From positions 1 to 64,000 of the forward strand of contig JAFGQN010000082.1 in assembly GCA_016935665.1 (NCBI GenBank): a stretch of DNA of 64,000 nt, in the 5' to 3' direction. This document shows positions 1 to 64,000 of the stretch, piece after piece. A program made the position numbers and the translations under genes. Every line of letters begins with the position of its first letter. Positions within the stretch are counted from its first letter, which is position 1. Below the pieces are notes generated by a model, which did no database searches, had not been told where the DNA came from, and saw nothing but the letters and a program-made list of their open reading frames with translations. Origin of the DNA: Deltaproteobacteria bacterium. GTDB lineage: Bacteria > Myxococcota_A > Polyangia > JAAYKL01.

Positions 1-2
1 GG

Positions 3-71
3 GAAATGATCGTGGAAGTCAATCAGGAAGCGGATACGTTGATCATCACGCTGGGCAGGAAGCACCGGTGA
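3..71 (+). CDS. C-terminal end of an unidentified protein (cut by window edge)
   Basis: The frame is open from the window edge and ends in TGA at 69-71. It reads as a plausible beta-strand-rich C terminus (VEVNQEADTLIITLGRKHR). It would converge on the GH27 gene that ends 8 bases further on. Too short to identify, and another frame is also open to position 80, so this is tentative. Confidence 0.35.
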   Translation, partial: EMIVEVNQEADTLIITLGRKHR

Positions 72-78
72 GGGAAGG

Positions 79-1617
79 CTAATCGGCGATATCGACAATC
101 CTGAGCATGACGACGCCGTGGGACGGTACATTGGCTTTGTAGCTGCCGTCGAATTCGCCCATATCTATGTGTTGCCACAGATCCCGCACGGTGGCCTTGC
201 CGCTGACGCCGATTTTGTCAAATGATACTGTAATGTCTGCATTACCGCCGCCGCGGTTGAACAATGCCACGCCCTTTTCGGTTCCATCCGGCGTACACAG
301 GGGTTTCATCCATACTTCGGTTTCGCCATTGTCCACCACCCGTGTGCCCTGAATGCCCGCAGGATCCTGATTGATGGCGATGACTTCTTTGTTGGTTAAA
401 ATGTCCTTGATGGTGTTGCTCATTTTTCGCAGGTCGTTTCCGGCAATGAGAGGGGCCGCCATGATGGACCACATGCTGAAGTGGGCGGCGGCTTCGGTGT
501 CCGACAGTCCCGAGTTGCCAATTTCCAGCATGTCCGGGTCGTTCCAGTGTCCGGGCCCCGCGGCGTCCGGGGACTCGTTGTTTTCATCGATAATCTGATC
601 GATGTTGCGGTACCACTGGTTGCAGCCGCTGAAACAGGGGCCAATGTCAAAGGTGCTGCGCCACAGATGGCCCACCTGCGGCATCCAGGGCTTGTAGTCC
701 CACGCGCAAATGCTGAACACAATGTCGCGACCGGAGTTTTTGAGTGCGTTTCCCATGGCTTCGTAGTCTTCGCGCTGCGCCTGGTCCCCATCGCGGCCCG
801 GCGCCGGGGAGCAGTTGTCGTACTTGAGATAGTCCACGCCCCAGGATGCAAACGCTTTGGCATCCTGTTCCTCGTGGCCATAGCTGCCGCTGTTTTTGGT
901 GATTTTATTGTTGTAATTATGGCAGGTTTCCGTGCCGCGGTCGCCGTAAATGCCCAATTTCAACCCCAGACCGTGAATGTAGTCCGCCAGGCCATCCATG
1001 CCGTTTGGAAAACGCTGTCGGTCCACCATCATCTGGCCGTTTTCCCGGGCCGCCATCCAGTTGTCATCCAGGTTAATGTACTGATAGCCGGCGTCCTTCA
1101 TGCCGGTACTTACCATGGCATCCGCGATTTCTTTGATTTGGGCCTCATTAATGTTTTCGTGAAACACGTTCCAGCTGTTCCATCCCATGGGGGGTGTCAA
1201 CGCCAGGCCATCGCCTTTGTCGCCAATTTTGTCCCACTCTGTGCTGCACTTCGCAACGGATTCGGTCTCACTGTCGGATTCCGTTTCAGTGTCGGTACCG
1301 GAATCGCCATCGGTGTCGGAATCGCCGTCGGTGTCGGAATCGCCATCGGTGTCGGAATCGCCATCGGTGTCGGAATCGCCATCGGTATCGGAATCGCCAT
1401 CGGTATCGGAATCGCCATCGGCGTCCGAGTCCCCATCGGCATCCGAATCGCCATCTGAATCGCTATCTGAATCACTATCTGAATCACTATCTGAATCGGT
1501 ATCAGTGTCTGCATCGGTGGTACTGGAACCGCCGCCATCCGAACCGCATGCAGATACTAAGAGCGCGCACACATAAAGCAGGGGGAGCAATGTTTTATTT
1601 CGTTTTAAATGTTTCAT
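79..1617 (-). CDS. GH27 alpha-galactosidase lipoprotein with Ser/Asp linker
   Basis: Probable surface lipoprotein that removes terminal alpha-galactose from glycans. The start at 1617 is chosen because an AAGGAG-type ribosome site lies just upstream. The N terminus has a lysine-rich segment, a hydrophobic stretch and a lipobox ending at about Cys24. About 80 residues of Ser/Asp/Gly/Thr linker follow, then the catalytic domain from about residue 137. That domain opens with [11 protein letters not shown], typical of family GH27. The expected nucleophile Asp is in YLKYDNC (about 267) and the acid/base Asp in WNDPDML (about 360). A short beta-domain closes the protein. The motifs are seen directly; substrate specificity (galactose versus N-acetylgalactosamine) is not resolved. 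The linker style matches the GH3, GH30 and DUF362 proteins elsewhere in the window. Confidence 0.93.
1279..1515 (-). repeat. In-frame Ser-Asp/Gly linker repeat in the GH27 gene
   Basis: A tandem 12/18-base repeat encodes units such as DGDSDT and SD dipeptides. Near-identical copies of GGAATCGCCATCGGTGTC (plus-strand reading) sit head to tail, so the tract is likely to change length by slippage. It codes for a flexible acidic stalk between the lipid anchor and the catalytic domain. Confidence 0.9.
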
Positions 1618-1829
1618 TTTTATGGATTTCTCCTTCAGGTGCGGCCGATGGGACCTGTCCATCGAGCATCAGAATATTAAAAAGAGGTGGCTTTCATTTT
1701 GAAAAGTGGGTGCGTTTTCACCGGATAAAACAGGAAGAGGGCGTTGCGCACGCGCGATGACACAATCTCTCGAACCTCTTTTCAAGAGAACATTGTCCAG
1801 CTCAGCTGGTGGAACTCCGGTTTCGTCGG

Positions 1830-2789
1830 TTACTGCTTTTGGGTCGCCGACACTGAAATGGCGCCTTTTTTCGCGTTGGCGGATGCCGCCACAAATTCTC
1901 CCCACGATATTTCGGCAGATTTCGACATGGGACCATCGGGGGTGAGGGTCATGGGGATAAGGCCGGTGATTTTGGACGGGATGGCGATTTTCTGCAATAT
2001 GGCCAAAATGGCATCCCGGTCTTTGGCGCATACTTCGGTGGCCAGTATTTCGGGGAGTTTTTCTTTGAGGTGCTCGCATCGCATTGAGGGATGCATGGTG
2101 GCCTGGGCGTCCATCAGCAACACCATGTCGTTGCACGTCTGATTGAGTCTATTGACCATCGAATTTGGGCTGCCCGAGAGCGGCAGTTTCATCAGCTTTG
2201 CGATGTCATCTCCGGCGGGCAGGGCCGGGGGCCTTTGAGGATGGGCACATTGCACCAGCGCCTCGAATGTTTCGATGCCATGGGTGAAAAGCAGATTAAA
2301 CATCTCCTGAAGTCGGGTGAGTTTGACGTTGGCGTCAATGGCCACCACCCAGCGCACCGGCTCGCCTTCCCGCTGCGCGCGAAAAAGCAGCGAGCGTGTG
2401 TGTTCACTCGCCTTTTCAATGTGTTCGTCCAGCGATGTCAAATCGTCCAGCGTCCCCACCGGTTTTTCCAGGATGTGGATATTGTTCTTTGTGCCATCCA
2501 CATCCAGCACGGCAAACGCCACATCAAACCGGCTGGGCGGCACATCCGCCTTTGGAAGCTTGAGGCGCCGCAAACAGCTGGCGTGCAGGGTGGATAGTTC
2601 GCATAACGCGTCCATGTAATCGGCGGTTTGCTGCATGGTGACGTCTTTTTTGGGAGCGTCGGCGGTTGAGGTGGCGGCAGATGGGTTTGCTGCCGCTTTT
2701 TTTTCAGGTTTCGAGTCGGATTTGCTGCACCCCATAACGCACACGGCAACGCTTACCAAAACAGTGGCTTGGAAAATGTGGTTCATCAT
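1830..2789 (-). CDS. Hypothetical lipoprotein
   Basis: A 319-residue protein with an N-terminal hydrophobic segment and lipobox (VMGC, Cys at about 21), then a Lys/Ser/Pro/Ala-rich tether and a mixed alpha/beta body. I recognise no catalytic motif. It is probably anchored in the outer or inner membrane and faces the periplasm. It lies 53 bases downstream of the sulfotransferase-like gene on the same strand and may be co-transcribed with proS and that gene. Two adjacent ATG codons (2789 and 2786) are possible starts and neither has a strong ribosome site. Family unknown. Confidence 0.75.
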   Translation of the reverse strand: MMNHIFQATVLVSVAVCVMGCSKSDSKPEKKAAANPSAATSTADAPKKDVTMQQTADYMDALCELSTLHASCLRRLKLPKADVPPSRFDVAFAVLDVDGTKNNIHILEKPVGTLDDLTSLDEHIEKASEHTRSLLFRAQREGEPVRWVVAIDANVKLTRLQEMFNLLFTHGIETFEALVQCAHPQRPPALPAGDDIAKLMKLPLSGSPNSMVNRLNQTCNDMVLLMDAQATMHPSMRCEHLKEKLPEILATEVCAKDRDAILAILQKIAIPSKITGLIPMTLTPDGPMSKSAEISWGEFVAASANAKKGAISVSATQKQ

Positions 2790-2842
2790 GGCGCCAGTGT
2801 GTAAGTGAACCGCTTTTATTGCAAGTGTTTTAACTGTGTGAA

Positions 2843-4033
2843 TCAGGTGCGTTTTTGGGGCAGCATTGATTTTATGCGGGTGACCAGGTTTGGTTTGGGA
2901 AACAGCTGGTCCAGCTGCATCAGCATTTGTGCAATCGCTTCTCTGTCGTTTTTTGGGGTGGCGAACCAGACGTTATTGAGGTGTTGCTGAATCTGGCGCT
3001 GGATATGACAGTACAGACCCGCATCCTGTTTCAGGCGGGTAGCCACATCGGCCATGGATGATGCGGGGATGGCCGAAGCTGACGTCGTTAGCTCCGAATG
3101 CAGTTCGATGTCGCAAAGGGCCATATTGTTTTTAACCGCGCCTGAAAAATGGGTTTCCAGCAATGCCAACGCCTCCTGTGGAACTTCGATGAGAGCGTTC
3201 ACATCAATTTCGCTTCTGTCTTGAAAATACTGGTCGGACAAATGCTGCAACACAGTGTCCAGCCGTTTGTGAATCCCGGTTTGGGCTTCGGGAATCACGG
3301 CGTTGAGCATGCGTTTCAATTCGAGAATGTGCGGCGGATAGCTGCTGTTGAGCAGCGGCGGCCGCTCCCCGTTGGTTTGTGGCAGCGTCACACGGAGCAT
3401 GTGCATGAATGCGGTGGACAGCCCCAACTGGTAGATGCTGGACTTATGATACGGATTCACCACCAGATGCTCGAGGCCCACCGTGTTGACCCACAGGCGC
3501 AACCATTGCTCTGTCATTCGCTTGTGTCGCGCTTTTGCGTAATCCTCAATAAATGTCAGCAGTGGCGTGGTACTGAAATGCCGTTTCACCAGCTGATTGT
3601 AGGACGACACAATGGTGTCGAACGGGTGTCGAATCAGCGCCAGAACACAATACCGGCTTTTTTTAATCAATGCGTGTATTTCCACCGGTAGCGACCAGAA
3701 GGTCTCCGAAGACAAAAGCAGTGTGCATCCGCTGGATTTGGCGTTGGCCAGGTACTTTGCAAAAATTGTCTCGGGGTGTCCCCCCTCTTTAATGGCCTGG
3801 GACAGCTCGGAATGTCCCGACGAAATTCGGTTGGCGCCCAACGGATGCGGTGGATAGTAGTACCCCTGCGTGGCCAGCCAGTCGCGGTTTTCAAAGCAGA
3901 ACGTTTGAAATGCCGATGACCCGGTTTTGGGCGCCCCCACATGAATCACCACATCGAGTTCTTTGGGCACGTGCTTGAGCCTGGAGAGCCATTGTTGGGG
4001 GTCTGTGGGCGGGGAGGTTATTGATTCAGTCAT
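2843..4033 (-). CDS. Sulfotransferase-like protein (PAPS-dependent family)
   Basis: 396 residues. Near the N terminus (about 29-43) is VIHVGAPKTGSSAFQ, which matches the 5'-phosphosulfate loop (GxPKTGTT-type) of PAPS-dependent sulfotransferases. Around residue 135 is LALIRHPFDTIVSSYNQ, which fits the 3'-phosphate-binding RxP...S motif. It would move sulfate from PAPS to a glycan or other hydroxyl acceptor; the acceptor cannot be told. There is no signal peptide, so it should be cytoplasmic. The gene begins 24 bases after the proS stop codon on the same strand. A sulfatase lies at 38 kb. Bacterial members of this fold are often annotated only as sulfotransferase-family proteins. Confidence 0.75.
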   Translation of the reverse strand: MTESITSPPTDPQQWLSRLKHVPKELDVVIHVGAPKTGSSAFQTFCFENRDWLATQGYYYPPHPLGANRISSGHSELSQAIKEGGHPETIFAKYLANAKSSGCTLLLSSETFWSLPVEIHALIKKSRYCVLALIRHPFDTIVSSYNQLVKRHFSTTPLLTFIEDYAKARHKRMTEQWLRLWVNTVGLEHLVVNPYHKSSIYQLGLSTAFMHMLRVTLPQTNGERPPLLNSSYPPHILELKRMLNAVIPEAQTGIHKRLDTVLQHLSDQYFQDRSEIDVNALIEVPQEALALLETHFSGAVKNNMALCDIELHSELTTSASAIPASSMADVATRLKQDAGLYCHIQRQIQQHLNNVWFATPKNDREAIAQMLMQLDQLFPKPNLVTRIKSMLPQKRT

Positions 4034-4057
4034 GGATAGATGAATACTGCAATCTCA

Positions 4058-5515
4058 TCAATACGATTTGGCCATCAATACGCGCTGTTTGGATGGATTT
4101 CCGGTTTTGATGCACTTGCCTTCTTCGGGGGCGGGGCCCTGACCAGGCAGCGGGATACAGCGGATGGTCACTTTGGTTTCCTCTTTGATTTTCGCTTCTG
4201 TCTCCCGTGTGCCATCCCAGTGACACCACACAAATTGGGATTTGCCATCGGCAAACACATCCTTAAAGTCGTCCCATGTGTCCACCGACACCGTGTTTTC
4301 CTCGCGGAACTTTTGGGCTCTATCCAAAAGGAATTTCTGGAAGCCATCGAGCACCCCGGGCATTTCGTCGGCCAGGGTGTCAATTTTCATTTTGATCTTG
4401 TCTTCTGCCACGCGCAGTTTGGTCATGGCCTCTCCCGACGCCACGTCCCTTGGGCCAATCTCAATGCGAATGGGCACCCCTTTGCGCTCCCATTCGTAAT
4501 ATTTTTCACCCGGGCGCTTGCCTTCGCGATCGTCCACTTTGACCGCAATACCTTTGGCTTTAAGGTCGGCGGCCAGCTTGTCCACCACGGGGTTGACGGC
4601 CTCTTTTTCCTGCGGTTTGCGGGCGATGGGCACAATCACGGTCTGAATGGGCGCCAGTCTGGGGGGCAGAATCAGTCCGGAATCGTCGGAATGGCTCATG
4701 ATGAGCCCGCCAATCAAGCGGGTGGAAACGCCCCATGAGGTTTGCCACACGTATTCTTCACGGCCTTCGGCGGACTGGAATTTCACATCGAATGCTTTAC
4801 CAAAGTTCTGGCCCAAATCATGACTGGTGCCCGCCTGCAGCGCCTTGCCATCCCGCATCATGGCCTCGATGCACTGGGTCTGGAGGGCGCCGGCGAACTT
4901 CTCCGAATCGGTTTTAATGCCGCGAATGACGGGCATGGCCATGACCTGCTCGGCAAAGTCGCCGTACACATTGAGCATGCGGGTCACTTCTTCTTTGGCT
5001 TCGTCATGAGTGGCGTGGGCGGTGTGCCCTTCCTGCCATAAAAATTCGGTGGTACGCAAAAACATGCGGGTGTGCATTTCCCAGCGCATCACGTTGGCCC
5101 ATTGATTAATGAGCATGGGCAAATCCCGGTACGAATCAATCCACTTTGAAAAGAAGTGCCCGATAATTGTTTCGGAGGTGGGACGAATACAGTACTGCTC
5201 GTCCTTGGGCAGTTCCTTGCCGCCCGCATGAGTGACCACCGCGATTTCCGGTGCGAATCCCTCCACGTGCTCCGCCTCTTTGTTAATGAAAGACATTGGA
5301 ATCAGCAGCGGGAAATAGGCGTTTTTGTGTCCGGTTTCCTTGAACCGGCGGTCGAGATCCGCCTGGATTTTTTCCCAGATAGCATAGCCATGGGGCTTAA
5401 TCACCATGCAGCCTTTAACAATTTTAGCCACTTCCGCCAAATCCCCTTCGCGCACCACATCCTGGTACCACGAAGGAAAATCATCACTCTGTTTGGTAAT
5501 TTTTCCTGATTCCAT
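4058..5515 (-). CDS. proS: Prolyl-tRNA synthetase, archaeal/eukaryote-like type
   Basis: Charges tRNA-Pro with proline. The 485-residue protein starts at 5515, preceded by an AAGGAG ribosome site; longer readings run through the palindromic repeat upstream and are not credible. Class II motifs are clear: a [12 protein letters not shown] region, RPTSETIIG, and a motif-2 region with [23 protein letters not shown] (given here in part). The protein lacks the large inserted editing domain of the E. coli type. It has the extra C-terminal domain with Cys residues (WCHW, RCIPLPG, GKCI) and ends in Tyr, as expected for the archaeal/eukaryote-like form. That form is found in a minority of bacterial lineages. 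Confidence 0.95.
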
Positions 5516-5562
5516 CGATTGTCTCCTTAAAGCCCGTCCGAATGTCTGAAACATTCCAAACA

Positions 5563-5628
5563 CGTCATTCCCGCGAAGGCGAAAAACCGTTGTGTTCATG
5601 CTGGATTCCCACCTTCGTGGGAATGACG
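5563..5628. repeat. MITE/REP-like imperfect palindrome
   Basis: The arms CGTCATTCCCGCGAAGGCG (5563-5581) and its near inverse CCACCTTCGTGGGAATGACG (5609-5628) flank a short loop. The CGTCATTCCC...GGGAATGACG core is a widespread palindromic interspersed repeat of bacteria. Only this copy was noticed in the window. It lies just upstream of proS. Confidence 0.75.
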
Positions 5629-5856
5629 TTATATTATCGCCGCGTGTCGAGAGAGGCCACAGAAGCGCCTCCCTCCCGCAAGCCATGGCAGATAACACGA
5701 TTTTTAACGAAATTAAATAAAATGATTTCTCTCAGGCCGGTTCCCGTAACATTTCACTTTTGTCCTGAATGACATCGTTGAAATCCATTGGTGCAGCTTA
5801 TCTTTGTTCCTGGGCATGGAAAGGGCATTTTTTGCACCGCCCACATACATAATGAC

Positions 5857-5885
5857 TTGACCTGTTTTTATTTTTCCTTTAATTA
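5857..5885 (+). promoter_or_regulatory. Predicted sigma70 promoter of tRNA-Met (and metG)
   Basis: TTGACC (5857-5862), a 17-base spacer and TAATTA (5880-5885). Transcription would start near 5892, about 18 bases before the tRNA. The rest of the 5516-5909 gap holds the palindromic repeat and no credible gene. Confidence 0.55.
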
Positions 5886-5909
5886 ACCCACCGCGACGAT
5901 GGTCGTTAT

Positions 5910-5983
5910 GGCAGGGTAGCTCAGCTGGTTAGAGCGCCGGATTCATAACCCGGAGGTCGGGAGTTCAAGTCTCCCCCTCGCCA
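5910..5983 (+). tRNA. tRNA with CAT anticodon, probably tRNA-Met
   Basis: Cloverleaf: acceptor GGCAGGG paired with CCTCGCC, D-arm GCTC/GAGC, anticodon loop TTCATAA (CAT), T-arm GGGAG-TTCAAGT-CTCCC, discriminator A, no encoded CCA. The first acceptor base pair is a normal G-C, unlike an initiator. An elongator tRNA-Met is likeliest; a lysidine-modified tRNA-Ile2 cannot be excluded. There is an A.C mismatch at the fourth acceptor pair and another at the base of the anticodon loop. metG begins 68 bases downstream. Confidence 0.9.
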
Positions 5984-6007
5984 CTGACAATTTGGATTTT
6001 TTCTTTC

Positions 6008-6037
6008 AAAAGGCGGCCTGTGAGTCGCCTTTGTCGT
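6008..6037 (+). terminator. Hairpin between tRNA-Met and metG (terminator or attenuator-like)
   Basis: AAAGGCG pairs with CGCCTTT across an 11-base loop, followed by the weak T-rich stretch TGTCGTTTT. It could end the tRNA transcript or leave some read-through into metG, whose ribosome site follows about 10 bases later. Confidence 0.5.
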
Positions 6038-6051
6038 TTTGGGAGGCAGGC

Positions 6052-8010
6052 ATGGCCCGAAAAATCTATTTCACCACCCCCATTTATTATGTAAACGCGG
6101 AGCCTCACATTGGGCATCTGTACACCACGGCGCTGGCAGACATGCTCAAGCGCTATCACGTGCTGGCCGGCGACGATGTCTGGTTTCAGACAGGCACCGA
6201 TGAGCACGGCGAGAAAATCGTGCAGGTGGCCCAAAAACAGGGGGTGACTCCCAAACAGTTTGCCGACGGTATCTCCGGTAAATTTCGCGACGCATGGGAT
6301 AAAATAGATATTGCCTACGATGATTTTATCCGCACCACCGATGCCCGCCACGTGAAGTACGTGCAGGACGTGCTTGATAAGGTACATGCGTCGGGGGACA
6401 TCTATTTTGATGAGTATACCGGCAAGTACTGTGTGGGCTGCGAGCGCTACCTGACAGACACCGAACTGGTGGACGGTAAGTGCCCCGATCACCAGACCGC
6501 ACCCAAAGAGGTAAAGGAAGCCAACTACTTCTTTAAAATGGGCAAGTACCAGCAGCAGCTCATCGCGCACATTGAGGAAAATCCCCATTGGATTCGTCCG
6601 GAGCGGTTTCGCAACGAGGTGCTTTCGTTTTTAAAATCGCCCCTGGAGGATCTGTGCATTTCCAGACCCAAAACCCGGTTGGAATGGGGTATTGAGCTGC
6701 CGTTCGACGACAAGTACGTGACTTACGTATGGTTTGATGCACTGCTCAACTATCCTTCCGGTCTGACCGAGACGTCCAGGGGCGAAAATCGGTTTGACCA
6801 GTACTGGAGCGGCTGCAACCATTTGATTGCCAAAGATATTTTAAAAACCCACGCCATTTACTGGCCCACCATGCTCATGAGCGCGGGCATCCCCCTGTTT
6901 AAACAGCTCGATGTGCACGGCTACTGGATGGTGGGGGAATCCAAAATGTCCAAGAGCCTGGGCAATGTGATTCGACCGTTGAGCTTTGATGCGGCGTTCG
7001 GGATTGAAAACCTGCGCTACTTCCTTTTTAAGGAAATGAAATTTGGGGCCGATTCCAGCTTCACGTACGATTTGTTTGTGGAACGTTACAACTCGGATTT
7101 GGCCAACGGCCTGGGCAATCTGTTGGCGCGAAACGCCGGTCTGGTGGCCAAAAACTTTGGCGCCATTCCCGCGCATCAACCGCTCACCGATGCGGAAAAC
7201 GCTGTGGCCGCCAAAGCAAAGGAAGTACTGGACGCCTATCGCAGCAATTTCGAGTCCCGTCAGTTTGCCAAATCCATCGAGGATGTGTGTGCGCTGATAG
7301 GGGAGACCGATAAGTACATCACGCTTATGGAACCCTGGAAAATGGCAAAGGACGAGAGTAAAAAAGGCGATCTCGCACGAGTTCTGCGCTGTGGTTTGGA
7401 AGTGTGCCGTGTGGCCGCCGTGCTCCTCAGTCCTGTGATGCCCAAAAAGTGCGCCGAAATCCTTGAATACCTGGGCGAAAAACGCCCGCTGGACGGTTCA
7501 GTGGCCCTTGAGGAGCTGGCCGCGTTTGGCGCCCTGGCAGACGGTATTGAAATTGACAAGCCCCCGCGCTTTTTCCCGCGTATTGATGAAGCGGCGCTTT
7601 CCCAAATCACTGAACAGATGATGGCCGAGGCCGATGCCGCCGCTAAAGCTGCAGCACAAAGGGAGATTGAGCCCATTAAAGAGCAGATCACCATTGATGA
7701 TTTTGCCAAAGTACAGTTGAAGGTGGGGAGGGTGGTGGAGGCCTATCCCGTGGAAAAAGCCCAAAAGCTGATTCGCCTGATGGTGGATGTGGGCGAGGAA
7801 AACCCCCGACAGATTTTTGCCGGGATTAAATCGCATTATCCCAGGCCCGAAAAGCTGATTGGGCAAAATGTAATAGTGGTGGCCAATCTCAAACCCCGGG
7901 AGATGAAGTTTGGTCTTTCCGAAGGCATGGTGCTGGCCGCCTCCGGTGACGATCGCCTGGTGGCCGCCACGGTGCTGGGCGCCGCCGAACCGGGTGACGG
8001 CATCAGCTGA
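6052..8010 (+). CDS. metG: Methionyl-tRNA synthetase with C-terminal tRNA-binding domain
   Basis: Charges tRNA-Met (elongator and initiator) with methionine. The start at 6052 follows a GGGAGG site. The class I core has the HIGH box (PHIGHLYT, about residue 20) and KMSKS at about 298-302. A zinc-type insertion reads CVGCERY...GKCPDHQ (CxxC...CxxH). An anticodon-binding helical domain follows. The last ~105 residues are an EMAP-II/Trbp111-like tRNA-binding OB fold (VGRVVEAYPVEKAQKL, MVLAAS). The length (652 residues) is normal for the two-domain form. It lies immediately behind a CAT-anticodon tRNA gene and may share its promoter. Confidence 0.97.
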   Translation: MARKIYFTTPIYYVNAEPHIGHLYTTALADMLKRYHVLAGDDVWFQTGTDEHGEKIVQVAQKQGVTPKQFADGISGKFRDAWDKIDIAYDDFIRTTDARHVKYVQDVLDKVHASGDIYFDEYTGKYCVGCERYLTDTELVDGKCPDHQTAPKEVKEANYFFKMGKYQQQLIAHIEENPHWIRPERFRNEVLSFLKSPLEDLCISRPKTRLEWGIELPFDDKYVTYVWFDALLNYPSGLTETSRGENRFDQYWSGCNHLIAKDILKTHAIYWPTMLMSAGIPLFKQLDVHGYWMVGESKMSKSLGNVIRPLSFDAAFGIENLRYFLFKEMKFGADSSFTYDLFVERYNSDLANGLGNLLARNAGLVAKNFGAIPAHQPLTDAENAVAAKAKEVLDAYRSNFESRQFAKSIEDVCALIGETDKYITLMEPWKMAKDESKKGDLARVLRCGLEVCRVAAVLLSPVMPKKCAEILEYLGEKRPLDGSVALEELAAFGALADGIEIDKPPRFFPRIDEAALSQITEQMMAEADAAAKAAAQREIEPIKEQITIDDFAKVQLKVGRVVEAYPVEKAQKLIRLMVDVGEENPRQIFAGIKSHYPRPEKLIGQNVIVVANLKPREMKFGLSEGMVLAASGDDRLVAATVLGAAEPGDGIS

Positions 8011-8050
8011 TTGCGCGATTGATTCCTGGGCTCTTTTTCGCATTCCATTT

Positions 8051-8079
8051 TTGCATCACCTGTAAACTGCTGGCATAAT
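8051..8079 (+). promoter_or_regulatory. Predicted promoter placing the transcript start at the 8089 ATG
   Basis: TTGCAT (8051-8056), a 17-base spacer and CATAAT (8074-8079). The expected transcript start (about 8086) is 3 bases from the ATG at 8089, and there is no ribosome site. This suggests a leaderless or near-leaderless mRNA. The -10 box sits inside the small palindrome GGCATAATGCC. Confidence 0.45.
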
Positions 8080-8088
8080 GCCTGGCGT

Positions 8089-8658
8089 ATGACACATCCG
8101 AAATTAAAAATTGCCGGAACGGTTTTGGCGGTAGCCCTTGGGGTAGTGCTGGGCTGGCTGTCATTGGAGTGGCTACTCGATGCGGTGGAGGGCGACGACG
8201 TGCGTCTGGTTTCCGAGCACCTGGGGCAGAAACTGTGGGTGCAGCTCAAGTTTGCGCTGTTGTCGGCGCTGGTGGGGGCATCCGCATTCTGGGGGGCCAT
8301 GGTGGGGCGGCGCTGGAATGCCATGGCACGTCTCATCGTACTGTCCATTCTGGCGGTGGGGATTCAGTTTGCAGTGGCGATGTTCAAGTGGATGCAACTT
8401 GCCTCCGGCCTTCCTGAGGGGACTGAAGACATGCCCGCCATGGTGTACATTGGTAATCTGGGGTCGGAATGGGTGCCGCTCATTACCGCCGTGGCCGTGT
8501 GGATCTGTGTCATTCCCATGCTGTTTGGCGCCCGCAAACCCGACACCGCCGCAGAAATTGCCACCGTTGAAGTGATTGAGGATTCCGACATCGATACCCG
8601 GGAAGGTCAGCCCGTCGCACTGCTGGTGGAATCCAACAAATCATCCAATAAAAAATAA
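8089..8658 (+). CDS. Four-helix inner-membrane protein, function unknown
   Basis: 189 residues with hydrophobic segments near 8-30, 48-70, 82-100 and 132-150, followed by an acidic and polar tail of about 40 residues that ends in Lys. It looks like a small polytopic inner-membrane protein. No enzyme or transporter signature is recognised. It lies 78 bases after metG but appears to have its own promoter. Confidence 0.7.
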   Translation: MTHPKLKIAGTVLAVALGVVLGWLSLEWLLDAVEGDDVRLVSEHLGQKLWVQLKFALLSALVGASAFWGAMVGRRWNAMARLIVLSILAVGIQFAVAMFKWMQLASGLPEGTEDMPAMVYIGNLGSEWVPLITAVAVWICVIPMLFGARKPDTAAEIATVEVIEDSDIDTREGQPVALLVESNKSSNKK

Positions 8659-8739
8659 CGACCAGAATACAGTATCCATGACAAATGCAGGGGCAGATTA
8701 AAAATTTTGCCTGCATGTTGGGGCGAATGTGGGCCGGAG

Positions 8740-8943
8740 TTACGCCGGAGTGGTCACCATGGAATCCTCTGCACCGGCGGATAATAACGGCAGTGGGGAA
8801 ATCGTTTCGCGAAGATCTTTGAATTGACGCAAATCAATCCGTGAAAACAGGCATCGTGCACAAAGTGGGGTGCCTTCCAGTTGAGCGAGCGCCAGACGGC
8901 CACAGGCATTGCATTGGACAGGCTGAATCTGAGTGTTCGTCAC
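8740..8943 (-). CDS. Mini zinc-ribbon protein A (GTG start)
   Basis: 67 residues with CNACG and CARC spaced about 13 residues apart, a CxxC-x13-CxxC pattern that should bind one zinc ion. The GTG at 8943 is preferred. It follows AAAGGAGTTGTCACA, nearly the same leader as the ATG of the neighbouring paralogue at 9329 (AAAGGAGTTGCCACG), and the proteins then align from their first residues. Upstream ATG readings lack a ribosome site. Function unknown; perhaps a small adaptor or nucleic-acid-binding protein. Confidence 0.75.
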   Translation of the reverse strand: MTNTQIQPVQCNACGRLALAQLEGTPLCARCLFSRIDLRQFKDLRETISPLPLLSAGAEDSMVTTPA

Positions 8944-9122
8944 TGTGACAACTCCTTTGGCAAAACGGGTGCTGATGCGTTTGGGTATTTTCTCCCAGGT
9001 AAACACCTAACCCCCTGCAAGTGGGAATTATTCCGCACGCAAAGTTGTCCCCCTGTTCTTGTTAAGGGTGTCGAAGGAGGGATTTCGGTAAAGAAATTGG
9101 TAAAACGGGGTGTGGTGAAAAA

Positions 9123-9329
9123 TTAAACCAGCATGGCGTTCATCAGGGCAGCTTCGATGGAAGCGTAAGAGATCGTTAGCGGTTCGATGCATTCCTGTAT
9201 TTCCAGGCGTTCAAGTGAATCGAGCCTGGCCAGAAGGCATCGGGCACAAAATGGGATACCCTCAATTTTAGCAAGCGCCAATAGGCCGCAGGTGACACAG
9301 GGGATGGGCTGATTATGAGTGTTTATCAT
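9123..9329 (-). CDS. Mini zinc-ribbon protein B, tandem paralogue
   Basis: 68 residues, clearly related to the protein encoded just downstream. It shares the CVTCG...CARC zinc pattern, the LALAKIEG-type linker and an LARLDS-type helix, with a diverged acidic C terminus. The AAAGGAG site and leader are conserved between the copies, so the duplication included the translation signals. The divergent neighbour is the first Hsp20 gene. Function unknown. Confidence 0.78.
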   Translation of the reverse strand: MINTHNQPIPCVTCGLLALAKIEGIPFCARCLLARLDSLERLEIQECIEPLTISYASIEAALMNAMLV

Positions 9330-9520
9330 CGTGGCAACTCCTTTCTGACCGAGGTTAAGATGTTCTTATGGGATTGTATTTGTACACACTCGCCATCATC
9401 ATACGCTTAATTTTTATTAAAAAAAATTTTTTGCAAATCTATTGACCAGGGCGTGCGGTGCATATCCTGAGGGCGTAAGGATTGAGAGTAAAATTCTCAT
9501 TAAGAACAGGAGGTGAACCC

Positions 9521-9991
9521 ATGTTAACCAGATGGAATGATTTCGGATTTGGAGACCTTGACAGGACATTTCTGGCCCTTGGCGAGTTGCGTGACGAGAT
9601 GGAGAAGGCCTTTTCCGATTTTGACAGGGGATTTGGCCTCAGGCGTATTCACAGCGATTGGAGCGTTGGACCGCGCACCGAACTCACGGACAACGGCGAG
9701 ACGCTGGTCGTGAAAGCCGAGGTGCCCGGAATGGCGGAAAAGGATTTGGACGTTTCCCTCGAAGGAAATGCACTAACCATTCGCGGCAAACGGGAAAATG
9801 AAAAAATGGAGGGCTACATTGTGCATCGCAAAGAGCGCGGCGCGTGGGAGTTTTCCAGAGCGTTCACGTTGCCGTGCAAGGTGGATGGCGACAAGGCCAA
9901 AGCATCCCTCAAAGATGGGATTCTTGAGCTGACCATACCCAAGGTTCCCGAAGCCCAGCCGCGGCGCATTACCATTGGCGGCAGCAAGTAA
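9521..9991 (+). CDS. Hsp20/alpha-crystallin small heat-shock protein
   Basis: 156 residues, started at 9521 after a strong AGGAGGTGA site. The alpha-crystallin domain covers about residues 45-150, with TELTDNGETLVVKAEVPGM, the LTIRGKRE strand, and the C-terminal LKDGILELTIPK and I-x-I-like tail (RRITIG). It is an ATP-independent holdase that binds unfolding proteins in the cytoplasm. A second Hsp20 gene starts 17 bases downstream. I found no convincing sigma32 or CIRCE site. Confidence 0.95.
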   Translation: MLTRWNDFGFGDLDRTFLALGELRDEMEKAFSDFDRGFGLRRIHSDWSVGPRTELTDNGETLVVKAEVPGMAEKDLDVSLEGNALTIRGKRENEKMEGYIVHRKERGAWEFSRAFTLPCKVDGDKAKASLKDGILELTIPKVPEAQPRRITIGGSK

Positions 9992-10008
9992 GGAAAGGAG
10001 AGTTTATC

Positions 10009-10368
10009 ATGACGACTGCAGCAATAGAGAAAAACAAAGACACCCAAAACGCCGCCATCGAGCAGGCAAAACAGATTCAGCGCATTACACCGGCCGTGGA
10101 TATTTATGAGAACGACAACGAGCTGGTATTTGTGGCCGACATGCCCGGAGTTCCCAAAGAAGGGCTGGATGTACAGGTGGAAAAACAGGAACTGACGCTG
10201 GCCGGTGAAGTGAATGAACACAACAGGTATGAGCGCTCCTTTAAACTGCCGCCCACTGTTGATGTGGACAAGGTGAGCGCGACATTAAAAAACGGTGTGT
10301 TGAATGTGACTTTTAAAAAGGCGGAGCATGCCAAACCAAAGAAGATTCAGGTGAATTTACTAAAATAG
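10009..10368 (+). CDS. Second Hsp20/alpha-crystallin protein, same operon
   Basis: 119 residues. The alpha-crystallin core starts near residue 25 (VDIYENDNELVFVADMPGV) and has LTLAGEV, the LKNGVLNVTFKKA strand and a KKIQVNLL tail. The preceding sequence is GGAAAGGAG, and the spacing to the upstream hsp20 is 17 bases, so the two are co-transcribed and end at the terminator at 10422. Paired, diverged Hsp20s of this kind often form mixed oligomers, which is an inference here. Confidence 0.94.
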   Translation: MTTAAIEKNKDTQNAAIEQAKQIQRITPAVDIYENDNELVFVADMPGVPKEGLDVQVEKQELTLAGEVNEHNRYERSFKLPPTVDVDKVSATLKNGVLNVTFKKAEHAKPKKIQVNLLK

Positions 10369-10421
10369 CACGCATGGTATCCCAATGAATTTGTGTCAGA
10401 GTTCGCCTTTGACACCCTGGC

Positions 10422-10459
10422 CCGGCCCTTAAACTCCAGACTTAAGGGCCGGTTTTTTT
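10422..10459 (+). terminator. Rho-independent terminator of the hsp20 operon
   Basis: CCGGCCCTTAA pairs perfectly with TTAAGGGCCGG across a 9-base loop and is followed by seven T residues. Confidence 0.95.
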
Positions 10460-10856
10460 GTTGTGTGTGAGCGTTTTTGCCGCGAAGTGTTTAACGGACG
10501 ACGCCAAAACATCGTCATCGTCAACAAAACCAGCACAGACCAAACATTATCACCGGGGATGCGCAACGCATCGATAGCAATCGTTACGCCCTGGCAAATT
10601 GCGGTTGATTCCACCCTCATCTCTGAACAGGCGCCGCTGACGGTTACAAACAACGTCCTGCACACGACTACGACTGTGCCTGCTCGCAGCGTCCAGCTGC
10701 CGGTAAGTTCGCCCTGAGTGGCGCCGTGTGTAGATGAAAACCCGAAACATTCCCGGGTTTCTCTACACGGCACCCATAGATTAGCGAACCATTGGCGCTT
10801 ATTTTCTGATATGCTGGCAGTCCCCGGATTGCGTTGGGAAAAAGAAAGGAACACTT
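10460..10856. other. Intergenic stretch before the GH3 gene
   Basis: Short open frames occur on both strands but none has protein-like composition together with a ribosome site. The last 15 bases hold the GH3 ribosome site (AAAGGAACACTT). Nothing else recognised. Confidence 0.5.
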
Positions 10857-13043
10857 ATGAAATTGGGTAAACAACCATGTTTTATTTTGATTGCGCTGAT
10901 GAGCATGCTGGCGACTGTGGCTGTGGCTGTGGGCTGCTCGGACAATTCCTCTGGTGGCGACAAACAGAACACGTCATCGGATGGGGACAGTGACAGTGAC
11001 AGCGACGGGGATTCCGATGGCGATTCCAGTGGCGATGGGGACAGCGATGGCGATTCTGATGGCGATTCCGATAGCGATGGAGACAGCGACGGCGATGGGG
11101 ACGGCGATGGCGATTCTGACGGCGATGCAGACACCGAACTGGACACTGAAAAGGACACCGGTGTGGATACGGGAGAAGATACTGAAGGCGATATTATCAA
11201 GGGCAAAGTGGACGAACTGTTGGACAGCATGTCCCTGGCTCAGAAGATTGGTCAGATGACGCAGGCGTCTGTGGGGGGAGCCACCACTGCGGACATGGCC
11301 ACGTTTATGTTTGGGTCCATCCTTGCCGGTGGGGGAGATGGACCGTCATCCGGCGGATTCGCAGCGGTTCGCAACTACGATGCGCAAAGCTGGGCGGATT
11401 TCACCGACAGCTACCAGGAAGCGGCCCTGAATGCGGGCGCGAAGATTCCCATTCTGTTTGGCATTGATGCGGTTCACGGACATGCCAAGGTGGAGGGCGC
11501 CACCATCATTCCCCACAATATTGGCCTTGGCGCCACGCGTAACCCCACTCTTATTCGGGAGTTGGGCGCCATGACCGCCGAAGAAATGGCGGCCACCGGA
11601 TGCCACTGGACCTTTGCGCCCACTCTCGCTGTGGCCAGAGATGAACGCTGGGGACGCACATACGAGTCATTTGGCGAAGATCCCGATTTGTCCACGCTGA
11701 TGACGTCATTCATTTCCGGTCTGCAGGGCAATCTGGCGGACACGGCCACGGTACTGGCCACGGCCAAACATTTTGTGGGCGACGGTGGCGCCATGTGGGG
11801 CACCAGCCCGGTGGAAGTGGAACAGGGTATTCCTCCCAACACCACCATTCTTCGCGGCGACATCGACCAGGGCGACGCGGTCATGTCCGAAGAGGCATTT
11901 CGCGCCATTCATCTGAAACCTTATTACGATGCCATCTGGCGCCACGTGGGTTCGGTGATGCCCTCTTACAGCAGCTTCAATGGTGAAAAAATGCACGGCA
12001 GCCGGTACTGGATAACCGATGTGCTCAAAGGAGAGCTGGGGTTTGACGGTTTTGTCATCTCCGACTGGGATGCGTTCTTCCACCTGGACGGCGATCGCGA
12101 CGAACTGCAGTACAGCGAAGTGGTCAGCACAGTGAACGCGGGCATCGACATGTTTATGGTGGCCTACGGCTATGAGGACTTTATCGCGTTCCTTACCACT
12201 GCAGTCAATGACGGCGACGTTTCCATGGACCGAATCAACGATGCCGTCAGACGAATCCTCACCGTGAAGCTTCGTATGCATCTGTTTGATAATCCTTACT
12301 CTCAATCAAACTACGTGAGCGATATTTATGGGGACGAGCACCGTCTCCTGGCCCGTCAGGCGGTGCGGGAATCGCTGGTGCTGCTGAAGCATGAAGATGG
12401 GTTTCTGCCCTTATCGGCCGATGACACCGTATGTGTTACCGGCAGTGGCGCCAACAGCGTGGAGGCCCAAAGCGGTGGCTGGACATTGGGATGGACATCA
12501 CCTTCGGTGGCGGTTCCCGGGGAAACCATTCTGGAAGCGCTGACGGACTATCTGTCTCAAAACGGCGGAAGCGTGGTGGACGCGGGATGCACCGTAGGGA
12601 TTCGCGTGGTCACCGAATCCACGCCAACCTATGCGGAATACTACGGTGACGAGGCCAATCCCACCCACGATGATTCCGGTGGTTGCGATGCATCCAGGGG
12701 GTGTGTGGTGGTAGTGCTGGGCGGGCGTCCCATGGATATTGAAGGTCTGGTTGACGACGCACAAAACAAAGCCGTAGTCATGGGCTGGTATCCCGGCAGT
12801 GAAGGCGGTGGTATCGTTGATGTGCTTTACGGTGTGGACGGCGCCAATTTCAAGGGACAGTTGCCTATGACCTGGAAAAAGGACAGCGTGGATACCCCGG
12901 TTAATTTCTGTGACGGAAATGCTAAAGACGCCGATGGCAATGATGTGGCCGACGAGTGTGAGGATGCCGGCGATCACTATTCCGATATTGCCAATCCCCC
13001 CACCAGTGTGCTGTTCCCCTATGGCTTCGGTTTGTCTTTCTAA
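10857..13043 (+). CDS. GH3 beta-glucosidase-family lipoprotein with Asp/Ser/Gly linker
   Basis: 728 residues. The N terminus has a signal segment and lipobox (AVGC, Cys at about 27), then a Ser/Asp/Gly linker to about residue 115. The GH3 (alpha/beta)8 domain follows, with LAQKIGQMTQ, PILFGIDAVHGH, GRTYESFGEDP and KHFVGDG. The catalytic nucleophile Asp is at about 403 in GFVISDWDA. The second GH3 domain has LLKHEDGFLPL and the PMTWKKDS region. It probably releases terminal beta-glucose (or beta-xylose) from oligosaccharides at the cell surface. No fibronectin-III extension is visible. It shares its architecture with the GH27 and GH30 lipoproteins in this window. Confidence 0.95.
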   Translation: MKLGKQPCFILIALMSMLATVAVAVGCSDNSSGGDKQNTSSDGDSDSDSDGDSDGDSSGDGDSDGDSDGDSDSDGDSDGDGDGDGDSDGDADTELDTEKDTGVDTGEDTEGDIIKGKVDELLDSMSLAQKIGQMTQASVGGATTADMATFMFGSILAGGGDGPSSGGFAAVRNYDAQSWADFTDSYQEAALNAGAKIPILFGIDAVHGHAKVEGATIIPHNIGLGATRNPTLIRELGAMTAEEMAATGCHWTFAPTLAVARDERWGRTYESFGEDPDLSTLMTSFISGLQGNLADTATVLATAKHFVGDGGAMWGTSPVEVEQGIPPNTTILRGDIDQGDAVMSEEAFRAIHLKPYYDAIWRHVGSVMPSYSSFNGEKMHGSRYWITDVLKGELGFDGFVISDWDAFFHLDGDRDELQYSEVVSTVNAGIDMFMVAYGYEDFIAFLTTAVNDGDVSMDRINDAVRRILTVKLRMHLFDNPYSQSNYVSDIYGDEHRLLARQAVRESLVLLKHEDGFLPLSADDTVCVTGSGANSVEAQSGGWTLGWTSPSVAVPGETILEALTDYLSQNGGSVVDAGCTVGIRVVTESTPTYAEYYGDEANPTHDDSGGCDASRGCVVVVLGGRPMDIEGLVDDAQNKAVVMGWYPGSEGGGIVDVLYGVDGANFKGQLPMTWKKDSVDTPVNFCDGNAKDADGNDVADECEDAGDHYSDIANPPTSVLFPYGFGLSF
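10980..11127 (+). repeat. In-frame Asp/Ser/Gly linker repeat in the GH3 gene
   Basis: Imperfect 6/12/18-base units encode GDSD, GDGD and SDGD runs. The stretch is shorter and more degenerate than those of the GH27 and GH30 genes. Confidence 0.88.
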
Positions 13044-13124
13044 TTGCGCGGCTAAACGTAGAGCTGAATGCGCTGCCGCCGCCGTCCCGTCCGGCGCTCC
13101 AATCTTCTGTCAAACATAATTTGA

Positions 13125-13937
13125 CTATTTCGAAGCGGGTTCTGCGTCCGGCATCGGCTGCAGCGTGCCGGCCAGCATGACGATAAACCCGGACAAATCT
13201 GGACGATACTGTGTGGATGTAATGTCCAGCAGTTCGTCAATGTGGGTTGCGTTTGGATTTATGGAAGATGTCTGAGAGGATGACGCCTCGGAAATTGCAT
13301 TTTGCAACTGTCGACGCATGGGCGAATTTCCCTCATTGAATTGAGCCAGATTGCCCGCTGCAACACCTGGAAGCACTTCCGCCAACCAAAGCAACTCCTG
13401 CCCCAGCACGTACATGCTGGCGCCGCGGCTCTGAACATTGTCAGCCGCATCGGCCGCTGTGCCGGGCGCCGCGCCCCCCCATTTATGTACCATGGTTTTG
13501 TGCATTTCCTCGCTGGTCGAAAACGCGGATTCCCCAAGCGCCACCACCCGTTGCCCCAGATGCCTGGCGCATTCAACGGCGGGTCCATTTTCTGAAAACA
13601 ACCCTTTGTGGGCATCCACATACGTCACCAGCGAACTGTCTTTGGAAATCTCCAGCTTCAGTTTTTCTGCGCTTATGGGTGCGGACTTCAGGTATGCGTC
13701 AGCAACCGCCCGGGCCACATGCGATGGACAGGCGGCCAGTCCTTTCTCCTCCTGGTCCACCTCCGCTTTTGGGCGAATAACAATGTTTTCATCCTCTGTA
13801 ATTACCTGGCCTCTGGGTGCATTGGATGTACTTGACTTCCCTTTTTCGGATGAACTGCGCTCCTTTAGCCCGCAGCCCACGATGCCCCCCAGCACCATGC
13901 AACAACAGCCGAATACAAGACATGTGATTTTTTTCAT
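13125..13937 (-). CDS. Hypothetical lipoprotein
   Basis: 270 residues with MKKITCLVFG, a Cys-rich hydrophobic core and a lipobox near GIVGC (Cys at about 22), then a charged, Ser-rich tether and a mostly helical body. No family recognised. It converges on the GH3 gene, with about 80 bases between the stops. Its size and lipoprotein nature resemble the protein at 1830-2789, but I see no clear sequence match between them. Confidence 0.72.
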   Translation of the reverse strand: MKKITCLVFGCCCMVLGGIVGCGLKERSSSEKGKSSTSNAPRGQVITEDENIVIRPKAEVDQEEKGLAACPSHVARAVADAYLKSAPISAEKLKLEISKDSSLVTYVDAHKGLFSENGPAVECARHLGQRVVALGESAFSTSEEMHKTMVHKWGGAAPGTAADAADNVQSRGASMYVLGQELLWLAEVLPGVAAGNLAQFNEGNSPMRRQLQNAISEASSSQTSSINPNATHIDELLDITSTQYRPDLSGFIVMLAGTLQPMPDAEPASK

Positions 13938-14270
13938 GGCTCACTCCTTGTGTCATCGGTCCGCTCGTGGCGAACGCAATCGGCAAAATGTTATGGTCTG
14001 ATATACCCTTCATCCCCTGGCGTCATGGTGCAAGCGGCGCACTTCGTTTTTTTTGGAATATCCTGACAATTAAGACGCAGTGATATTGGCGGCATGCTTT
14101 TTTCTGAACCGATTTCCAGTAGATTCCTTAAACCAGGTACCCATGTACAGTGCGGATTTAAAATTGTTGTTCCCGATGCGCACTTTTCCTGGGCAACTGT
14201 GCATATGCGAATATATTTGCTCACATTCATTGCAACCCCAAATACGGATTTGATTTACCCAGGAGTAAAT
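13938..14270. other. Divergent intergenic region
   Basis: Separates the lipoprotein gene (minus strand) from the TerB-like gene (plus strand) and must hold promoters for both. No strong consensus pair stands out. The AGGAG site for the 14271 start lies at its right end. Confidence 0.45.
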
Positions 14271-14819
14271 ATGATACAGCATAGAGAACCATACATGCTC
14301 AGTGAAGACACGTCCCTTTTGTGTCAACTGGAGCTGGATTCCAGGCTCAAATCCTACGCCACCAGTTTTCTGTTGTACGGTGGCATTCTCGCCGGACACT
14401 GTGATGGACATTTCACACTGGAGGAACTGGCGTATCTTTCCGAATCCCTCAGCCCGCTTTTTGACACGCCGGAAACGCTCATATACGCCCTGCTTTCGCC
14501 TGATTCCGCAACAGAACCTTTTTGGCAAACCATCTCGTGGCTCAAGGTGAATGGCGATGAAATCAAAATCAGCCTGTTGCGATATCTGTCCGGCATTATG
14601 ACCGCAGACCATATGTTGCGTCCCGCGGAGCGTCGCTTCATCCAAAACATCACGCGCGAGCTCGGTATTCCATCAGAGGAAGGACAGCAGATACTTTCAG
14701 AGGCTATCATGGCCAGAAGCAGCGAGACAGCACGCAGACACAGTCGCGTTCGCCAACCACTGCCGATTTTTGCCGCACCCGAGCGGGTTCAGGCGCCCGA
14801 CTCGTGCGTGGCGTCCTGA
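14271..14819 (+). CDS. TerB-like (tellurite-resistance family) helical protein
   Basis: 182 residues, started at 14271 after CCAGGAGTAAAT; a longer frame upstream has no ribosome site. The body resembles the TerB fold. Early helices carry GHCDGHFTLEE (an acidic, metal-binding-like loop), and a second repeat has ADHMLRPAERRFIQ followed by LGIPSEE. TerB-like proteins bind divalent metal and are linked to envelope stress and surveillance systems rather than to tellurite as such. No other ter gene is nearby, so the exact role is open. Confidence 0.65.
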   Translation: MIQHREPYMLSEDTSLLCQLELDSRLKSYATSFLLYGGILAGHCDGHFTLEELAYLSESLSPLFDTPETLIYALLSPDSATEPFWQTISWLKVNGDEIKISLLRYLSGIMTADHMLRPAERRFIQNITRELGIPSEEGQQILSEAIMARSSETARRHSRVRQPLPIFAAPERVQAPDSCVAS

Positions 14820-14864
14820 CTCAGAGCAGGCACAGTTACACATATGTGAGATGTAAAATCGGTA

Positions 14865-15164
14865 TCAAAACTGGTATATCACTTCATCTGGTCCAATCAT
14901 TCCCATTTCATTGCGGGCAATGTTTTCGATGAAGTCGTCATCAGACTGAATGGCGCGTATTTTCTGTTTCACCGCCTCGTTTTCCCTGGAAAGGCGCCGA
15001 TTGCGGTCTCTAAGCTCATGAAGTTCCGTTTTGAGTCGCTCCACCCGCCTGTAACCGTTTTCGTCATTTAACTTCATTGGTACATATACCGACGTCCCCA
15101 GCAACAATGCCACCGGCAACACAATCCAAATAAATTTCCACAACGAACTCATCACATCATTCAT
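14865..15164 (-). CDS. FtsB/DivIC-family septum protein
   Basis: 99 residues: a short cytoplasmic N terminus, one membrane helix (about 9-28), then a coiled coil (about 40-75, RRVERLKTELHELRDRNRRL) and a small periplasmic tail with ARNEMGMIGPDEVIY. That tail matches the FtsB/DivIC signature (AR...L.M..P.E). It would link division proteins FtsL and FtsQ and help activate septal cell-wall synthesis. Met5 is an alternative start. Confidence 0.85.
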   Translation of the reverse strand: MNDVMSSLWKFIWIVLPVALLLGTSVYVPMKLNDENGYRRVERLKTELHELRDRNRRLSRENEAVKQKIRAIQSDDDFIENIARNEMGMIGPDEVIYQF

Positions 15165-15395
15165 ACCCGAGCAGTATCGTAAAGGTCAAAAAATCGTTTC
15201 AATCCACAGAACTGCCAAGTGTCCGCACACACATTCCAAACCTGGCGACGATGGCAACGTGACCAAATCATTCAGGCGCTGACGTCGTCTGGACCAAACC
15301 AATATTGAATGGATGGATTATCGGGATAATGCTTTATACCCAATGGTCTTCTCAGGTGACGAGTGCCGGCGGGATCCATTGATACGTGCAAACGT

Positions 15396-15785
15396 CTAAC
15401 GTCGGCGAACCACTTTGGTGTCCTTCGTCACTTTTCGCATAACAGGAAGTGGGGGAATCTCGCTGTTCCTTAAATGTTCCCGAATCCGTATTCTATCCAG
15501 GGGCTTTGTATCCAAAAACTGTACGCCGAACCCGGCTTCTCCACTCTCTTCTGTTCTTCGCATTAAATTTGACCTCACTACCTGTCCAAAGAAATCGTAC
15601 TTATTGTCACCTGCGCTGAATGAACACACCACATACTCCCCGGGCTCGGGTAAACAGTCACAATTAAAATAGGCGCCCCCAGGACTCATATCAAATGTAT
15701 CCAGGAGCACGGGCTCATCCCAATATGTCGAAATTACTTCAACCGGGATATTTACTGAACGACGCATTTCAAAACGGTTTTGCAT
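15396..15785 (-). CDS. PilZ-domain protein (cyclic-di-GMP binding predicted)
   Basis: 129 residues, almost all one PilZ domain. The RxxxR-like motif is at the N terminus (MQNRFEMRRSVN) and the D/NxSxxG motif is DMSPGGAYF at about 33-41. These are the two sequence elements that bind cyclic-di-GMP. Likely a cytoplasmic effector that changes motility, adhesion or polysaccharide export; the partner is unknown. AGGAGG precedes the start. A promoter and paired TGTCCGGAC palindromes lie upstream. Confidence 0.85.
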   Translation of the reverse strand: MQNRFEMRRSVNIPVEVISTYWDEPVLLDTFDMSPGGAYFNCDCLPEPGEYVVCSFSAGDNKYDFFGQVVRSNLMRRTEESGEAGFGVQFLDTKPLDRIRIREHLRNSEIPPLPVMRKVTKDTKVVRRR

Positions 15786-15806
15786 GACAACCTCCTACAC
15801 AAAAAT

Positions 15807-15846
15807 ACATTATCATACACCTGAACACACGTCAAATGTCCGGACA
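15807..15846 (-). promoter_or_regulatory. pilZ promoter with overlapping palindromic operator
   Basis: On the minus strand, TTGACG (15830-15835) is followed after 17 bases by TAATGT (15807-15812), or after 15 bases by GATAAT. The perfect palindrome TGTCCGGACA (15837-15846) sits one base upstream of the -35 box. A second, inverted copy, TGTCCGGACG, lies at 15903-15912. The placement suggests a repressor or activator site. Confidence 0.5.
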
Positions 15847-15913
15847 AAAAAGCTACCCAAAGCGCCAAAAACATCATTAATAATGGAGAAATTCAGTGCT
15901 TTTGTCCGGACGA

Positions 15914-15947
15914 AATAAAAAAGGGAACCGTTTGTGACGGCTCCCTC
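15914..15947 (-). terminator. Rho-independent terminator of the HU gene
   Basis: On the minus strand GGGAGCCGT pairs with ACGGTTCCC around a short loop (one C/T irregularity) and is followed by a T-rich run (complement of AAATAAAAAA). Confidence 0.85.
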
Positions 15948-15975
15948 TTTTCGAAAAATTCAGACGCAGCGTGAC

Positions 15976-16281
15976 CTATTTTTTCTTGGTGGCACCACCA
16001 GCGATGAAATCTTTGAGGCCTTGAGCAGGACGGAAAGAAACCGTTGTCTGGGCCTTAATTTTGATTTTTTCACCAGTCTGAGGATTGCGGCCAGTGCGTG
16101 CTTTACGTTTTTTCTTATTGAAGGTACCAAAACCAGGGAAACTGAAACGACCGTCTTTTTTCACAACCTTTTTCATTTGAGTGAAGGTCTCGTCGATCAC
16201 TGCCTGTACGGCTTTCTTGGACAGATCACTGGGAACGTCTTTGGACGCTGCAACGGCATCGATCAATTCTGCTTTTGTCAT
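15976..16281 (-). CDS. hup: HU-family DNA-binding protein
   Basis: 101 residues, started at 16281 after AAAGGAGAAAG. It begins MTKAELIDAVAA and has the HU/IHF dimer core and the beta-arm signature GRNPQTGEKIKIKA, ending in a basic tail (GGATKKK). It bends and compacts DNA as a dimer in the nucleoid. The upstream frame stays open for another 51 codons, but this part lacks protein-like sequence and includes the promoter. Confidence 0.96.
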   Translation of the reverse strand: MTKAELIDAVAASKDVPSDLSKKAVQAVIDETFTQMKKVVKKDGRFSFPGFGTFNKKKRKARTGRNPQTGEKIKIKAQTTVSFRPAQGLKDFIAGGATKKK

Positions 16282-16348
16282 TTTCTTTCTCCTTTGAACT
16301 CGGAAGACCCTTCCTCCCGAAGTTTTCAACGATGTTTGATTGATGGGA

Positions 16349-16377
16349 ATCATATGTTCAGAAGTACTATCGGTCAA
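16349..16377 (-). promoter_or_regulatory. Strong sigma70-type promoter of the HU gene
   Basis: On the minus strand TTGACC (16372-16377), a 17-base spacer, then TATGAT (16349-16354). The expected leader is about 60 bases and can form a small hairpin before the ribosome site. Confidence 0.75.
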
Positions 16378-16401
16378 TAAAAAAAAAGCCGTTAAAAACG
16401 G
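16378..16401 (-). terminator. Short-stem terminator-like element just upstream of the HU promoter
   Basis: On the minus strand CCGTT-TTT-AACGG is followed by C and nine T residues. It would stop transcripts arriving on the minus strand from the gene-poor 16435-16925 stretch. The stem is only 5 pairs. Confidence 0.4.
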
Positions 16402-16434
16402 ATTTCCCTTGATATAGCTGGATATGACAGCCAT

Positions 16435-16925
16435 GTCAGTGCCAAATTGCCTTTATTTCCACCTATTTGGGGCATAGTAGCGGATTAGTCAGTATACACG
16501 GGCACTTGCACTTTTATTTATGCTCTTGCCCTGTTATTTATGGAAAATCCCCAAAAAAGGGCGCATTTCCCGCTTAAAGTGTGGAAAACGGATTTGCAAT
16601 GCCTGGATGGACCTGACTACAAAACGGATTATCCAACTTCATTCCGGGATTCGTTTTCATATGGGGCCAGAATAAATTCCCGATTTTTAAAATTGTCGCA
16701 CAACATCGTACTTTATACCGAAATGCACTATAAATGTTTACCTGATTTTCCATTTTTTACATCTGAAAATGAAGGAGACTACTCTACGAATAATCAGTGA
16801 AATGGCGGGATGAAACCGTGATGCGACCTTGAAAAAAAAAGTATGTACGTTACACTGTAAAATTGTGGAGCATGATTTTCCATACGTTAAATCACAATAT
16901 TTAAAACTGTCTGAAGAAACAGCAA
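16435..16925. other. AT-rich intergenic region
   Basis: No convincing protein gene. An 86-codon plus-strand frame (16540-16800) has no ribosome site, and its composition is what AT-rich non-coding DNA gives. A small inverted repeat, TGACA-GCCA-TGTCA, is at 16425-16438 at the left edge. A minus-strand small RNA ending at the 16378 terminator is possible but not shown. Confidence 0.4.
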
Positions 16926-17246
16926 ATGACCATTAAAATTCAACAGGGAAAAACAGTTCAGGGGCTGGAAGAAGTCGGGGAAAACCTTGAATCTGCCACG
17001 GCAGAAAGCGCCGAAACCGCAGCCACCGCAGCAACAGCCCAGGATCCGGTAACACAAATCGCCACGGATTTGATTGAAGGGCGCATTACAAGTGCACAGG
17101 CGGTGGATGCGGTCATCGAGCAAACCATGTCAATGGAGCTGGTGTCCCGGGCGCCGGAGTCTGTCAGACAGGAAGTGGAATCGATTCTGCGCAGCGCCAT
17201 CGAAACAGACGCACATCTCATTGCGCTCACCCAGGCGCTCGATTAA
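16926..17246 (+). CDS. Small acidic Ala-rich protein, function unknown
   Basis: 106 residues. An Ala/Glu/Thr-rich low-complexity segment (about 22-38) is followed by a compact helical region with DLIEGRITSAQAVDAVI and VRQEVESILRSAIETD. No signal peptide or membrane segment. No family recognised. It converges on the next gene with only 10 bases between the stops. The codon pattern looks coding, but the ribosome site is weak. Confidence 0.6.
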   Translation: MTIKIQQGKTVQGLEEVGENLESATAESAETAATAATAQDPVTQIATDLIEGRITSAQAVDAVIEQTMSMELVSRAPESVRQEVESILRSAIETDAHLIALTQALD

Positions 17247-17256
17247 CGCGTTCGGT

Positions 17257-17862
17257 CTATTTATCTCCCAGAAGTCTGTCGTAATTTTCACTGCTGCAAT
17301 CGTCCCGCCCATCTTTTAGCGACACTTCCGCCAGGAATTCATTGGCAATCTGAATGGACTCATACCAGGTGCAAAACGAAAAGAAATCTTCGTCGAGCAC
17401 CTCGGGAACCGCATCGAAGCGTTCCTGCAATTTGGGCATCAGTTTGGCCGAACTCAACAGGATGGCACTCAGTCCGTCCACTTCCTGCTGCGCGATCACG
17501 CTGGCCGCCACAGCAACAGGATTCAGCCGAATAAAACAGGAATCAAATTCAAACCGCCAGGCGGTAATGTCCTTATCGGTGTGACGAAAACGCCCTCCGA
17601 ACTGATTTGCCAGCAGTGCACCAAAATAGGCACCCAGTGTGGGGGCAAACAAATGCACCATGTTCATTCGCGATACATGCCCCGCGGGCGGGCAGGTGCC
17701 CTTGTTCTCCTCTGTCACCAGTTCGGTCACAAAATAATCGAGAACCGAAAGTGTGTCGCTGCTGAAATCCAAATCCAGACTAAATCGTTTAAAAACATGG
17801 GTGCGACAGCGCTCGGTCAGCCGGTAAATTTCTTCGGGCAGTTCTTTTAAAAATTCATTCAT
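17257..17862 (-). CDS. Hypothetical cytoplasmic protein
   Basis: 201 residues, no signal peptide or membrane helix. Mixed alpha/beta sequence with a motif-like stretch HLFAPTLGAYFGALLANQFGG near residue 70-90 and W...FDSCFIRLNPVAVAAS. This resembles the DUF-type proteins often seen in Myxococcota, but I do not recognise a named family. It is divergent from the LPS-export operon. Confidence 0.65.
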   Translation of the reverse strand: MNEFLKELPEEIYRLTERCRTHVFKRFSLDLDFSSDTLSVLDYFVTELVTEENKGTCPPAGHVSRMNMVHLFAPTLGAYFGALLANQFGGRFRHTDKDITAWRFEFDSCFIRLNPVAVAASVIAQQEVDGLSAILLSSAKLMPKLQERFDAVPEVLDEDFFSFCTWYESIQIANEFLAEVSLKDGRDDCSSENYDRLLGDK

Positions 17863-17940
17863 AACACACCGCTTTACTTTTTTTTATCAATTGGTCAAGC
17901 ATGTATCCTCATCCGGCTCCGCTTATGGTATGCCAATCCA

Positions 17941-18363
17941 ATGATTTGGCACATATCCAAAGTTACTCTCAATATTTTTTCTTTATGTTCATCGCCGGCA
18001 CAAGGGGCGATTGCGCTGCTTCTGCTCTTTCTCGGTGTACCCTCCTGCGTTGACACCCGCCAATCTCAGACCAATGCGTCCCCAAACCAGATGACCACCG
18101 CCATTTCCGGCACCAATGTTCGGCTGGAAACCCTGGTCAATGGTGGGCAGGTTGTTATTACAGGACAACGTCTTGTGGCAACTGCCGATGTCTCCAGCGT
18201 TACAATGGCAGGTGATGTCCGGATTTCCCTACCGGCGTTGGGAACCGTATCCTGCGATCGGATTGAATTTGCAAGGGACACCCAGGACATTTCCTGCAAG
18301 GGCCATGTCCTGGGCACATTTTCAACGAATCACATACGTGTTTCAAACGGACTTACAAGATGA
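17941..18363 (+). CDS. LptC-like LPS-export protein (OstA-type repeats)
   Basis: 140 residues. An N-terminal hydrophobic segment (about 20-34) ends in VPSC, so it may be lipidated or simply membrane-anchored. The rest is a short OstA/LptC-like beta-jellyroll with alternating strands (VTMAGDVRISLP, VSCDRIEFARDTQDISC, GHVLGTF). Its position immediately before lptA and lptB supports an LptC role, carrying LPS from the LptB-driven pump to LptA. The next gene starts inside its stop codon region (4-base overlap). The start codon is uncertain: no ribosome site is visible. Confidence 0.65.
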   Translation: MIWHISKVTLNIFSLCSSPAQGAIALLLLFLGVPSCVDTRQSQTNASPNQMTTAISGTNVRLETLVNGGQVVITGQRLVATADVSSVTMAGDVRISLPALGTVSCDRIEFARDTQDISCKGHVLGTFSTNHIRVSNGLTR

Positions 18364-18818
18364 AACCATGGGGCATCATAATTACGGCCACCCTGTTTAT
18401 CACCGCATCTGCTTTTTCAGCCGGTGCCACGTCCACTGGGCAGATTGAAATTAAAGCGGATGCGCTGCACATTCAAAGCAAAAAGAAGGTCGCTTCATTT
18501 AGCGGACACGTGCGTTTGGTGTACAACGGCGCGCGATTTTCATGTGACCGCATGACCGTGCATTACAACGAAAAGGGGACCATTCGCAATCTGGAGGCCG
18601 AAGGGCATGTCACCATTATTCAGGAGGGCGCCACCGCCGAAGCGCAGCGGGCCACACTGGATACAGAAACCGGCACTATTCGTCTTCTTGGCAATCCCCG
18701 GCTTGTCAGAGACGGAAATACTCTGTCGGGCAAAACCATTACATTCAACACCCACACCGGTGAAGTTACCGTCACAGAGGCGTCGGGCACCTTCATCATG
18801 CCCACGGAATCCCGTTAA
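18360..18818 (+). CDS. lptA: LptA-like periplasmic LPS-transport protein
   Basis: 152 residues with a signal peptide (cleavage after SAGA, about residue 22) and an OstA/LptA domain. Repeating strand pairs include IEIKADALHIQSKKKVASFSGHV-type (shown in part), ARFSCDRMTVHYNEKG, NLEAEGHVTI and LSGKTITFNTHTGEV. It would form the periplasmic bridge that carries lipopolysaccharide to the outer membrane. It overlaps the LptC-like gene by 4 bases and lptB by 1 base (TAATG), so translation is probably coupled. Confidence 0.88.
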   Translation: MKPWGIIITATLFITASAFSAGATSTGQIEIKADALHIQSKKKVASFSGHVRLVYNGARFSCDRMTVHYNEKGTIRNLEAEGHVTIIQEGATAEAQRATLDTETGTIRLLGNPRLVRDGNTLSGKTITFNTHTGEVTVTEASGTFIMPTESR

Positions 18819-19555
18819 TGACCGCGCTCCCAACGTGTGACAAAATCGTCAACGAACTACATGTGGAGGGGCTTACCAGACGCTACGGGGAGCGTACGGT
18901 TGTGCGCGATGTGTCTCTCCGCGTCCGGCAGGGTGAGGTTGTGGGGCTGCTGGGCCCTAACGGCGCCGGGAAAACCACCGCGTTCAAGATAATTCTGGGA
19001 TTGACACCGCCTCATTCGGGCAACGTGACACTGGGCCGGTCGCTCAATGGATTACCGCTGTATAAACGGGCTCGGCATGGTCTGGGATATCTTCCTCAGG
19101 GCCCAAGCGTATTTGCCGGTCTTACGGTTCAACAAAATCTGTTGGGCGTGCTGCAGGCGCTGAAACTGCCCAATGCGGCCCAAAGAGCGGACACACTGCT
19201 GCAACAGTTTCACTTAACCCATCTGGCCAGTCAGAAAGCTGCCACTCTATCCGGGGGCGAACGGCGCAAGCTTGAGTTTGCCCGGTCCATTTGTGCCCGC
19301 CCCACTATCCTTCTGATGGACGAACCGTTTGCCGCTGTCGATCCCATCGCTCAGCAGGAACTTTGCCAGATGATTCGCCGCATGGCGGAAGACGGCATTG
19401 GCGTGCTGCTCACCGACCACTCCGTGCGTCAGTCCCTTTCGGTATGCGATCACGTGTATCTCATTGTTGACGGCGCCATTGTGGAGCAGGGCACCAGCGA
19501 CGCCATCCGGCAAAGTCACAACGCCCGCGCCCTTTATCTGGGAAACGATATATAA
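18818..19555 (+). CDS. lptB: LptB LPS-export ABC ATPase
   Basis: 245 residues. Walker A is GPNGAGKTT, the ABC signature is LSGGERRKLEFAR, Walker B is ILLMDEPFAAVDP, and the switch His lies in LLTDHSVR. The sequence around LGRSLNGLPLYKRARHGLGYLPQ is typical of LptB. It powers LPS extraction from the inner membrane with LptFG, which are not in this window. It ends 3 bases before the converging murB gene. Confidence 0.95.
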   Translation: MTALPTCDKIVNELHVEGLTRRYGERTVVRDVSLRVRQGEVVGLLGPNGAGKTTAFKIILGLTPPHSGNVTLGRSLNGLPLYKRARHGLGYLPQGPSVFAGLTVQQNLLGVLQALKLPNAAQRADTLLQQFHLTHLASQKAATLSGGERRKLEFARSICARPTILLMDEPFAAVDPIAQQELCQMIRRMAEDGIGVLLTDHSVRQSLSVCDHVYLIVDGAIVEQGTSDAIRQSHNARALYLGNDI

Positions 19556-19558
19556 AAA

Positions 19559-20506
19559 TCAATCGAGAGTGGGACGACGTCCAACAAATCGTACTTCGGG
19601 TTCCAGCATCACGCCAAATCGCTCCCATACCCGGGCCTGCAATTTCGCCTGCAGCATCAACATATCGCGCGCTGTGGCGTTGCCCCGATTCACCAGTATA
19701 TTGGCATGCTTTTCAAATACCGCCGCGTCGCCCACCGACATCTCCCTGGCGCCCACCTGTTCCAGCAGCGCCCCGGCGGCCCGGCGATGCTCCCCTTTCC
19801 TTAAAGGTGGCAGGTTTTTAAAATACGACCCGGCTGTGCAAACATCCCGGGCGGGATGGCGGGTGCGGCGCAATTCCAAATTAGACGACGCGATTTCCTC
19901 CAGTTGCACCGGGTTTCCTTCCGCCAAACCAAAAGTGGCCCCCAACACCAGCGCCTTCTGCTCTGCCACCGTCGTCTTGCGATACGTAAATTGAAAAAAC
20001 GACGCATCCACCTGTCTCAGCTCCCCAGACGACATCAACACGTGCGCCGAACTGAGAATCTCGCCAAAACTCGACCCAAAACAGCCTGCGTTTCCCGCCA
20101 CTGCACCCCCCACCGTCCCCGGCAGTCCCGCCGCAAACTCCATTCCGGCAAGGTGTTTTGAAATAACCCGCGTCACCAAATCCGACACGGCCAAAGATGC
20201 ACCGGCGGTCACGGCATGGGTCTCCAAATCAAACGTCACATCCGTCATATTGAGGAGAATGGCCAAACCGTCAAATCCGTCATCACTGACCAGCAGATTG
20301 GTCCCCCCGCCCACCACCAGATACGGTATTTTCAATTGATTCGCAGCCACTATCAGTTGCGCAGCCGCCTCTGCGCGGTTCACCGTAGCAAACAACCTGG
20401 CCGGGCCACCAATTTTAAACGAAGTAAAGTTCTTCAGCAAAACCATCTCTTCAAGGAGACCCTCGTACATCGCAGCCAGTTTCTCTCGTTTATCAGTCCA
20501 GTTCAT
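19559..20506 (-). CDS. murB: UDP-N-acetylenolpyruvoylglucosamine reductase
   Basis: 315 residues. Second committed step of peptidoglycan precursor synthesis: NADPH-dependent reduction of the enolpyruvyl group to the lactyl group of UDP-MurNAc, with FAD. FAD-binding motifs include NFTSFKIGGPA, VVGGGTNLLVSD and AGLPGTVGGAVAGNAG. The substrate motif TAGSYFKN and the late HANILVNRGNAT segment are present, and it ends with PEVRFVG. The short C-terminal domain suggests the type II form, but I could not align it. Confidence 0.95.
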   Translation of the reverse strand: MNWTDKREKLAAMYEGLLEEMVLLKNFTSFKIGGPARLFATVNRAEAAAQLIVAANQLKIPYLVVGGGTNLLVSDDGFDGLAILLNMTDVTFDLETHAVTAGASLAVSDLVTRVISKHLAGMEFAAGLPGTVGGAVAGNAGCFGSSFGEILSSAHVLMSSGELRQVDASFFQFTYRKTTVAEQKALVLGATFGLAEGNPVQLEEIASSNLELRRTRHPARDVCTAGSYFKNLPPLRKGEHRRAAGALLEQVGAREMSVGDAAVFEKHANILVNRGNATARDMLMLQAKLQARVWERFGVMLEPEVRFVGRRPTLD

Positions 20507-20737
20507 GCATTCGCTTAAACCATTTCTTCACGTGCATTTCAACGAAACATCTTCCTCAAAACGTAAATATTTGTTCAGTCTTTCACTACTGCCATTTTTT
20601 TTGTCACATTTTGCTAACGGATTACTTGACAAGTAAAGACGATGGTGGCAAAAGGCTTAGCCTTGAAGGTTGTCGACAAGACAATCAGTTCTTTTCAAAT
20701 TGAAATAAATCCATTCGTAAGGATGGGCCGGATATTT

Positions 20738-20822
20738 GGAGGACTGGCCGAGCGGTCGAAGGCGGCGGTCTTGAAAACCGTTGTGGTGAGAGCCACCCGG
20801 GGTTCGAATCCCTGGTCCTCCG
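20738..20822 (+). tRNA. tRNA-Ser (TGA)
   Basis: Class II tRNA with a long variable arm. Acceptor GGAGGAC/GTCCTCC, anticodon loop CTTGAAA (TGA), T-arm GGGGTTCGAATCCC, discriminator G, no encoded CCA. Confidence 0.95.
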
Positions 20823-20830
20823 CAATATTT

Positions 20831-20916
20831 GGGGAGGTGGCCGAGTAGGTCGAAGGCGCACGCCTGCTAAGCGTGTATACTTAACGGTATCGAGGGTTCG
20901 AATCCCTCCCTCTCCG
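20831..20916 (+). tRNA. tRNA-Ser (GCT)
   Basis: Class II tRNA. Acceptor GGGGAGG/CCTCTCC (one G.U pair), anticodon loop CTGCTAA (GCT), long variable arm, T-arm GAGGGTTCGAATCCCTC, discriminator G. It follows the TGA isoacceptor after 8 bases. Confidence 0.95.
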
Positions 20917-20929
20917 CATTTTTTTTGCT

Positions 20930-21003
20930 GCGTCCGTAGCTCAGCTGGATAGAGCATTAGTCTACGGAACTAAGGGTCGGGCGTTCGAATCGCTCCGGAC
21001 GCG
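20930..21003 (+). tRNA. tRNA-Arg (ACG)
   Basis: Acceptor GCGTCCG/CGGACGC, anticodon loop CTACGGA (ACG, read as inosine), T-arm GGGCG/CGCTC, discriminator G. Last of three tandem tRNA genes. Confidence 0.95.
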
Positions 21004-21014
21004 CAAATTTCTTT

Positions 21015-21050
21015 AAGCCTCTCGGGTATTTAGCCCGGGAGGCTTTTTTT
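21015..21050 (+). terminator. Terminator of the tRNA cluster
   Basis: AAGCCTC...GAGGCTT with an inner CGGG/CCCG stem, followed by seven T residues. Confidence 0.92.
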
Positions 21051-21168
21051 ATTTTTGAAGCGCTTTTTCTCCATGTAAGCACTATGTAAGCAAAAACAAA
21101 CAATGTGAAGGTACACCGTTCAACACAGAGTTGGCATTTCATTGCACTGGAATTTTTCTCCCCAACAT

Positions 21169-21215
21169 ATTCGCAATGCGTAGGTCCCCGGTTCAAGTCC
21201 GGTTGTTGGCTCCCA
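21169..21215 (+). pseudogene. Stranded 3' half of a tRNA (candidate att remnant)
   Basis: TTCGCAATGCG looks like the last part of an anticodon arm. It is followed by GGTC, a T-arm-like CCGG-TTCAAGT-CCGG and the acceptor-like tail GTTGGCTCCCA. There is no matching 5' half upstream. A normal tRNA-style terminator follows. Integrative elements commonly recombine in tRNA 3' halves, and the adjacent 21.4-28 kb looks foreign. The source tRNA type is not certain. Confidence 0.6.
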
Positions 21216-21216
21216 A

Positions 21217-21257
21217 AAAGCCCCGTAATTTTAATTGGTTACGGGGTTTTTGTTTTT
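21217..21257 (+). terminator. Terminator behind the tRNA fragment
   Basis: CCCCGTAA pairs with TTACGGGG across a 10-base AT-rich loop, followed by TTTTTGTTTTT. The rest of the 21004-21513 gap holds the tRNA remnant, this terminator and the toxin-antitoxin promoter. Confidence 0.92.
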
Positions 21258-21448
21258 GGGTGTATCGGGTCGGTTTTTCAAAAATAACCAAATAGTCACT
21301 ATTTGAGAGACATGCGGATCAACTGTTTTGGGGTTCTTTGGGCTGTTTTGAGTGAGCCATGGTGTCCAATATTTTCGAGCAACGGGGGCCAACTGGAGAA
21401 CGATGCTCTGTTTGCTGCGTTCAACACCGCAACGGGACAAATTCGCCG

Positions 21449-21496
21449 TTGCCCAATAAATGCAGTTTGGTTATACTTTGATTAGAACAATGTTCT
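21449..21496 (+). promoter_or_regulatory. Promoter and palindromic operator of the AbrB/Doc operon
   Basis: TTGCCC (21449-21454), a 17-base spacer and TATACT (21472-21477). The palindrome AGAAC-AAT-GTTCT (21484-21496) covers the expected transcript start. It is a likely site for the antitoxin to repress its own operon. Confidence 0.6.
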
Positions 21497-21513
21497 GACA
21501 AGGAATTGGAAAA

Positions 21514-21738
21514 ATGGAAAAAACACTTAGTACAATCGGTAACAGCCTCGGACTCATCATTGAACGGCCGATACTCGATCTTCTCAATATCGATAAAGAA
21601 ACACTGCTCGAAGTGAAAACAGACGGCGAATCTCTGATTATTCGTCCGATACGGGAAGAACGTGGTTCCAGAATACGCAATGCTGCAGAACGGCTGATGG
21701 ATGCCCATGATGACACCCTGCAAAAACTCGCTAAATGA
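21514..21738 (+). CDS. AbrB/MazE-type antitoxin
   Basis: 74 residues. The N-terminal swapped-hairpin fold (MEKTLSTIGNSLGLIIERPI, LLEVKTDGESLIIRP) is typical of AbrB/SpoVT/MazE DNA-binding domains. The C-terminal acidic/helical tail should wrap and neutralise the toxin. It overlaps the doc-like gene by 4 bases (ATGA), follows AAGGAATT, and sits behind a palindromic operator. Confidence 0.88.
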   Translation: MEKTLSTIGNSLGLIIERPILDLLNIDKETLLEVKTDGESLIIRPIREERGSRIRNAAERLMDAHDDTLQKLAK

Positions 21739-22124
21739 CCTTTGAATTTCTAACCCTGGAAGATGCGTTCGACATTCACGCCATGCAGTTGGCGCGTTAC
21801 GGTGGTGGAGAGGGGATTAGAGACCGGGCACTGCTGGAGTCGGCATTGGCGCAGCCGCAGATGACCTTTGATGGTGAATATGTTCATGTTGGCATTTTCT
21901 CCATGGCAGCAGCGTATCTGTTTCATATTGTCAGCAATCATCCATTTGTGGACGGCAATAAGCGCACTGGATTGCTCTGCATCCTTGTATTTCTTGATCT
22001 TAACGGCATCGCTATAGAGCGGAATTCTGACGCACTGTACGATTTGACTATGGCGGTTGCAGAGGGCCGAACCAATAAGGTTGAGGTTGCAGAAGCCCTT
22101 GAGAGCATCGCATCATTGCATTAA
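21735..22124 (+). CDS. doc: Doc-type Fic-fold toxin (death-on-curing family)
   Basis: 129 residues. The Fic/Doc catalytic motif HPFVDGNKRTG is near residue 70, preceded by IRDRALLESALAQPQ, typical of Doc. Known Doc toxins phosphorylate elongation factor Tu and stop translation. The paired AbrB-like antitoxin is directly upstream. The usual Phd partner is replaced by an AbrB/MazE-type protein, a combination that occurs in bacteria. It marks the left part of the island. Confidence 0.93.
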   Translation: MTFEFLTLEDAFDIHAMQLARYGGGEGIRDRALLESALAQPQMTFDGEYVHVGIFSMAAAYLFHIVSNHPFVDGNKRTGLLCILVFLDLNGIAIERNSDALYDLTMAVAEGRTNKVEVAEALESIASLH

Positions 22125-22236
22125 GGATGTGGCAGCTTATTTTTCCGAGATTATCCCTTAGGTTTCACTGACTGCTACGAATTTTTCTTTCCGGGTCTAA
22201 TTTCTTTTCGAATCGGTACGTTTATCTGATCATTAG

Positions 22237-22542
22237 TCCCCTTTTTGGGCCGACAACTTCCAACTCCGCATCGAAGGCGATGGGGTCAGTTTCAATGCTG
22301 TGCAGGACGCCATTAAAAAAATATCTACCACTGGGTTCTGGCAATCCCAGGAAACCACCCACGCTCTTATGTCCCGTTTGCCGGAATACCGACTGAGCAA
22401 ATTTCAGCGGGCGTTTCCGGCGAGGATGGCGGTGGAGTTGGTGGGGCGGTATTTGCTGGATGTTGAGGCAACGGAGCGGTTTGTTTTTGGGGCAGAAACG
22501 CATAAGAGTACGGCGCAGTTTGAGAATGTGAGATACACATGA
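22237..22542 (+). pseudogene. C-terminal remnant of a large protein (possibly a helicase)
   Basis: The frame opens right after a TAG at 22234 and reads SPFWADNFQLRIEGDG... to about 100 residues, with RLPEYRLSKFQRAFPARM and LLDVEATERFV. It reads like the conserved tail of a much larger protein; I suspect a DEAD/DEAH-type helicase but cannot name the family. No ribosome site is visible at the internal ATG codons. It is best read as decay after loss of the 5' part. Confidence 0.4.
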
Positions 22543-22558
22543 AAAAGAAAGAAGTAGC

Positions 22559-22771
22559 ATGTCAGAACACAAAGTAATTATGGGTGAAATAGACGGATAC
22601 ACAATTGAATTAGTTCCACCGAGAGCTAAATATGGACCCGTTCTAATTAACGAAAACAGTTCCAATGGATACCTGTTTTCTGTGCGTGACGCTACAGAGA
22701 AGCAAAGTAGGTATGTAGCGGTTACATATGCGCAAGGCGCCCCCACGCCCAAGCGACCTTTTGGAATATAG
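22559..22771 (+). CDS. Small hypothetical protein
   Basis: 70 residues, mostly beta-prone (GEIDGYTIELVPPRAKYG, GYLFSVRDATEK), with a weak AAGAAG ribosome site. No family recognised. Low GC compared with the core genome, in keeping with the island. Confidence 0.5.
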   Translation: MSEHKVIMGEIDGYTIELVPPRAKYGPVLINENSSNGYLFSVRDATEKQSRYVAVTYAQGAPTPKRPFGI

Positions 22772-22847
22772 TAACGGACCGTAACGCGAGAACGAAAATT
22801 GTTGAGTGGATAAATCAAAAAATTAATACGACTAACGAGGTGAAATT

Positions 22848-23271
22848 ATGACTGTGATCATGCTAAGCGGTTGTAAAGGTTGTGGCAAAACTACTACACT
22901 AAATATTTTATATGAAATGCTCCTCTCCAAAAGCGGAACTTCAAGCGGAAAAATAAAATTGGGGGCGGATGCACAACATGACTTTTTTGATACTGTGCAA
23001 TACAAAGATTCCAATATCAAATTTTACACAATGGGCGATTTCTCCCGCGCTATTCAAGATGAAATAAAAAAACTATCGTGTAGACTCGGCCATCGACATT
23101 CTTCTTATTGCATGTAATAGGAAGTATAAACGCCCTTACAATAAAATTAAGACCGTTGAACACGAAATCGTGGACAAGACAGTTGCATCATCACCCCTCG
23201 ACTATAATTCGAAAAATATTGGCGACGCCGAATACATGATGGATCTTCTTCATCGAGAATTGAGTAATTGA
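22848..23271 (+). pseudogene. P-loop kinase-like protein split by a frameshift at an A7 run
   Basis: After a GAGGTG ribosome site the reading starts with a Walker A motif, SGCKGCGKTT (about 7-16). At the A7 run (23066-23072) the first frame runs on only to a stop at 23117. Dropping one A continues the protein with YRVDSAIDILLIACNRKYKRP and ends in HRELSN at 23271, about 141 residues in all. The Walker A position and size suggest a small nucleotide kinase, possibly a phage dNMP-kinase relative. It may be a mutation, an assembly error or a slippage site. Confidence 0.5.
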
Positions 23272-23783
23272 TGAGCTTGGTTTTAGTGGATTATCTCAGG
23301 GGGCCAAGAGGGCCGCTCTATCATCCTTTACGCGGGAAAGGGGCCATGGAACAAACCGACGTGGTCGACCTCGAAAATGTGATCCTCAGCCACTACAGAC
23401 TGTCAGAAATCAAACGTCAGGATTTAATCCTGCGCGACCCCGGTCAGGACTGCCGTTTCGAACCCGGTAGCGAAATGGTCAGCGCCTGCGCCAAAGACAA
23501 AAAAGAAGAATTCCTCTCCCAAATCATCGACCGCCTAAACGAAATCTTCATCACCGATGAACTCACCCAAGATGACATGGTCAACCACGCCTACACCATC
23601 CGCGATAAAATCTGCGAAAACAAACTGGTCATGCAACAAATCGAAACCAACACCGCCGAACAAGCCATGCTCGGCGACTTCCCCAAAGCCATAGACGACG
23701 CCATCCTGAACAGCAGCGACGCCCAACAAAATCAAATGATGCAGCTGCTCAGTGACCCAAAAAGAGGGCGGCCGGGTTTGTGA
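23271..23783 (+). pseudogene. C-terminal fragment of a type I restriction HsdR subunit
   Basis: About 170 residues match the conserved tail of HsdR: VILSHYRLSEIKRQ, KDKKEEFLSQIIDRLNEIF, MLGDFPKAIDDAILNSSDAQQNQMM. The nuclease and helicase domains (about 800 residues in a full HsdR) are missing, so this is a remnant. It lies directly ahead of the HsdM-like/FRG gene. No HsdS gene is present. Confidence 0.8.
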
Positions 23784-23874
23784 ATTTGATATTTAAGCTG
23801 TTGAAAGTGAAGGCTTTGGATTTGTCTCACTAAATTCACCCTTAAAAAGCAAATATAAACGGTTGAGAGATAAA

Positions 23875-25929
23875 ATGTCACCCAAAGAAACAACGCCCGA
23901 ATCAAAACAACAAATTACCAAGTGGCTTGTTAAGCTGGATTCGCTATTTACGTTAAATTGGGATACCGCCGAACGAGATGCTGTGCTGCTGAGGCTTATT
24001 CTCATGAAGTATCTGCTTGACACAGCTTCCAGGCATAACTCAGGCAAAGTAAACATTGATTTCAATCTAGCCGTTTGGCAGAGGTTGGCTGATATACAAC
24101 AAGGGCAAGGAGGTTCTGCATCTCCATCTCTTATTGTTGAAACAGCGCTTAAACCGTTCAGGAAATTTATACCAGACATACTGGAAATATTTCGACCAGT
24201 TTATCCTACTTTGAACCATCTTCCCATTGATATTTTGATGGATGCGGTCAAGGTCCTAGGCGAACAGAATTTCGTAAAATGGGGAACTGAAGAAGCGCCG
24301 ACAAGGTTGGCCTCCATTATCTTCGAACATTTCGCTTCATCCAGAGGTCGAGAATCAGGTGAACACATCTCCCCGATATGTGTGGCTGAACTAATTTCGC
24401 GGATAGCACTACAGGAAAAAGCCAGTCCCTTGAATGTCTATGATTTTGCATGCGGAACGGCAGGTCTACTGTTGTCGATGCAAGAAAACATGGCAGAGAA
24501 CGCAAATTTTTTTGGCCAGGATGTGAATGTCCAGTCTTTGGATTTTGCACGAATCAGAGTGCTGCTGAGCGGGTATAATCTTGAACAGTACAAGCTCGAA
24601 GTTGCTAATATACTAGTGCAAAAGGCTTTTATTGATCAGAAATTCGATGCAATCGTATCTGTTCCACCTTTTGGGCTTAATTGGCAGAATGTTCATTCAG
24701 TATACGAGGGGCCAAAGTTACCAAAGAGCCATGCAGATTTTGCATTTATCCAGCGAGGTTTTGAGCAATTAGCTGACGATGGCGTATTGGTAGTTGCCTT
24801 AACTCATGGTTCGCTTTTTCGAAGTGGGCTTGAAGCGGATTTCCGAAAAATGTTAATCAACGATTTCAATTGTGTCGATGCGATAATAGGGTTGCCAGCG
24901 AACTTATTTTTCAACATTACCATCCCAACATGTTTATGGGTTATTAAAAAGAACCGCAGAGACCCGGATAACATCCTATTTATTGATGCCAGCAACGATT
25001 TTCACCGTGAACGTTGGCAAAATAGACTTCGTGAACAGGACATCGAAAAGATTCTGGAAACTTTGAGCAATCCAGTTAATCAGGAGTTGTATTCAGAAGT
25101 CGTATCCTTAAAACGAATTGGGAAGGAAAAGTACAATTTAAATATCTCGCTGTATGTGGATGAATACCGCAAGGAGGTGCTGAATGAGAAGGTTGATCCC
25201 TTCATTCAGTATCATGCGCTTATCCAGAAATATGTAATGGAAAACAATACGAAGACAATAGTTTATAGAGGCATGGCCGATGCGAGCTGGGAACTTAAAC
25301 CGGGGATAGGCCGCATACAAATTGACGATAGCGAACGCGGTGGTTGTGAAAGAAAGATGTTTGATGAGTTTAAGCAGCAGGCTTTACCCTATTTAGATTT
25401 TACACCTCGAAACGAATGGGAATGGCTTGCAATGGCACAGCATTATGCGCTGCCAACCAGATTGCTGGACTGGACATCCAATCCACTAATTGCATTATAT
25501 TTTGCCGTGGAAGATGAGTCGTCCAAAACAGACGCCGCTGTTCTTCTGTTTTTAGACTCTGAACCACCTCTGGACATTAATGGTCAGGACTCAGAAGGTA
25601 ATGCACTTTACAATGACCCCTTGAATTTGCCCACAGACAAAGAAGCACCCCGATATTCCCCGGCGCACTTGAACCAACGAATTATCGCGCAAAGTAGTTT
25701 ATTTACCGTTCACCCAGTCCCCACGAAACCATTCACATCTGAACAGATTTATAAAGTTGTGATTCCCAAAGCACTTCGCGCTGGTTTGAAGCAGCAACTA
25801 TATAGATACGGTGTGCATGAAGGTACAGTTTATCCAGGATTGGATGGTTTAAGTCGCCAAATTAAATGGTTAAATACCCAGAATTTGTGTGAGTCGAAAC
25901 CAATACCGTCGAAAACAAAGCGGCTTTAA
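23875..25929 (+). CDS. HsdM-like methylase domain fused to an FRG domain
   Basis: 684 residues. Residues about 1-130 resemble the HsdM N-terminal helical domain; about 140-400 resemble the N6-adenine methylase fold. Motif I is DFACGTAG (about 190-197, the family norm is DPACGTGG). Motif IV is SVPPFG (about 262-267) where active enzymes have NPPF/Y, so the catalytic Asn is Val. Residues about 450-665 are an FRG domain: YRGMADASWELKPGIGR, then WEWLAMAQHYALPTRLLDWTSNPLIALYF (shown here only to name it in pieces: MAQHYALPTRLLDWT). FRG domains occur in defence and toxin-like genes and their activity is poorly known. The island context, with an HsdR tail upstream, suggests anti-phage defence. Start ATG 23875; the upstream TTG is less likely. 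Confidence 0.8.
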   Translation: MSPKETTPESKQQITKWLVKLDSLFTLNWDTAERDAVLLRLILMKYLLDTASRHNSGKVNIDFNLAVWQRLADIQQGQGGSASPSLIVETALKPFRKFIPDILEIFRPVYPTLNHLPIDILMDAVKVLGEQNFVKWGTEEAPTRLASIIFEHFASSRGRESGEHISPICVAELISRIALQEKASPLNVYDFACGTAGLLLSMQENMAENANFFGQDVNVQSLDFARIRVLLSGYNLEQYKLEVANILVQKAFIDQKFDAIVSVPPFGLNWQNVHSVYEGPKLPKSHADFAFIQRGFEQLADDGVLVVALTHGSLFRSGLEADFRKMLINDFNCVDAIIGLPANLFFNITIPTCLWVIKKNRRDPDNILFIDASNDFHRERWQNRLREQDIEKILETLSNPVNQELYSEVVSLKRIGKEKYNLNISLYVDEYRKEVLNEKVDPFIQYHALIQKYVMENNTKTIVYRGMADASWELKPGIGRIQIDDSERGGCERKMFDEFKQQALPYLDFTPRNEWEWLAMAQHYALPTRLLDWTSNPLIALYFAVEDESSKTDAAVLLFLDSEPPLDINGQDSEGNALYNDPLNLPTDKEAPRYSPAHLNQRIIAQSSLFTVHPVPTKPFTSEQIYKVVIPKALRAGLKQQLYRYGVHEGTVYPGLDGLSRQIKWLNTQNLCESKPIPSKTKRL

Positions 25930-26378
25930 AACGCCGATATTGTTCGGCCATTGTTGTAGAGATATCAGTATCGTTTTTTTCTCCGCAGTTTGTTCGAGAC
26001 CAGCTTGACATGACACCAGGGAGTGAATCGCTTTCAAAATTTTTGGTTCTGGTGTGACAGGTTAAACAGAAGTGGTCACCAAGGTTAGATTGCTACGCAG
26101 GCTGGTACACTTGTATTTAAATTCAATGAAAGTTGACGTTTTGCGATGAATGTCGATAAAGTATACAAAACTGAACAAACCGACATTTAATTGGCACATT
26201 TTTGGTGTGAGGCGTATGCAAACATTTCTCAAGGTTAATCGCTTTGCGACAAAATCAATTATTATCGTGGTATCGGCGTACTGTCTGTACAGAAAGTTGA
26301 TGAATTGATCAGCATCATCGGCGATTACAAGCATTTTTAAGGAAAACGCTGCTGAGGTAATAGTCAACATTTTGATTG
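25930..26378. other. Gene-free gap with possible transposase-tail remnants
   Basis: No complete gene. On the minus strand a frame continues past the transposase stop (YLAIKML... up to 26062), which may be the decayed or frameshifted C-terminal part of the transposase. Confidence 0.4.
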
Positions 26379-27242
26379 CTAGATAGTAACTTTTTCTTCT
26401 CCATAGACCGGGCTTTGAGCAGTCAGAAAAGACTTGCCCGCCTTGAAGAGATTTCGCAAAATGACCTTGTCGCCATAGAGTTTCGGTCGCCCAGGCTTCT
26501 TTGTCTTCGACGTGGATTCGGGTTTCCATGCTACGGCGTTATACCTGGCCCTGGTAACCAGATGATGTCCCTTTGCCAGCAAAGGACTAATAATTTTCTG
26601 GCTGGCATAATAGGCATCGGCAACAAGAATAGCCGGTACATCCGCAGCCTGAACGACATCGAGAAATAGAACGACGAGTTTGTCCAACAAGGTTTTAGGC
26701 TTCCGTGAACGATGCCTGATTACCCCCTCGCAGATGCGGGAAACCAGAGGCACGGCAAACACCTGTCCAACTGAAGAACCAACGAGTAGAGAGACGGCCT
26801 GAAATGAATGCCCCATGATGAATTCAGCTTTCGAATTGTCAGAGGACTCCTGGTGCAGGCTTTTAACAGCAGGCATCTTTCTTCCTTCTTTTGGAACCTT
26901 CAACCCGTCAGCGACAAAAACAAAACGTCCATTTACGGTAACGGGATCAAAAAGTTGTATCGCCAGCTTGACCCACATTTTCAGCAAATGTGACAGGTCA
27001 AGGGCACTGGAATGAAAAAAGTGCAGAAGTGAATGATAGTAGAATGGGTCGAGAAAGGAACCTCTGACAAAACTGGTCACTCCGAGCAGATCAGGCCTGA
27101 CAGCCAGAGCCGCCAGCACAAGCGACATCCACATGAAAGTGGCGCAACGTGAGCACGCGCCTCTCAGTTGATGAATACATCTAAACCATTCAATCCAAAG
27201 TGTCACAATTTTCTCCTTGAGTTGTTCCGATAGCTGTATCAT
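26379..27242 (-). CDS. Truncated DDE transposase (IS4/IS701-like)
   Basis: 287 residues. Recognisable pieces: FVADGLKVPKEGRKMPAVKSLHQ, KAEFIMGHSFQAVSLLVG, ILVADAYYAS and GRPKLYG...SPVYGEEKVTI. The order and spacing resemble a common bacterial transposase of the IS4/IS701 superfamily, which normally continues for another 100+ residues after the last motif. Here the frame stops at once, and a neighbouring frame resumes with YLAIKML, so it is probably frameshifted and inactive. The DDE glutamate region is missing. Confidence 0.75.
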   Translation of the reverse strand: MIQLSEQLKEKIVTLWIEWFRCIHQLRGACSRCATFMWMSLVLAALAVRPDLLGVTSFVRGSFLDPFYYHSLLHFFHSSALDLSHLLKMWVKLAIQLFDPVTVNGRFVFVADGLKVPKEGRKMPAVKSLHQESSDNSKAEFIMGHSFQAVSLLVGSSVGQVFAVPLVSRICEGVIRHRSRKPKTLLDKLVVLFLDVVQAADVPAILVADAYYASQKIISPLLAKGHHLVTRARYNAVAWKPESTSKTKKPGRPKLYGDKVILRNLFKAGKSFLTAQSPVYGEEKVTI

Positions 27243-27250
27243 GCTATCGG
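27227..27250. repeat. Inverted repeat between divergent transposase and DUF6788 starts
   Basis: CCGATAGC-TGTATCAT-GCTATCGG: perfect 8-base arms. The transposase ATG (27240-27242) lies in the loop and the DUF6788 ATG is 2 bases to the right. Such a site could be an operator or a folded mRNA start. Confidence 0.85.
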
Positions 27251-27251
27251 C

Positions 27252-27620
27252 ATGTTTGACAAAGAAATTTTGCGTTTGCTGACCCGAATTGAAGACATTA
27301 AAAAGCGCCTTGCATCTCTTGGCGAGATGCGACCGGGGAGCCTGTCACGACAATACAACGTATGTGGCAATCCAACCTGTCGCTGCAAAGATCCCGAGAA
27401 CCCGAAGAAACACGGTCCTTATTATCAGGTCAGCTACTCGCACAAGGGAAAGAGCACTACTCAGTTTGTTAAAATTGATGCCCTGGCGGAAACAAAAAAA
27501 CAGTTGAAGAATTATCAGACCTTCAAAAGGCTGACCGAAGAATGGGTGGAGCTATCGGTGGAGATAGCAAAGCTGCGAAAGAAAGCCGAAAAACAAAATT
27601 CAAAGAAAGAATCATCCTGA
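27252..27620 (+). CDS. DUF6788-like transposase-associated protein
   Basis: 122 residues. The core RPGSLSRQYNVCGNPTCRCK...KHGPYYQVSY is the conserved DUF6788 signature: a paired-cysteine patch (CxxxxCxC) and GPYYQ. It is followed by a Lys-rich helical tail. Members travel with DDE transposases; their biochemical role is unknown. It is divergent from the transposase. Confidence 0.8.
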   Translation: MFDKEILRLLTRIEDIKKRLASLGEMRPGSLSRQYNVCGNPTCRCKDPENPKKHGPYYQVSYSHKGKSTTQFVKIDALAETKKQLKNYQTFKRLTEEWVELSVEIAKLRKKAEKQNSKKESS

Positions 27621-27639
27621 TTGACCAACGGAGAACTTT

Positions 27640-27915
27640 TCACTGTCGAGTAAACGACTCGGGAACATCTTCGTGAAACAAGTCGCTCATTGAATTCACA
27701 AAAATCATCCGAGGTTTTTTCCATCTAAGTGGAATATCCAATGAATCCTTATAACAGCGAACAGCGAAACCATCAACGTAGTTGGGTTGCCCCATCGCTT
27801 TTAATCGTTTTGCCATCCGTTCGGCGTAGCAATTTTTACATCCGGTACTAATCTTTGTGCATCCAGTAACAGGATTCCACGTGCTTTCAGTCCATTCTAT
27901 TTTAAAAATAGCCAT
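27640..27915 (-). pseudogene. N-terminal fragment of a DUF5131 (phage Gp37/Gp68-like) protein
   Basis: 91 residues that match the start of this family: [29 protein letters not shown] (named here by its pieces WNPVTGC and CKNCYAE), then [20 protein letters not shown]. The Cys pattern C...C..C is reminiscent of an Fe-S-binding radical-SAM-like site. The full protein should be about 230-250 residues; here it stops abruptly beside the insertion element, so it is truncated. Confidence 0.75.
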
Positions 27916-28304
27916 TATGTTTACTTCTTTGGAAAGGTAACCATTACTGAATCGGCAAAAGTACCTTTGCGTGGCGGTTTTCCATTCTTTCCGATTTTAG
28001 TGGCGATGCAGTTATGGGGACACCCAATTCCAGTGCTCTATATTCGAGCCGTAAGCGAACTGGCACAGGTTGGCTTCTGAGCGCCTTGCCATATCACTCC
28101 CGAAATGATTTCGCTCCATGCCCCCAAAATCTCTCTCCCCAATAGTGTGTCATTCGGATATGATAGTATCGTTTGCGGATTGACCGTTGTTCACAGGTGC
28201 GCCAGCGCCGTCGCGTGCTAGTATTTCTATGTGGAAATACGCGCCAGGAAGCGTGTCGCTATCGATTCTGAAATCTGTGGATTCCTGGTCGAAATGGACA
28301 ACAA
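27916..28304. other. Right edge of the island, decayed coding sequence
   Basis: On the minus strand about 35 codons ending in TAA near 27920 read [21 protein letters not shown] and look like the tail of a lost gene. The rest shows nothing recognisable. No second copy of the tRNA-half sequence was found here. Confidence 0.4.
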
Positions 28305-29147
28305 ATGATGAACGCCAAACATGATTCAGATAATGCTGAACAGGATGATGGTGCATCCGGTGAGGGGGCAGACTCCGAACGCAAGCGAATCACCATTTCG
28401 CTGCTGGGTGCGCAGCTGAACCCGGAGTTACAGGAAGCGGATTTGATTCACCGATTGGGATCAATTCGATATCGCGACGCCTATTACCTTAAATATCACG
28501 ACAGCGATGTGTGGCTTTTCGAATACGGCGTGCTGGTGGGCTGGAATCAGTCTGAAGACGATCGACAGCAACTCATTTTCGAGCTGCAACCTTTGATTGA
28601 CGACCCCATCGTCCGCCCGCCCATTGAACAGTACACGTACCTGGTTTCACCAGATGGGACATCCGGCATTCGCGATGACCTGCTGATTTTGCCTGAAGTC
28701 GACACGTTGACCACCCTGGCGTTCAGCCATGCCTTTGCCCAGTCGGCGAAGCTGTCCTTTTTTGAGGACAAAGCGGGAGTTGTCATTCAAAAAAACGCCT
28801 ACATCTCCAAACAGCTTGCAGCTACCGGAAAGGTGCCCCTGAGTCGTCGTCAGCTGGCGAAACTCAGAGGGGTGCTGTTCGATACCAGTAGCGACATCAC
28901 GTTGCATTTCAACTTATTGGATACACCGGAATTTTTCTGGGATTACCCCGAGTTGGAAGCAACGTATCAAAAGCTGGCCAAGTATCTTGACCTGACGCCC
29001 CGGATTGATATCCTCAATAGGAAACTGGAGACCATTCAGGGACTGCTGGGGATGCTCGCTGCCGAACAGTATCACAAGCATTCGGCGTTTCTGGAGTGGG
29101 TGATCATTGTGCTCATCGCCCTGGAAATTGTGATTTACTTCCTGTAA
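28305..29147 (+). CDS. DUF155 (RMND1/YagE-type) protein with C-terminal membrane helix
   Basis: 280 residues. An acidic, disordered N terminus is followed by the DUF155 core: ALLGAQLNPE-like strand, VWLFEYGVLVGWN, LAFSHAFAQSAKLSFFE, LLDTPEFFWDYPELE and KYLDLTPRIDILNRKL. One membrane helix is at the extreme C terminus (about 262-280). The eukaryotic relatives RMND1 and Sif2/Sif3 act in mitochondrial translation and stress; bacterial roles are unknown. It returns to core-genome-like base composition after the island. Confidence 0.85.
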   Translation: MMNAKHDSDNAEQDDGASGEGADSERKRITISLLGAQLNPELQEADLIHRLGSIRYRDAYYLKYHDSDVWLFEYGVLVGWNQSEDDRQQLIFELQPLIDDPIVRPPIEQYTYLVSPDGTSGIRDDLLILPEVDTLTTLAFSHAFAQSAKLSFFEDKAGVVIQKNAYISKQLAATGKVPLSRRQLAKLRGVLFDTSSDITLHFNLLDTPEFFWDYPELEATYQKLAKYLDLTPRIDILNRKLETIQGLLGMLAAEQYHKHSAFLEWVIIVLIALEIVIYFL

Positions 29148-29486
29148 CCCCCACTCTCTTGCCCCAATAGGCCCACATAATTGAAGTGAACTCCCCATAT
29201 TGGTGCTTCGAGACAAACGTTTTTGCCTCATATGTGTAAATTTCCAAAGGAGATGAGCAAATGCACTGGTGGTAAAAACAGTGACTGGCAAATGAAATGA
29301 CTTTTTTTTTTTTTTCGGGGTACTTCTAATCGGAGCCGTGCGGTTGTTCATCTATCCTTGCAGCCAATAGCCGGTGAGTCTCCGGATTCAGGGATGTTTT
29401 TTATTGGAGACGATATTGAACAAGGATATAGGCAATTGTATTGGAAAATTATGCAGGCATTTTTAAATAGGGAAAGGGAGTATTTA
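29148..29486. other. Leader region of the GH30 gene, with T14 tract
   Basis: Contains AAAGGAG followed by the micro-frame ATG CAC TGG TGG TAA (29261-29275), a CACTG/CAGTG hairpin and a run of 14 T (29302-29315), then a short CCGG..CCGG hairpin near 29370. A weak promoter pair TTGAAC-17-TATTGG lies near 29414-29442. No full gene. Confidence 0.4.
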
Positions 29487-31202
29487 ATGTTTGAGAATAG
29501 TCGATGGTTACGCGCAATGCTGATGTTGTTACTCGCCGGTACATTCAGTATTGGTTGCGGTGGCAATTCAGGCGATTCGTCCAACTCGGATGGGGACACC
29601 GATGCGGACTCGGACGGAGACAGTGATTCCGACGGAGACTCAGATGGGGACTCCGATGCAGATTCGGATAGCGATTCCGACGGGGACAGCGATTCCGATG
29701 GCGACAGCGACTCCGACGGAGATAGCGACTCCGATGGGGACAGCGACTCTGATGGGGACAGTGATTCGGATGGCGATACCGATTCGGATGGCGATACCGA
29801 TTCGGATGGCGATACCGATTCGGATGGCGATACCGATTCGGATGTGGAGGATGTCAATCCCAAAGCGGATTTGATGGTCTCCAGCGAGAACAATTACTGG
29901 AAAGAAGGTACGCTCACCGAAGGGGGTGGCGGTGGTACAGCGCTGACTGTAAGCGATCAGGAATACCAATCCATATCCGGGTTTGGCGGCGCATTTAATG
30001 AGCAGGGCTGGGAAGCGCTAAAACTGTTGCCCGAGTCCGAGCAGCAACGCGCCATTGAGTTACTGTATGCTCAGGACGATCGCGGCGCCCGGTTCAAATA
30101 CGGCCGAATTCCAATCGGAGCGAGCGATTATGCCATTAGCCGCTACACCTACTCCGAAAAGGCCGACGATTACGATATGAACGACTTCTCCATTGATCGC
30201 GATAAGAAACTGCTCATTCCATACATCAGGGCATCCATGAAATACAATCCGGATATTCGGTTGTGGGGCAGTGCATGGACACCCCCGAAATGGATGAAAT
30301 CCAACAACGATTACAACGCGGACCCCGACGGTATGATGAAATCCGACGCGAAAACATTGGGATCCTATGCCCTTTATCTGGCGAAGTTCGTTGAGGCGTA
30401 TGCGGAGCACGGTATGGCCGTGGAATCGGTATTTGTCCAGAATGAGCCGGAGCAGTACACGCGATATCCCAGCTGCGGCTGGACCGCGGCGCTGATGACG
30501 GACTTTGTGGTCAATCATATGGGACCCATATTTGAAGAGCGAAAGGTTCCGGCGGGCATCTGGTACGGTACATTTAGTTCCGATACGTTGAATCCGGTGC
30601 CTCAGCTTCAAAATCAGGAGTTGCGCAAGTATGTGGCCGGACTCGGCGTGCAATGGGACGGCATCAAGCTGGTATCCCAGATGAAAAGTACAGCGCCGGA
30701 TTTACCCATCATGCAGACCGAAACCAGATGTGGCAACTATCACTGGAATCCCGAAGGATTCCCTCCGTTTAATCCGGATAGACCTGCCAATGATCACGCT
30801 TATGGCCTTGAAACATGGGGATACATTTACGACTTCCTGGAAGCCGGTGTGGACTCATATCACGCGTGGAACATGATTTTGAACGAAGAAGGTAAAAATC
30901 TCGATCCGCAACGCCCATGGCCGCAGAACGCATTGCTGGTGGTGGACCGAAGCTCCAAAAAACTGGTGATCACCTCCGCGTATTACGCCTTCCGACATTT
31001 CAGTTCCTATCTCAACCCCGGCGCCAAACGAGTGGGTCTCAGCGGTGGTTCCGGCAACGCCATGGCATTTAAAAACCCAGATGGTCGCTACATTGTGGTC
31101 ATTCAAAACACTGGCGGCGCCAAATCCATGTCCGTTGCGGCCGGTGGCAAAACGGTTCAGTTCGAGGTTCCCGGCAGTGGCTGGGCCACCGTGCGCATCT
31201 GA
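29487..31202 (+). CDS. GH30 glycosidase lipoprotein with Ser/Asp/Gly linker
   Basis: 571 residues, started at 29487 after AAGGGAG. Signal segment and lipobox (SIGC, Cys at about 24), then the SD/DG linker to about 120. The GH30 (beta/alpha)8 domain has [29 protein letters not shown], the acid/base Glu at about 320 (VQNEPEQ) and the nucleophile Glu at about 412 (MQTETRCG), and a beta-sandwich tail ([15 protein letters not shown]). Members cleave glucosylceramide, beta-1,6-glucan or xylan. The sequence is closest in feel to the GH30 glucosylceramidase/beta-1,6-glucanase branch, which is an impression. Confidence 0.95.
29586..29844 (+). repeat. In-frame Ser/Asp/Gly linker repeat in the GH30 gene
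   Basis: Long tract of GATTCGGATGGCGATACC-type 18-base units and related variants; the last four units are near-identical. Encodes [12 protein letters not shown] runs. Confidence 0.92.
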
Positions 31203-31323
31203 TAGCGCCCCACCCACACACAGTCCCAATTTTAATTCGACACAGTTTGTTTTCCCATCTGACACACGACTGTCACAGTCGGTGCGAATATTTGCCTTGT
31301 AAGCATTTGCAAGGAGTATTCAA

Positions 31324-31614
31324 ATGATCCAAAGTCGAAATACCAATGACAGTTTCAGAGTCTTTTACGACCCGCAGTCTGCACCCATGTCGCCCAATTC
31401 AAAAAGAGTCTCCCGATTATTTGTTCAACGGGGATTGGCCGAACCGTGGCGCGTCACAATAAAGCCGGCGGAAGATGGATACTTTGAACTAAAGGGCATG
31501 CTGGATTCATATCAGTCCCGGGAAATTGTATTGTCGATGGTGCGCACGCATCTATCCACCTGGCGCCTGATTGACCATCTGACCATTGCCGACGATTTGG
31601 CCGCAGCCAGCTGA
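31324..31614 (+). CDS. Small protein with BON-like fold (tentative)
   Basis: 96 residues after a CAAGGAGT ribosome site. PWRVTIKPAEDGYFELKGML and the following VLSMVRTHL...LIDHLTI resemble the beta-alpha-beta pattern of BON domains. No signal peptide is visible, so it would be cytoplasmic. The family call is only an impression. Confidence 0.5.
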   Translation: MIQSRNTNDSFRVFYDPQSAPMSPNSKRVSRLFVQRGLAEPWRVTIKPAEDGYFELKGMLDSYQSREIVLSMVRTHLSTWRLIDHLTIADDLAAAS

Positions 31615-31820
31615 CGCCATCCATTTTTCATCACACCGATTCTCATCGCGCCGACTCAATGGCCCCTTATATATGGCAATTCGATGCATTCATGGGGGAT
31701 TCTCCAGGAATACCACTCACTTCTGACGCGTTTCCGTCTTTTAGTTGCAATGATGATTTCGTATCGAATAATACAAGTCCATCAACAAACAAAACAGATG
31801 AAGCCGAGGGAGGCCGTTTT

Positions 31821-32990
31821 ATGAAATATCGAAGTTCTATAATTATGCTGGGAACACTGATGATTGGCCAGGTTGCATGCAGCCCACCGGTGATGCTGCC
31901 GCCAGTTCAGGAGCCGTTAGACAGTGTGGCGTGGCAAAACTGCGCCAAAGACGCGGAGGAACGCTCGGGCCGTTCGCTGTTGGATGATATGAAAATGGAC
32001 GGCAATTACCTGATGTGCAAAGGCGTGGTGCTCTCCAACGACCCGTCCAGAGAAGACGAAGCGGTCGAAATGCTTACGGAATCCGCGCTGCTCGACAAAA
32101 AAGATTATCGTCCCTACTGGCTGAGCGCCCAGGTGCTGACTCGAGCCGGTCGATACGAAGAGGCGCTGACCCATTTTTCCAGAGCCCAAAAACGCGCGCC
32201 GCAAATGGAAGTGCCCACGGTGAAACTGGCGCAGATGGTGGCCGAGAAAATCGGCGACGACGAAGCGCTGCAGTTTGTGGAAAAGGCACGAAAGCGCGGT
32301 CTGTGCGAATTCAGCTGTGTGGGAATGCTTGCGGATTTGTATCACGGCACCGGCAAAAGAGATGAAGCCCTGAAGCTGTACGAGGATATGATAAAGAAAA
32401 AGCCCGATGACCCCGAAGCGTACATCGGTCTGGCGCGTATTGCCAACCTGAACGAGGATTTCAGGGAAGAGGCCAAACAGCTGGACAAAGCCATAGATGC
32501 CAAAGGGTTTGACAAACTCGACAAGGACCGCAAAGCATCTCTGTACCACAGTCTGGCATTTGCGCAGTACAACGCCGGCAAGTACGACAAGGCCAAAAAA
32601 AGCCTGAAAAAAGCCGTCCGAAAAAAGGAATCGGCGGACTGGCTATTGTTGGCCGGTTGGATAGAACTCAAACTGGATGATCCGGCAATGGCTCAGATTC
32701 AATTTGACAAGGCCATCGAAATGGACAGCAAACTGGCCGCAGCACATGCAGGTCTGGGGGACGCCGCCAAAGCGCTGGGAGATTTGAACAAAGCTGAAAA
32801 AGCGTACAAAAAAGCCGCTTACCTGGATCCCACCAGTGGTTTATTCAAGTTGAAGCTGTCGGCTTTGTACATTGAACTGAACGATTTTGAAAAAGCGAAA
32901 ATCCAACTGGACGACGCCCTCAAACTGGGCGCCACCAAACTGCCTCAGGATCTCCTTTACCAGGTTAAAAACGCCATTCGCAACCGATAG
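31821..32990 (+). CDS. TPR-repeat lipoprotein
   Basis: 389 residues, started at 31821 after GAGGGAGG. A signal segment ends in a lipobox (QVAC, Cys at about 20). The rest is a stack of tetratricopeptide repeats, for example RPYWLSAQVLTRAGRYEEAL, LYHSLAFAQYNAGKYDKAKK, AHAGLGDAAKALGDLNKAEK. It probably scaffolds protein complexes in the periplasm or at the outer membrane. No catalytic domain. Partners are unknown. Confidence 0.88.
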   Translation: MKYRSSIIMLGTLMIGQVACSPPVMLPPVQEPLDSVAWQNCAKDAEERSGRSLLDDMKMDGNYLMCKGVVLSNDPSREDEAVEMLTESALLDKKDYRPYWLSAQVLTRAGRYEEALTHFSRAQKRAPQMEVPTVKLAQMVAEKIGDDEALQFVEKARKRGLCEFSCVGMLADLYHGTGKRDEALKLYEDMIKKKPDDPEAYIGLARIANLNEDFREEAKQLDKAIDAKGFDKLDKDRKASLYHSLAFAQYNAGKYDKAKKSLKKAVRKKESADWLLLAGWIELKLDDPAMAQIQFDKAIEMDSKLAAAHAGLGDAAKALGDLNKAEKAYKKAAYLDPTSGLFKLKLSALYIELNDFEKAKIQLDDALKLGATKLPQDLLYQVKNAIRNR

Positions 32991-33457
32991 GAAGGGCGTC
33001 CCCAAAAAAACACCCGTCCAGCCCTCCACCGAAACGTTTAAAAAACAGAATCTCCAAAAATCGCAGAATAACACTGTTGCCTTATCGCCAGAAGGCGGCG
33101 ATTAGTCAGTCAAAGCCTTCAAATTGGGTAAATTGGGGCGGAAAACTTCACCTGACCAGCGGAAATACTGCAGAAGACAGAGATGAAACGCAATCACATC
33201 GATCTTACAGAAGGCAGCAATGGACGCTGCGTCTTCTGGCAGACAAGCTCGTTGCGCTTGAGGTGGTCGACCGCATCAATCACGAGACCGTCTGACAGAG
33301 TCTCTAAAAAAAAACGAGCTGAAACCATGGCGAACGATTCGATTCTGCATTCCACCGGAACATAACGCCGAGTTCCACGCCGTCTCATGGCCATCTAAAA
33401 CCGAAGACGCTCGCATCAAGCTTTGACGCATCGACCCAATATTGGAGACCGGACTGA
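32991..33457. other. Gap with a decayed transposase
   Basis: Holds the IS630-type remnant listed separately, plus a small ATCGCC/GGCGAT hairpin near 33087-33105. Nothing else is recognised. Confidence 0.5.
33180..33420 (+). pseudogene. Remnant of an IS630-family transposase
   Basis: One frame reads QWTLRLLADKLVALEVVDRI NHETV and hits a stop. The next frame continues with SLKKNELKPWRTIRFCIPPE and HNAEFHAVSWP. Together they match the helix-turn-helix-to-catalytic junction of IS630 transposases. At least one frameshift and stop codon, and both ends are missing. Confidence 0.7.
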
Positions 33458-33829
33458 CTACTGGGTGTACAATCGCATATGGGTTATTAAATTGTCTTCC
33501 ACGCGGTATACAGCGGCAGCATGGACTTCCTGGGGGAATCCTTCCATGTTGATACCGGTAACGTGTTCTTCATCAATGACATACAGTCCCACTTCAATTC
33601 GATTTTCAATATCACAGTTTTCATTGACTGACGTATCGGACTCCACGCAATTTCCATGAAGCAGATTGTCGGCAAATTCAGGCACGGTGTCGTCCATGTA
33701 GTCGCACGCTGTAATCCCGAAAATAACAAAGAGATAGATGAACGCCGATAAAACGGAGTTGCAGAATACTGCCCGGGCGGAGTGATTAAGTCTGTTTTTG
33801 TCGGAGTTTTTGTTTTGTTGGTGAAGCAT
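33458..33829 (-). CDS. Small lipoprotein, function unknown
   Basis: 123 residues from the ATG at 33829 (an upstream TTG is less likely). A positively charged N terminus, hydrophobic segment and lipobox (ITAC) lead to an acidic domain with four strands (VGLYVIDEEHVTGI, AAVYRVEDNLI). No family recognised. Confidence 0.6.
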   Translation of the reverse strand: MLHQQNKNSDKNRLNHSARAVFCNSVLSAFIYLFVIFGITACDYMDDTVPEFADNLLHGNCVESDTSVNENCDIENRIEVGLYVIDEEHVTGINMEGFPQEVHAAAVYRVEDNLITHMRLYTQ

Positions 33830-34042
33830 TTTAAACAAGTCCTTTCGATTGACTTAGCGAATACGGCTTTCAAATAGAGATGATGTATGAATGCGATTGT
33901 CCCGGGACGGGTTGCAAAGATCGGTTGCTCCCATGTTTTTGCAGACCTTAAAAAATGGATTTTAAACAGGTCTTTACGAACAATTTTTTTGGTACGGCTT
34001 TTGCGTTTGCAATATTGGGGAAACACACCGGAGGTTATAACA

Positions 34043-34987
34043 ATGAATATATTCGACACGATTGCTCATACAGACTATTTTGTGAATGTTAATCAAAAGG
34101 ATGGATGCCCCGAAGCGGCTCAGCCCCACGAAAAAATTGTACTTTATACCGATGCGGGTTCTTTGGTGCCCATTTACAGTGTGGTGGATCACGGTCGCCG
34201 GCAGTTAGCACCGGTCCGGTTGCACGCCAATGGCACTATTAAGTCGCTGTCATTGCAGGAGTCGACTGTCATTAAAACACCAATAGGTGAGTTCTCGGCA
34301 GAGTTGGTGACCTTTTACGAAAGCGGTGCAATTGCGAGAGTGTTTCCGCTCAACGGCAAATTATCGGGTTACTGGAGTGAGCTCAATGAATACAAACTGG
34401 CAACAAAAACATCCATTCCCACACCGTTAGGTATCATTGAGGTGCGGCCGATTTATTTGCATTTTTACGAAACGGGAGAGCTGAAAAGCGTTACCTTCTG
34501 GCCCGGGGAGCAGCTCAATATACGCACGCCTATCGGCGAACTTGCTGTGAAAAGGGGGCTGTCCTTTCATCAGAACGGTGCGCTTGCGTCCTGTGAACCG
34601 GTCTCTCCGGTAACCGTGGAAACGCCACTTGGGGTCATTGACGCATATGATCCGGACCCTAACGGAATGAGCGGCGAAAAGAATTCACTATCGTTTACGG
34701 AATGCGGCGATATTGCGGGACTTTCCACTGTGGCCCACACCGTTTTGGGCATCGTTTTAGGAACCCAGTCCCAAACGGAGACCATTTCGTTTGCTCCCAT
34801 GGTGAAACGAAGTCGCTGCAGTGACACTGCTTTTGAGCTGGAACCTTTGAAAATTAAGTTTGAGGCGGATAAAGTTGTTTTTCGAAATGGAATGCGGCCT
34901 GCAAAAACCCTTCCCGTCGATGCCAGGGTCAGTCTGAAACCGTTTCGAACTGATAAAAAACTGGGGGGCGCCAGCTGCTGCTCGTAA
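34043..34987 (+). CDS. MORN-like/YwqK-type repeat protein
   Basis: 314 residues, started at 34043 after GGAGGTTATAAC; the longer frame upstream lacks a ribosome site. The body contains repeated 'xxY.sG.l.sv.f' units, for example VTFYESGAIARVFPL, LHFYETGELKSVTFWP and LSFHQNGALASCEP, each preceded by a TPIGE/TPLG segment. It resembles MORN-repeat or YwqK-type proteins of unknown role. The C terminus is CCS. No signal peptide. Confidence 0.65.
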   Translation: MNIFDTIAHTDYFVNVNQKDGCPEAAQPHEKIVLYTDAGSLVPIYSVVDHGRRQLAPVRLHANGTIKSLSLQESTVIKTPIGEFSAELVTFYESGAIARVFPLNGKLSGYWSELNEYKLATKTSIPTPLGIIEVRPIYLHFYETGELKSVTFWPGEQLNIRTPIGELAVKRGLSFHQNGALASCEPVSPVTVETPLGVIDAYDPDPNGMSGEKNSLSFTECGDIAGLSTVAHTVLGIVLGTQSQTETISFAPMVKRSRCSDTAFELEPLKIKFEADKVVFRNGMRPAKTLPVDARVSLKPFRTDKKLGGASCCS

Positions 34988-35020
34988 CCGTTTATCCACC
35001 TGAATGTAGTTTTTCGAACG

Positions 35021-35254
35021 TCAAATACATTTTTGTAATTTTTTTGATAGTTCCAGTCTGTTTCGCAATGAACTTTGGATTAACTTCCGTGTTTGGAATG
35101 AAGATGCGTCGGTATTGGGAATAGTGTACACCTCTGCTATGCACAAATGCACTCCTTCAGCTGGACCAGATATTTCCAGTGTAATTTCTGTTGGCTCGCC
35201 TTTAGAATCGATAACAGCGTTTCCATCGAACGTTGTCCATTTATGTGCTGCCAT
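35021..35254 (-). CDS. Small hypothetical protein, possibly a remnant
   Basis: 77 residues with a plausible beta-rich sequence (WTTFDGNAVIDSKGEPTEIT, EISGPAEGVHLCIAEV). No ribosome site and no family recognised. It may be a decayed piece of a larger gene, since a neighbouring frame is also open. Confidence 0.4.
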   Translation of the reverse strand: MAAHKWTTFDGNAVIDSKGEPTEITLEISGPAEGVHLCIAEVYTIPNTDASSFQTRKLIQSSLRNRLELSKKLQKCI

Positions 35255-35326
35255 ATTTCAATTTTCCAATATCGGTCACTGGGTGGCAGCATCTGCGTCC
35301 AGAATATGCATCCTGGTGCTCAACTT

Positions 35327-35497
35327 CTAATGGTTCGTTGTTTCCTGCAACGCTCCATTGTTGTATTTGTATACCGTCTGCCTCATACCATGTTGGTAGT
35401 CATTGTACGCGGTGTCGTTATTTGGGTCGAACTCCATATCATTTATACTGCCTTGCAGAACCACAGCTTCCAGTATACGGGAGGACACGCGCGCCAT
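35327..35497 (-). CDS. 56-residue protein, function unknown
   Basis: A 57-codon frame from the ATG at 35497, behind a TTGAGGA ribosome site, to TAG at 35327-35329. The product (AVVLQGSINDMEFDPNNDTA, YQHGMRQTVYKYNNG) has normal, non-random composition. Too short for most gene finders. Confidence 0.45.
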   Translation of the reverse strand: MARVSSRILEAVVLQGSINDMEFDPNNDTAYNDYQHGMRQTVYKYNNGALQETTNH

Positions 35498-35567
35498 TCC
35501 TCAAAACGATGCGCGTTGCCAGGGGGCGTTTCTCATGTCGGATGTGGGGGGGCAGGGAACACACCGT

Positions 35568-35670
35568 GGTGAGTACTCACCCCCCGTGCCGGAAAGTACA
35601 GAAGTGATGGTTATTTCGGTATTCCCAAACGTGTTCCCTCACTGGGGCGGCGGCTCACATTTGGGAATAC
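35568..35670. other. Palindrome-rich intergenic segment
   Basis: GGTGAGTACTCACC (35568-35581) is a perfect 14-base palindrome. GTATTCCCAAA (35619-35629) is mirrored by TTTGGGAATAC (35660-35670), which could form an 11-pair stem. The segment lies between the DUF59 gene's stop and the 56-residue gene. Confidence 0.7.
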
Positions 35671-35706
35671 TGGGCGGGAAACGGGTGTTTGCTCACTCAT
35701 GCACAC

Positions 35707-36009
35707 TTACATCAGCATGGACAGTTGAAATTTTCCGTGTTGCGTGGCGTCCCTGTCCGGGTTCCAGGGGGGTGAAAAGACAAGTTTAACGTTGGCTTCT
35801 TTAACGCCCTCGGCTTTTTCTGCAAAATGTTTCACTGCGGCCATGAGTTGTGGTCCGATTGGGCATCCGGGGCTGGTGAGTGTCATTGTGATGTTGGTGA
35901 CACCGTCATCGGCCACCGCAATTTCGCGGATGAGGCCCAAATCCACCACAGAGATGCCCAGTTCCGGGTCTACGACCTGTTTTAATTCGTTCATGATGGT
36001 TTCGTTCAT
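35707..36009 (-). CDS. MIP18/DUF59 Fe-S assembly-type protein
   Basis: 100 residues from the ATG at 36009 (GGGAGAC site). Sequence landmarks: VVDPELGISVVDLGLI, MTLTSPGCPIGPQL and VFSPPWNPDRD, all typical of the DUF59/PaaD/SufT family. These proteins help insert or transfer iron-sulfur clusters; the Cys in SPGCP is the conserved one. No other suf or nif gene is adjacent. Confidence 0.9.
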   Translation of the reverse strand: MNETIMNELKQVVDPELGISVVDLGLIREIAVADDGVTNITMTLTSPGCPIGPQLMAAVKHFAEKAEGVKEANVKLVFSPPWNPDRDATQHGKFQLSMLM

Positions 36010-36423
36010 AATAGTCTCCCTTTGCATCGGGTGAAAGTTATTTGTTTCGAAAGATATTTGTTACTAGTGTTGTGGTTAAATTTAAGGGTCGTTTACACGG
36101 ATGTCATGCGGGAAGGGCACATTTTCCTCCGCATGCCGGTTGTACCCCGGTGCCGGACCATATCGGAAAGCGGGTGAGCCAGTCGTGTTGGGAACAGTTG
36201 TCGCTGTACACTGGAAATTCGGGGTTTTTGATAATTGGAAACGTTTTTGACATCGAGGTACCAGGTAAGGTCGAGGTGATTTTAATGCCGTTTTTGGGGT
36301 AAAGCACAATTCCCGCTTTATGCCGGAAAATCTCAGGTGCGACAGAAAATGTCGCATTTCTACGCTATTTTCAGTTTCAGTCGTGACATGTGTTGAGCAA
36401 TTAACCCCAAGGAGATAAAACCC
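36010..36423. other. Divergent gap with a 7-pair hairpin
   Basis: TGCGACA-GAAAA-TGTCGCA (36338-36356) followed by TTTC is a compact stem-loop upstream of the TPR-like gene. Other short repeats are weak. The AAGGAG site for the 36424 start is at the right end. Confidence 0.45.
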
Positions 36424-37875
36424 ATGAGTTGGCCATCGATAAATATTGGAAGTGTGCGAGATGATTTGGAATTATTGTCGAAAGACGAACTGCGCAGCCT
36501 GATTTTGAAAATGGTGAATCAGTCCGAATACAAAACCGCCAGATGGGCGAAAGACGCCATTGTGCGCTATGCTCAAAAATCATTGGAAAAGCAGAGACAT
36601 GCCACCCCCGGCGAGCAGAAGATTGCGAAACTGCTTGCGTTTGCCAATTCGGCAGAACAACAGAACTGGACGGATTTGTCTCAATGTGTTTCGCAATACG
36701 CGGTGTGCGTTTATCTGGAGATAGCGAATTTGGAAGAACGCATTGATGCGTTGGCGGATCTGTTCCATGAACTGCAGCAGCTGGCGAACTTTGACGCGCC
36801 GCTTGGCGCCATGGAAGCGGCTGCGGTGAATCCGTTGCCGGATTTTGAGGCGTTTATGACGCAATGGCGTCTCCAGCTGACAGCCATCGTGGAAAACGGG
36901 CATTCCGAGTGGGAAAACAGCGAAGAACGCTGGCTTCGAGAGGTGACATTGCGGATGGACGGAATTACGGGGCTTGGAATCCTGGCCAAAAAGAGTCGCA
37001 ATCCAGGGGATTTTGATGCGTGGTGCCTTGCCCTGAAACAGAATGACGACTGGGCGGGTGCGCTGGCCGCATACCGGATGGCGGTGCGCACTGTTCACTG
37101 CGATAAGACCCGCACGCTGGCGCGCTTTTATGACGGCGCAGCACTGGCTGCAAAACAACTGGGAGACCGGGACGCACTGCGTTTTTTGAAAAATGCCTGG
37201 TTGGCGCAGCCCCCCTTAAAACGGTTGCGATGCTGGCTGGGGGCGGCCGACACCTCTGATGAACGGTTGAAAATTGGTAAAATGGCACTGGCAAAGTGCC
37301 CCGTTGATGAATTGGCCCAGCGTGCCTTTTTGCTGCTGCAGCAATCAGATGTGATTGGGGCGGCAAGGATGGTGGGCAGCGCATCAGGATTGGGATGGTC
37401 CTCGTTTCAGCATCCGGGGCATTCGATGGTGCCATTGCTGTGCGGCGTGTTTGAGAATGGCGAGGAGGTGCTGCGTTCCCTTGAAAACGTGCTTGAGTCG
37501 CCATCTGTGGATGATTTTTCAGGTTGTACTGAAATCGAAGGAGGCTGCGAGGAAACTATATCGAAATCGGTGATGCCGTGTCCCGAGCCGGCGGCGCTGT
37601 TGCAGTCCGTCGACGATTTATGCAAATCATATGGAAATGACGTGTCCGTTCAGAAGGCGGTGTTGAAAGAGCTGAAAAAGGCGGCGCGTAAACGGGTGCA
37701 GGGAATTGTGGGCAATCAGCGTCGCAGGCATTATGGCCACGCAGCCCTGTTGATGACATTGTGCGTCAGGCTCGATGATGGAAGCGATACACGTAAATGG
37801 TTTGATGGTTTAAAACAGGAATACCGGTGCTATCCGGCTTTTCAGTGCCAATTGGCGATCTTCAACGATAATTGA
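36424..37875 (+). CDS. Large helical hypothetical protein
   Basis: 483 residues after CCAAGGAGATAA. Predominantly helical with TPR-like segments (ALAAYRMAVRTVHCDKTRTL, DGAALAAKQLGDRDALRFLK) and a C terminus with HAALLMTLCVRLDDGS followed by WFDGLKQEYRCYPAFQ. This tail resembles the end of SWIM-zinc-finger proteins, but the CxCx(n)CxH finger itself is not seen. Function unknown; probably cytoplasmic. Confidence 0.7.
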   Translation: MSWPSINIGSVRDDLELLSKDELRSLILKMVNQSEYKTARWAKDAIVRYAQKSLEKQRHATPGEQKIAKLLAFANSAEQQNWTDLSQCVSQYAVCVYLEIANLEERIDALADLFHELQQLANFDAPLGAMEAAAVNPLPDFEAFMTQWRLQLTAIVENGHSEWENSEERWLREVTLRMDGITGLGILAKKSRNPGDFDAWCLALKQNDDWAGALAAYRMAVRTVHCDKTRTLARFYDGAALAAKQLGDRDALRFLKNAWLAQPPLKRLRCWLGAADTSDERLKIGKMALAKCPVDELAQRAFLLLQQSDVIGAARMVGSASGLGWSSFQHPGHSMVPLLCGVFENGEEVLRSLENVLESPSVDDFSGCTEIEGGCEETISKSVMPCPEPAALLQSVDDLCKSYGNDVSVQKAVLKELKKAARKRVQGIVGNQRRRHYGHAALLMTLCVRLDDGSDTRKWFDGLKQEYRCYPAFQCQLAIFNDN

Positions 37876-38027
37876 GGCAATTCACACGCCATGTTGACGG
37901 CCCGGAGTAATCCATTCATTGCGCGAAGTCTGACGCGAATCGCAAAATCATCGCAAAAACAGCATAATTCAGCTATCCATGACGGATTCATTGCGGCATT
38001 GTTTTTTGTGGAGAGGATTGTCTATTT

Positions 38028-39980
38028 ATGATTGTTCAAGGACTGGAAAAAGGTACTGGCTCACGGCGCGGTTGCGTTGCTGCGTTGTTTTTGTGGTTTT
38101 TGTTTTGGCTTCCCGGCTGTGCCGACGATGTTCCCAATACGCATTACTTGGTGGACACCAGTCCGTTGCCGCCAACCGAAACACCCAATGTTATTTTTAT
38201 TCTGGCCGACGATTTAGGTTGGGCCGATTTGAGCGTTCAGGGGTCCAATTTTTATGAAACGCCACAACTGGATCAGTTTTCCAAAACAGCGGTGCGTTTT
38301 ACAAATGCATATGCCGCCAGTCCGCTGTGTTCACCAACCCGAGCGAGCATTCTGACGGGGCAGGAACCAGGACGGCTGAGACTCGTTAAACCCATCGATG
38401 ATGGTTCCGCGCCAAAAATTCTGAATCCGCAAGAGAGTTCGAGTACAGTTCCATCCAGAAAAGCGACGAATCCACAGTCGGTTTCCTTTCTCAAAAACAA
38501 ATACACAACATTTGCCGAAGTACTTAAATCGAATGGTTATGCGACCGCGTTTATGGGAAAATGGCATTTGGGACGTATACCCAACATTCCTGAAAACCAG
38601 GGGTTTGATGAAGTGGTTGGTGGTCGGGAAGACCCCGGGCCGCCGGGGCCCGGTCACTATTTCGCACCATGGGATTTGGACACATTGCCGCCGGCATCTG
38701 CAGGGACACCCATTTCCGATGTTCTTACCGACGCCGCCATTCGGTACATTCAGAAAAACAGGCGGAATCCGTTTCTGCTTTGTCTTTGGTATTACGACGT
38801 CCATGCTCCGCTTCAGGCGAAAGAAGATCTTGTGGAAAAGTACACCCGCAAGCTTGACGGTTTGAATCGCCTCGGTGTTGAAACGACACAGCGAAATCCG
38901 GTCATGGGTGCCATGATAGAAACGTTGGATGCAAATATCGGGCGATTGATGGAGCAGTTGTATACTCTGAAATTGGATAGACGGACAATAGTCATATTTA
39001 CGTCCGATAACGGTGGCAGTCAGCATATTCTCCTGGATGGAGTCCCCGCCACCAGCAACGCGCCACTGCGCAATGGAAAAGGGTCAAATTATGAAGGCGG
39101 GGTTCGGGTGCCAATGCTGGTGCGGGCTCCGGGAGTCAGCGTCCCGGGAACCGTGTCAGATGGAGTGGTATCCTCGACGGACCACTTTGCCACCATTCTT
39201 GATTTAATTCATATCGCGATGCCACCTAGAGAAGCCGTTGACAGTGTCAGCTATTTGTCCGCACTCAAAGGGGCGCCTCATATTCGACCACCGACGTTTT
39301 CCCTTTTTCCACACACGATTCATGCCAGCGGGAATCGCCCCAATGTGTCCATGCGCGAGGGACCATGGAAATTTTACAAATTCTATTTTGATGGAATTGA
39401 TTCAACACATCGGTACGAGCTGTATAATCTGGATGCAGATATTGGCGAACAAGTGAATGTTGTAAACGATTATCCTGAAATGGTTGAAGGGTTCAAAAAT
39501 GAGCTGGAAGCGCATGCCGTAGATGCAAAATACCTTCAGCCGCGTTTAAATCAGAATTACACAGGCAATAGTGTTGGTATGTGGACGGGCGCTCCGAATA
39601 CAGTGCTGTCATATGAATCCGACGTATTGTCGATTGTCGCCATGCAAGGCGTCCCAACTGTATCCTCTGAATATTTCGTGAAAAATGATGCGGGAAAATA
39701 CATCGTTGAGTTCGAGATGATGGCGGGGGGCAATGGTAAAGGAACTGGCTCTGTACGTTGGGGGTATGCTGGAGACGAGGCTGAATCAGTGGAAAACACG
39801 GCGTCTTTCACTGTTTTGCATGACAATCAGTGGCACGGTTACAGCGTCCCGTTGCATTTGACAGAAACAGCGAAATCCATCACCATTCACCCCTCTGAAT
39901 CTGCAGGAAGCTTCAAACTGGCAAACGTTCGGCTCACAAACAGAGCGGGTGATGTTGTCTTCCGGTGGACCGTATTCTGA
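38028..39980 (+). CDS. Type I sulfatase lipoprotein
   Basis: 650 residues. Lipobox LPGC at about Cys31. The sulfatase core starts with NVIFILADDLGW (metal-binding Asp pair at about 61-62). The formylglycine motif CSPTRASILTG starts at Cys101, and FMGKWHLG and FTSDNGG follow. The motif means the Cys must be converted to formylglycine before the enzyme can cut sulfate esters; no maturase gene is in the window. A carbohydrate-binding-like beta domain probably occupies the last 120 residues. Likely substrate: a sulfated glycan, exact type unknown. Confidence 0.94.
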   Translation: MIVQGLEKGTGSRRGCVAALFLWFLFWLPGCADDVPNTHYLVDTSPLPPTETPNVIFILADDLGWADLSVQGSNFYETPQLDQFSKTAVRFTNAYAASPLCSPTRASILTGQEPGRLRLVKPIDDGSAPKILNPQESSSTVPSRKATNPQSVSFLKNKYTTFAEVLKSNGYATAFMGKWHLGRIPNIPENQGFDEVVGGREDPGPPGPGHYFAPWDLDTLPPASAGTPISDVLTDAAIRYIQKNRRNPFLLCLWYYDVHAPLQAKEDLVEKYTRKLDGLNRLGVETTQRNPVMGAMIETLDANIGRLMEQLYTLKLDRRTIVIFTSDNGGSQHILLDGVPATSNAPLRNGKGSNYEGGVRVPMLVRAPGVSVPGTVSDGVVSSTDHFATILDLIHIAMPPREAVDSVSYLSALKGAPHIRPPTFSLFPHTIHASGNRPNVSMREGPWKFYKFYFDGIDSTHRYELYNLDADIGEQVNVVNDYPEMVEGFKNELEAHAVDAKYLQPRLNQNYTGNSVGMWTGAPNTVLSYESDVLSIVAMQGVPTVSSEYFVKNDAGKYIVEFEMMAGGNGKGTGSVRWGYAGDEAESVENTASFTVLHDNQWHGYSVPLHLTETAKSITIHPSESAGSFKLANVRLTNRAGDVVFRWTVF

Positions 39981-40247
39981 TTGTCGACCTGACTGCATCC
40001 ATTTATACAAAATCTATCTCTCTCTCGAAATAAAGCGGTCCAGGTGTTCATTTGGCGCCGCCATCTGCGGGGCGATTTAAATTCGAGGGACGAATTTCTT
40101 TTAGATTTGTATTTGAATTTGTTGTTTGGTTTAAAACAAATATTACATTGTTGATAATTCAATTATGAGAAACAAGGCTGTCTTGAAGGCGTCCATTAAT
40201 TTTTTTTTTGATGCAGCGCATGTAGTCAATAGGAAGGACTATTCCAA

Positions 40248-43200
40248 ATGGGTGTGCGGTGTGGAACATTGTTTTTTTTTGTCGCGGTAATATGTGTGGG
40301 GCGCGGTATCGGGGCCCAGAATTCGAATTTGTTAAAGGTGGATGCTACAGAGAAGTCCATGGGCGCAATGGACACGGGCGCGAGGGAAAAGGACACCAGC
40401 GAATCTGCTGCGGGTAAATTTGCTGCGGATCATGACAATATTGATAGCGTCGCCAAAACAAAGAGTGCTGCAGAAAAGGAAATCAAATCCTCTAAATGGG
40501 ATGATGCGTTGGCCAAACAGTCGAGCGCCGAATCCGCAGCTATGGTTTCCCAGGTGGGGGATGAAGCGGCACTTCGTGTAACGGTGGTCCCAAAAAAAGA
40601 GGCATCGCCGAAAATTTCTTCCGACCCGGTTTTGCTGGAAATTGAGTCCCAGCTGCAGCAACTGATATTAGCAAAATTGCCGGCCACCACTGACGTGCAG
40701 GTTTTGTTCGATGTGCCGTTGGACGACGTGGGAGCCATTGGTTTGCGTATTGGTGTGCTTAAGGAAGAGCGGGGCACGCAGCGTTCCAGCAGACAGGAAA
40801 AGGAGAAACGCTTGAGCAATCTGCTAAAAGAGTTTCCGGAACCCCAGATTCCCTCATCGCTGCTTTCAACGCTGGAGATGCCGGTGGCGCCTGAGCCTCC
40901 TGCCGAACCTGTTAAACCAGACGTGCGCAGACCCCGAGGCAAACTGACCGCCAAACGCCCTCGACAGTGGCTGGATGCGTACAATTCATGGCTGGCCTAT
41001 GATGACGCAATTGTGGCCCATGCGCCGCTGATGGAGAAGTACGGTATCGAAATGGAGGTCTATGAAAAAGCACTCGGTGAGTATGAAAATGCGGTGGCAA
41101 TGCGCAATGGAGACCGGGCGACATTTGAGAGCGCAATGGCAAAGAACCAGCAAAAAATAGCTTCGATGCGTAAGGAGCTGAGGCAGGATGTGCATACCAT
41201 CGCGTTGCGTTCCCGGATTCTGAATCTGCGATTGAAGTATCTTGAGGCGTTGCACGAATGGATGTCAGCCATGACAGCCCCCGCCCGGACTGCCCTGGTT
41301 GTATTGAAACAGCGGCGAAAACCCCTGTGGGATACCATGTCCATGGCCAATCGCCTGGACGAAGCACTTGCAACCCTGGCTATTCGTCTTGAGACCCTGG
41401 CCAATCGCGCCGATGCGGGCTCCATGGCGGGATTTCAAATCAAGCTGTCCCAGCTGTCCGGGGATTTGCGTCAGATGGTCGATGCAGTCCAGCAACGACA
41501 GCGGAATCTGCAAACGGAGAAGCAGTCTTTGGTTTCGTTGCGTACCTTGCTGCGGTCCAAGAGCACCGGCGTTCGAAATCTGATATTTTTAAATGTGTTT
41601 CATCCCCGTCGCGACCGGCTGGTGGACGATGCGTTCCTGTCTTATCTTGGCGACATGCGTAAAACAGCAGACAGCTGGTTTTTGCGGGACTTTAGTCTGA
41701 AAAGCGGAAACGCTCTGATTGATTCCATTGGTCAGGCAGTAAAGACGCCTGCAGATGTGACCACGTATAGCGAGGGAATGAAAATTGTTGCCGAGTTGAA
41801 AACGCTCGTTGAGAAACTCGATGTGCAGATTGACGAATTGGGATTGCTGCGCGAGCATCAGAAACAGATATTCAGACGAGAGGCGGTTTCTGTTTTGTCG
41901 AGCCTGGCCACGCAGGAAACCCGCAGTCGCGCTTATTCGTTTTCGCATGAAATTCTGGCGGATCTGAGTTCGGATTTCTATTCGTTGAAAAGCACCGTGC
42001 AGGAATGGTTTACCAATCGCAAAGCCGCAGTCATTAATATGCCCCAAACGGTGCGCACCAAAGGGGGCATTCTGTTGATTGTGCGTGTGTTTGCAGCTAT
42101 TACGCTGCTGATTTTAACGGGGCTTTTGGGAAGACGACTCAGTCATTTTGTGCGTGTGAGTATTCGGCGACTCAGTCGTGGGGCCTTGTTTCGCAATCGC
42201 CCAGGACAACTGATGCGGTATGCAGGGGTTATTGAAGCCATCCTGCCCACTGTGTTGGTGGGGGCCACACTGTATGCCGCGTTGGCCATTATTGGATTTT
42301 CAACTCCGGAGGTGCGGTTCACCGAAGTGGTTCTGCGGTGGCTGATTTTATATCGTCTGGGAGAAAAAGTGCTGATTGGTTTGACCCATCGCGTGTCCAG
42401 AGGGCGACCGGCGTTTATTCCGGTAAGCTCACAGATTTCCGACATGCTTCTGGGGACGTACCGGAAGCTGGGTTTGGTTTGGGCGTTGGCAGCGATTTTA
42501 CTGGAATGGGCCGCGCAGTGGTTTGGCAGCGGCATTGTGCATACTCTTATTGTGCATCTGATGTGGGGGTGGATGTGTATTTGGGGACTCTGGGCATTGA
42601 TGGTGTGGCGCCCGGTATTGGCCGATGCGCTCATTGCTCGTTACACCGTTGGCGCGGGCAGGAACATGTCGGTTGTGGCGATGCGTCTCTTTGGCGCCGG
42701 AAACTGGATGCGACGTCGCTGGAGCGGTGCGCTTTTGACGGCGCCAGTGGCACTGCTTCTTTCGGTGGATTGGCTGTTTCGCCAGATTCGTTACCTGTTG
42801 TATGAAGGTGGCATTGTCACTTTTTTCAGAGCGCGATTCCTGCGTCGACTGGTGAAAACCCAGAAGAAAAATTCAGTGGCACAGGCGGATAGAGCGTTGC
42901 CTGAACTCTACACACGAGCGTTTCCGCTGTATCCCATTTACGACGAGACGGATGCTGTTATTTTGCCGCGTAAAAAGAGTGTGGAAGAAATTTCAAAACA
43001 GATTGAGAAGTGGACACTCACCCAGCAGGACAGTTCGGTGGTGGTGCTGGGTGAAAAAGGGGTGGGCAAAACCACATTGCTGACGCTGCTGGAGCAGGAA
43101 TTGGAAGGAAATGTGATTCGGCACAGCATTGGTCAAAAGTTGAAAAGCGAAAAGGCGCTGGTGGCGGAGCTGGCGGGAGCGTTTGGCATTGAAGACTGCG

Positions 43201-43976
43201 CGCCGGTAGTGGGCGCAGTGGCGGCGTTTCTCAACAAAGGTGAACAGCGCGTGATTCTGGTGGATGAATGTCACAACATGTTTTTACGCACGGTCGATGG
43301 TTATGAGGCATACGAAGCGATGATTCGGCTGGTGAATGTCACCTCTCAAAAAGTGTTCTGGGTGCTGGTATTCAATTCGTTTTCGTTTGCGTTTTTAAAT
43401 GCCAGTAAGAGGCGTCTGCATTACTTCAGAAAGCTGCACACCCTGCCCACATGGTCTAGAGACGATTTGTTTGATTTGATCTCAAAACGCAACCGGCAAA
43501 GTGGTTTTGAAATCGAATTTGATGAAGTGTTGCTGGACGCCAATCGCAGCGCCACTGGCGACTTTGAGGTTATTGAGGGCGCAGAAGGTTTTTTCAGGCT
43601 GCTGTGGGAAAACAGTGGTGGCAATCCCCGCGTGGCCACGTGCCTTTGGCTGGACGCGTTGACCGCAATCGGAGAGTCCAAAATCCGCGTGGGTATTTTT
43701 TCGGAGTCGCTGGCCTGGGAATTGTCGAAGATGGACGTGGAGCTGCTTTACACGTTGGCGGCCATTTGCCAGCATGAAAATCTTTCGGTGTCGGAGCTGC
43801 GGGAAGTACTAAATGTGTCCACTGACTTTGCCAATTTCGCCATTCGGTTTCTATCGGAATACGGTCTGGTGGAGACTAAACATACCGATGCCCGCCGTCA
43901 CACCCTGGCGCCCCGGTTTTATCCGCAGATGATTAAGTTGCTGCGCAGTCATCATCTGCTGTACGAGAAGGAGTAA
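40248..43976 (+). CDS. Large membrane protein: periplasmic coiled domain plus AAA/STAND-type ATPase
   Basis: 1242 residues after AGGAAGGAC. Signal peptide (to about 24), then a ~580-residue helical, coiled-coil-rich periplasmic part similar in feel to the MscK/KefA N-terminal domain. Membrane helices are near 606-630, 655-683, 740-787 and 829-850. The cytoplasmic C terminus is an ATPase: Walker A GEKGVGKT (935-942), Walker B VILVDECHN (Asp1006, Glu1007), GGNPRVA, and a winged-helix-like end (SVSELREVLNVSTDF). The start of an MscS channel gene follows 3 bases after the stop. Inferred role: nucleotide-controlled sensing or gating of that channel. It could also be a stress or defence sensor. I know no named family with this exact layout. 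Confidence 0.75.
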   Translation: MGVRCGTLFFFVAVICVGRGIGAQNSNLLKVDATEKSMGAMDTGAREKDTSESAAGKFAADHDNIDSVAKTKSAAEKEIKSSKWDDALAKQSSAESAAMVSQVGDEAALRVTVVPKKEASPKISSDPVLLEIESQLQQLILAKLPATTDVQVLFDVPLDDVGAIGLRIGVLKEERGTQRSSRQEKEKRLSNLLKEFPEPQIPSSLLSTLEMPVAPEPPAEPVKPDVRRPRGKLTAKRPRQWLDAYNSWLAYDDAIVAHAPLMEKYGIEMEVYEKALGEYENAVAMRNGDRATFESAMAKNQQKIASMRKELRQDVHTIALRSRILNLRLKYLEALHEWMSAMTAPARTALVVLKQRRKPLWDTMSMANRLDEALATLAIRLETLANRADAGSMAGFQIKLSQLSGDLRQMVDAVQQRQRNLQTEKQSLVSLRTLLRSKSTGVRNLIFLNVFHPRRDRLVDDAFLSYLGDMRKTADSWFLRDFSLKSGNALIDSIGQAVKTPADVTTYSEGMKIVAELKTLVEKLDVQIDELGLLREHQKQIFRREAVSVLSSLATQETRSRAYSFSHEILADLSSDFYSLKSTVQEWFTNRKAAVINMPQTVRTKGGILLIVRVFAAITLLILTGLLGRRLSHFVRVSIRRLSRGALFRNRPGQLMRYAGVIEAILPTVLVGATLYAALAIIGFSTPEVRFTEVVLRWLILYRLGEKVLIGLTHRVSRGRPAFIPVSSQISDMLLGTYRKLGLVWALAAILLEWAAQWFGSGIVHTLIVHLMWGWMCIWGLWALMVWRPVLADALIARYTVGAGRNMSVVAMRLFGAGNWMRRRWSGALLTAPVALLLSVDWLFRQIRYLLYEGGIVTFFRARFLRRLVKTQKKNSVAQADRALPELYTRAFPLYPIYDETDAVILPRKKSVEEISKQIEKWTLTQQDSSVVVLGEKGVGKTTLLTLLEQELEGNVIRHSIGQKLKSEKALVAELAGAFGIEDCAPVVGAVAAFLNKGEQRVILVDECHNMFLRTVDGYEAYEAMIRLVNVTSQKVFWVLVFNSFSFAFLNASKRRLHYFRKLHTLPTWSRDDLFDLISKRNRQSGFEIEFDEVLLDANRSATGDFEVIEGAEGFFRLLWENSGGNPRVATCLWLDALTAIGESKIRVGIFSESLAWELSKMDVELLYTLAAICQHENLSVSELREVLNVSTDFANFAIRFLSEYGLVETKHTDARRHTLAPRFYPQMIKLLRSHHLLYEKE

Positions 43977-43979
43977 GCT

Positions 43980-44780
43980 ATGCCCGATGTGGGAACTGGA
44001 AATCTAATGCAATCGTTTAATCCCGGGGCCATTCCATATGCATTGGCGTGGGTTCTGGGGGCATTCATTGCCATGCGCATTACCCGGAAAATCCTGGCGT
44101 CTTTGAGCGAGCGTATGGCAGGGCATCGCTTGACTTTGAAGCAGTTGGACACATTGCTCTCGTTTGTGGTGTACCTTGCGGCGTTTATCCTGGCGCTTAC
44201 CAGTTTGTTTACGTTGTCGTCGGAGGCGTTGCTGGCGCTGTCGGGTACCATCGCGGTGACGGCGGGATTTGCATTAAAGGATGTGGCCGCGTCGTTCATG
44301 GCTGGACTGGCCATTTTGTTCACGCGCCCGTTTCAGGTAGGCGATCGTATTTCCTTTGGCGGCTTCTACGGCGAGGTGAAGGAAATTGGTTTGCGCACGG
44401 TGCGTCTGGTTACACTGGACGACAATCTGGTGTCCATTCCCACCAACAAATTTTTAACCGACCCGGTAGCCAGCGCCAATGCTGGGGAGTTGGATTGCAT
44501 GGTCGTGATGACGTTTTACATTTCGCCGCTGGCCGACCACAGGCGTGCCAGAGAAATAGTGGACGAAGCGGTATTGGCGTCAAAATATCTTTATCTGGGC
44601 AAACCCATGACCACTCTGGTGCGAAATCGGATTTCGGAGCAGGGTCAGTTGCTGGTGGAGATTGTGGCCAAAGCGTATGTATACGATGCACGCCAGGAAA
44701 AACTGTTTGAATCCGATGTCACCGACCGGGTGCTTGATTTTTTCCGCAAAGAATCCCTGTTGCCCGCATGCACGATTTGA
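43980..44780 (+). CDS. MscS-family mechanosensitive channel
   Basis: 266 residues after GAAGGAG. Three membrane helices: about 15-33, 58-78, then the pore-lining TM3-like helix AVTAGFALKDVAASFMAGLAIL with the following FQVGDRISF beta-domain signature. The conserved LRTVRLVTLDDNLVSIPTNKF and a C-terminal alpha/beta domain are present. The protein lacks the long periplasmic domains of MscK and MscM; those resemble the N terminus of the ATPase encoded just upstream. Homoheptamers of MscS-type proteins open under membrane tension; here ATP-dependent control is possible. Confidence 0.93.
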   Translation: MPDVGTGNLMQSFNPGAIPYALAWVLGAFIAMRITRKILASLSERMAGHRLTLKQLDTLLSFVVYLAAFILALTSLFTLSSEALLALSGTIAVTAGFALKDVAASFMAGLAILFTRPFQVGDRISFGGFYGEVKEIGLRTVRLVTLDDNLVSIPTNKFLTDPVASANAGELDCMVVMTFYISPLADHRRAREIVDEAVLASKYLYLGKPMTTLVRNRISEQGQLLVEIVAKAYVYDARQEKLFESDVTDRVLDFFRKESLLPACTI

Positions 44781-45117
44781 ACGGTTGGTTATCAACCCTG
44801 TCTGTTGAAAGATTTGAAATCATGCTCGTGTATAAAATGCTTGTTTCGGGAAACACCGCGTTTTAGTAATCTCAGAAGATTACAGGTTTGAAAGAAAGAT
44901 ACTGTCGATCATGTGCACTGGCGCAAGAATGGTGGTCTTCGGGATTGAGATCTCATAACTGTTTATTCCCCATCACTTTTTTGAGTGCGCAGCGAGGCGA
45001 AACGGACGTTCGTTCGGTTCGCACAAATGCATTCACCGTTCATTAATTTTTCTTGCGGTGTACCGATGCTAACTCTGATTGCTGCATTTTGTAGCAACGG
45101 ACGCCAAGAGGGAACGA
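44781..45117. other. Intergenic gap
   Basis: AT-rich, no gene recognised. A small inverted patch, CGGACGTTCGTTCGG, lies near 45002-45017. The GAGGGAACGA ribosome site for the 45118 start is at its right end. Confidence 0.4.
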
Positions 45118-45864
45118 ATGTTGATGAAATTCTACAAAAAGACAACATCACAACACATGATACTGTGGCTGATGCTGTCTGTCGTTCTAACTATCCTCAT
45201 CACTGTGAGTCTTAACGTGTGGGCACTGTCTGTAAAACCAAGGGTGTTTGTGTACGTCAGTACGATGACCAGGGCCAGTACGCTTCAAAAAAAATTGCAG
45301 GGGGCGATGTCAAAAACGCAGGTGAAAGTCTTTAGCCGCATCAGAGACTTTAAGAAGGCCGTTTCAGATGAATCGCCGGATGCCGTGATTGCGCGGAAAA
45401 ATCTGGTACAGGGCGTTCAGATGAAACCAGGGCTGCAGGGTGTTTTGAATGGCAAAAAAACCGAAGCGTATGTTTTGCTCACCGTGGACAACAGCGTTGA
45501 CATAACAACGCTGAATGGAAAAAATGTCGGGGCCGTTGATGAATTGGGACGGCGCCAGACGGCCAGTTTTGTTGAAAAATCGCTTGGTGTCAAGCCTACG
45601 GTTAAACGTACGGTTAAAGTGGAAAACCTGCTTGCTTTGCTGCAGTTCTCAGCGGCAGATGCCATTTTTCTTCCCAAACGACTCACTGAAACGCTCAAGA
45701 AATCCAGTCAGTTGACGCTCGTTGAAACACCGGTCCCCGGAGCATCGATGCCGCTGCCGGTGGCGGCTTTTGCTTCCGACGAAGCAACAGCGGTGGTTGC
45801 ACCTGCCATAAAAGAATTAAGCCGGAGCATTAACAGCATTCTGGGGGTGGACTCATGGCAATAA
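45118..45864 (+). CDS. Membrane-anchored periplasmic-binding-like protein
   Basis: 248 residues from the ATG at 45118. One N-terminal helix (about 15-38) followed by a two-lobe binding fold: VFVYVSTMTRASTLQKKLQ, LLTVDNSVDITTLNGKNVGAVDELG and a later AFASDEATAVV segment. It resembles phosphonate/amino-acid-type solute-binding proteins of the PBP-like superfamily but stays membrane-anchored. No ABC transporter genes are adjacent. The next gene overlaps by 10 bases. Confidence 0.6.
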   Translation: MLMKFYKKTTSQHMILWLMLSVVLTILITVSLNVWALSVKPRVFVYVSTMTRASTLQKKLQGAMSKTQVKVFSRIRDFKKAVSDESPDAVIARKNLVQGVQMKPGLQGVLNGKKTEAYVLLTVDNSVDITTLNGKNVGAVDELGRRQTASFVEKSLGVKPTVKRTVKVENLLALLQFSAADAIFLPKRLTETLKKSSQLTLVETPVPGASMPLPVAAFASDEATAVVAPAIKELSRSINSILGVDSWQ

Positions 45865-46133
45865 AGTACATTGGCCTGATTGATAACGCTACCGTTAGAG
45901 AATATCGCGAGTATCAGAAGCGAAATCCAAGTGAACATCGACCGGTGATTATTTCTATGATGTCGTTTCTCAAGGAAATCATTGGATTGGTAAACAACGC
46001 CAATGGCATCGCCTATGAAGTACCAGGGGTCCTGTTCATGGTGCGCGCCGGAAACATCCTGAACGCAGATATTGTGTCGGTTGGGGTGGTTTACAGAGAT
46101 GCGTTAAACGACTATGTCCACGCCGAATCTTGA
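45855..46133 (+). CDS. Small protein overlapping the PBP-like gene
   Basis: 92 residues, no signal peptide. The core has YIGLIDNATVREYREYQKRN and GIAYEVPGVLFMVRAGNI. It begins 10 bases inside the upstream gene, so translation is coupled. No family recognised. Confidence 0.6.
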   Translation: MAIKYIGLIDNATVREYREYQKRNPSEHRPVIISMMSFLKEIIGLVNNANGIAYEVPGVLFMVRAGNILNADIVSVGVVYRDALNDYVHAES

Positions 46134-46241
46134 CAATTATCGACAGAAACAACGCGAAAAAAAACTTTGGCTCACGTGGAAACGCGGCCAATTTCATTGA
46201 TAAACGAGTTTTACTTTTTTTAAGGAAGTAGAGTTGACGCA

Positions 46242-48473
46242 ATGAAAAGCAACAATAATTATAATTATATCACGCAGAAACTGTCAATATTTTCGGCATT
46301 TCTGATACTCAAAGCGCTGTTTGGGACACAGAGTGCGCTCGCACAGGAAAATGCGTCCGGGAAAGACGCAATTCTCGATCTGTCTCTGGCCGATTTGCAG
46401 ACCATGGAAGTCACCACGAGGGCCGCCACCAGGTCGATTGCGATCTCTATTGATGAGGCGCCCTCCATAATATATGTGATCACACGAGAAGAAATCGATA
46501 TGTATGGGTATCGATCCATTGGCGAGGCCCTTGCATCCGTTCCCGGTCTCTTTGTAATAGATGACCTCGTGACCTCCAATGTGGGGATTCGCGGCATCAA
46601 TGGCGGTGCTGATTCCTGGAGCCGCATTATGAAGTTCATGATCGACGGTAAATCGGTGCATTACTATACTACCGGTGGTGTTCTACTCGGGCCCGAGTTT
46701 ATTCCAATGTCCGCTGTGGAAGCCATTGAAGTGATTGGCGGCCCTGGTTCTGCGATGTACGGAGCCAATGCCTTTTTAGGCGTGGTGAACATTGTCACTA
46801 AAACACTGGAGGACGGATTTAGTGGGTTGCTGGGTGGTGAAATGGGCATGAATCGTACCAAACTGGTGGTGGGCGGTGATGTGCTCGCAACAGGTACGTT
46901 TTTTAAAAAGTACCCCCTGTCATTGACGGGAGCGTTTGCTGCCAGCCGTATCGACCGCTCTGGTCTGGAAGTGCCTCAAGGATCGCCTGCGTATGATGCG
47001 TACTCAGGATTGGAGAGCGAAGACGATCTCAGTAAGCCAATAAGCGCTCTTTGCAAACTCGTATGGGATGCCAAACGGGCAGGTCAATTTGAGCTTTTCA
47101 CTTCATATCAGCGTCTGGACGCGTATGCAGAATTCAGTTCCGAGAGCGTGTTGTCTCACGAAAACCATTATCTGAAAACAAACAGGATTGCCCGTTTTGA
47201 CTATCGCGTCTCACTGTTTGATTTTGCAAAAAAGAAGAAAGTGGGGAATCCCGCATCGTTTTATGATTTGTTTAAAGGCAAACACGTTTACACCAATACC
47301 GTTGACTTTCATGCCTGGGCGGGCGCCACCAAAGGCCATCCTCTCGAAGATGAAGTACTCGATGTTGGAAGTCCCACGTTTAATATCCACCGCAATAGAA
47401 ATAACCTCACCTTTGAGGTGGGCGGTGAGTTCACCTATCAACTGGAGCTTAGCTCATTGCTGGTGGGAATTGATTTTCAAAGCACCAAAGACGACGGCGA
47501 TGAAATTGTGGAGATAAACAACCAAACGGGACATCGGGCATCCAGAGGTGCACCCGAATCACTTGAGTACGAAAACATGGGCGTTTTTGCGCAGGCGATT
47601 CTCTATCCGTTTCGTCAGCTGGGATTGGCCGCTGGTATGCGGTATGACAACTCCAGCCAGTGGGGAACCAATGTCAGTATGCGTTTTGGAGCGGTGGGGC
47701 GAATCATTGATGGACTGTATCTCAAGGCTCTGTATGGCACATCGTTTGTGCCTCCCGCCCCCAGTCAGCTGGGGGCCGTTCCCCTCGAACTGAATGGCGG
47801 CGTGCAGGGCAATCCCAACCTTGAAAGTCAGTCGGCTCAGACACCGGAAGCAGCGATTATTTTCAGTTACTGGAAACTCCTTGGACTGCAGTTGAGTGTG
47901 TTTTACACGAAAATTGAAAATCGTGTTGAGTTTGTTCAAAACGGACTCTTTCTTACAGCGGACAATCTCTCCGAATCCACCAGTGTCGGTGGCACATTCA
48001 GTGCGGATTTCAAATGGAAATTCTTTTTTTCCAAAGCGGACATTTCTCTAATAAAAACAGAAATTCAGGACCCGGATAATCCATCCTTCACGTGGCAAAC
48101 AGTTTACGGAGACGACATAGAAGGCGAACGGCGATCGCCCAATTTCCCTGGCGTCCTCGGTCATTTGAATCTGGGGGTTCGCTTTCCCGAGTATCATTTC
48201 CAACTGGCGATTCTCGGCGCTTATGTAGGAGATAGGAAATCATCATATGCCAATATCAATGAAAATCGTGAAAGTTATCTTCTGGACCCGTACTTTACCC
48301 TCGGTGCCAATGTGAGGACACTTGGCCTGCATCTGATTGGTGATCGTGAAACGGTTATTTCACTTCAAGGCTGCAATTTAACCAATTCCCAATATTCCCA
48401 TGGCGGAGCGTCAGGAACGGATATTCCTGCAATGGGAGTATCTGCATTCCTGAAACTGTCGCAAGAGATTTAA
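46242..48473 (+). CDS. TonB-dependent outer-membrane receptor
   Basis: 743 residues. Signal peptide ending near SALAQ (about 35). The plug domain has SIIYVITREEIDMYGYRSI, VPGLFVIDD, VGIRGINGG, VEAIEVIGGPGSAMYGANA and VNIVTKT. A 22-strand-type barrel ends in LKLSQEI. It should take up a ligand, such as a siderophore, cobalamin or an oligosaccharide, with energy from TonB. A classical TonB box is not obvious. It is flanked by binding-type proteins on both sides. Confidence 0.92.
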   Translation: MKSNNNYNYITQKLSIFSAFLILKALFGTQSALAQENASGKDAILDLSLADLQTMEVTTRAATRSIAISIDEAPSIIYVITREEIDMYGYRSIGEALASVPGLFVIDDLVTSNVGIRGINGGADSWSRIMKFMIDGKSVHYYTTGGVLLGPEFIPMSAVEAIEVIGGPGSAMYGANAFLGVVNIVTKTLEDGFSGLLGGEMGMNRTKLVVGGDVLATGTFFKKYPLSLTGAFAASRIDRSGLEVPQGSPAYDAYSGLESEDDLSKPISALCKLVWDAKRAGQFELFTSYQRLDAYAEFSSESVLSHENHYLKTNRIARFDYRVSLFDFAKKKKVGNPASFYDLFKGKHVYTNTVDFHAWAGATKGHPLEDEVLDVGSPTFNIHRNRNNLTFEVGGEFTYQLELSSLLVGIDFQSTKDDGDEIVEINNQTGHRASRGAPESLEYENMGVFAQAILYPFRQLGLAAGMRYDNSSQWGTNVSMRFGAVGRIIDGLYLKALYGTSFVPPAPSQLGAVPLELNGGVQGNPNLESQSAQTPEAAIIFSYWKLLGLQLSVFYTKIENRVEFVQNGLFLTADNLSESTSVGGTFSADFKWKFFFSKADISLIKTEIQDPDNPSFTWQTVYGDDIEGERRSPNFPGVLGHLNLGVRFPEYHFQLAILGAYVGDRKSSYANINENRESYLLDPYFTLGANVRTLGLHLIGDRETVISLQGCNLTNSQYSHGGASGTDIPAMGVSAFLKLSQEI

Positions 48474-48519
48474 GTGAAAACGAATTTTGTTTCACACACA
48501 CAAAGAAGGAGGTAAAAGC

Positions 48520-49761
48520 ATGTTCAGAAAAGTGATAATCGGGATTATGACACTTGGAACCCTTGCATTTGCGGGATGCGCTGAGGATAAGGACAGCAAA
48601 GGCTCTGGCGAAGCATTAAAGCTGGGCGCTGCTTTCGCCTTTACTGGTCCTTTGGCCCCGGAGGGACTTGAATGTGAGCAGGCATCCGACCTTGCTGTGT
48701 CGCAAATCAATGCCGCCGGTGGTATTCTCGGACAGAATCTTTCCCTGGTGAAAAGAGACACCCAGACAAACCCCGCGCTCTGTGGAGACATTGCCACGGA
48801 TCTGATTCAAAACCAAAACGTCCCCGTGATTTTTGGGGCGCTCTCCAGCGGCTGCACCAGCAACATTCTCGATGTGGCTGTGCCGGCCAAGGTATTGACC
48901 GGAAGCGCTGTATCACTGTCCACCAGTCTGACTTATGCCCGGGAAAACAACGGGCTGTTCTTCAGAACCATCGGCGCCAGCTATGATGCCATGCGCGCCC
49001 TCGCAGAAGAAATCGTCGATGCGGGCTATACCACAGTGACGGTTATTGCCAGTGACAACAGATTCACCGCTTCTTCCTCTGATGACTTCATCGCCGCGTT
49101 TGGCGCGCTCACCTGTGGCTCCACACCATGTACGGTCAATTTGCGTCATGACTATTCCGAGACCATTGATCCCAACACATATGACTTTGCAGCAGATATG
49201 ACCACCATTATGGCAGCTGGTTCAGACGCCATTTTCTTTAATGGCTATCCCGAGGACGGACTTGGATTTCTACAGGCTGCGCTGGCAGCGGGTTACACGG
49301 GAACGCCATATATTTCGGTTCCAATGGCCAATAACATTGGCGGATTTCTGGATGCGGCAACGGCCGCCAAAGTGCGTTGGATTTACGCCCCGCCTTACAG
49401 TGGTCAAAGTTACAACGCATTTAAGGCATCTTACGAGTCAACCTACAAAATTGAACTTGCGAGCAGCCGAATTTCTGAACAGGCATACGACCTCGTAATG
49501 ATTGTGGCGTTGGCCATGGTAAAAGCCGGCACAGTCACTGACGGTGCGGCGATTGCTGCTGCGATTCGCGATGTGTCCAATCCGCCGGGGCAATTGGTGT
49601 ATTCAAACCAGTACGCTCAAATCGTTCAGTTGATTGAAAGCGGCGCCGATGTGGATTATGTGGGCGCATCCGGCTCCTGCGACATCAACGAGCGTGGCGA
49701 CGCCGAAATTGTTCAACAGATGATGGGATACGTCAATGGTGTTCCAACACCCGTGAACTAA
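48520..49761 (+). CDS. LivJ-type (branched-chain amino-acid-like) binding lipoprotein
   Basis: 413 residues from the ATG at 48520 after GAAGGAGG. Lipobox LAFAGC (Cys at about 20). Type I periplasmic-binding fold: KLGAAFAFTGPLAPEG, AVSQINAAGGILGQ, VIFGALSSGCTSNI, VIASDNRFT and FNGYPEDGLGF. No ABC permease or ATPase is nearby, so it is an orphan. It follows the TonB receptor by 46 bases and probably shares its transcript. Confidence 0.88.
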   Translation: MFRKVIIGIMTLGTLAFAGCAEDKDSKGSGEALKLGAAFAFTGPLAPEGLECEQASDLAVSQINAAGGILGQNLSLVKRDTQTNPALCGDIATDLIQNQNVPVIFGALSSGCTSNILDVAVPAKVLTGSAVSLSTSLTYARENNGLFFRTIGASYDAMRALAEEIVDAGYTTVTVIASDNRFTASSSDDFIAAFGALTCGSTPCTVNLRHDYSETIDPNTYDFAADMTTIMAAGSDAIFFNGYPEDGLGFLQAALAAGYTGTPYISVPMANNIGGFLDAATAAKVRWIYAPPYSGQSYNAFKASYESTYKIELASSRISEQAYDLVMIVALAMVKAGTVTDGAAIAAAIRDVSNPPGQLVYSNQYAQIVQLIESGADVDYVGASGSCDINERGDAEIVQQMMGYVNGVPTPVN

Positions 49762-49783
49762 AGGTGAAGTAGCCATACTTCTC

Positions 49784-50884
49784 TTATGGTTTGGGGCAAA
49801 CCGCCCAGCTATCCACGGTGCTTCGAACGCCATCAAAAAGTGCGTAACCGTTTCTGAACGTGCCAAGTGTTCCCTGCCTCGCCACAATGCCAATGTAATC
49901 GTTTTTTTTGTTCCAGAACGGGTATGCGCCATAGGCGCCCGGACTGGACACCAGGGTTGCTTCCTGGCAATTCCAGACTGGACTGTGGCATTCTATCCAC
50001 ATTCCAAATCCATAGTGCCAGTCTTCCTGGACCCCCTCGTATGCCGGTGAGTACGAGATTGGTGTTGCCCCAACCTGGTCACTGCTGGCCATCGACACGA
50101 TGTCACCGGATGAATAAAACGCAGATGTTTTGAACGCGCGGATAAAGTCGATGTAATCCATTGCCGTCCACGTCATGCCTCCTGCCAGTCTGGGATTGGT
50201 GATGGAGGGTAAATTGTATGCGGAATGGACAAATAAACCGGTCTGCTGCTGAAAGGCGGTAAAAAGCGAGGTCCAGTCCGCATAGCCGCCTGCTCTCACT
50301 GCCATGGCGCCGGCTACCTGCAAATGATTGCTGGCGTAGTGAAATGATTCGCCTGGAGCAGTTCCAGCAGTCAGATTGTTTTCGGCAATACTGGCGACGC
50401 ATTCAAAAAAATCCCGGTTGGGCAGATTGTTGCATGGCGCGTCATCATTGAGCCCGGACTGAAAACTCAATAACTGGGCCAATGTTATGCTGTACAGCGG
50501 GCTGGTCGCATCAACGGGCCATTCAGTGGCGGTCAGATATTTTTGCGGCGTGTCTTCCAAAGAGAGCATTCCTTTGTCGACGAGAGTTAAAATGACCGCG
50601 GCGCTGACCCACTTTGAAGTCGATGCCGACTCGTACAGCGTCTCCATGGTGGCAGTGCCGCGCGAGTAAATGAATGTCTCCCCCGCCCAATCCTCCAGAT
50701 ACATAACAAAATCTGCGTCTGTAGTGGCCGTTTCAAGCTGCTGTGTCAGCAGATTCGCCAATGTTGCTTTAGAGCAATTGGAGGTGTCCACAATGTTGTC
50801 TGGCTTTGAGTCCGTGGTACTTGAATGACACGCCGTCATAGTTGTCGTCATTGCACTAACTAACAGGAAAAATACGCTTTTCAT
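49784..50884 (-). CDS. Serine hydrolase, beta-lactamase/transpeptidase-like lipoprotein
   Basis: 366 residues from the ATG at 50884 (AAGGAG site). Lipobox MTAC (Cys at about 19). SxxK catalytic motif STSK (Ser88, Lys91); the tyrosine motif is YASN; a late GAYGAYPFW region stands where the third motif should be. It may be a class C-like beta-lactamase-fold esterase or D-aminopeptidase rather than a true beta-lactamase. It starts 5 bases after the methyltransferase stop, so the two are co-transcribed. Confidence 0.85.
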   Translation of the reverse strand: MKSVFFLLVSAMTTTMTACHSSTTDSKPDNIVDTSNCSKATLANLLTQQLETATTDADFVMYLEDWAGETFIYSRGTATMETLYESASTSKWVSAAVILTLVDKGMLSLEDTPQKYLTATEWPVDATSPLYSITLAQLLSFQSGLNDDAPCNNLPNRDFFECVASIAENNLTAGTAPGESFHYASNHLQVAGAMAVRAGGYADWTSLFTAFQQQTGLFVHSAYNLPSITNPRLAGGMTWTAMDYIDFIRAFKTSAFYSSGDIVSMASSDQVGATPISYSPAYEGVQEDWHYGFGMWIECHSPVWNCQEATLVSSPGAYGAYPFWNKKNDYIGIVARQGTLGTFRNGYALFDGVRSTVDSWAVCPKP

Positions 50885-50889
50885 TTTGT

Positions 50890-52089
50890 TTAACTCCTTC
50901 TTGCCAGCAACATCAGATTGCGGGGTGTGATTTGTGACGGACAAAACTCACCATAATTTACAGTAAAACCGATTTCTTCCAGATGTGCCACTCTGTCGAG
51001 AAAAAGCCATACTTCGATGGGTCGACGAAACAACTGCCTCGAAATACTCAGCGCACTCACCAAATGCCGACGTTCCCAGCCATTTTTCTCCGCCTGGCGC
51101 CAGTTCACCCGGGAAGGCAATTCGCGCTGCACGCTTTCGCTCGCTGCCCGGCAAAATGACTCAAACGAGCCGCGTATCATTGCCGGGGCGATTTTGCCTG
51201 CGGGCGTGTATTCATCCGCACCTGAGGATTCGCGCAGCAATAAATCCAAACCCAGTCGAAACGCCATCTCCCGTTTGCGAAAAGCGCGTCTGTGTTGTGT
51301 CGATTTCACTTCGTCAAGCGCCGGAAGTCGTAACTGATGGCGGGTGAACGTCAATCCTGTTTGTTTTCCTGCGGATGACACCGGAGAAAAATGCATTCCA
51401 TCAATTCGCTGATAGCAGCAGGGAACAACCGCCATGAATGCGGGCGCGCAATGGGTTGCCAATTCAAACAGTCGCGTGTTTAGTTGCCCGCACGCATGAA
51501 GAGCGACGACTCCTGTTTCAGCTGTAAGCGTTGCCGAAATGTCGTCTTTCAGGACGTTTGCCGTATAAAAAGTAACTGGGCATTGCTCTGCTGCCATTCT
51601 CACATTTCCCCGATGTACCAGATGCATATTCAACTCCAGACAGTGGACCGGGCGCCCGGTATGACGATGCATTGCCACGCCCAGATGACCCTTTCCCGCG
51701 CACCAATCCACCCAGCGATTCACATCGACACAGGCGCTGCGCAAAACTGCTGATGTAAAATATGCGATTTGCTGCCATTTGCGATGGTCCACCCCGGAGG
51801 GGCGCGGCCCAGCTGTTACGGAATTCTCGGTCAGCGACATCATTTTTGTATGATGGAACAGCGCAGACGACAGAGTCGGCAAGGCACCGTTTTCCTTTAA
51901 AAACGCAAGTGGATTGGCCTCCACCTTTTCAATTTTGTCGTCAGGAATTTCACGCAGTACAGCCGACAACTTTGGCCATTCGGTTTCCCAGGGGACCGGT
52001 ACGCACACAAACGGGCGCTGCTCCCATAGAGGGCGGTACGCATGGAGAAACGCAGCCGTTTCGTGAAGCCGCTGTGTCGTCGAATTCAT
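50890..52089 (-). CDS. SAM-dependent methyltransferase (METTL25/RRNAD1-like)
   Basis: 399 residues. The SAM motif is WVDWCAGKGHLGVAM near residue 130; VVALHACGQL and MAVVPCCYQ near residue 185-215 match the METTL25/RRNAD1-type methyltransferase pattern. Those relatives methylate histidine or ribosomal RNA in eukaryotes; the bacterial substrate is unknown. No signal peptide. Confidence 0.78.
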   Translation of the reverse strand: MNSTTQRLHETAAFLHAYRPLWEQRPFVCVPVPWETEWPKLSAVLREIPDDKIEKVEANPLAFLKENGALPTLSSALFHHTKMMSLTENSVTAGPRPSGVDHRKWQQIAYFTSAVLRSACVDVNRWVDWCAGKGHLGVAMHRHTGRPVHCLELNMHLVHRGNVRMAAEQCPVTFYTANVLKDDISATLTAETGVVALHACGQLNTRLFELATHCAPAFMAVVPCCYQRIDGMHFSPVSSAGKQTGLTFTRHQLRLPALDEVKSTQHRRAFRKREMAFRLGLDLLLRESSGADEYTPAGKIAPAMIRGSFESFCRAASESVQRELPSRVNWRQAEKNGWERRHLVSALSISRQLFRRPIEVWLFLDRVAHLEEIGFTVNYGEFCPSQITPRNLMLLARRS

Positions 52090-52112
52090 CGCACAATTTT
52101 CACTGCGATATG

Positions 52113-52448
52113 TCAGGCTTGTTTCTGGCGCTGCGCTTCAATCGCCACAACCAGCAGAACGGCCGCCACCGCCGGTGCCGCGTACAATCCGCTTTTTATG
52201 GTAATTCCCGCACGAAGTGCCCATGCCACCGCCAGCGCCATTGCGGCATAGCCCACCGAGCATACCAGTAAAAAGACCAGAAATCTCGCAATCACATTGA
52301 AGGACGCAGTAGCTCTGGAAATCATCCTGCGCACATACCTGTCTAAAACCACAACCACCGCCGCTGTTAAAATGATAACCAGTTCAGGCAAATGGGCCTG
52401 GGCCAGATTATTCCAGTAATCGAGTGACAGCAATGCTGAAAAATCCAT
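52113..52448 (-). CDS. DUF3392-like membrane protein
   Basis: 111 residues with three membrane helices (about 22-36, 53-72, 85-103) and a basic loop DRYVRRMISRA. Pattern and length agree with DUF3392. Function unknown. It lies 23 bases upstream of the methyltransferase start on the same strand. Confidence 0.7.
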   Translation of the reverse strand: MDFSALLSLDYWNNLAQAHLPELVIILTAAVVVVLDRYVRRMISRATASFNVIARFLVFLLVCSVGYAAMALAVAWALRAGITIKSGLYAAPAVAAVLLVVAIEAQRQKQA

Positions 52449-52522
52449 ATGGTGTATCTCCCGTGAATCAATACTGATGAATTGTTAGTGTCGATTATCT
52501 CCGATAAGGTTTGAGATGACCG

Positions 52523-53890
52523 TTATTTTTTGTATTCTTCAAACGCCGCGAGAATCTCTGTTGCGATGCGTTCTCCCAGTGTCAGATATCCGCGCACAGT
52601 CAAATGGATACCATCCGATTGAGCCAGCGGCGGGGAAAGGGATTGCCATGTTTGATGCGCCCCTTCACCGCCCATCATTTCCCTAAGGTTAATAAACCCA
52701 CATCCAATCTCCGCAGCCACTTCCCGCTGCACCTGAATGATCCATTCGATTCGCTCTCCCTCGCCATTGCTCGATACCCTGTCCGGCGGCCCAAGCATTA
52801 GACAGGATGCGTCCGGTGCGCCACCTTTAAATTTGATCATCGTCATTCTGACTTTTTCTTTGTAACTTTCCGGCGTAAGACTCCTGGAGCCGGATTCGTT
52901 TGTGCCATACATCGTGACGATAAGATTGGGATCTCTGCGGGCAATCTGCTTTTGCAATTCGGCCTCATTCCAGCGATGTGGCGTGTAAAAGAAGCCGCCA
53001 TTTACGCCCAGTGCGTCGTAGACCAACCCTCTGTTTGATTCCACTGCGGCGCCAAACAGCCGTACTTCGCCATCGCCTTCCAGCCGTACTTCAAACTGAT
53101 GGGGACCTTCCTTTACTTTCACCTTGAAAAAGCCCGATCGTTTACGTTTACCGTCGGTGGCAATGGTACCTCTGCGCTGGCCATCCACAAACACCTTCAT
53201 ATGCCCGCCTTCCGGCTGTACCATGTAAAAGACATCAAACAGCGACGCCTTTTTGCCGAATCCCTTTTCCAGATTGGTCTGCACAATCGATCGCGCGAAA
53301 GGTGTTGAGGATTCGGTGGTAATGCCCGCAAGGCCGTAGTATCCGTCCAGAGTTACCGGGTCCGCAGCAATCAAAATGCGTTCGGGTTCCCATTCTCCGG
53401 TGGCAGACACTTCAATATCCTTGGGACGGTAGGAGCGCCAGGGTTTTCCCAGCAGAACAAAACCGCGCCCGCCATCGCCAAATCGTTCCTGTAGCGCACG
53501 ACGTACCGTGGTGGTCAGGAAATCCGCAGCCGTGTGCGAATCGCCATAATGTAAAACGCGAACCTTGTCTCTTTGCTTGTTCTCCAACGCAACCAGTGCG
53601 TCATAAAACGCGCTCAGAGGGTCATCTCCCATTAATGGCACTTCGATGCCGACGCGGGGATCATCTTTCAGTCCGCCTGGGCCCACATCCACGCCTGTTT
53701 CTTCATCTCCGCCGGATTTTTCAATTCCATCTGCAGAAACACGAAATTCATTCGTGCTGTCCATTCCTCTGGCGTGCATTTTCTCCGAATTGGGACACGA
53801 AAGCATCAATGCACTTATAATCAGAAGGAGTGCCAGCATGGAGCGTCGCTCCACCCAATTGTAAACCGTTGTGTGACAAAGTGCTTCCAT
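52523..53890 (-). CDS. SGNH/GDSL-hydrolase lipoprotein
   Basis: About 455 residues; the start is uncertain (ATG at 53890 or 53839; neither has a strong site). VERRSMLALLLIISALMLSC is a likely lipoprotein signal. SGNH blocks: VRVLHYGDSHTAADF (Ser nucleophile), MYGTNES (block III) and DGIHLTVRGY (catalytic Asp/His). A sheet-rich domain lies between block I and block III. Probable ester hydrolase or acyltransferase acting on cell-surface polysaccharide. Divergent from the SGNH/MBOAT pair at 54-56 kb. Confidence 0.85.
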   Translation of the reverse strand: MEALCHTTVYNWVERRSMLALLLIISALMLSCPNSEKMHARGMDSTNEFRVSADGIEKSGGDEETGVDVGPGGLKDDPRVGIEVPLMGDDPLSAFYDALVALENKQRDKVRVLHYGDSHTAADFLTTTVRRALQERFGDGGRGFVLLGKPWRSYRPKDIEVSATGEWEPERILIAADPVTLDGYYGLAGITTESSTPFARSIVQTNLEKGFGKKASLFDVFYMVQPEGGHMKVFVDGQRRGTIATDGKRKRSGFFKVKVKEGPHQFEVRLEGDGEVRLFGAAVESNRGLVYDALGVNGGFFYTPHRWNEAELQKQIARRDPNLIVTMYGTNESGSRSLTPESYKEKVRMTMIKFKGGAPDASCLMLGPPDRVSSNGEGERIEWIIQVQREVAAEIGCGFINLREMMGGEGAHQTWQSLSPPLAQSDGIHLTVRGYLTLGERIATEILAAFEEYKK

Positions 53891-54091
53891 GTAAGAGATG
53901 ATATTACTTTTTCCTACAAGAAACAACATTTATAATTAAATTCCTTTCTGTGCCCCCTTATTAAAATTATACACAAATATGGAAAACGCGACGGACTTTT
54001 TTGTACTATTATTATCTAAAGGTGACCATTTTCCCCACTTCTGATCTTGGCAAAGTGGTCGCTTTGATGTTTATGGAGTGTTGTGAATTTT

Positions 54092-54742
54092 ATGAAGTAC
54101 ACCTTCTTGCTCATTTTAACCTTCGGCGTCATCGCTTTCGCATTTATCCCAACTGCGAAATCGCTTGCCGATTCAGCAATTCAGAATGCTGAGTCGGCGA
54201 ACTCAGCGGTGCGCGACTGGCATGGTGTACGTGTTCTTCACATTGGGGATTCGAATCTCGAAAACTGGGGCCTCAAGGGCACCCTTCGAAAAAAATTCAA
54301 ACAGGCAGGTGCCGACTACACCGTATCCGCATGGAAAGGCTCCAGCAGCCGCTCCTGGTTGCGTTCCGGCAGGTTGCAGCGTCTGTTACAAAAAAAAGCG
54401 CCTCACGTGGTTCTTGTAAATCTTGGCACCAATATCAGCAAGGCGGATGACCCGACCGTGTACATGCGGTTTGTCACCAGTGTTGCCATGAAAATTGCCC
54501 CACGGGAATGCTACTGGGTCGCGCCACCCCCTTTAATTGACGACGAACACGGTTTTTACAACATGCTTCAGTCCGCATCCAAACCCTGCATTTTTCTCGA
54601 TTCTCGAAGAATCGATTTTGAAATTCCCGCAAACAGACGGGTGTTTCATTTAGATAAACGACAATCCACTGTCTGGGCGGAGCAGATTTGGAAATGGCTG
54701 AACGAGCCGACTGTTCCCCCGGAGAGTGTCGATGGCGTTTAA
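54092..54742 (+). CDS. SGNH-fold protein, probable AlgJ/X-type acyl-transfer partner
   Basis: 216 residues from ATG 54092 (a GTG at 54083 with a closer GGAG site is equally possible). One N-terminal membrane or signal helix, then SGNH block I (VRVLHIGDSNLE) and block III (VLVNLGTNIS). The final catalytic DxxH block is not obvious, which is seen in some AlgX/J-type partners. The MBOAT gene starts 11 bases before its stop, so the pair is coupled. It probably finishes O-acetylation of a surface polysaccharide. Confidence 0.8.
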   Translation: MKYTFLLILTFGVIAFAFIPTAKSLADSAIQNAESANSAVRDWHGVRVLHIGDSNLENWGLKGTLRKKFKQAGADYTVSAWKGSSSRSWLRSGRLQRLLQKKAPHVVLVNLGTNISKADDPTVYMRFVTSVAMKIAPRECYWVAPPPLIDDEHGFYNMLQSASKPCIFLDSRRIDFEIPANRRVFHLDKRQSTVWAEQIWKWLNEPTVPPESVDGV

Positions 54743-56147
54743 CTCCATTTCTTACGGAATTCTTTTTCTTGTAGCGTTTGGAGGAGCCTGGTTGCTGGCC
54801 AGGCATCAGCGCTTGCGAATTCTGTTTTTGCTTGTTGTCAGTTACGTTTTTTACGCCAGCTGGAATCCCAAATATCTGGGCCTGATCATCTTGTCCTCCA
54901 CCCTTGATTACTTTGTGGGAGGTGCGATTTACAAAACCGAAAGCGGCATTAAACGCAAGTGGTTGCTTACGTGCAGTCTGGCAGTGAACCTGGGCATTTT
55001 ATGTACGTTCAAGTATTTCAACTTTTTTTCCAGAGAGTTCACGCATCTGGCGGGAGTGTTCGGCGTTTCCCTCGAACCATGGCATCTGAATGTATTGCTG
55101 CCGGTGGGAATTTCCTTCTATACGTTTCAGTCGCTCAGCTACACCATCGATATTTATCGAAAACAACTCGAACCAGCCAAATGGTATTTTCAATATTTAT
55201 TGTTCGTTGCCTTTTTCCCTCAACTGGTAGCCGGCCCCATCGTACGGGCTAAAATGCTGTTACCGCAGTTCTGGACGCAACCTCGCGTTACCAACGAACA
55301 TGGCAGTAAAGCGATATTTTTGATTGGCATGGGACTGGTAAAAAAAGTGGTCATTGCCGACTATCTTGGCGCACACCTGGTGGACCCGGTCTTTTCCAAT
55401 CCACAAATGTATAGCGCCATCGAAAATCTGACGGCGGTGTACGCCTATGCGTTTCAGATATACGCTGATTTTTCGGCGTATTCCGACATCGCCATCGGTT
55501 CGGCCGCTTTGCTGGGATTCGAAATTCCAATCAATTTCAATGCACCGTATACGGCCACCAATTTGCGTGATTTCTGGCAACGGTGGCACATTTCCCTTTC
55601 CACCTGGCTTCGAGACTATTTGTACATCCCCATGGGTGGGTCAAAAAACAGCAGCGCCAGAACCTACTTCAATTTGATGGCCACCATGGTCATTGGCGGC
55701 CTGTGGCACGGTGCGGCATTAACGTTTGTATTCTGGGGAACCATTCATGGCCTGGCACTCGTTGGAACGAGAGTTGTTCAGCGATCAAAAATAAAAAGTC
55801 ATCTTCATCCAATGGTCGCTAAAATTATTGCGACTGTGCTTACATTTAATGTGGTTTGCGCGGCGTGGGTGTTTTTTCGCGCTACGGATTTTCAAACGGC
55901 AATTATGGTATTTAAAACAATTGCCACCGGCGGCGTCAGCATTGCCAATCTCTCTTTGCCGGCAGCGGGTATTCTCGGCGGCGCGCTGCTGATTCATTGG
56001 ATTCCCCAACATTGGATAGAGCACGCCAAAATCGTTTTTTCAAAAGTGCCATCTTTTATCCAGGCAATTATTGTTATCGGACTGATTGTGGTATCCGACA
56101 AACTGGCCCAAACCGATGTGGCGCCTTTTATCTATTTTCAATTTTAA
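54732..56147 (+). CDS. MBOAT O-acyltransferase (AlgI-like)
   Basis: 471 residues from the ATG at 54732 after GGAGAGTGTCG. Many membrane helices; the family motifs FYASWNPKYLGLI, PVGISFYTFQSLSYTID, FPQLVAGPIVR, RDFWQRWHISLSTWLRDYLY (all shorter segments) and the catalytic His in GLWHGAALTFVFWG. It moves acyl (acetyl) groups across the inner membrane to a polysaccharide, with the SGNH partner upstream. Confidence 0.95.
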   Translation: MAFNSISYGILFLVAFGGAWLLARHQRLRILFLLVVSYVFYASWNPKYLGLIILSSTLDYFVGGAIYKTESGIKRKWLLTCSLAVNLGILCTFKYFNFFSREFTHLAGVFGVSLEPWHLNVLLPVGISFYTFQSLSYTIDIYRKQLEPAKWYFQYLLFVAFFPQLVAGPIVRAKMLLPQFWTQPRVTNEHGSKAIFLIGMGLVKKVVIADYLGAHLVDPVFSNPQMYSAIENLTAVYAYAFQIYADFSAYSDIAIGSAALLGFEIPINFNAPYTATNLRDFWQRWHISLSTWLRDYLYIPMGGSKNSSARTYFNLMATMVIGGLWHGAALTFVFWGTIHGLALVGTRVVQRSKIKSHLHPMVAKIIATVLTFNVVCAAWVFFRATDFQTAIMVFKTIATGGVSIANLSLPAAGILGGALLIHWIPQHWIEHAKIVFSKVPSFIQAIIVIGLIVVSDKLAQTDVAPFIYFQF

Positions 56148-56159
56148 AGGGCTACTTCA

Positions 56160-56249
56160 ATGTCACTAAAAGATCAGAATGTCGGCGATGTGATTGTCGA
56201 CGGCGTTTCAATGGAGTATACCCTTGTGGCACTGAATGCCGCCCATTAA
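56160..56249 (+). CDS. Possible 29-residue peptide
   Basis: ATG at 56160, 12 bases after the MBOAT stop, weak ribosome site. Product MSLKDQNVGDVIVDGVSMEY and a short tail. May be a remnant or real short gene; very tentative. Confidence 0.2.
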   Translation: MSLKDQNVGDVIVDGVSMEYTLVALNAAH

Positions 56250-56370
56250 GTCGATGTGTCGTTTGTTACCGCACAATAGGGTATTCGACTTTTCATGGGA
56301 GAATTGCGGGTACATCCCAAAAGCGCTCCTTCTCAACCTGGTCAGTCAGCCGTTCACAAGCCGGACAATT

Positions 56371-57681
56371 TTATCCCTGGTCCAGCGTGGAGCGGATTTC
56401 GGCGATAACGTTGTCATCGTTGCCGACAAGTTCGATGTCCTGTGGAGAACGGGCATTGTCGAGTTCGATGGCAACCGCTCGTTTGATTTGATCCTGATCA
56501 AAGATGGAACGACCGCCTATTCCCTGAGCATTGTTCATTTTTAACACGGCCAGCCCCACCGCATCCACTGCCACGCGGTCGTTGCCCGCAATAAGGAGCC
56601 CCGGGCTGCATTCGGCGCCCTCATCGGGTCCACCGGTTTTAAATCCCTTGATGCCGTCCAGAACGATCAAATCCGCTTTAAATCCTTTATTGATTTCGGC
56701 AATGAGACCTTTGTCAGCGCCAGCCAGATTGGCGTAGGGGTGCAAATCTGTGTCGCGCCGATTTCGGGGCACAAGTCCCACACCCAGTTTCATGCTTAAG
56801 GTGTATACTCCCCATGCGTGGGTCTTCAGACAAGGGAGCAATACCACGGCATGATCGGAGCGCATCTTTTTGGGTATTTCCAGACCGCCGGGCCATTTCA
56901 TTCCGGTGAAGGAAAAGCTCTCGCGTTCGGCATTGTCGAAATCTTCAAAGGTGATGCCCAGACGGGTGCACAAGTTCAGGGTCCCCTTGTTTGAGATGAC
57001 ACTTTGTGTACCGCTGGGGCCGGACGATTCGCCCAGTGTAATGGCCCCCGCGCCGGCGTCTTTCAGGGCGCCTACCACACCGGAAATAGTGTCATCGTGA
57101 GTGGATGCCGGGAATGGGTTGGCGCTGTTGAAGTTGGGTTTGATCAGTATTTTCCTGTCTTTGGCAAATGATAAATCCACCATCTCCATCAGTTCTGTAA
57201 GGCCAGCCTGGCGATCGGTGTTGTGGACAATGTAAACTTTAGACTTGCCGTTGTCTTCGCCCGTGTCGGTCTCCGTGTCCGAGTCGCTGTCGGAATCGCC
57301 GTCGCTGTCAACGTCCCCATCAGAATCGGAGTCTCCATCAGAATCGGAGTCTCCATCAGAATCGGAGTCCCCATCAGAATCGGAGTACCCATCGGAATCG
57401 GAATCGCCGTCACTGTCGGAATCCCCATCGGAATTTCCATCGGAATCGCCGTCGCTGTCGGAGTCCCCATCGGAATCGGAGTCCCCGTCGGAATCCCCGT
57501 CTGAGTAAGTGTCGGCTTCCTCCTCGCGGTCCTTTTCATTGCTGCTGCCGGAATCGGAGCAACTGATACCGGCGAGAGTAATGCCGGCGCCAATTGCGCC
57601 TTTCATCAAATTTCGTCTGGAGAGGGGACACTGAATCAGGCTCGCCAAAATTTCCTCAGGGCTTTTTTTCTTTGGACACAT
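56371..57681 (-). CDS. Tat-exported DUF362 protein with Ser/Asp/Gly linker
   Basis: 436 residues after an AAAAAGGAG site. A twin-arginine-type segment (SRRNLMKG) leads into a hydrophobic stretch and lipobox (ISC, about Cys41), so it is probably a folded protein exported by Tat and lipidated. Then the SD/DG linker (about 60-140). The DUF362 domain follows: [57 protein letters not shown] and [21 protein letters not shown]362 proteins sometimes carry ferredoxin domains and are thought redox-linked; none is seen here. Confidence 0.9.
57262..57504 (-). repeat. In-frame Ser/Asp/Gly linker repeat in the DUF362 gene
   Basis: Tandem 18-base units related to those in the GH27 and GH30 genes; several CATCAGAATCGGAGTCTC-type copies (plus-strand reading) are identical. 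Confidence 0.9.
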
Positions 57682-58043
57682 GAGCTTCTCCTTTTTTTGC
57701 TGCGCAGATTCAGCAATATTGAATTCTTCGATTATTAAACGGGTGTCCGGTGAATGTCCATGACTTTCATAATATCAGGATTTCAGTGAGGTTTCCGGCA
57801 GCGACACAATACAGGCGGATAAACCAATCAATCGAATGAAAAAAACGCATGCACGTTGCTGTGACTGTCAACAGAACAATTGAATAGCGCGACACAATTT
57901 TTTAGATTTTTTCCGGCTCCATGAGTGAATTGGCGCTATAAAATTTGAATACTAAAATGATTTCATAAAGTTGTGGTTTGGTTTCACATAACCTTAAAGT
58001 TTTTTTTCGCAGGCCGTAAGTAACACACGGGAGGTGTATACCA
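57682..58043. other. Divergent promoter region ahead of the hydrogenase operon
   Basis: Separates the DUF362 gene (minus) from the Roadblock gene (plus). AT-rich, with a TATAAAAT stretch near 57934-57941 that could be a -10 region and a GGGAGGTG ribosome site at 58029. No sigma54 or regulator site was recognised. Confidence 0.4.
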
Positions 58044-58400
58044 ATGAGTACACTCAAGAATCTGTTGGATGAGTTGATAAAGATTGAGGGGATAAATGCA
58101 GCAGTTGTTGTAAGTCGTGACGGTTTCGTTGTTGAAGGATCAATGCGCGGGGGAAACGTGGATATGGAAACCATGGCGGCGGTTATTTCTGCCGGTGTGG
58201 GGTCTTCCGAGGTGATGGCGCGCCAGCTGGCGGTGGGGGAGCTGGAGCTCAGTATGATTGAATGTGCTCAAGGCATGATTGTAACCGTGACATTGGGGGA
58301 AGATGCCATTATGGCGGTTACCGCAGACCTTGAAGCCAAAATCGGGAATATTCGATACCAGCTGAAAAAACGGCTGAGCGATATTATCGCAGCGGTGTAA
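58044..58400 (+). CDS. Roadblock/LC7-domain protein (hydrogenase operon)
   Basis: 118 residues, a single Roadblock/LC7 domain: LLDELIKIEGINAAVVVSRDGF, VEGSMRGGNVDMETMAAVIS and late IMAVTADLEAKIGNIRYQLKK. In bacteria these small proteins often act as GTPase-activating or scaffolding partners of MglA-type GTPases, but no GTPase gene is present. It is the first gene of a plus-strand operon that runs to 62512. Confidence 0.9.
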   Translation: MSTLKNLLDELIKIEGINAAVVVSRDGFVVEGSMRGGNVDMETMAAVISAGVGSSEVMARQLAVGELELSMIECAQGMIVTVTLGEDAIMAVTADLEAKIGNIRYQLKKRLSDIIAAV

Positions 58401-58422
58401 TTCACTATACGGGGGGTCATTC

Positions 58423-58917
58423 ATGACGACTGATATTCAGGATGCAAGAAAAAAACTGCAACAGGCCATGAACATCGCGCCTGCCATTTCGTGCGGTATC
58501 GAGGAACTGCTGGGACGAAGCGCCAATGGCATGACATTTGTGGCCGGTCGCAAACTGGGCAAGCAGATGACGGCAAGCGCGAAAAAAACCACCGACGTTG
58601 AGGAGGCGCTGGCAGAGACACGGCGGGTACTTGAGGAACACCATTGCCTCTGGCATTTTGAACCGTTTATTCCATCCACGCAAAAGGAGATGGTGAAGCA
58701 GACTGAGAAGGGCGCCGAAATAATGCTCGTCTTCCGTGACTGCATGATTCGGCAAAGTCTGTTTCGCTATGGACATCATCAGAAGGGCTCGTTGTGTTTC
58801 ATGATGTACGGTTTCTTTTCCGGTGCGCTGGAAAATATTATGGGCAAAAAGACAGAGTTGCAGATTGTCCATACGGGGGAAAATGCCTGTTTGAAAAAAC
58901 TGATCATCGGAAGTTGA
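58423..58917 (+). CDS. V4R-like domain protein 1 (hydrogenase operon)
   Basis: 164 residues. The C-terminal half fits the V4R (4-vinyl-reductase-type) fold: CMIRQSLFRYGHHQKGSLCFMMYG, LENIMGKKTELQIVHTGENACLK. V4R domains bind small hydrophobic molecules or act as regulatory modules and are often linked to Roadblock proteins in archaea and bacteria. A related but diverged protein is encoded at 61578. The function in this operon is unknown. Confidence 0.65.
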   Translation: MTTDIQDARKKLQQAMNIAPAISCGIEELLGRSANGMTFVAGRKLGKQMTASAKKTTDVEEALAETRRVLEEHHCLWHFEPFIPSTQKEMVKQTEKGAEIMLVFRDCMIRQSLFRYGHHQKGSLCFMMYGFFSGALENIMGKKTELQIVHTGENACLKKLIIGS

Positions 58918-58970
58918 CGGGGCAAGAGACATGAACTTTGAATTCATTGGACTTACTCAGGGAGGACTCA

Positions 58971-59909
58971 ATGAGTGAGGCGAAAATAAAATTGAATACG
59001 GAGTGGTTGAGCGTTTGTGGCGGATGTCATGTCGCTCTGGTGGACCTGCACGAAAAAATACTGGATGTGATGAAAGTGATAGAGATTCAGCGCTCTCCGC
59101 TGCTCACCGATGAAAAGGGGTATCCGCCGGCGCAAATTGGTCTGATATCCGGTTCGGTGCGCACTTCCCACGATAGGGAAGTGGCCAAAAAAATGCGCGA
59201 ATCCTGCGACAAAATTATCGCGTACGGCACCTGTGCGGTGTACGGGGGCATCCCCGGCGCAGCATTGGCGCACACGGCGGAAGATATTATCGATAGAGTA
59301 TATTTGAACAATCCATCCACCGACTCATCCGCCAAAGTGGTGCCCAATAGGCTGGTTCCCAAAATGGATGCCAAAATCACACCGTTGGATGAAGTGATTG
59401 ATGTGGATTTGTATCTCACCGGTTGTCCACCCCATGCGGCGTATATATTCGATGCACTTATGTCTTTGGTCAACGGCAGGGACCCGAGGGCCAAAACGGA
59501 GAGCGTCTGCGCAAAATGTAAACGGGTCATGAAAAAAACCAATCAGTCGGAAATAAAATCTGTCATGGCTGGCATGCCCGACGAGGAGATGTGCTTTTTG
59601 AGCCAGGGATACATCTGTCTGGGGTCGGTGACTCTCAATCGCTGTGCAGCGCCCTGTCCGCAGAACAATGTGGTGTGCACTGGATGCAATGGCCCCATGC
59701 CACAGATTCTGACGGAGCCCAATCGGGATATTCGAACGGAAATCGCCGCCCGTATGTCGGCCATGACTCAAATACCTTCGACGGATATCATTTCGGAAAT
59801 CGAGAAATCCGCAAAGAGCTACTATGCCTATGCCATGGCGAGCGGCATGATTCGAAACAAACCCACTTTCTTTATTGAAAAGTGGATTGAAGAGGTGGAG
59901 AAAGTCTAA
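58971..59909 (+). CDS. [NiFe]-hydrogenase small (electron-transfer) subunit, Mvh-like
   Basis: 312 residues from the ATG at 58971 after GGGAGGACTC. Cysteines for the proximal cluster are in VCGGCHVALVD (Cys16, Cys19), AYGTCAVYGG and LTGCPPHA; further clusters come from CAKC, CFLSQGYICLG, CAAPCPQNNVVCTGCNGPMP. This is the MvhG/HoxY-type small subunit of group 3 cytoplasmic hydrogenases. No signal peptide, so cytoplasmic. The large subunit starts at the very stop codon (TAATG). Confidence 0.92.
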   Translation: MSEAKIKLNTEWLSVCGGCHVALVDLHEKILDVMKVIEIQRSPLLTDEKGYPPAQIGLISGSVRTSHDREVAKKMRESCDKIIAYGTCAVYGGIPGAALAHTAEDIIDRVYLNNPSTDSSAKVVPNRLVPKMDAKITPLDEVIDVDLYLTGCPPHAAYIFDALMSLVNGRDPRAKTESVCAKCKRVMKKTNQSEIKSVMAGMPDEEMCFLSQGYICLGSVTLNRCAAPCPQNNVVCTGCNGPMPQILTEPNRDIRTEIAARMSAMTQIPSTDIISEIEKSAKSYYAYAMASGMIRNKPTFFIEKWIEEVEKV

Positions 59910-61348
59910 TGGCGCGAACAATTACAATTGATCCGGTTACCCGAATTGAAGGTCACGCCAAAGTGCTCATCGATTTAACCGATGACGATTCGGTGGAATC
60001 CGCCAAACTTATTATTAACGAATTGCGGGGCTTCGAGCGCATCCTGGTGGGGATGGAAGCGGCACAGATGCCTTTGATTACCGCCCGTATTTGCGGTGTC
60101 TGTCCCTCTGCCCATCACCTCGCTGCGGTGAAAGCAGTGGAAGCCGCGTTTGAGGTGGACCCGCCACCTGCGGCCAAATTGCAGCGAGAATTGCTCTATA
60201 TGGGGCATTTTATTCATTCCCATGCGGTTAGTCTGTTTGCCCTTGCCGGGCCGGATATGATTTTTGGTATCACTGGGCAACGTAAAAAACGCGATATTGC
60301 AGCGGTGGTGGAAGCGATGCCCGATGTGGCGAAAAAAGCGCTGCGACTGCGCACATTGGGACAAAAACTCAATGAATTGATTGGTGGCCGCGGCATACAT
60401 CCCGTCACTGCGGTTATCGGTGGAATGTCTACCAGAATGACGTCTGAAAAACTTGGCGAAGCCAAAAAAATGTCGGCCGAAGCGCTCAGCCTGTACAATG
60501 AACTGGCGCCAAAAGTGAAGGAGATGTTCAACAACCTGATCGAGGACATGCCAACTTTGTCGTGTGCCAGTTTCGCGTTGCCGACATCCTACATGGGTAC
60601 CATTAAGAATGGAAAAGTAAATTTTTACGACGGCGATATTCGCATTGTGGATAACACCGGCAAGCAGACGGCTCAATTTAACGTGGCGGATTACACCGAC
60701 TATATTGTGGAAAGACCTGTGGACTATTCCTATACCAAGCCGGTGTTTCTGAAAAAGCCCGTGGGGGACAACGACCTGTATCGCGTGAGTGTGCTGGCGC
60801 GTTTGAATCTCACCGATCAGATGGAAACACCGGGCGCCCAGGCGCATTTGCAGGAGTACAAGGAAAAGTATGGTCCCATTTGCCATCTGACTATTATGCA
60901 GTTGTGGACCCGGCTTATAGAACTGCAGTACGCCTGTGAAAAAGCGGTTGAGATTTGCAACGATTCGGCACTGATGGGGGAGGCCCGGGTGCCCGCCAAA
61001 GTCAAAGCGGGTCGGGGTGTTGGACACGTGGAGGCCCCCAGAGGAACACTTATTCATGAATTCGAGATTGATGACAAAGGCATCGTACGGCGCGCCAATC
61101 TGCTGGTGGCGACTCAACAGAATTACGAAGCCATCAACCGAAGCATACACCAGGTGGTGGATTTACTGGGCGCCGACGATGAATCGCTGCTGGACGGTGT
61201 GGAGTTCGCCATTCGTCTGTACGATCCCTGTTTGTCGTGTTCCACCCATGCCGTGGGACAAATGCCGATTACCATTGATGTTCGTAAAAACGGCAGTCCT
61301 GTGCGGCAAATCGTGAGGAAGGGGGTAAGATGGTTGAAATTCTCATAA
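59909..61348 (+). CDS. [NiFe]-hydrogenase large (catalytic) subunit, group 3c-like
   Basis: 479 residues. Nickel ligands: L1 RICGVCPSAH (Cys62, Cys65) and L2 DPCLSCSTH (Cys441, Cys444). The protein carries a 32-residue tail after His447 that the maturation protease would remove; that protease is encoded four genes down. Sequence resembles the methyl-viologen/F420-nonreducing (Mvh) type, group 3c, but no hdrA or mvhD is here. It splits or makes H2, with electrons handed to the small subunit and ferredoxin. Confidence 0.94.
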   Translation: MARTITIDPVTRIEGHAKVLIDLTDDDSVESAKLIINELRGFERILVGMEAAQMPLITARICGVCPSAHHLAAVKAVEAAFEVDPPPAAKLQRELLYMGHFIHSHAVSLFALAGPDMIFGITGQRKKRDIAAVVEAMPDVAKKALRLRTLGQKLNELIGGRGIHPVTAVIGGMSTRMTSEKLGEAKKMSAEALSLYNELAPKVKEMFNNLIEDMPTLSCASFALPTSYMGTIKNGKVNFYDGDIRIVDNTGKQTAQFNVADYTDYIVERPVDYSYTKPVFLKKPVGDNDLYRVSVLARLNLTDQMETPGAQAHLQEYKEKYGPICHLTIMQLWTRLIELQYACEKAVEICNDSALMGEARVPAKVKAGRGVGHVEAPRGTLIHEFEIDDKGIVRRANLLVATQQNYEAINRSIHQVVDLLGADDESLLDGVEFAIRLYDPCLSCSTHAVGQMPITIDVRKNGSPVRQIVRKGVRWLKFS

Positions 61349-61581
61349 AAAAAGAGGCCTGTCGCGGCTGTCAGATCTGTGCGGAAATCTGTCCCACCGA
61401 TGTGCTGGAGTATAACGCGGCTGAGCAGAAAGTGTTTGTTAAAAATGCGGCTGACTGCATTGCCTGTCTCAGTTGTACATACATTTGCCCGTCTTCGGCC
61501 ATCAGTCAGCAGGATTTTCACAACGTTAAAAACTTTTATCGTGACCTGGAGTTCAGTGTCAAAGCAAAGAGATACCTATGA
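61330..61581 (+). CDS. 2[4Fe-4S] ferredoxin of the hydrogenase operon
   Basis: 83 residues from an ATG 19 bases inside the large-subunit gene (GGAAGGGGGTAAG site). Two CxxCxxCxxxCP motifs: CRGCQICAEICP and CIACLSCTYICP. It would carry electrons to or from the hydrogenase. The partner redox enzyme is not in the window. Confidence 0.93.
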   Translation: MVEILIKKEACRGCQICAEICPTDVLEYNAAEQKVFVKNAADCIACLSCTYICPSSAISQQDFHNVKNFYRDLEFSVKAKRYL

Positions 61582-62033
61582 TTGACTACAACGAAATCGA
61601 GTTGGAAAAAAAGGACTATGAAGCCGCGTTCACCGAAGTGAGTTTTCTGTTTGAAGTGCTCGCTTCCACCGTCAAGGACGTCATTGGCAATTCGGCGCCA
61701 CTGGGTGTGTCCGCGGGTCGATCCATGGCGCGTAAAATACCCGTGAATCTAAAGGAGCCGTCGTTGTCCCGGGTGTTTGATGTAATGAAAAAACATTTTG
61801 AAAACGGTTTCGACTTCAGCACCGATGCGGGGGATGCGGGGGGCGCCATGAATGTGAATACCTGCGTGATTCGCGATATTTGCCGCAACCAGAACGTTGA
61901 ACTGGGAGGGGAGATGTGCAAGATATTCCACTCCTATCTGGGGGGGATGACCGCTCAGCTATCCGGTCGACAGGTGCGTGTCACCCACACCGAGACGGGG
62001 GATACGTGCATGCTGGACATTAAAGTGCGATGA
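61578..62033 (+). CDS. V4R-like domain protein 2 (hydrogenase operon)
   Basis: 151 residues. Landmarks: GVSAGRSMARKI, CVIRDICRNQNVELGGEMCKIFHSYLGGM, VTHTETGDTCMLDI. The pattern (GRSMARK...C..C...GGEMC..FH.Y) resembles the V4R fold. Conserved Cys and His in ICRN and GGEMCKIFH could bind a metal. It overlaps the ferredoxin by 4 bases and the protease by 4 bases, so it belongs to the operon. Confidence 0.65.
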   Translation: MIDYNEIELEKKDYEAAFTEVSFLFEVLASTVKDVIGNSAPLGVSAGRSMARKIPVNLKEPSLSRVFDVMKKHFENGFDFSTDAGDAGGAMNVNTCVIRDICRNQNVELGGEMCKIFHSYLGGMTAQLSGRQVRVTHTETGDTCMLDIKVR

Positions 62034-62512
62034 GTCGTATCAAAGTACTGTGTATCGGCAATGCGCTTGTGGCTGACGACGCCTTCGGCCCTTTGGTCTA
62101 CGAGCACTTCATTGCGAATGGCACGTCACGGTACCCAGACACCGCCTTTTGTCTGCTGGGTGTAGGTGGTTTGGATTTGCTGTCGGAATTTGAAGGGGAA
62201 GACATGGTGGTTGTTGTGGATGCTGTCAGTTCCGGCAGCGAGCCCGGGACCCTGTCGGTTCTTCCCTGGCAACATATTGAAAAAGTGTCCGGCACGCCTG
62301 TTACGTCTCATGATATAGGCCTCGATGAAGTGATGAAAATCGGGCGCATGCTGCAGCCGGAACAAATGCCCAAAGAGGTCATATTTGTGGGTGTGGAAGG
62401 AAAAGATTTCTCCAGCATCGGCCACTCCCTCTCCCCGGAAGTTCAGCACGCCATCCCCAAAGCGTTGCAGGCCATAGAGAATATTTTGGCACAATCAATT
62501 GAAGTATCGTAG
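62030..62512 (+). CDS. Hydrogenase maturation protease (HyaD/HycI/FrhD family)
   Basis: 160 residues. Ni-binding residues of the family are in place: Asp17 (VADDAFG), Asp64 (VVVDAVSSG) and His94 (TSHDIGLDE). Start IKVLCIGNALVADDAFG is typical. It should cut the C-terminal tail of the large subunit after nickel insertion. The hyp genes for Ni-Fe cofactor assembly are not in the window. Confidence 0.94.
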   Translation: MSRIKVLCIGNALVADDAFGPLVYEHFIANGTSRYPDTAFCLLGVGGLDLLSEFEGEDMVVVVDAVSSGSEPGTLSVLPWQHIEKVSGTPVTSHDIGLDEVMKIGRMLQPEQMPKEVIFVGVEGKDFSSIGHSLSPEVQHAIPKALQAIENILAQSIEVS

Positions 62513-62578
62513 AATTATCATATTGCAAAAAATATGTGAAAAAACAACTTGTCTGGAACTCTAACGAAAGGATTATTT

Positions 62579-63253
62579 ATGAAACCAACATTGAGGTGCA
62601 TCATTGCGTTGTTCTTAGTCTTACTCTTTTCGCAGGCTGCCATGGCTCAGGAAGATGCGGCTCCTGCCGCCGAAGATGACTCCACCGCGATAGTGGCCCC
62701 GGCTGCCACCGATGCCACCGTGTCGCCTGCCGTATTGCTCGTCGAAGACGACGATAGTGAGCGCGATGCCAAAAACTCCATCTGGGCGGAAGGTCTGGGC
62801 GCCGGAGTTTTATATTCACTGAATTACGAACGCATGATTATTGACGATTTGGGGGTCAGCATGGGGTTCAGTTTTTATTCGTTTGGGGCGGATGTATCCG
62901 TTGAGGGCGAGGATGCGTCGGCAAAAGCCAAACTTGTTATGATTCCCATTTCCGCCAACTATGTGGGGATTTCCAGTTCCAGCAAAAAACATTCACTGGA
63001 GCTGGGCGGTGGGCCGACTATCATTTTCGCCTCAGCGGCGGCCAGTGGCGCCGGGGTGAACACCGAAGGTTCCGGCGCCGGGGCATTTGGGCAGGTACAT
63101 GCGGGCTATCGCATTCAGCCCGCAGACGGTGGGTTTAATTTTCGCATTGGCATGATGGGCATTTTTGGGCCGGGTCTTGGACTGAATGCGACTGATCCCA
63201 CCGCGTGGGGGATATTTCCCTGGCCGTACCTCAGCCTCGGCGGAACGTTTTGA
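62579..63253 (+). CDS. Outer-membrane beta-barrel-like protein
   Basis: 224 residues from the ATG at 62579 after GAAAGGATT. Signal peptide (cleavage after AMAQ, about residue 23), an acidic/Ala-rich stretch, then alternating amphipathic strands (LGAGVLYSLNYERMI, LGVSMGFSFYSFG, HAGYRIQPADGGFNFRIG) ending in LSLGGTF. A C-terminal aromatic residue fits an outer-membrane barrel. No family named. It lies 66 bases after the hydrogenase protease. Confidence 0.8.
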   Translation: MKPTLRCIIALFLVLLFSQAAMAQEDAAPAAEDDSTAIVAPAATDATVSPAVLLVEDDDSERDAKNSIWAEGLGAGVLYSLNYERMIIDDLGVSMGFSFYSFGADVSVEGEDASAKAKLVMIPISANYVGISSSSKKHSLELGGGPTIIFASAAASGAGVNTEGSGAGAFGQVHAGYRIQPADGGFNFRIGMMGIFGPGLGLNATDPTAWGIFPWPYLSLGGTF

Positions 63254-63457
63254 TTTCATCTGACGCCAGCCCGATAGGTATTGTCAATTTTCTCCATTCT
63301 CCCGCCATATCCTAAAACACCGACAAGTACAGCCGATATACTACGAGGGTAACCGTTATCTCTCTACGTGGCACAGCGTGGCCGATATCTGTCAGTTCCA
63401 TTGGTTGTGCGCTGGCCCGAAACGGTGCGATGTCATATCTGTTGTAAGGAGAATATC

Positions 63458-63673
63458 ATGGGGCAACAATTGTTGAAGTACTACAGTTATGTGGGCCAAA
63501 AAGCAGGGGTGGAAGGAAAGATTCGCCTGGCTCAAACCACTCATATCACCGTTTCCATGGCCACCACCGCGCCCGATGATGCGGTCAATTTAAAGATTTT
63601 CCAGGAAGCCGTAGACCACATCGTTGGACAGGCGCCATCGGTGGCAGAGAACGAAACGAGGAATGACCCGTAG
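63458..63673 (+). CDS. Small hypothetical protein
   Basis: 71 residues from the ATG at 63458 after GTAAGGAGAATATC. Helical (LLKYYSYVGQKAGVEGKIRLAQ) with an Asp-rich C-terminal half. No signal or membrane segment. Family unknown. The 63254-63457 gap holds nothing recognised. Confidence 0.6.
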   Translation: MGQQLLKYYSYVGQKAGVEGKIRLAQTTHITVSMATTAPDDAVNLKIFQEAVDHIVGQAPSVAENETRNDP

Positions 63674-63731
63674 AAGATATCGGGTCAGTGTTCGACGATC
63701 CTTGGGGATGTGCTGGAAATGGGAGCGTCGG

Positions 63732-64000
63732 TTACCAGTTTTCGCCCAGTAACTCAAAATGAGCCTGGGGATGGGCGCAGGCGGGGCACATGGCGGGTGC
63801 TTCCTCGCCCTCGTGCAGGTAGCCGCAGTTTCGACAGCGCCATGTGACTTTTTCGCTTTTTTTGAAAACAGTACCGGCCTGCACGTTTTTTTGCAGATCC
63901 CGGTAGCGTTTCTCGTGCTGTTTTTCTGCGACGCAAATCATCTCAAACACCATGGCTACCGCTTCAAATCCTTCTTCCCGGGCCACTTTCGCGAACCCCG
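63732..64000 (-). CDS. rbr: Rubrerythrin (C-terminal part, cut by window edge)
   Basis: The frame runs to the window edge. The end of the diiron helix bundle (FEMICVAEKQHEKRYRDL, Glu/His ligands) is followed by a rubredoxin-like Fe(Cys)4 domain: CRNCGY and CPACAHP. Rubrerythrin is a peroxide-scavenging protein of anaerobes and microaerophiles. The missing N-terminal part lies beyond position 64000. Confidence 0.95.
   Translation of the reverse strand, partial: GFAKVAREEGFEAVAMVFEMICVAEKQHEKRYRDLQKNVQAGTVFKKSEKVTWRCRNCGYLHEGEEAPAMCPACAHPQAHFELLGENW

Follow-up and report, generated by a model that had tools for sequence, protein, structure and literature searches.

The window analysed here, a stretch of 64,000 nucleotides from the genome of a Deltaproteobacteria bacterium, carries two co-directional genes on its plus strand. 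The first (40248-43976) encodes an ATPase of 1242 amino acids and ends with a TAA stop codon at 43974-43976. The second (43980-44780) encodes an MscS-type channel of 266 amino acids and starts with an ATG at 43980, leaving 3 bases between the genes. Both reading frames are exactly those of the sequence-only reading, which had described a 1242-residue ATPase and a complete MscS gene 3 bases past its stop. A Shine-Dalgarno-like AAGGAG lies inside the last ATPase codons, and the two genes hence look translationally coupled. The features of the locus are:

40248..40316, plus strand: signal peptide or N-terminal hydrophobic segment, ATPase residues 1-23 (hydropathy peak at residues 5-23; start context)
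40317..42059, plus strand: predicted periplasmic region, residues 24-604, about 580 residues (low-complexity linker, then long helices as a helical bundle)
42060..42803, plus strand: membrane domain, residues 605-852 (family-averaged hydropathy, model helices, positively charged cytoplasmic loops)
42975..43652, plus strand: cytoplasmic AAA domain, AAA_22, ORC/Cdc6-like (Pfam, motif census, Foldseek)
43695..43973, plus strand: C-terminal winged-helix-like domain with the conserved tail LLRSHHLL (weak HTH_27, predicted secondary structure, alignments)
43968-43973, plus strand: AAGGAG, Shine-Dalgarno-like site of the MscS gene (read directly; 6 bases before the MscS ATG)
43980..44780, plus strand: MscS-type channel gene, 266 amino acids, of a dedicated paired-MscS clade (Pfam MS_channel_2nd; clade, signature residues)

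Codon statistics strongly favour both frames, which is weak support as both were part of the training set. That the pair is not due to chance follows from the conservation of the pairing in relatives. We also considered a fusion of the two proteins through the stop codon and rejected it as unphysical: the ATPase ends in the cytoplasm, and the N-terminus of MscS should lie in the periplasm.

The genome of the window holds 7 MscS genes in 8.16 Mb. Among named relatives, the closest are metagenome-assembled genomes labelled Deltaproteobacteria or Myxococcales. Elsewhere in the window, a lower-GC stretch at about 20-28 kb contains a single reading frame (23863-25926) that joins an N6 DNA methylase domain to an FRG domain, and also a small gene followed by a Fic/Doc-family gene (21514-22121), probably a toxin-antitoxin pair. 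A probable NiFe hydrogenase cluster is found at 58938-62509, comprising a small subunit of the 20-kDa type (Pfam Oxidored_q6) and what appear to be a large subunit and a maturation protease.

Conservation and spread of the gene pair

A survey of genomes found the pair conserved across the phylum of the window and into the Alphaproteobacteria. Within the phylum, 62 of 63 loci with the coiled-coil-type ATPase of the window have an MscS gene on the same strand, at most about 215 bp downstream. At the one exception (L113), the downstream MscS gene is 3.5 kb away and other genes intervene. The 63 loci were picked to span the range of scores and lie for the most part away from contig ends. Based on 81 MscS genes in ten such genomes, the number of such pairings expected by chance in the whole set is about 0.04. 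The loci are related by descent and do not represent 63 independent events, and the pair is kept even at loci with as little as about 15-20% sequence identity to the window. Downstream reading frames other than MscS, initially read at L027, L028 and L035, were discarded as antisense artefacts of GC-rich DNA, since tblastn finds an MscS match in each; at L026 the MscS frame is broken and the tblastn match is present. Apart from MscS, any one flanking gene is shared by at most 7 of the 63 loci.

When 379 genomes of the phylum were searched with a membrane-plus-AAA profile, 126 proved to have relatives of either architecture (coiled-coil type, or the exchanger type described below). Counting profile rows below 1e-49, the coiled-coil type is present in about 98 genomes. 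Carriage is patchy within the window's own family, with the coiled-coil type in 4 of the 14 genomes searched, the window's included, and the exchanger type in one more. Outside the phylum, where the search took in plasmid, phage and viral records together with a single pattern scan of genome contigs, ATPase and MscS lie together on plasmid pLA3 of Novosphingobium pentaromativorans (profile match 8.5e-112), and a plasmid of Caulobacter sp. NIBR2454 carries the ATPase with two tandem MscS genes (L180:7292-9132). Two tandem MscS genes also stand behind the ATPase in L100 (G198); some systems thus carry two channels.

The two genes have diverged together. ATPase distances and MscS distances correlate with r = 0.86 over 59 loci, a value that none of 2000 permutations reached and to which vertical descent contributes. 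A degenerate second locus in a genome of the same genus (L037/L140, G001:C454) retains only a C-terminal piece of the ATPase and pieces of MscS, so that both genes have decayed jointly at one place.

Above cut-off, family annotation of the pair returned generic AAA and MS_channel models only, and within the libraries searched the ATPase does not belong to an already described family. In the openly accessible literature searched, we found no paper on such an ATPase-MscS pair.

Periplasmic and membrane parts of the ATPase

The N-terminal half of the ATPase was examined by structure prediction and hydropathy. Modelled alone, residues 120-875 gave an AlphaFold2 mean pLDDT of 81 and a pTM of 0.49. 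For residues 120-1242 the values were 74.6 and 0.35, and the relative placement of the domains in that model is unreliable. Between residues 618 and 836, the family-averaged hydropathy has six peaks. Hydropathy, model helices and loop charges support about five membrane helices (near 606-623, 665-682, 694-711, 741-758 and 767-784), plus a hydrophobic helix at 825-852, in agreement with the several membrane helices read earlier. A topology with five membrane helices, the periplasmic domain outside, the AAA module inside and the hydrophobic helix before it fits both the charge distribution and the model. No Pfam family matched the periplasmic region in the 49 family N-termini scanned, and no direct relatives of the whole ATPase protein were found in the PDB.

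The periplasmic region had been called MscK-like, and as far as layout is concerned this holds. In MscK, a single chain comprises the channel, a periplasmic domain of about 500 residues and eleven membrane helices, and MscK requires external K+ as well as tension (PMC9653487). MscK and MscM share with the ATPase N-terminal half the order of a large periplasmic helical region and then a membrane bundle. In the window pair, by contrast, the channel is a separate protein, an AAA domain lies on the cytoplasmic side, and the membrane helices are fewer.

The pair might be read as a split MscK, in which the periplasmic and membrane parts of the ATPase descend from the MscK sensor half or replace it structurally, MscS is the channel half, and the AAA module was added. 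When the N-terminal half was compared by Foldseek with 350,542 chains, E. coli MscK (7uw5) was indeed the best match, over 535 columns, and the succession of periplasmic bundle, membrane bundle and MscS-type channel agrees with that described for MscK (PMC9653487). The match itself is, however, non-significant (E = 0.045) with a low TM-score of 0.15, and sequence models do not link the two proteins. A profile search of the PDB for homology to MscK gave nothing significant, and hhalign to EcMscK reached a probability of 3-5% (0.2% in the reversed control). The models MscS_porin (PF12795) and MscS_TM (PF12794) match none of 49 family N-termini, and the same models do match EcMscK and a genuine MscK (L182) in the genome of a relative. 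Also, MscK has eight membrane helices ahead of its MscS-like core, and the ATPase has about five. As the domain models that define the MscK family are unmatched, we do not count the ATPase as a member and regard it as MscK-like in layout only; descent from, or structural replacement of, an MscK sensor half seems unlikely to us.

The AAA module and its winged helix

The cytoplasmic part had been described as an AAA/STAND-like ATPase with a winged-helix end. Its AAA identity is borne out by Pfam AAA_22 at residues 927-1041 (4.8e-10, 40.3 bits against a cut-off of 27) and by the motifs GEKGVGKT (Walker A, 935), ILVDE (Walker B, 1003) and GGNPR (sensor-2, 1124). The proteins that the ATPase family profile matches best are likewise P-loop ATPases, of the AAA and other kinds. 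In the Foldseek comparison, the AAA part comes closest to ORC/Cdc6 chains that combine AAA and a winged helix-turn-helix, with MuB and Apaf-1 also significant. This fold match extends to the winged helix, for which the Pfam matches are sub-threshold (HTH_27 0.041, TrmB 0.073). The STAND label fared less well, as the curated families nSTAND_NTPase5, nSTAND3 and NACHT all stayed under their Pfam cut-offs. With ORC/Cdc6, the AAA_22-like MuB/TnsC and the STAND protein Apaf-1, the window ATPase shares an AAA fold followed by a winged helix, a GNP sensor-2 and probably a switch-like use of the nucleotide. It differs from them in being tethered to the membrane by its periplasmic and membrane N-terminus and in being genetically tied to a channel.

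Among 66 coiled-coil-type ATPases, Walker A is intact in 56 and changed in 10. Given these changes, ATP binding may not be essential in every member. The Walker B pattern with the catalytic glutamate, D-E, occurs in only 7 of the 66, the commonest being D-D (34). A mostly intact Walker A together with a rare D-E favours a nucleotide-binding switch with slow turnover rather than a motor. The Walker B of the window ATPase itself is D-E, and because it carries the catalytic glutamate, true hydrolysis and a motor-like role are possible for this member.

AAA proteins commonly remodel membrane proteins, and a chaperone or assembly and quality-control factor, whose ATPase motor inserts, extracts or remodels its MscS, might be envisaged here, all the more as the window Walker B is complete. 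Such a motor is, however, difficult to reconcile with the loss of the catalytic glutamate pattern in most members. It would also leave the large periplasmic domain unexplained, and other MscS channels assemble without such a partner. We hence consider a chaperone role very unlikely.

The paired MscS channel

The channel of the window matches MS_channel_2nd with 3.6e-18 (65.9 bits against a curated cut-off of 20.2). Hydropathy peaks at residues 16-34, 59-77 and 96-114 mark three membrane helices, and the TM3 alignment indicates a pore-lining TM3 that leads into the beta-domain. The three membrane helices, the MS_channel_2nd beta-domain and the overall length are all shared with MscS.

In other respects the paired channels stand apart. 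They form one clade (support 0.95) separate from the other MscS of the same genomes; the tips labelled 'other' within it are duplicate fetches of paired copies and one fragment of a frameshifted copy. R123, Y130, V141, Y232 and E239 are among the residues near-invariant in paired MscS and rare in other MscS, and, unlike other MscS, paired channels nearly always stand behind the ATPase gene. The beta-domain model was matched by all 32 paired MscS scanned and the standard C-terminal domain (PF21082) by only 6 of the 32, so that the cytoplasmic part must be regarded as divergent. In the window MscS, PF21082 is unmatched and the C-terminal region is present but divergent.

According to the sequence-only reading, the ATPase would supply a periplasmic sensor part that this short MscS lacks. 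This assumption is not needed: E. coli MscS, likewise limited to three membrane helices, gates without a partner. The ATPase partner therefore adds something to MscS and does not restore a missing part.

The winged helix could also point to a membrane-tethered transcription regulator, which would bind DNA and regulate how strongly the channel gene is expressed, with no contact to the channel itself. ORC/Cdc6-type proteins with AAA and winged helix do bind DNA, and the C-terminal region resembles such a domain, if only through sub-threshold matches. Against this, the two genes appear to be transcribed together, the regulator preceding the channel, and the invariant residues of paired MscS are expected for protein contact, not for transcriptional control. 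We regard a purely transcriptional role as highly improbable.

Sister architectures

The AAA module with its winged helix is also found on other N-termini. At 13 loci (L033, L038-L040, L121-L129), proteins of 1370-1600 residues feature many N-terminal membrane helices and then a homologous module; in the one protein tested, Pfam identified this N-terminus as Na_H_Exchanger. An MscS-like domain follows within about 750 bp downstream in 10 of the 13 loci and at about 2 kb in one. Most of these loci are preceded by a second transporter-like gene, and at one of them (L039) TrkA- and TrkH-like genes, read from the sequence, precede the exchanger-type gene. Exchanger-type proteins thus resemble the window pair in their homologous module and in the MscS-like gene that usually follows. 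They differ in their exchanger membrane part, in a mostly degenerate Walker A and in an MscS partner that belongs to a clade of its own (support 0.89, with one other MscS inside). A third architecture was seen once: at L130:5845-7966, a soluble AAA-winged-helix protein of 415 amino acids without a membrane part is directly followed by MscS. The exchanger fusion, the MscS-like neighbours and the Trk-like genes suggest a role in ion and osmotic homeostasis.

The sister architecture also bears on the earlier suggestion of a pore-type defence system. In such a defence or abortive-infection system, a STAND/AAA-like ATPase would detect phage or damage, open the MscS pore and depolarise the cell. An AAA/STAND-like switch adjoining a pore is a known defence layout, and patchy carriage (126 of 379 genomes) would suit it. 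However, PADLOC gave no specific full-length match for the ATPase, and its matches are to generic AAA P-loops, the best being DolB over 81 residues around the P-loop (E = 1.9e-4). The pair was not found in the phage records and viral contigs searched, and its loci show no recurrent neighbours besides MscS, defence genes included. Furthermore, the predicted sensor faces the periplasm, evolution of the pair is mostly co-divergent, and the sister architecture carries an ion exchanger. We thus give very little credence to a defence function.

Proposed mechanism and implications

The linkage of both genes in nearly every genome examined suggests an undescribed bacterial valve under ATP control. With some confidence, we propose that the pair consists of a small MscS channel and a dedicated ATP-binding regulator, which would sense the periplasm and tune channel opening through a nucleotide switch. 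The gene pairing, the clade specificity, the co-divergence, the domain layout and the intact Walker A of most members are observed, and from them we infer the complex of the two proteins, the direction of control, the gating, the signal and the role. The helical periplasmic domain of the ATPase might sense the state of the envelope, be it stretch, a solute or ion, or cell-wall spacing. This information would be relayed through the about five membrane helices to the cytoplasmic AAA module, which would bind ATP and act as a switch rather than a motor. Through contact with the paired MscS at its specialised cytoplasmic part, this switch could set the ease of opening. Release of solutes or ions would then depend jointly on membrane tension and ATP, and the pair probably serves osmotic or ion homeostasis.

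In the current understanding, MscS channels are valves that open mainly in response to membrane tension. More tentatively, the window pair may be the first case of a mechanosensitive channel that has an ATP-binding subunit of its own; membrane tension, a periplasmic sensor and an ORC/Cdc6-like module, through its nucleotide state, would jointly set the opening. The pair might also be one member of a broader group of systems, with ion exchangers and MscS-like channels both controlled by this AAA module. If the conserved ATP-binding partner acts as proposed, bacteria can put an MscS valve under metabolic and periplasmic control. Walker A mutants and partner swaps would then offer a genetic way to study how tension gating is adjusted by accessory proteins. 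That ion exchangers carry this switch module too, as a fusion, is a hint that ion flux in these bacteria may be regulated by a general module of this kind.
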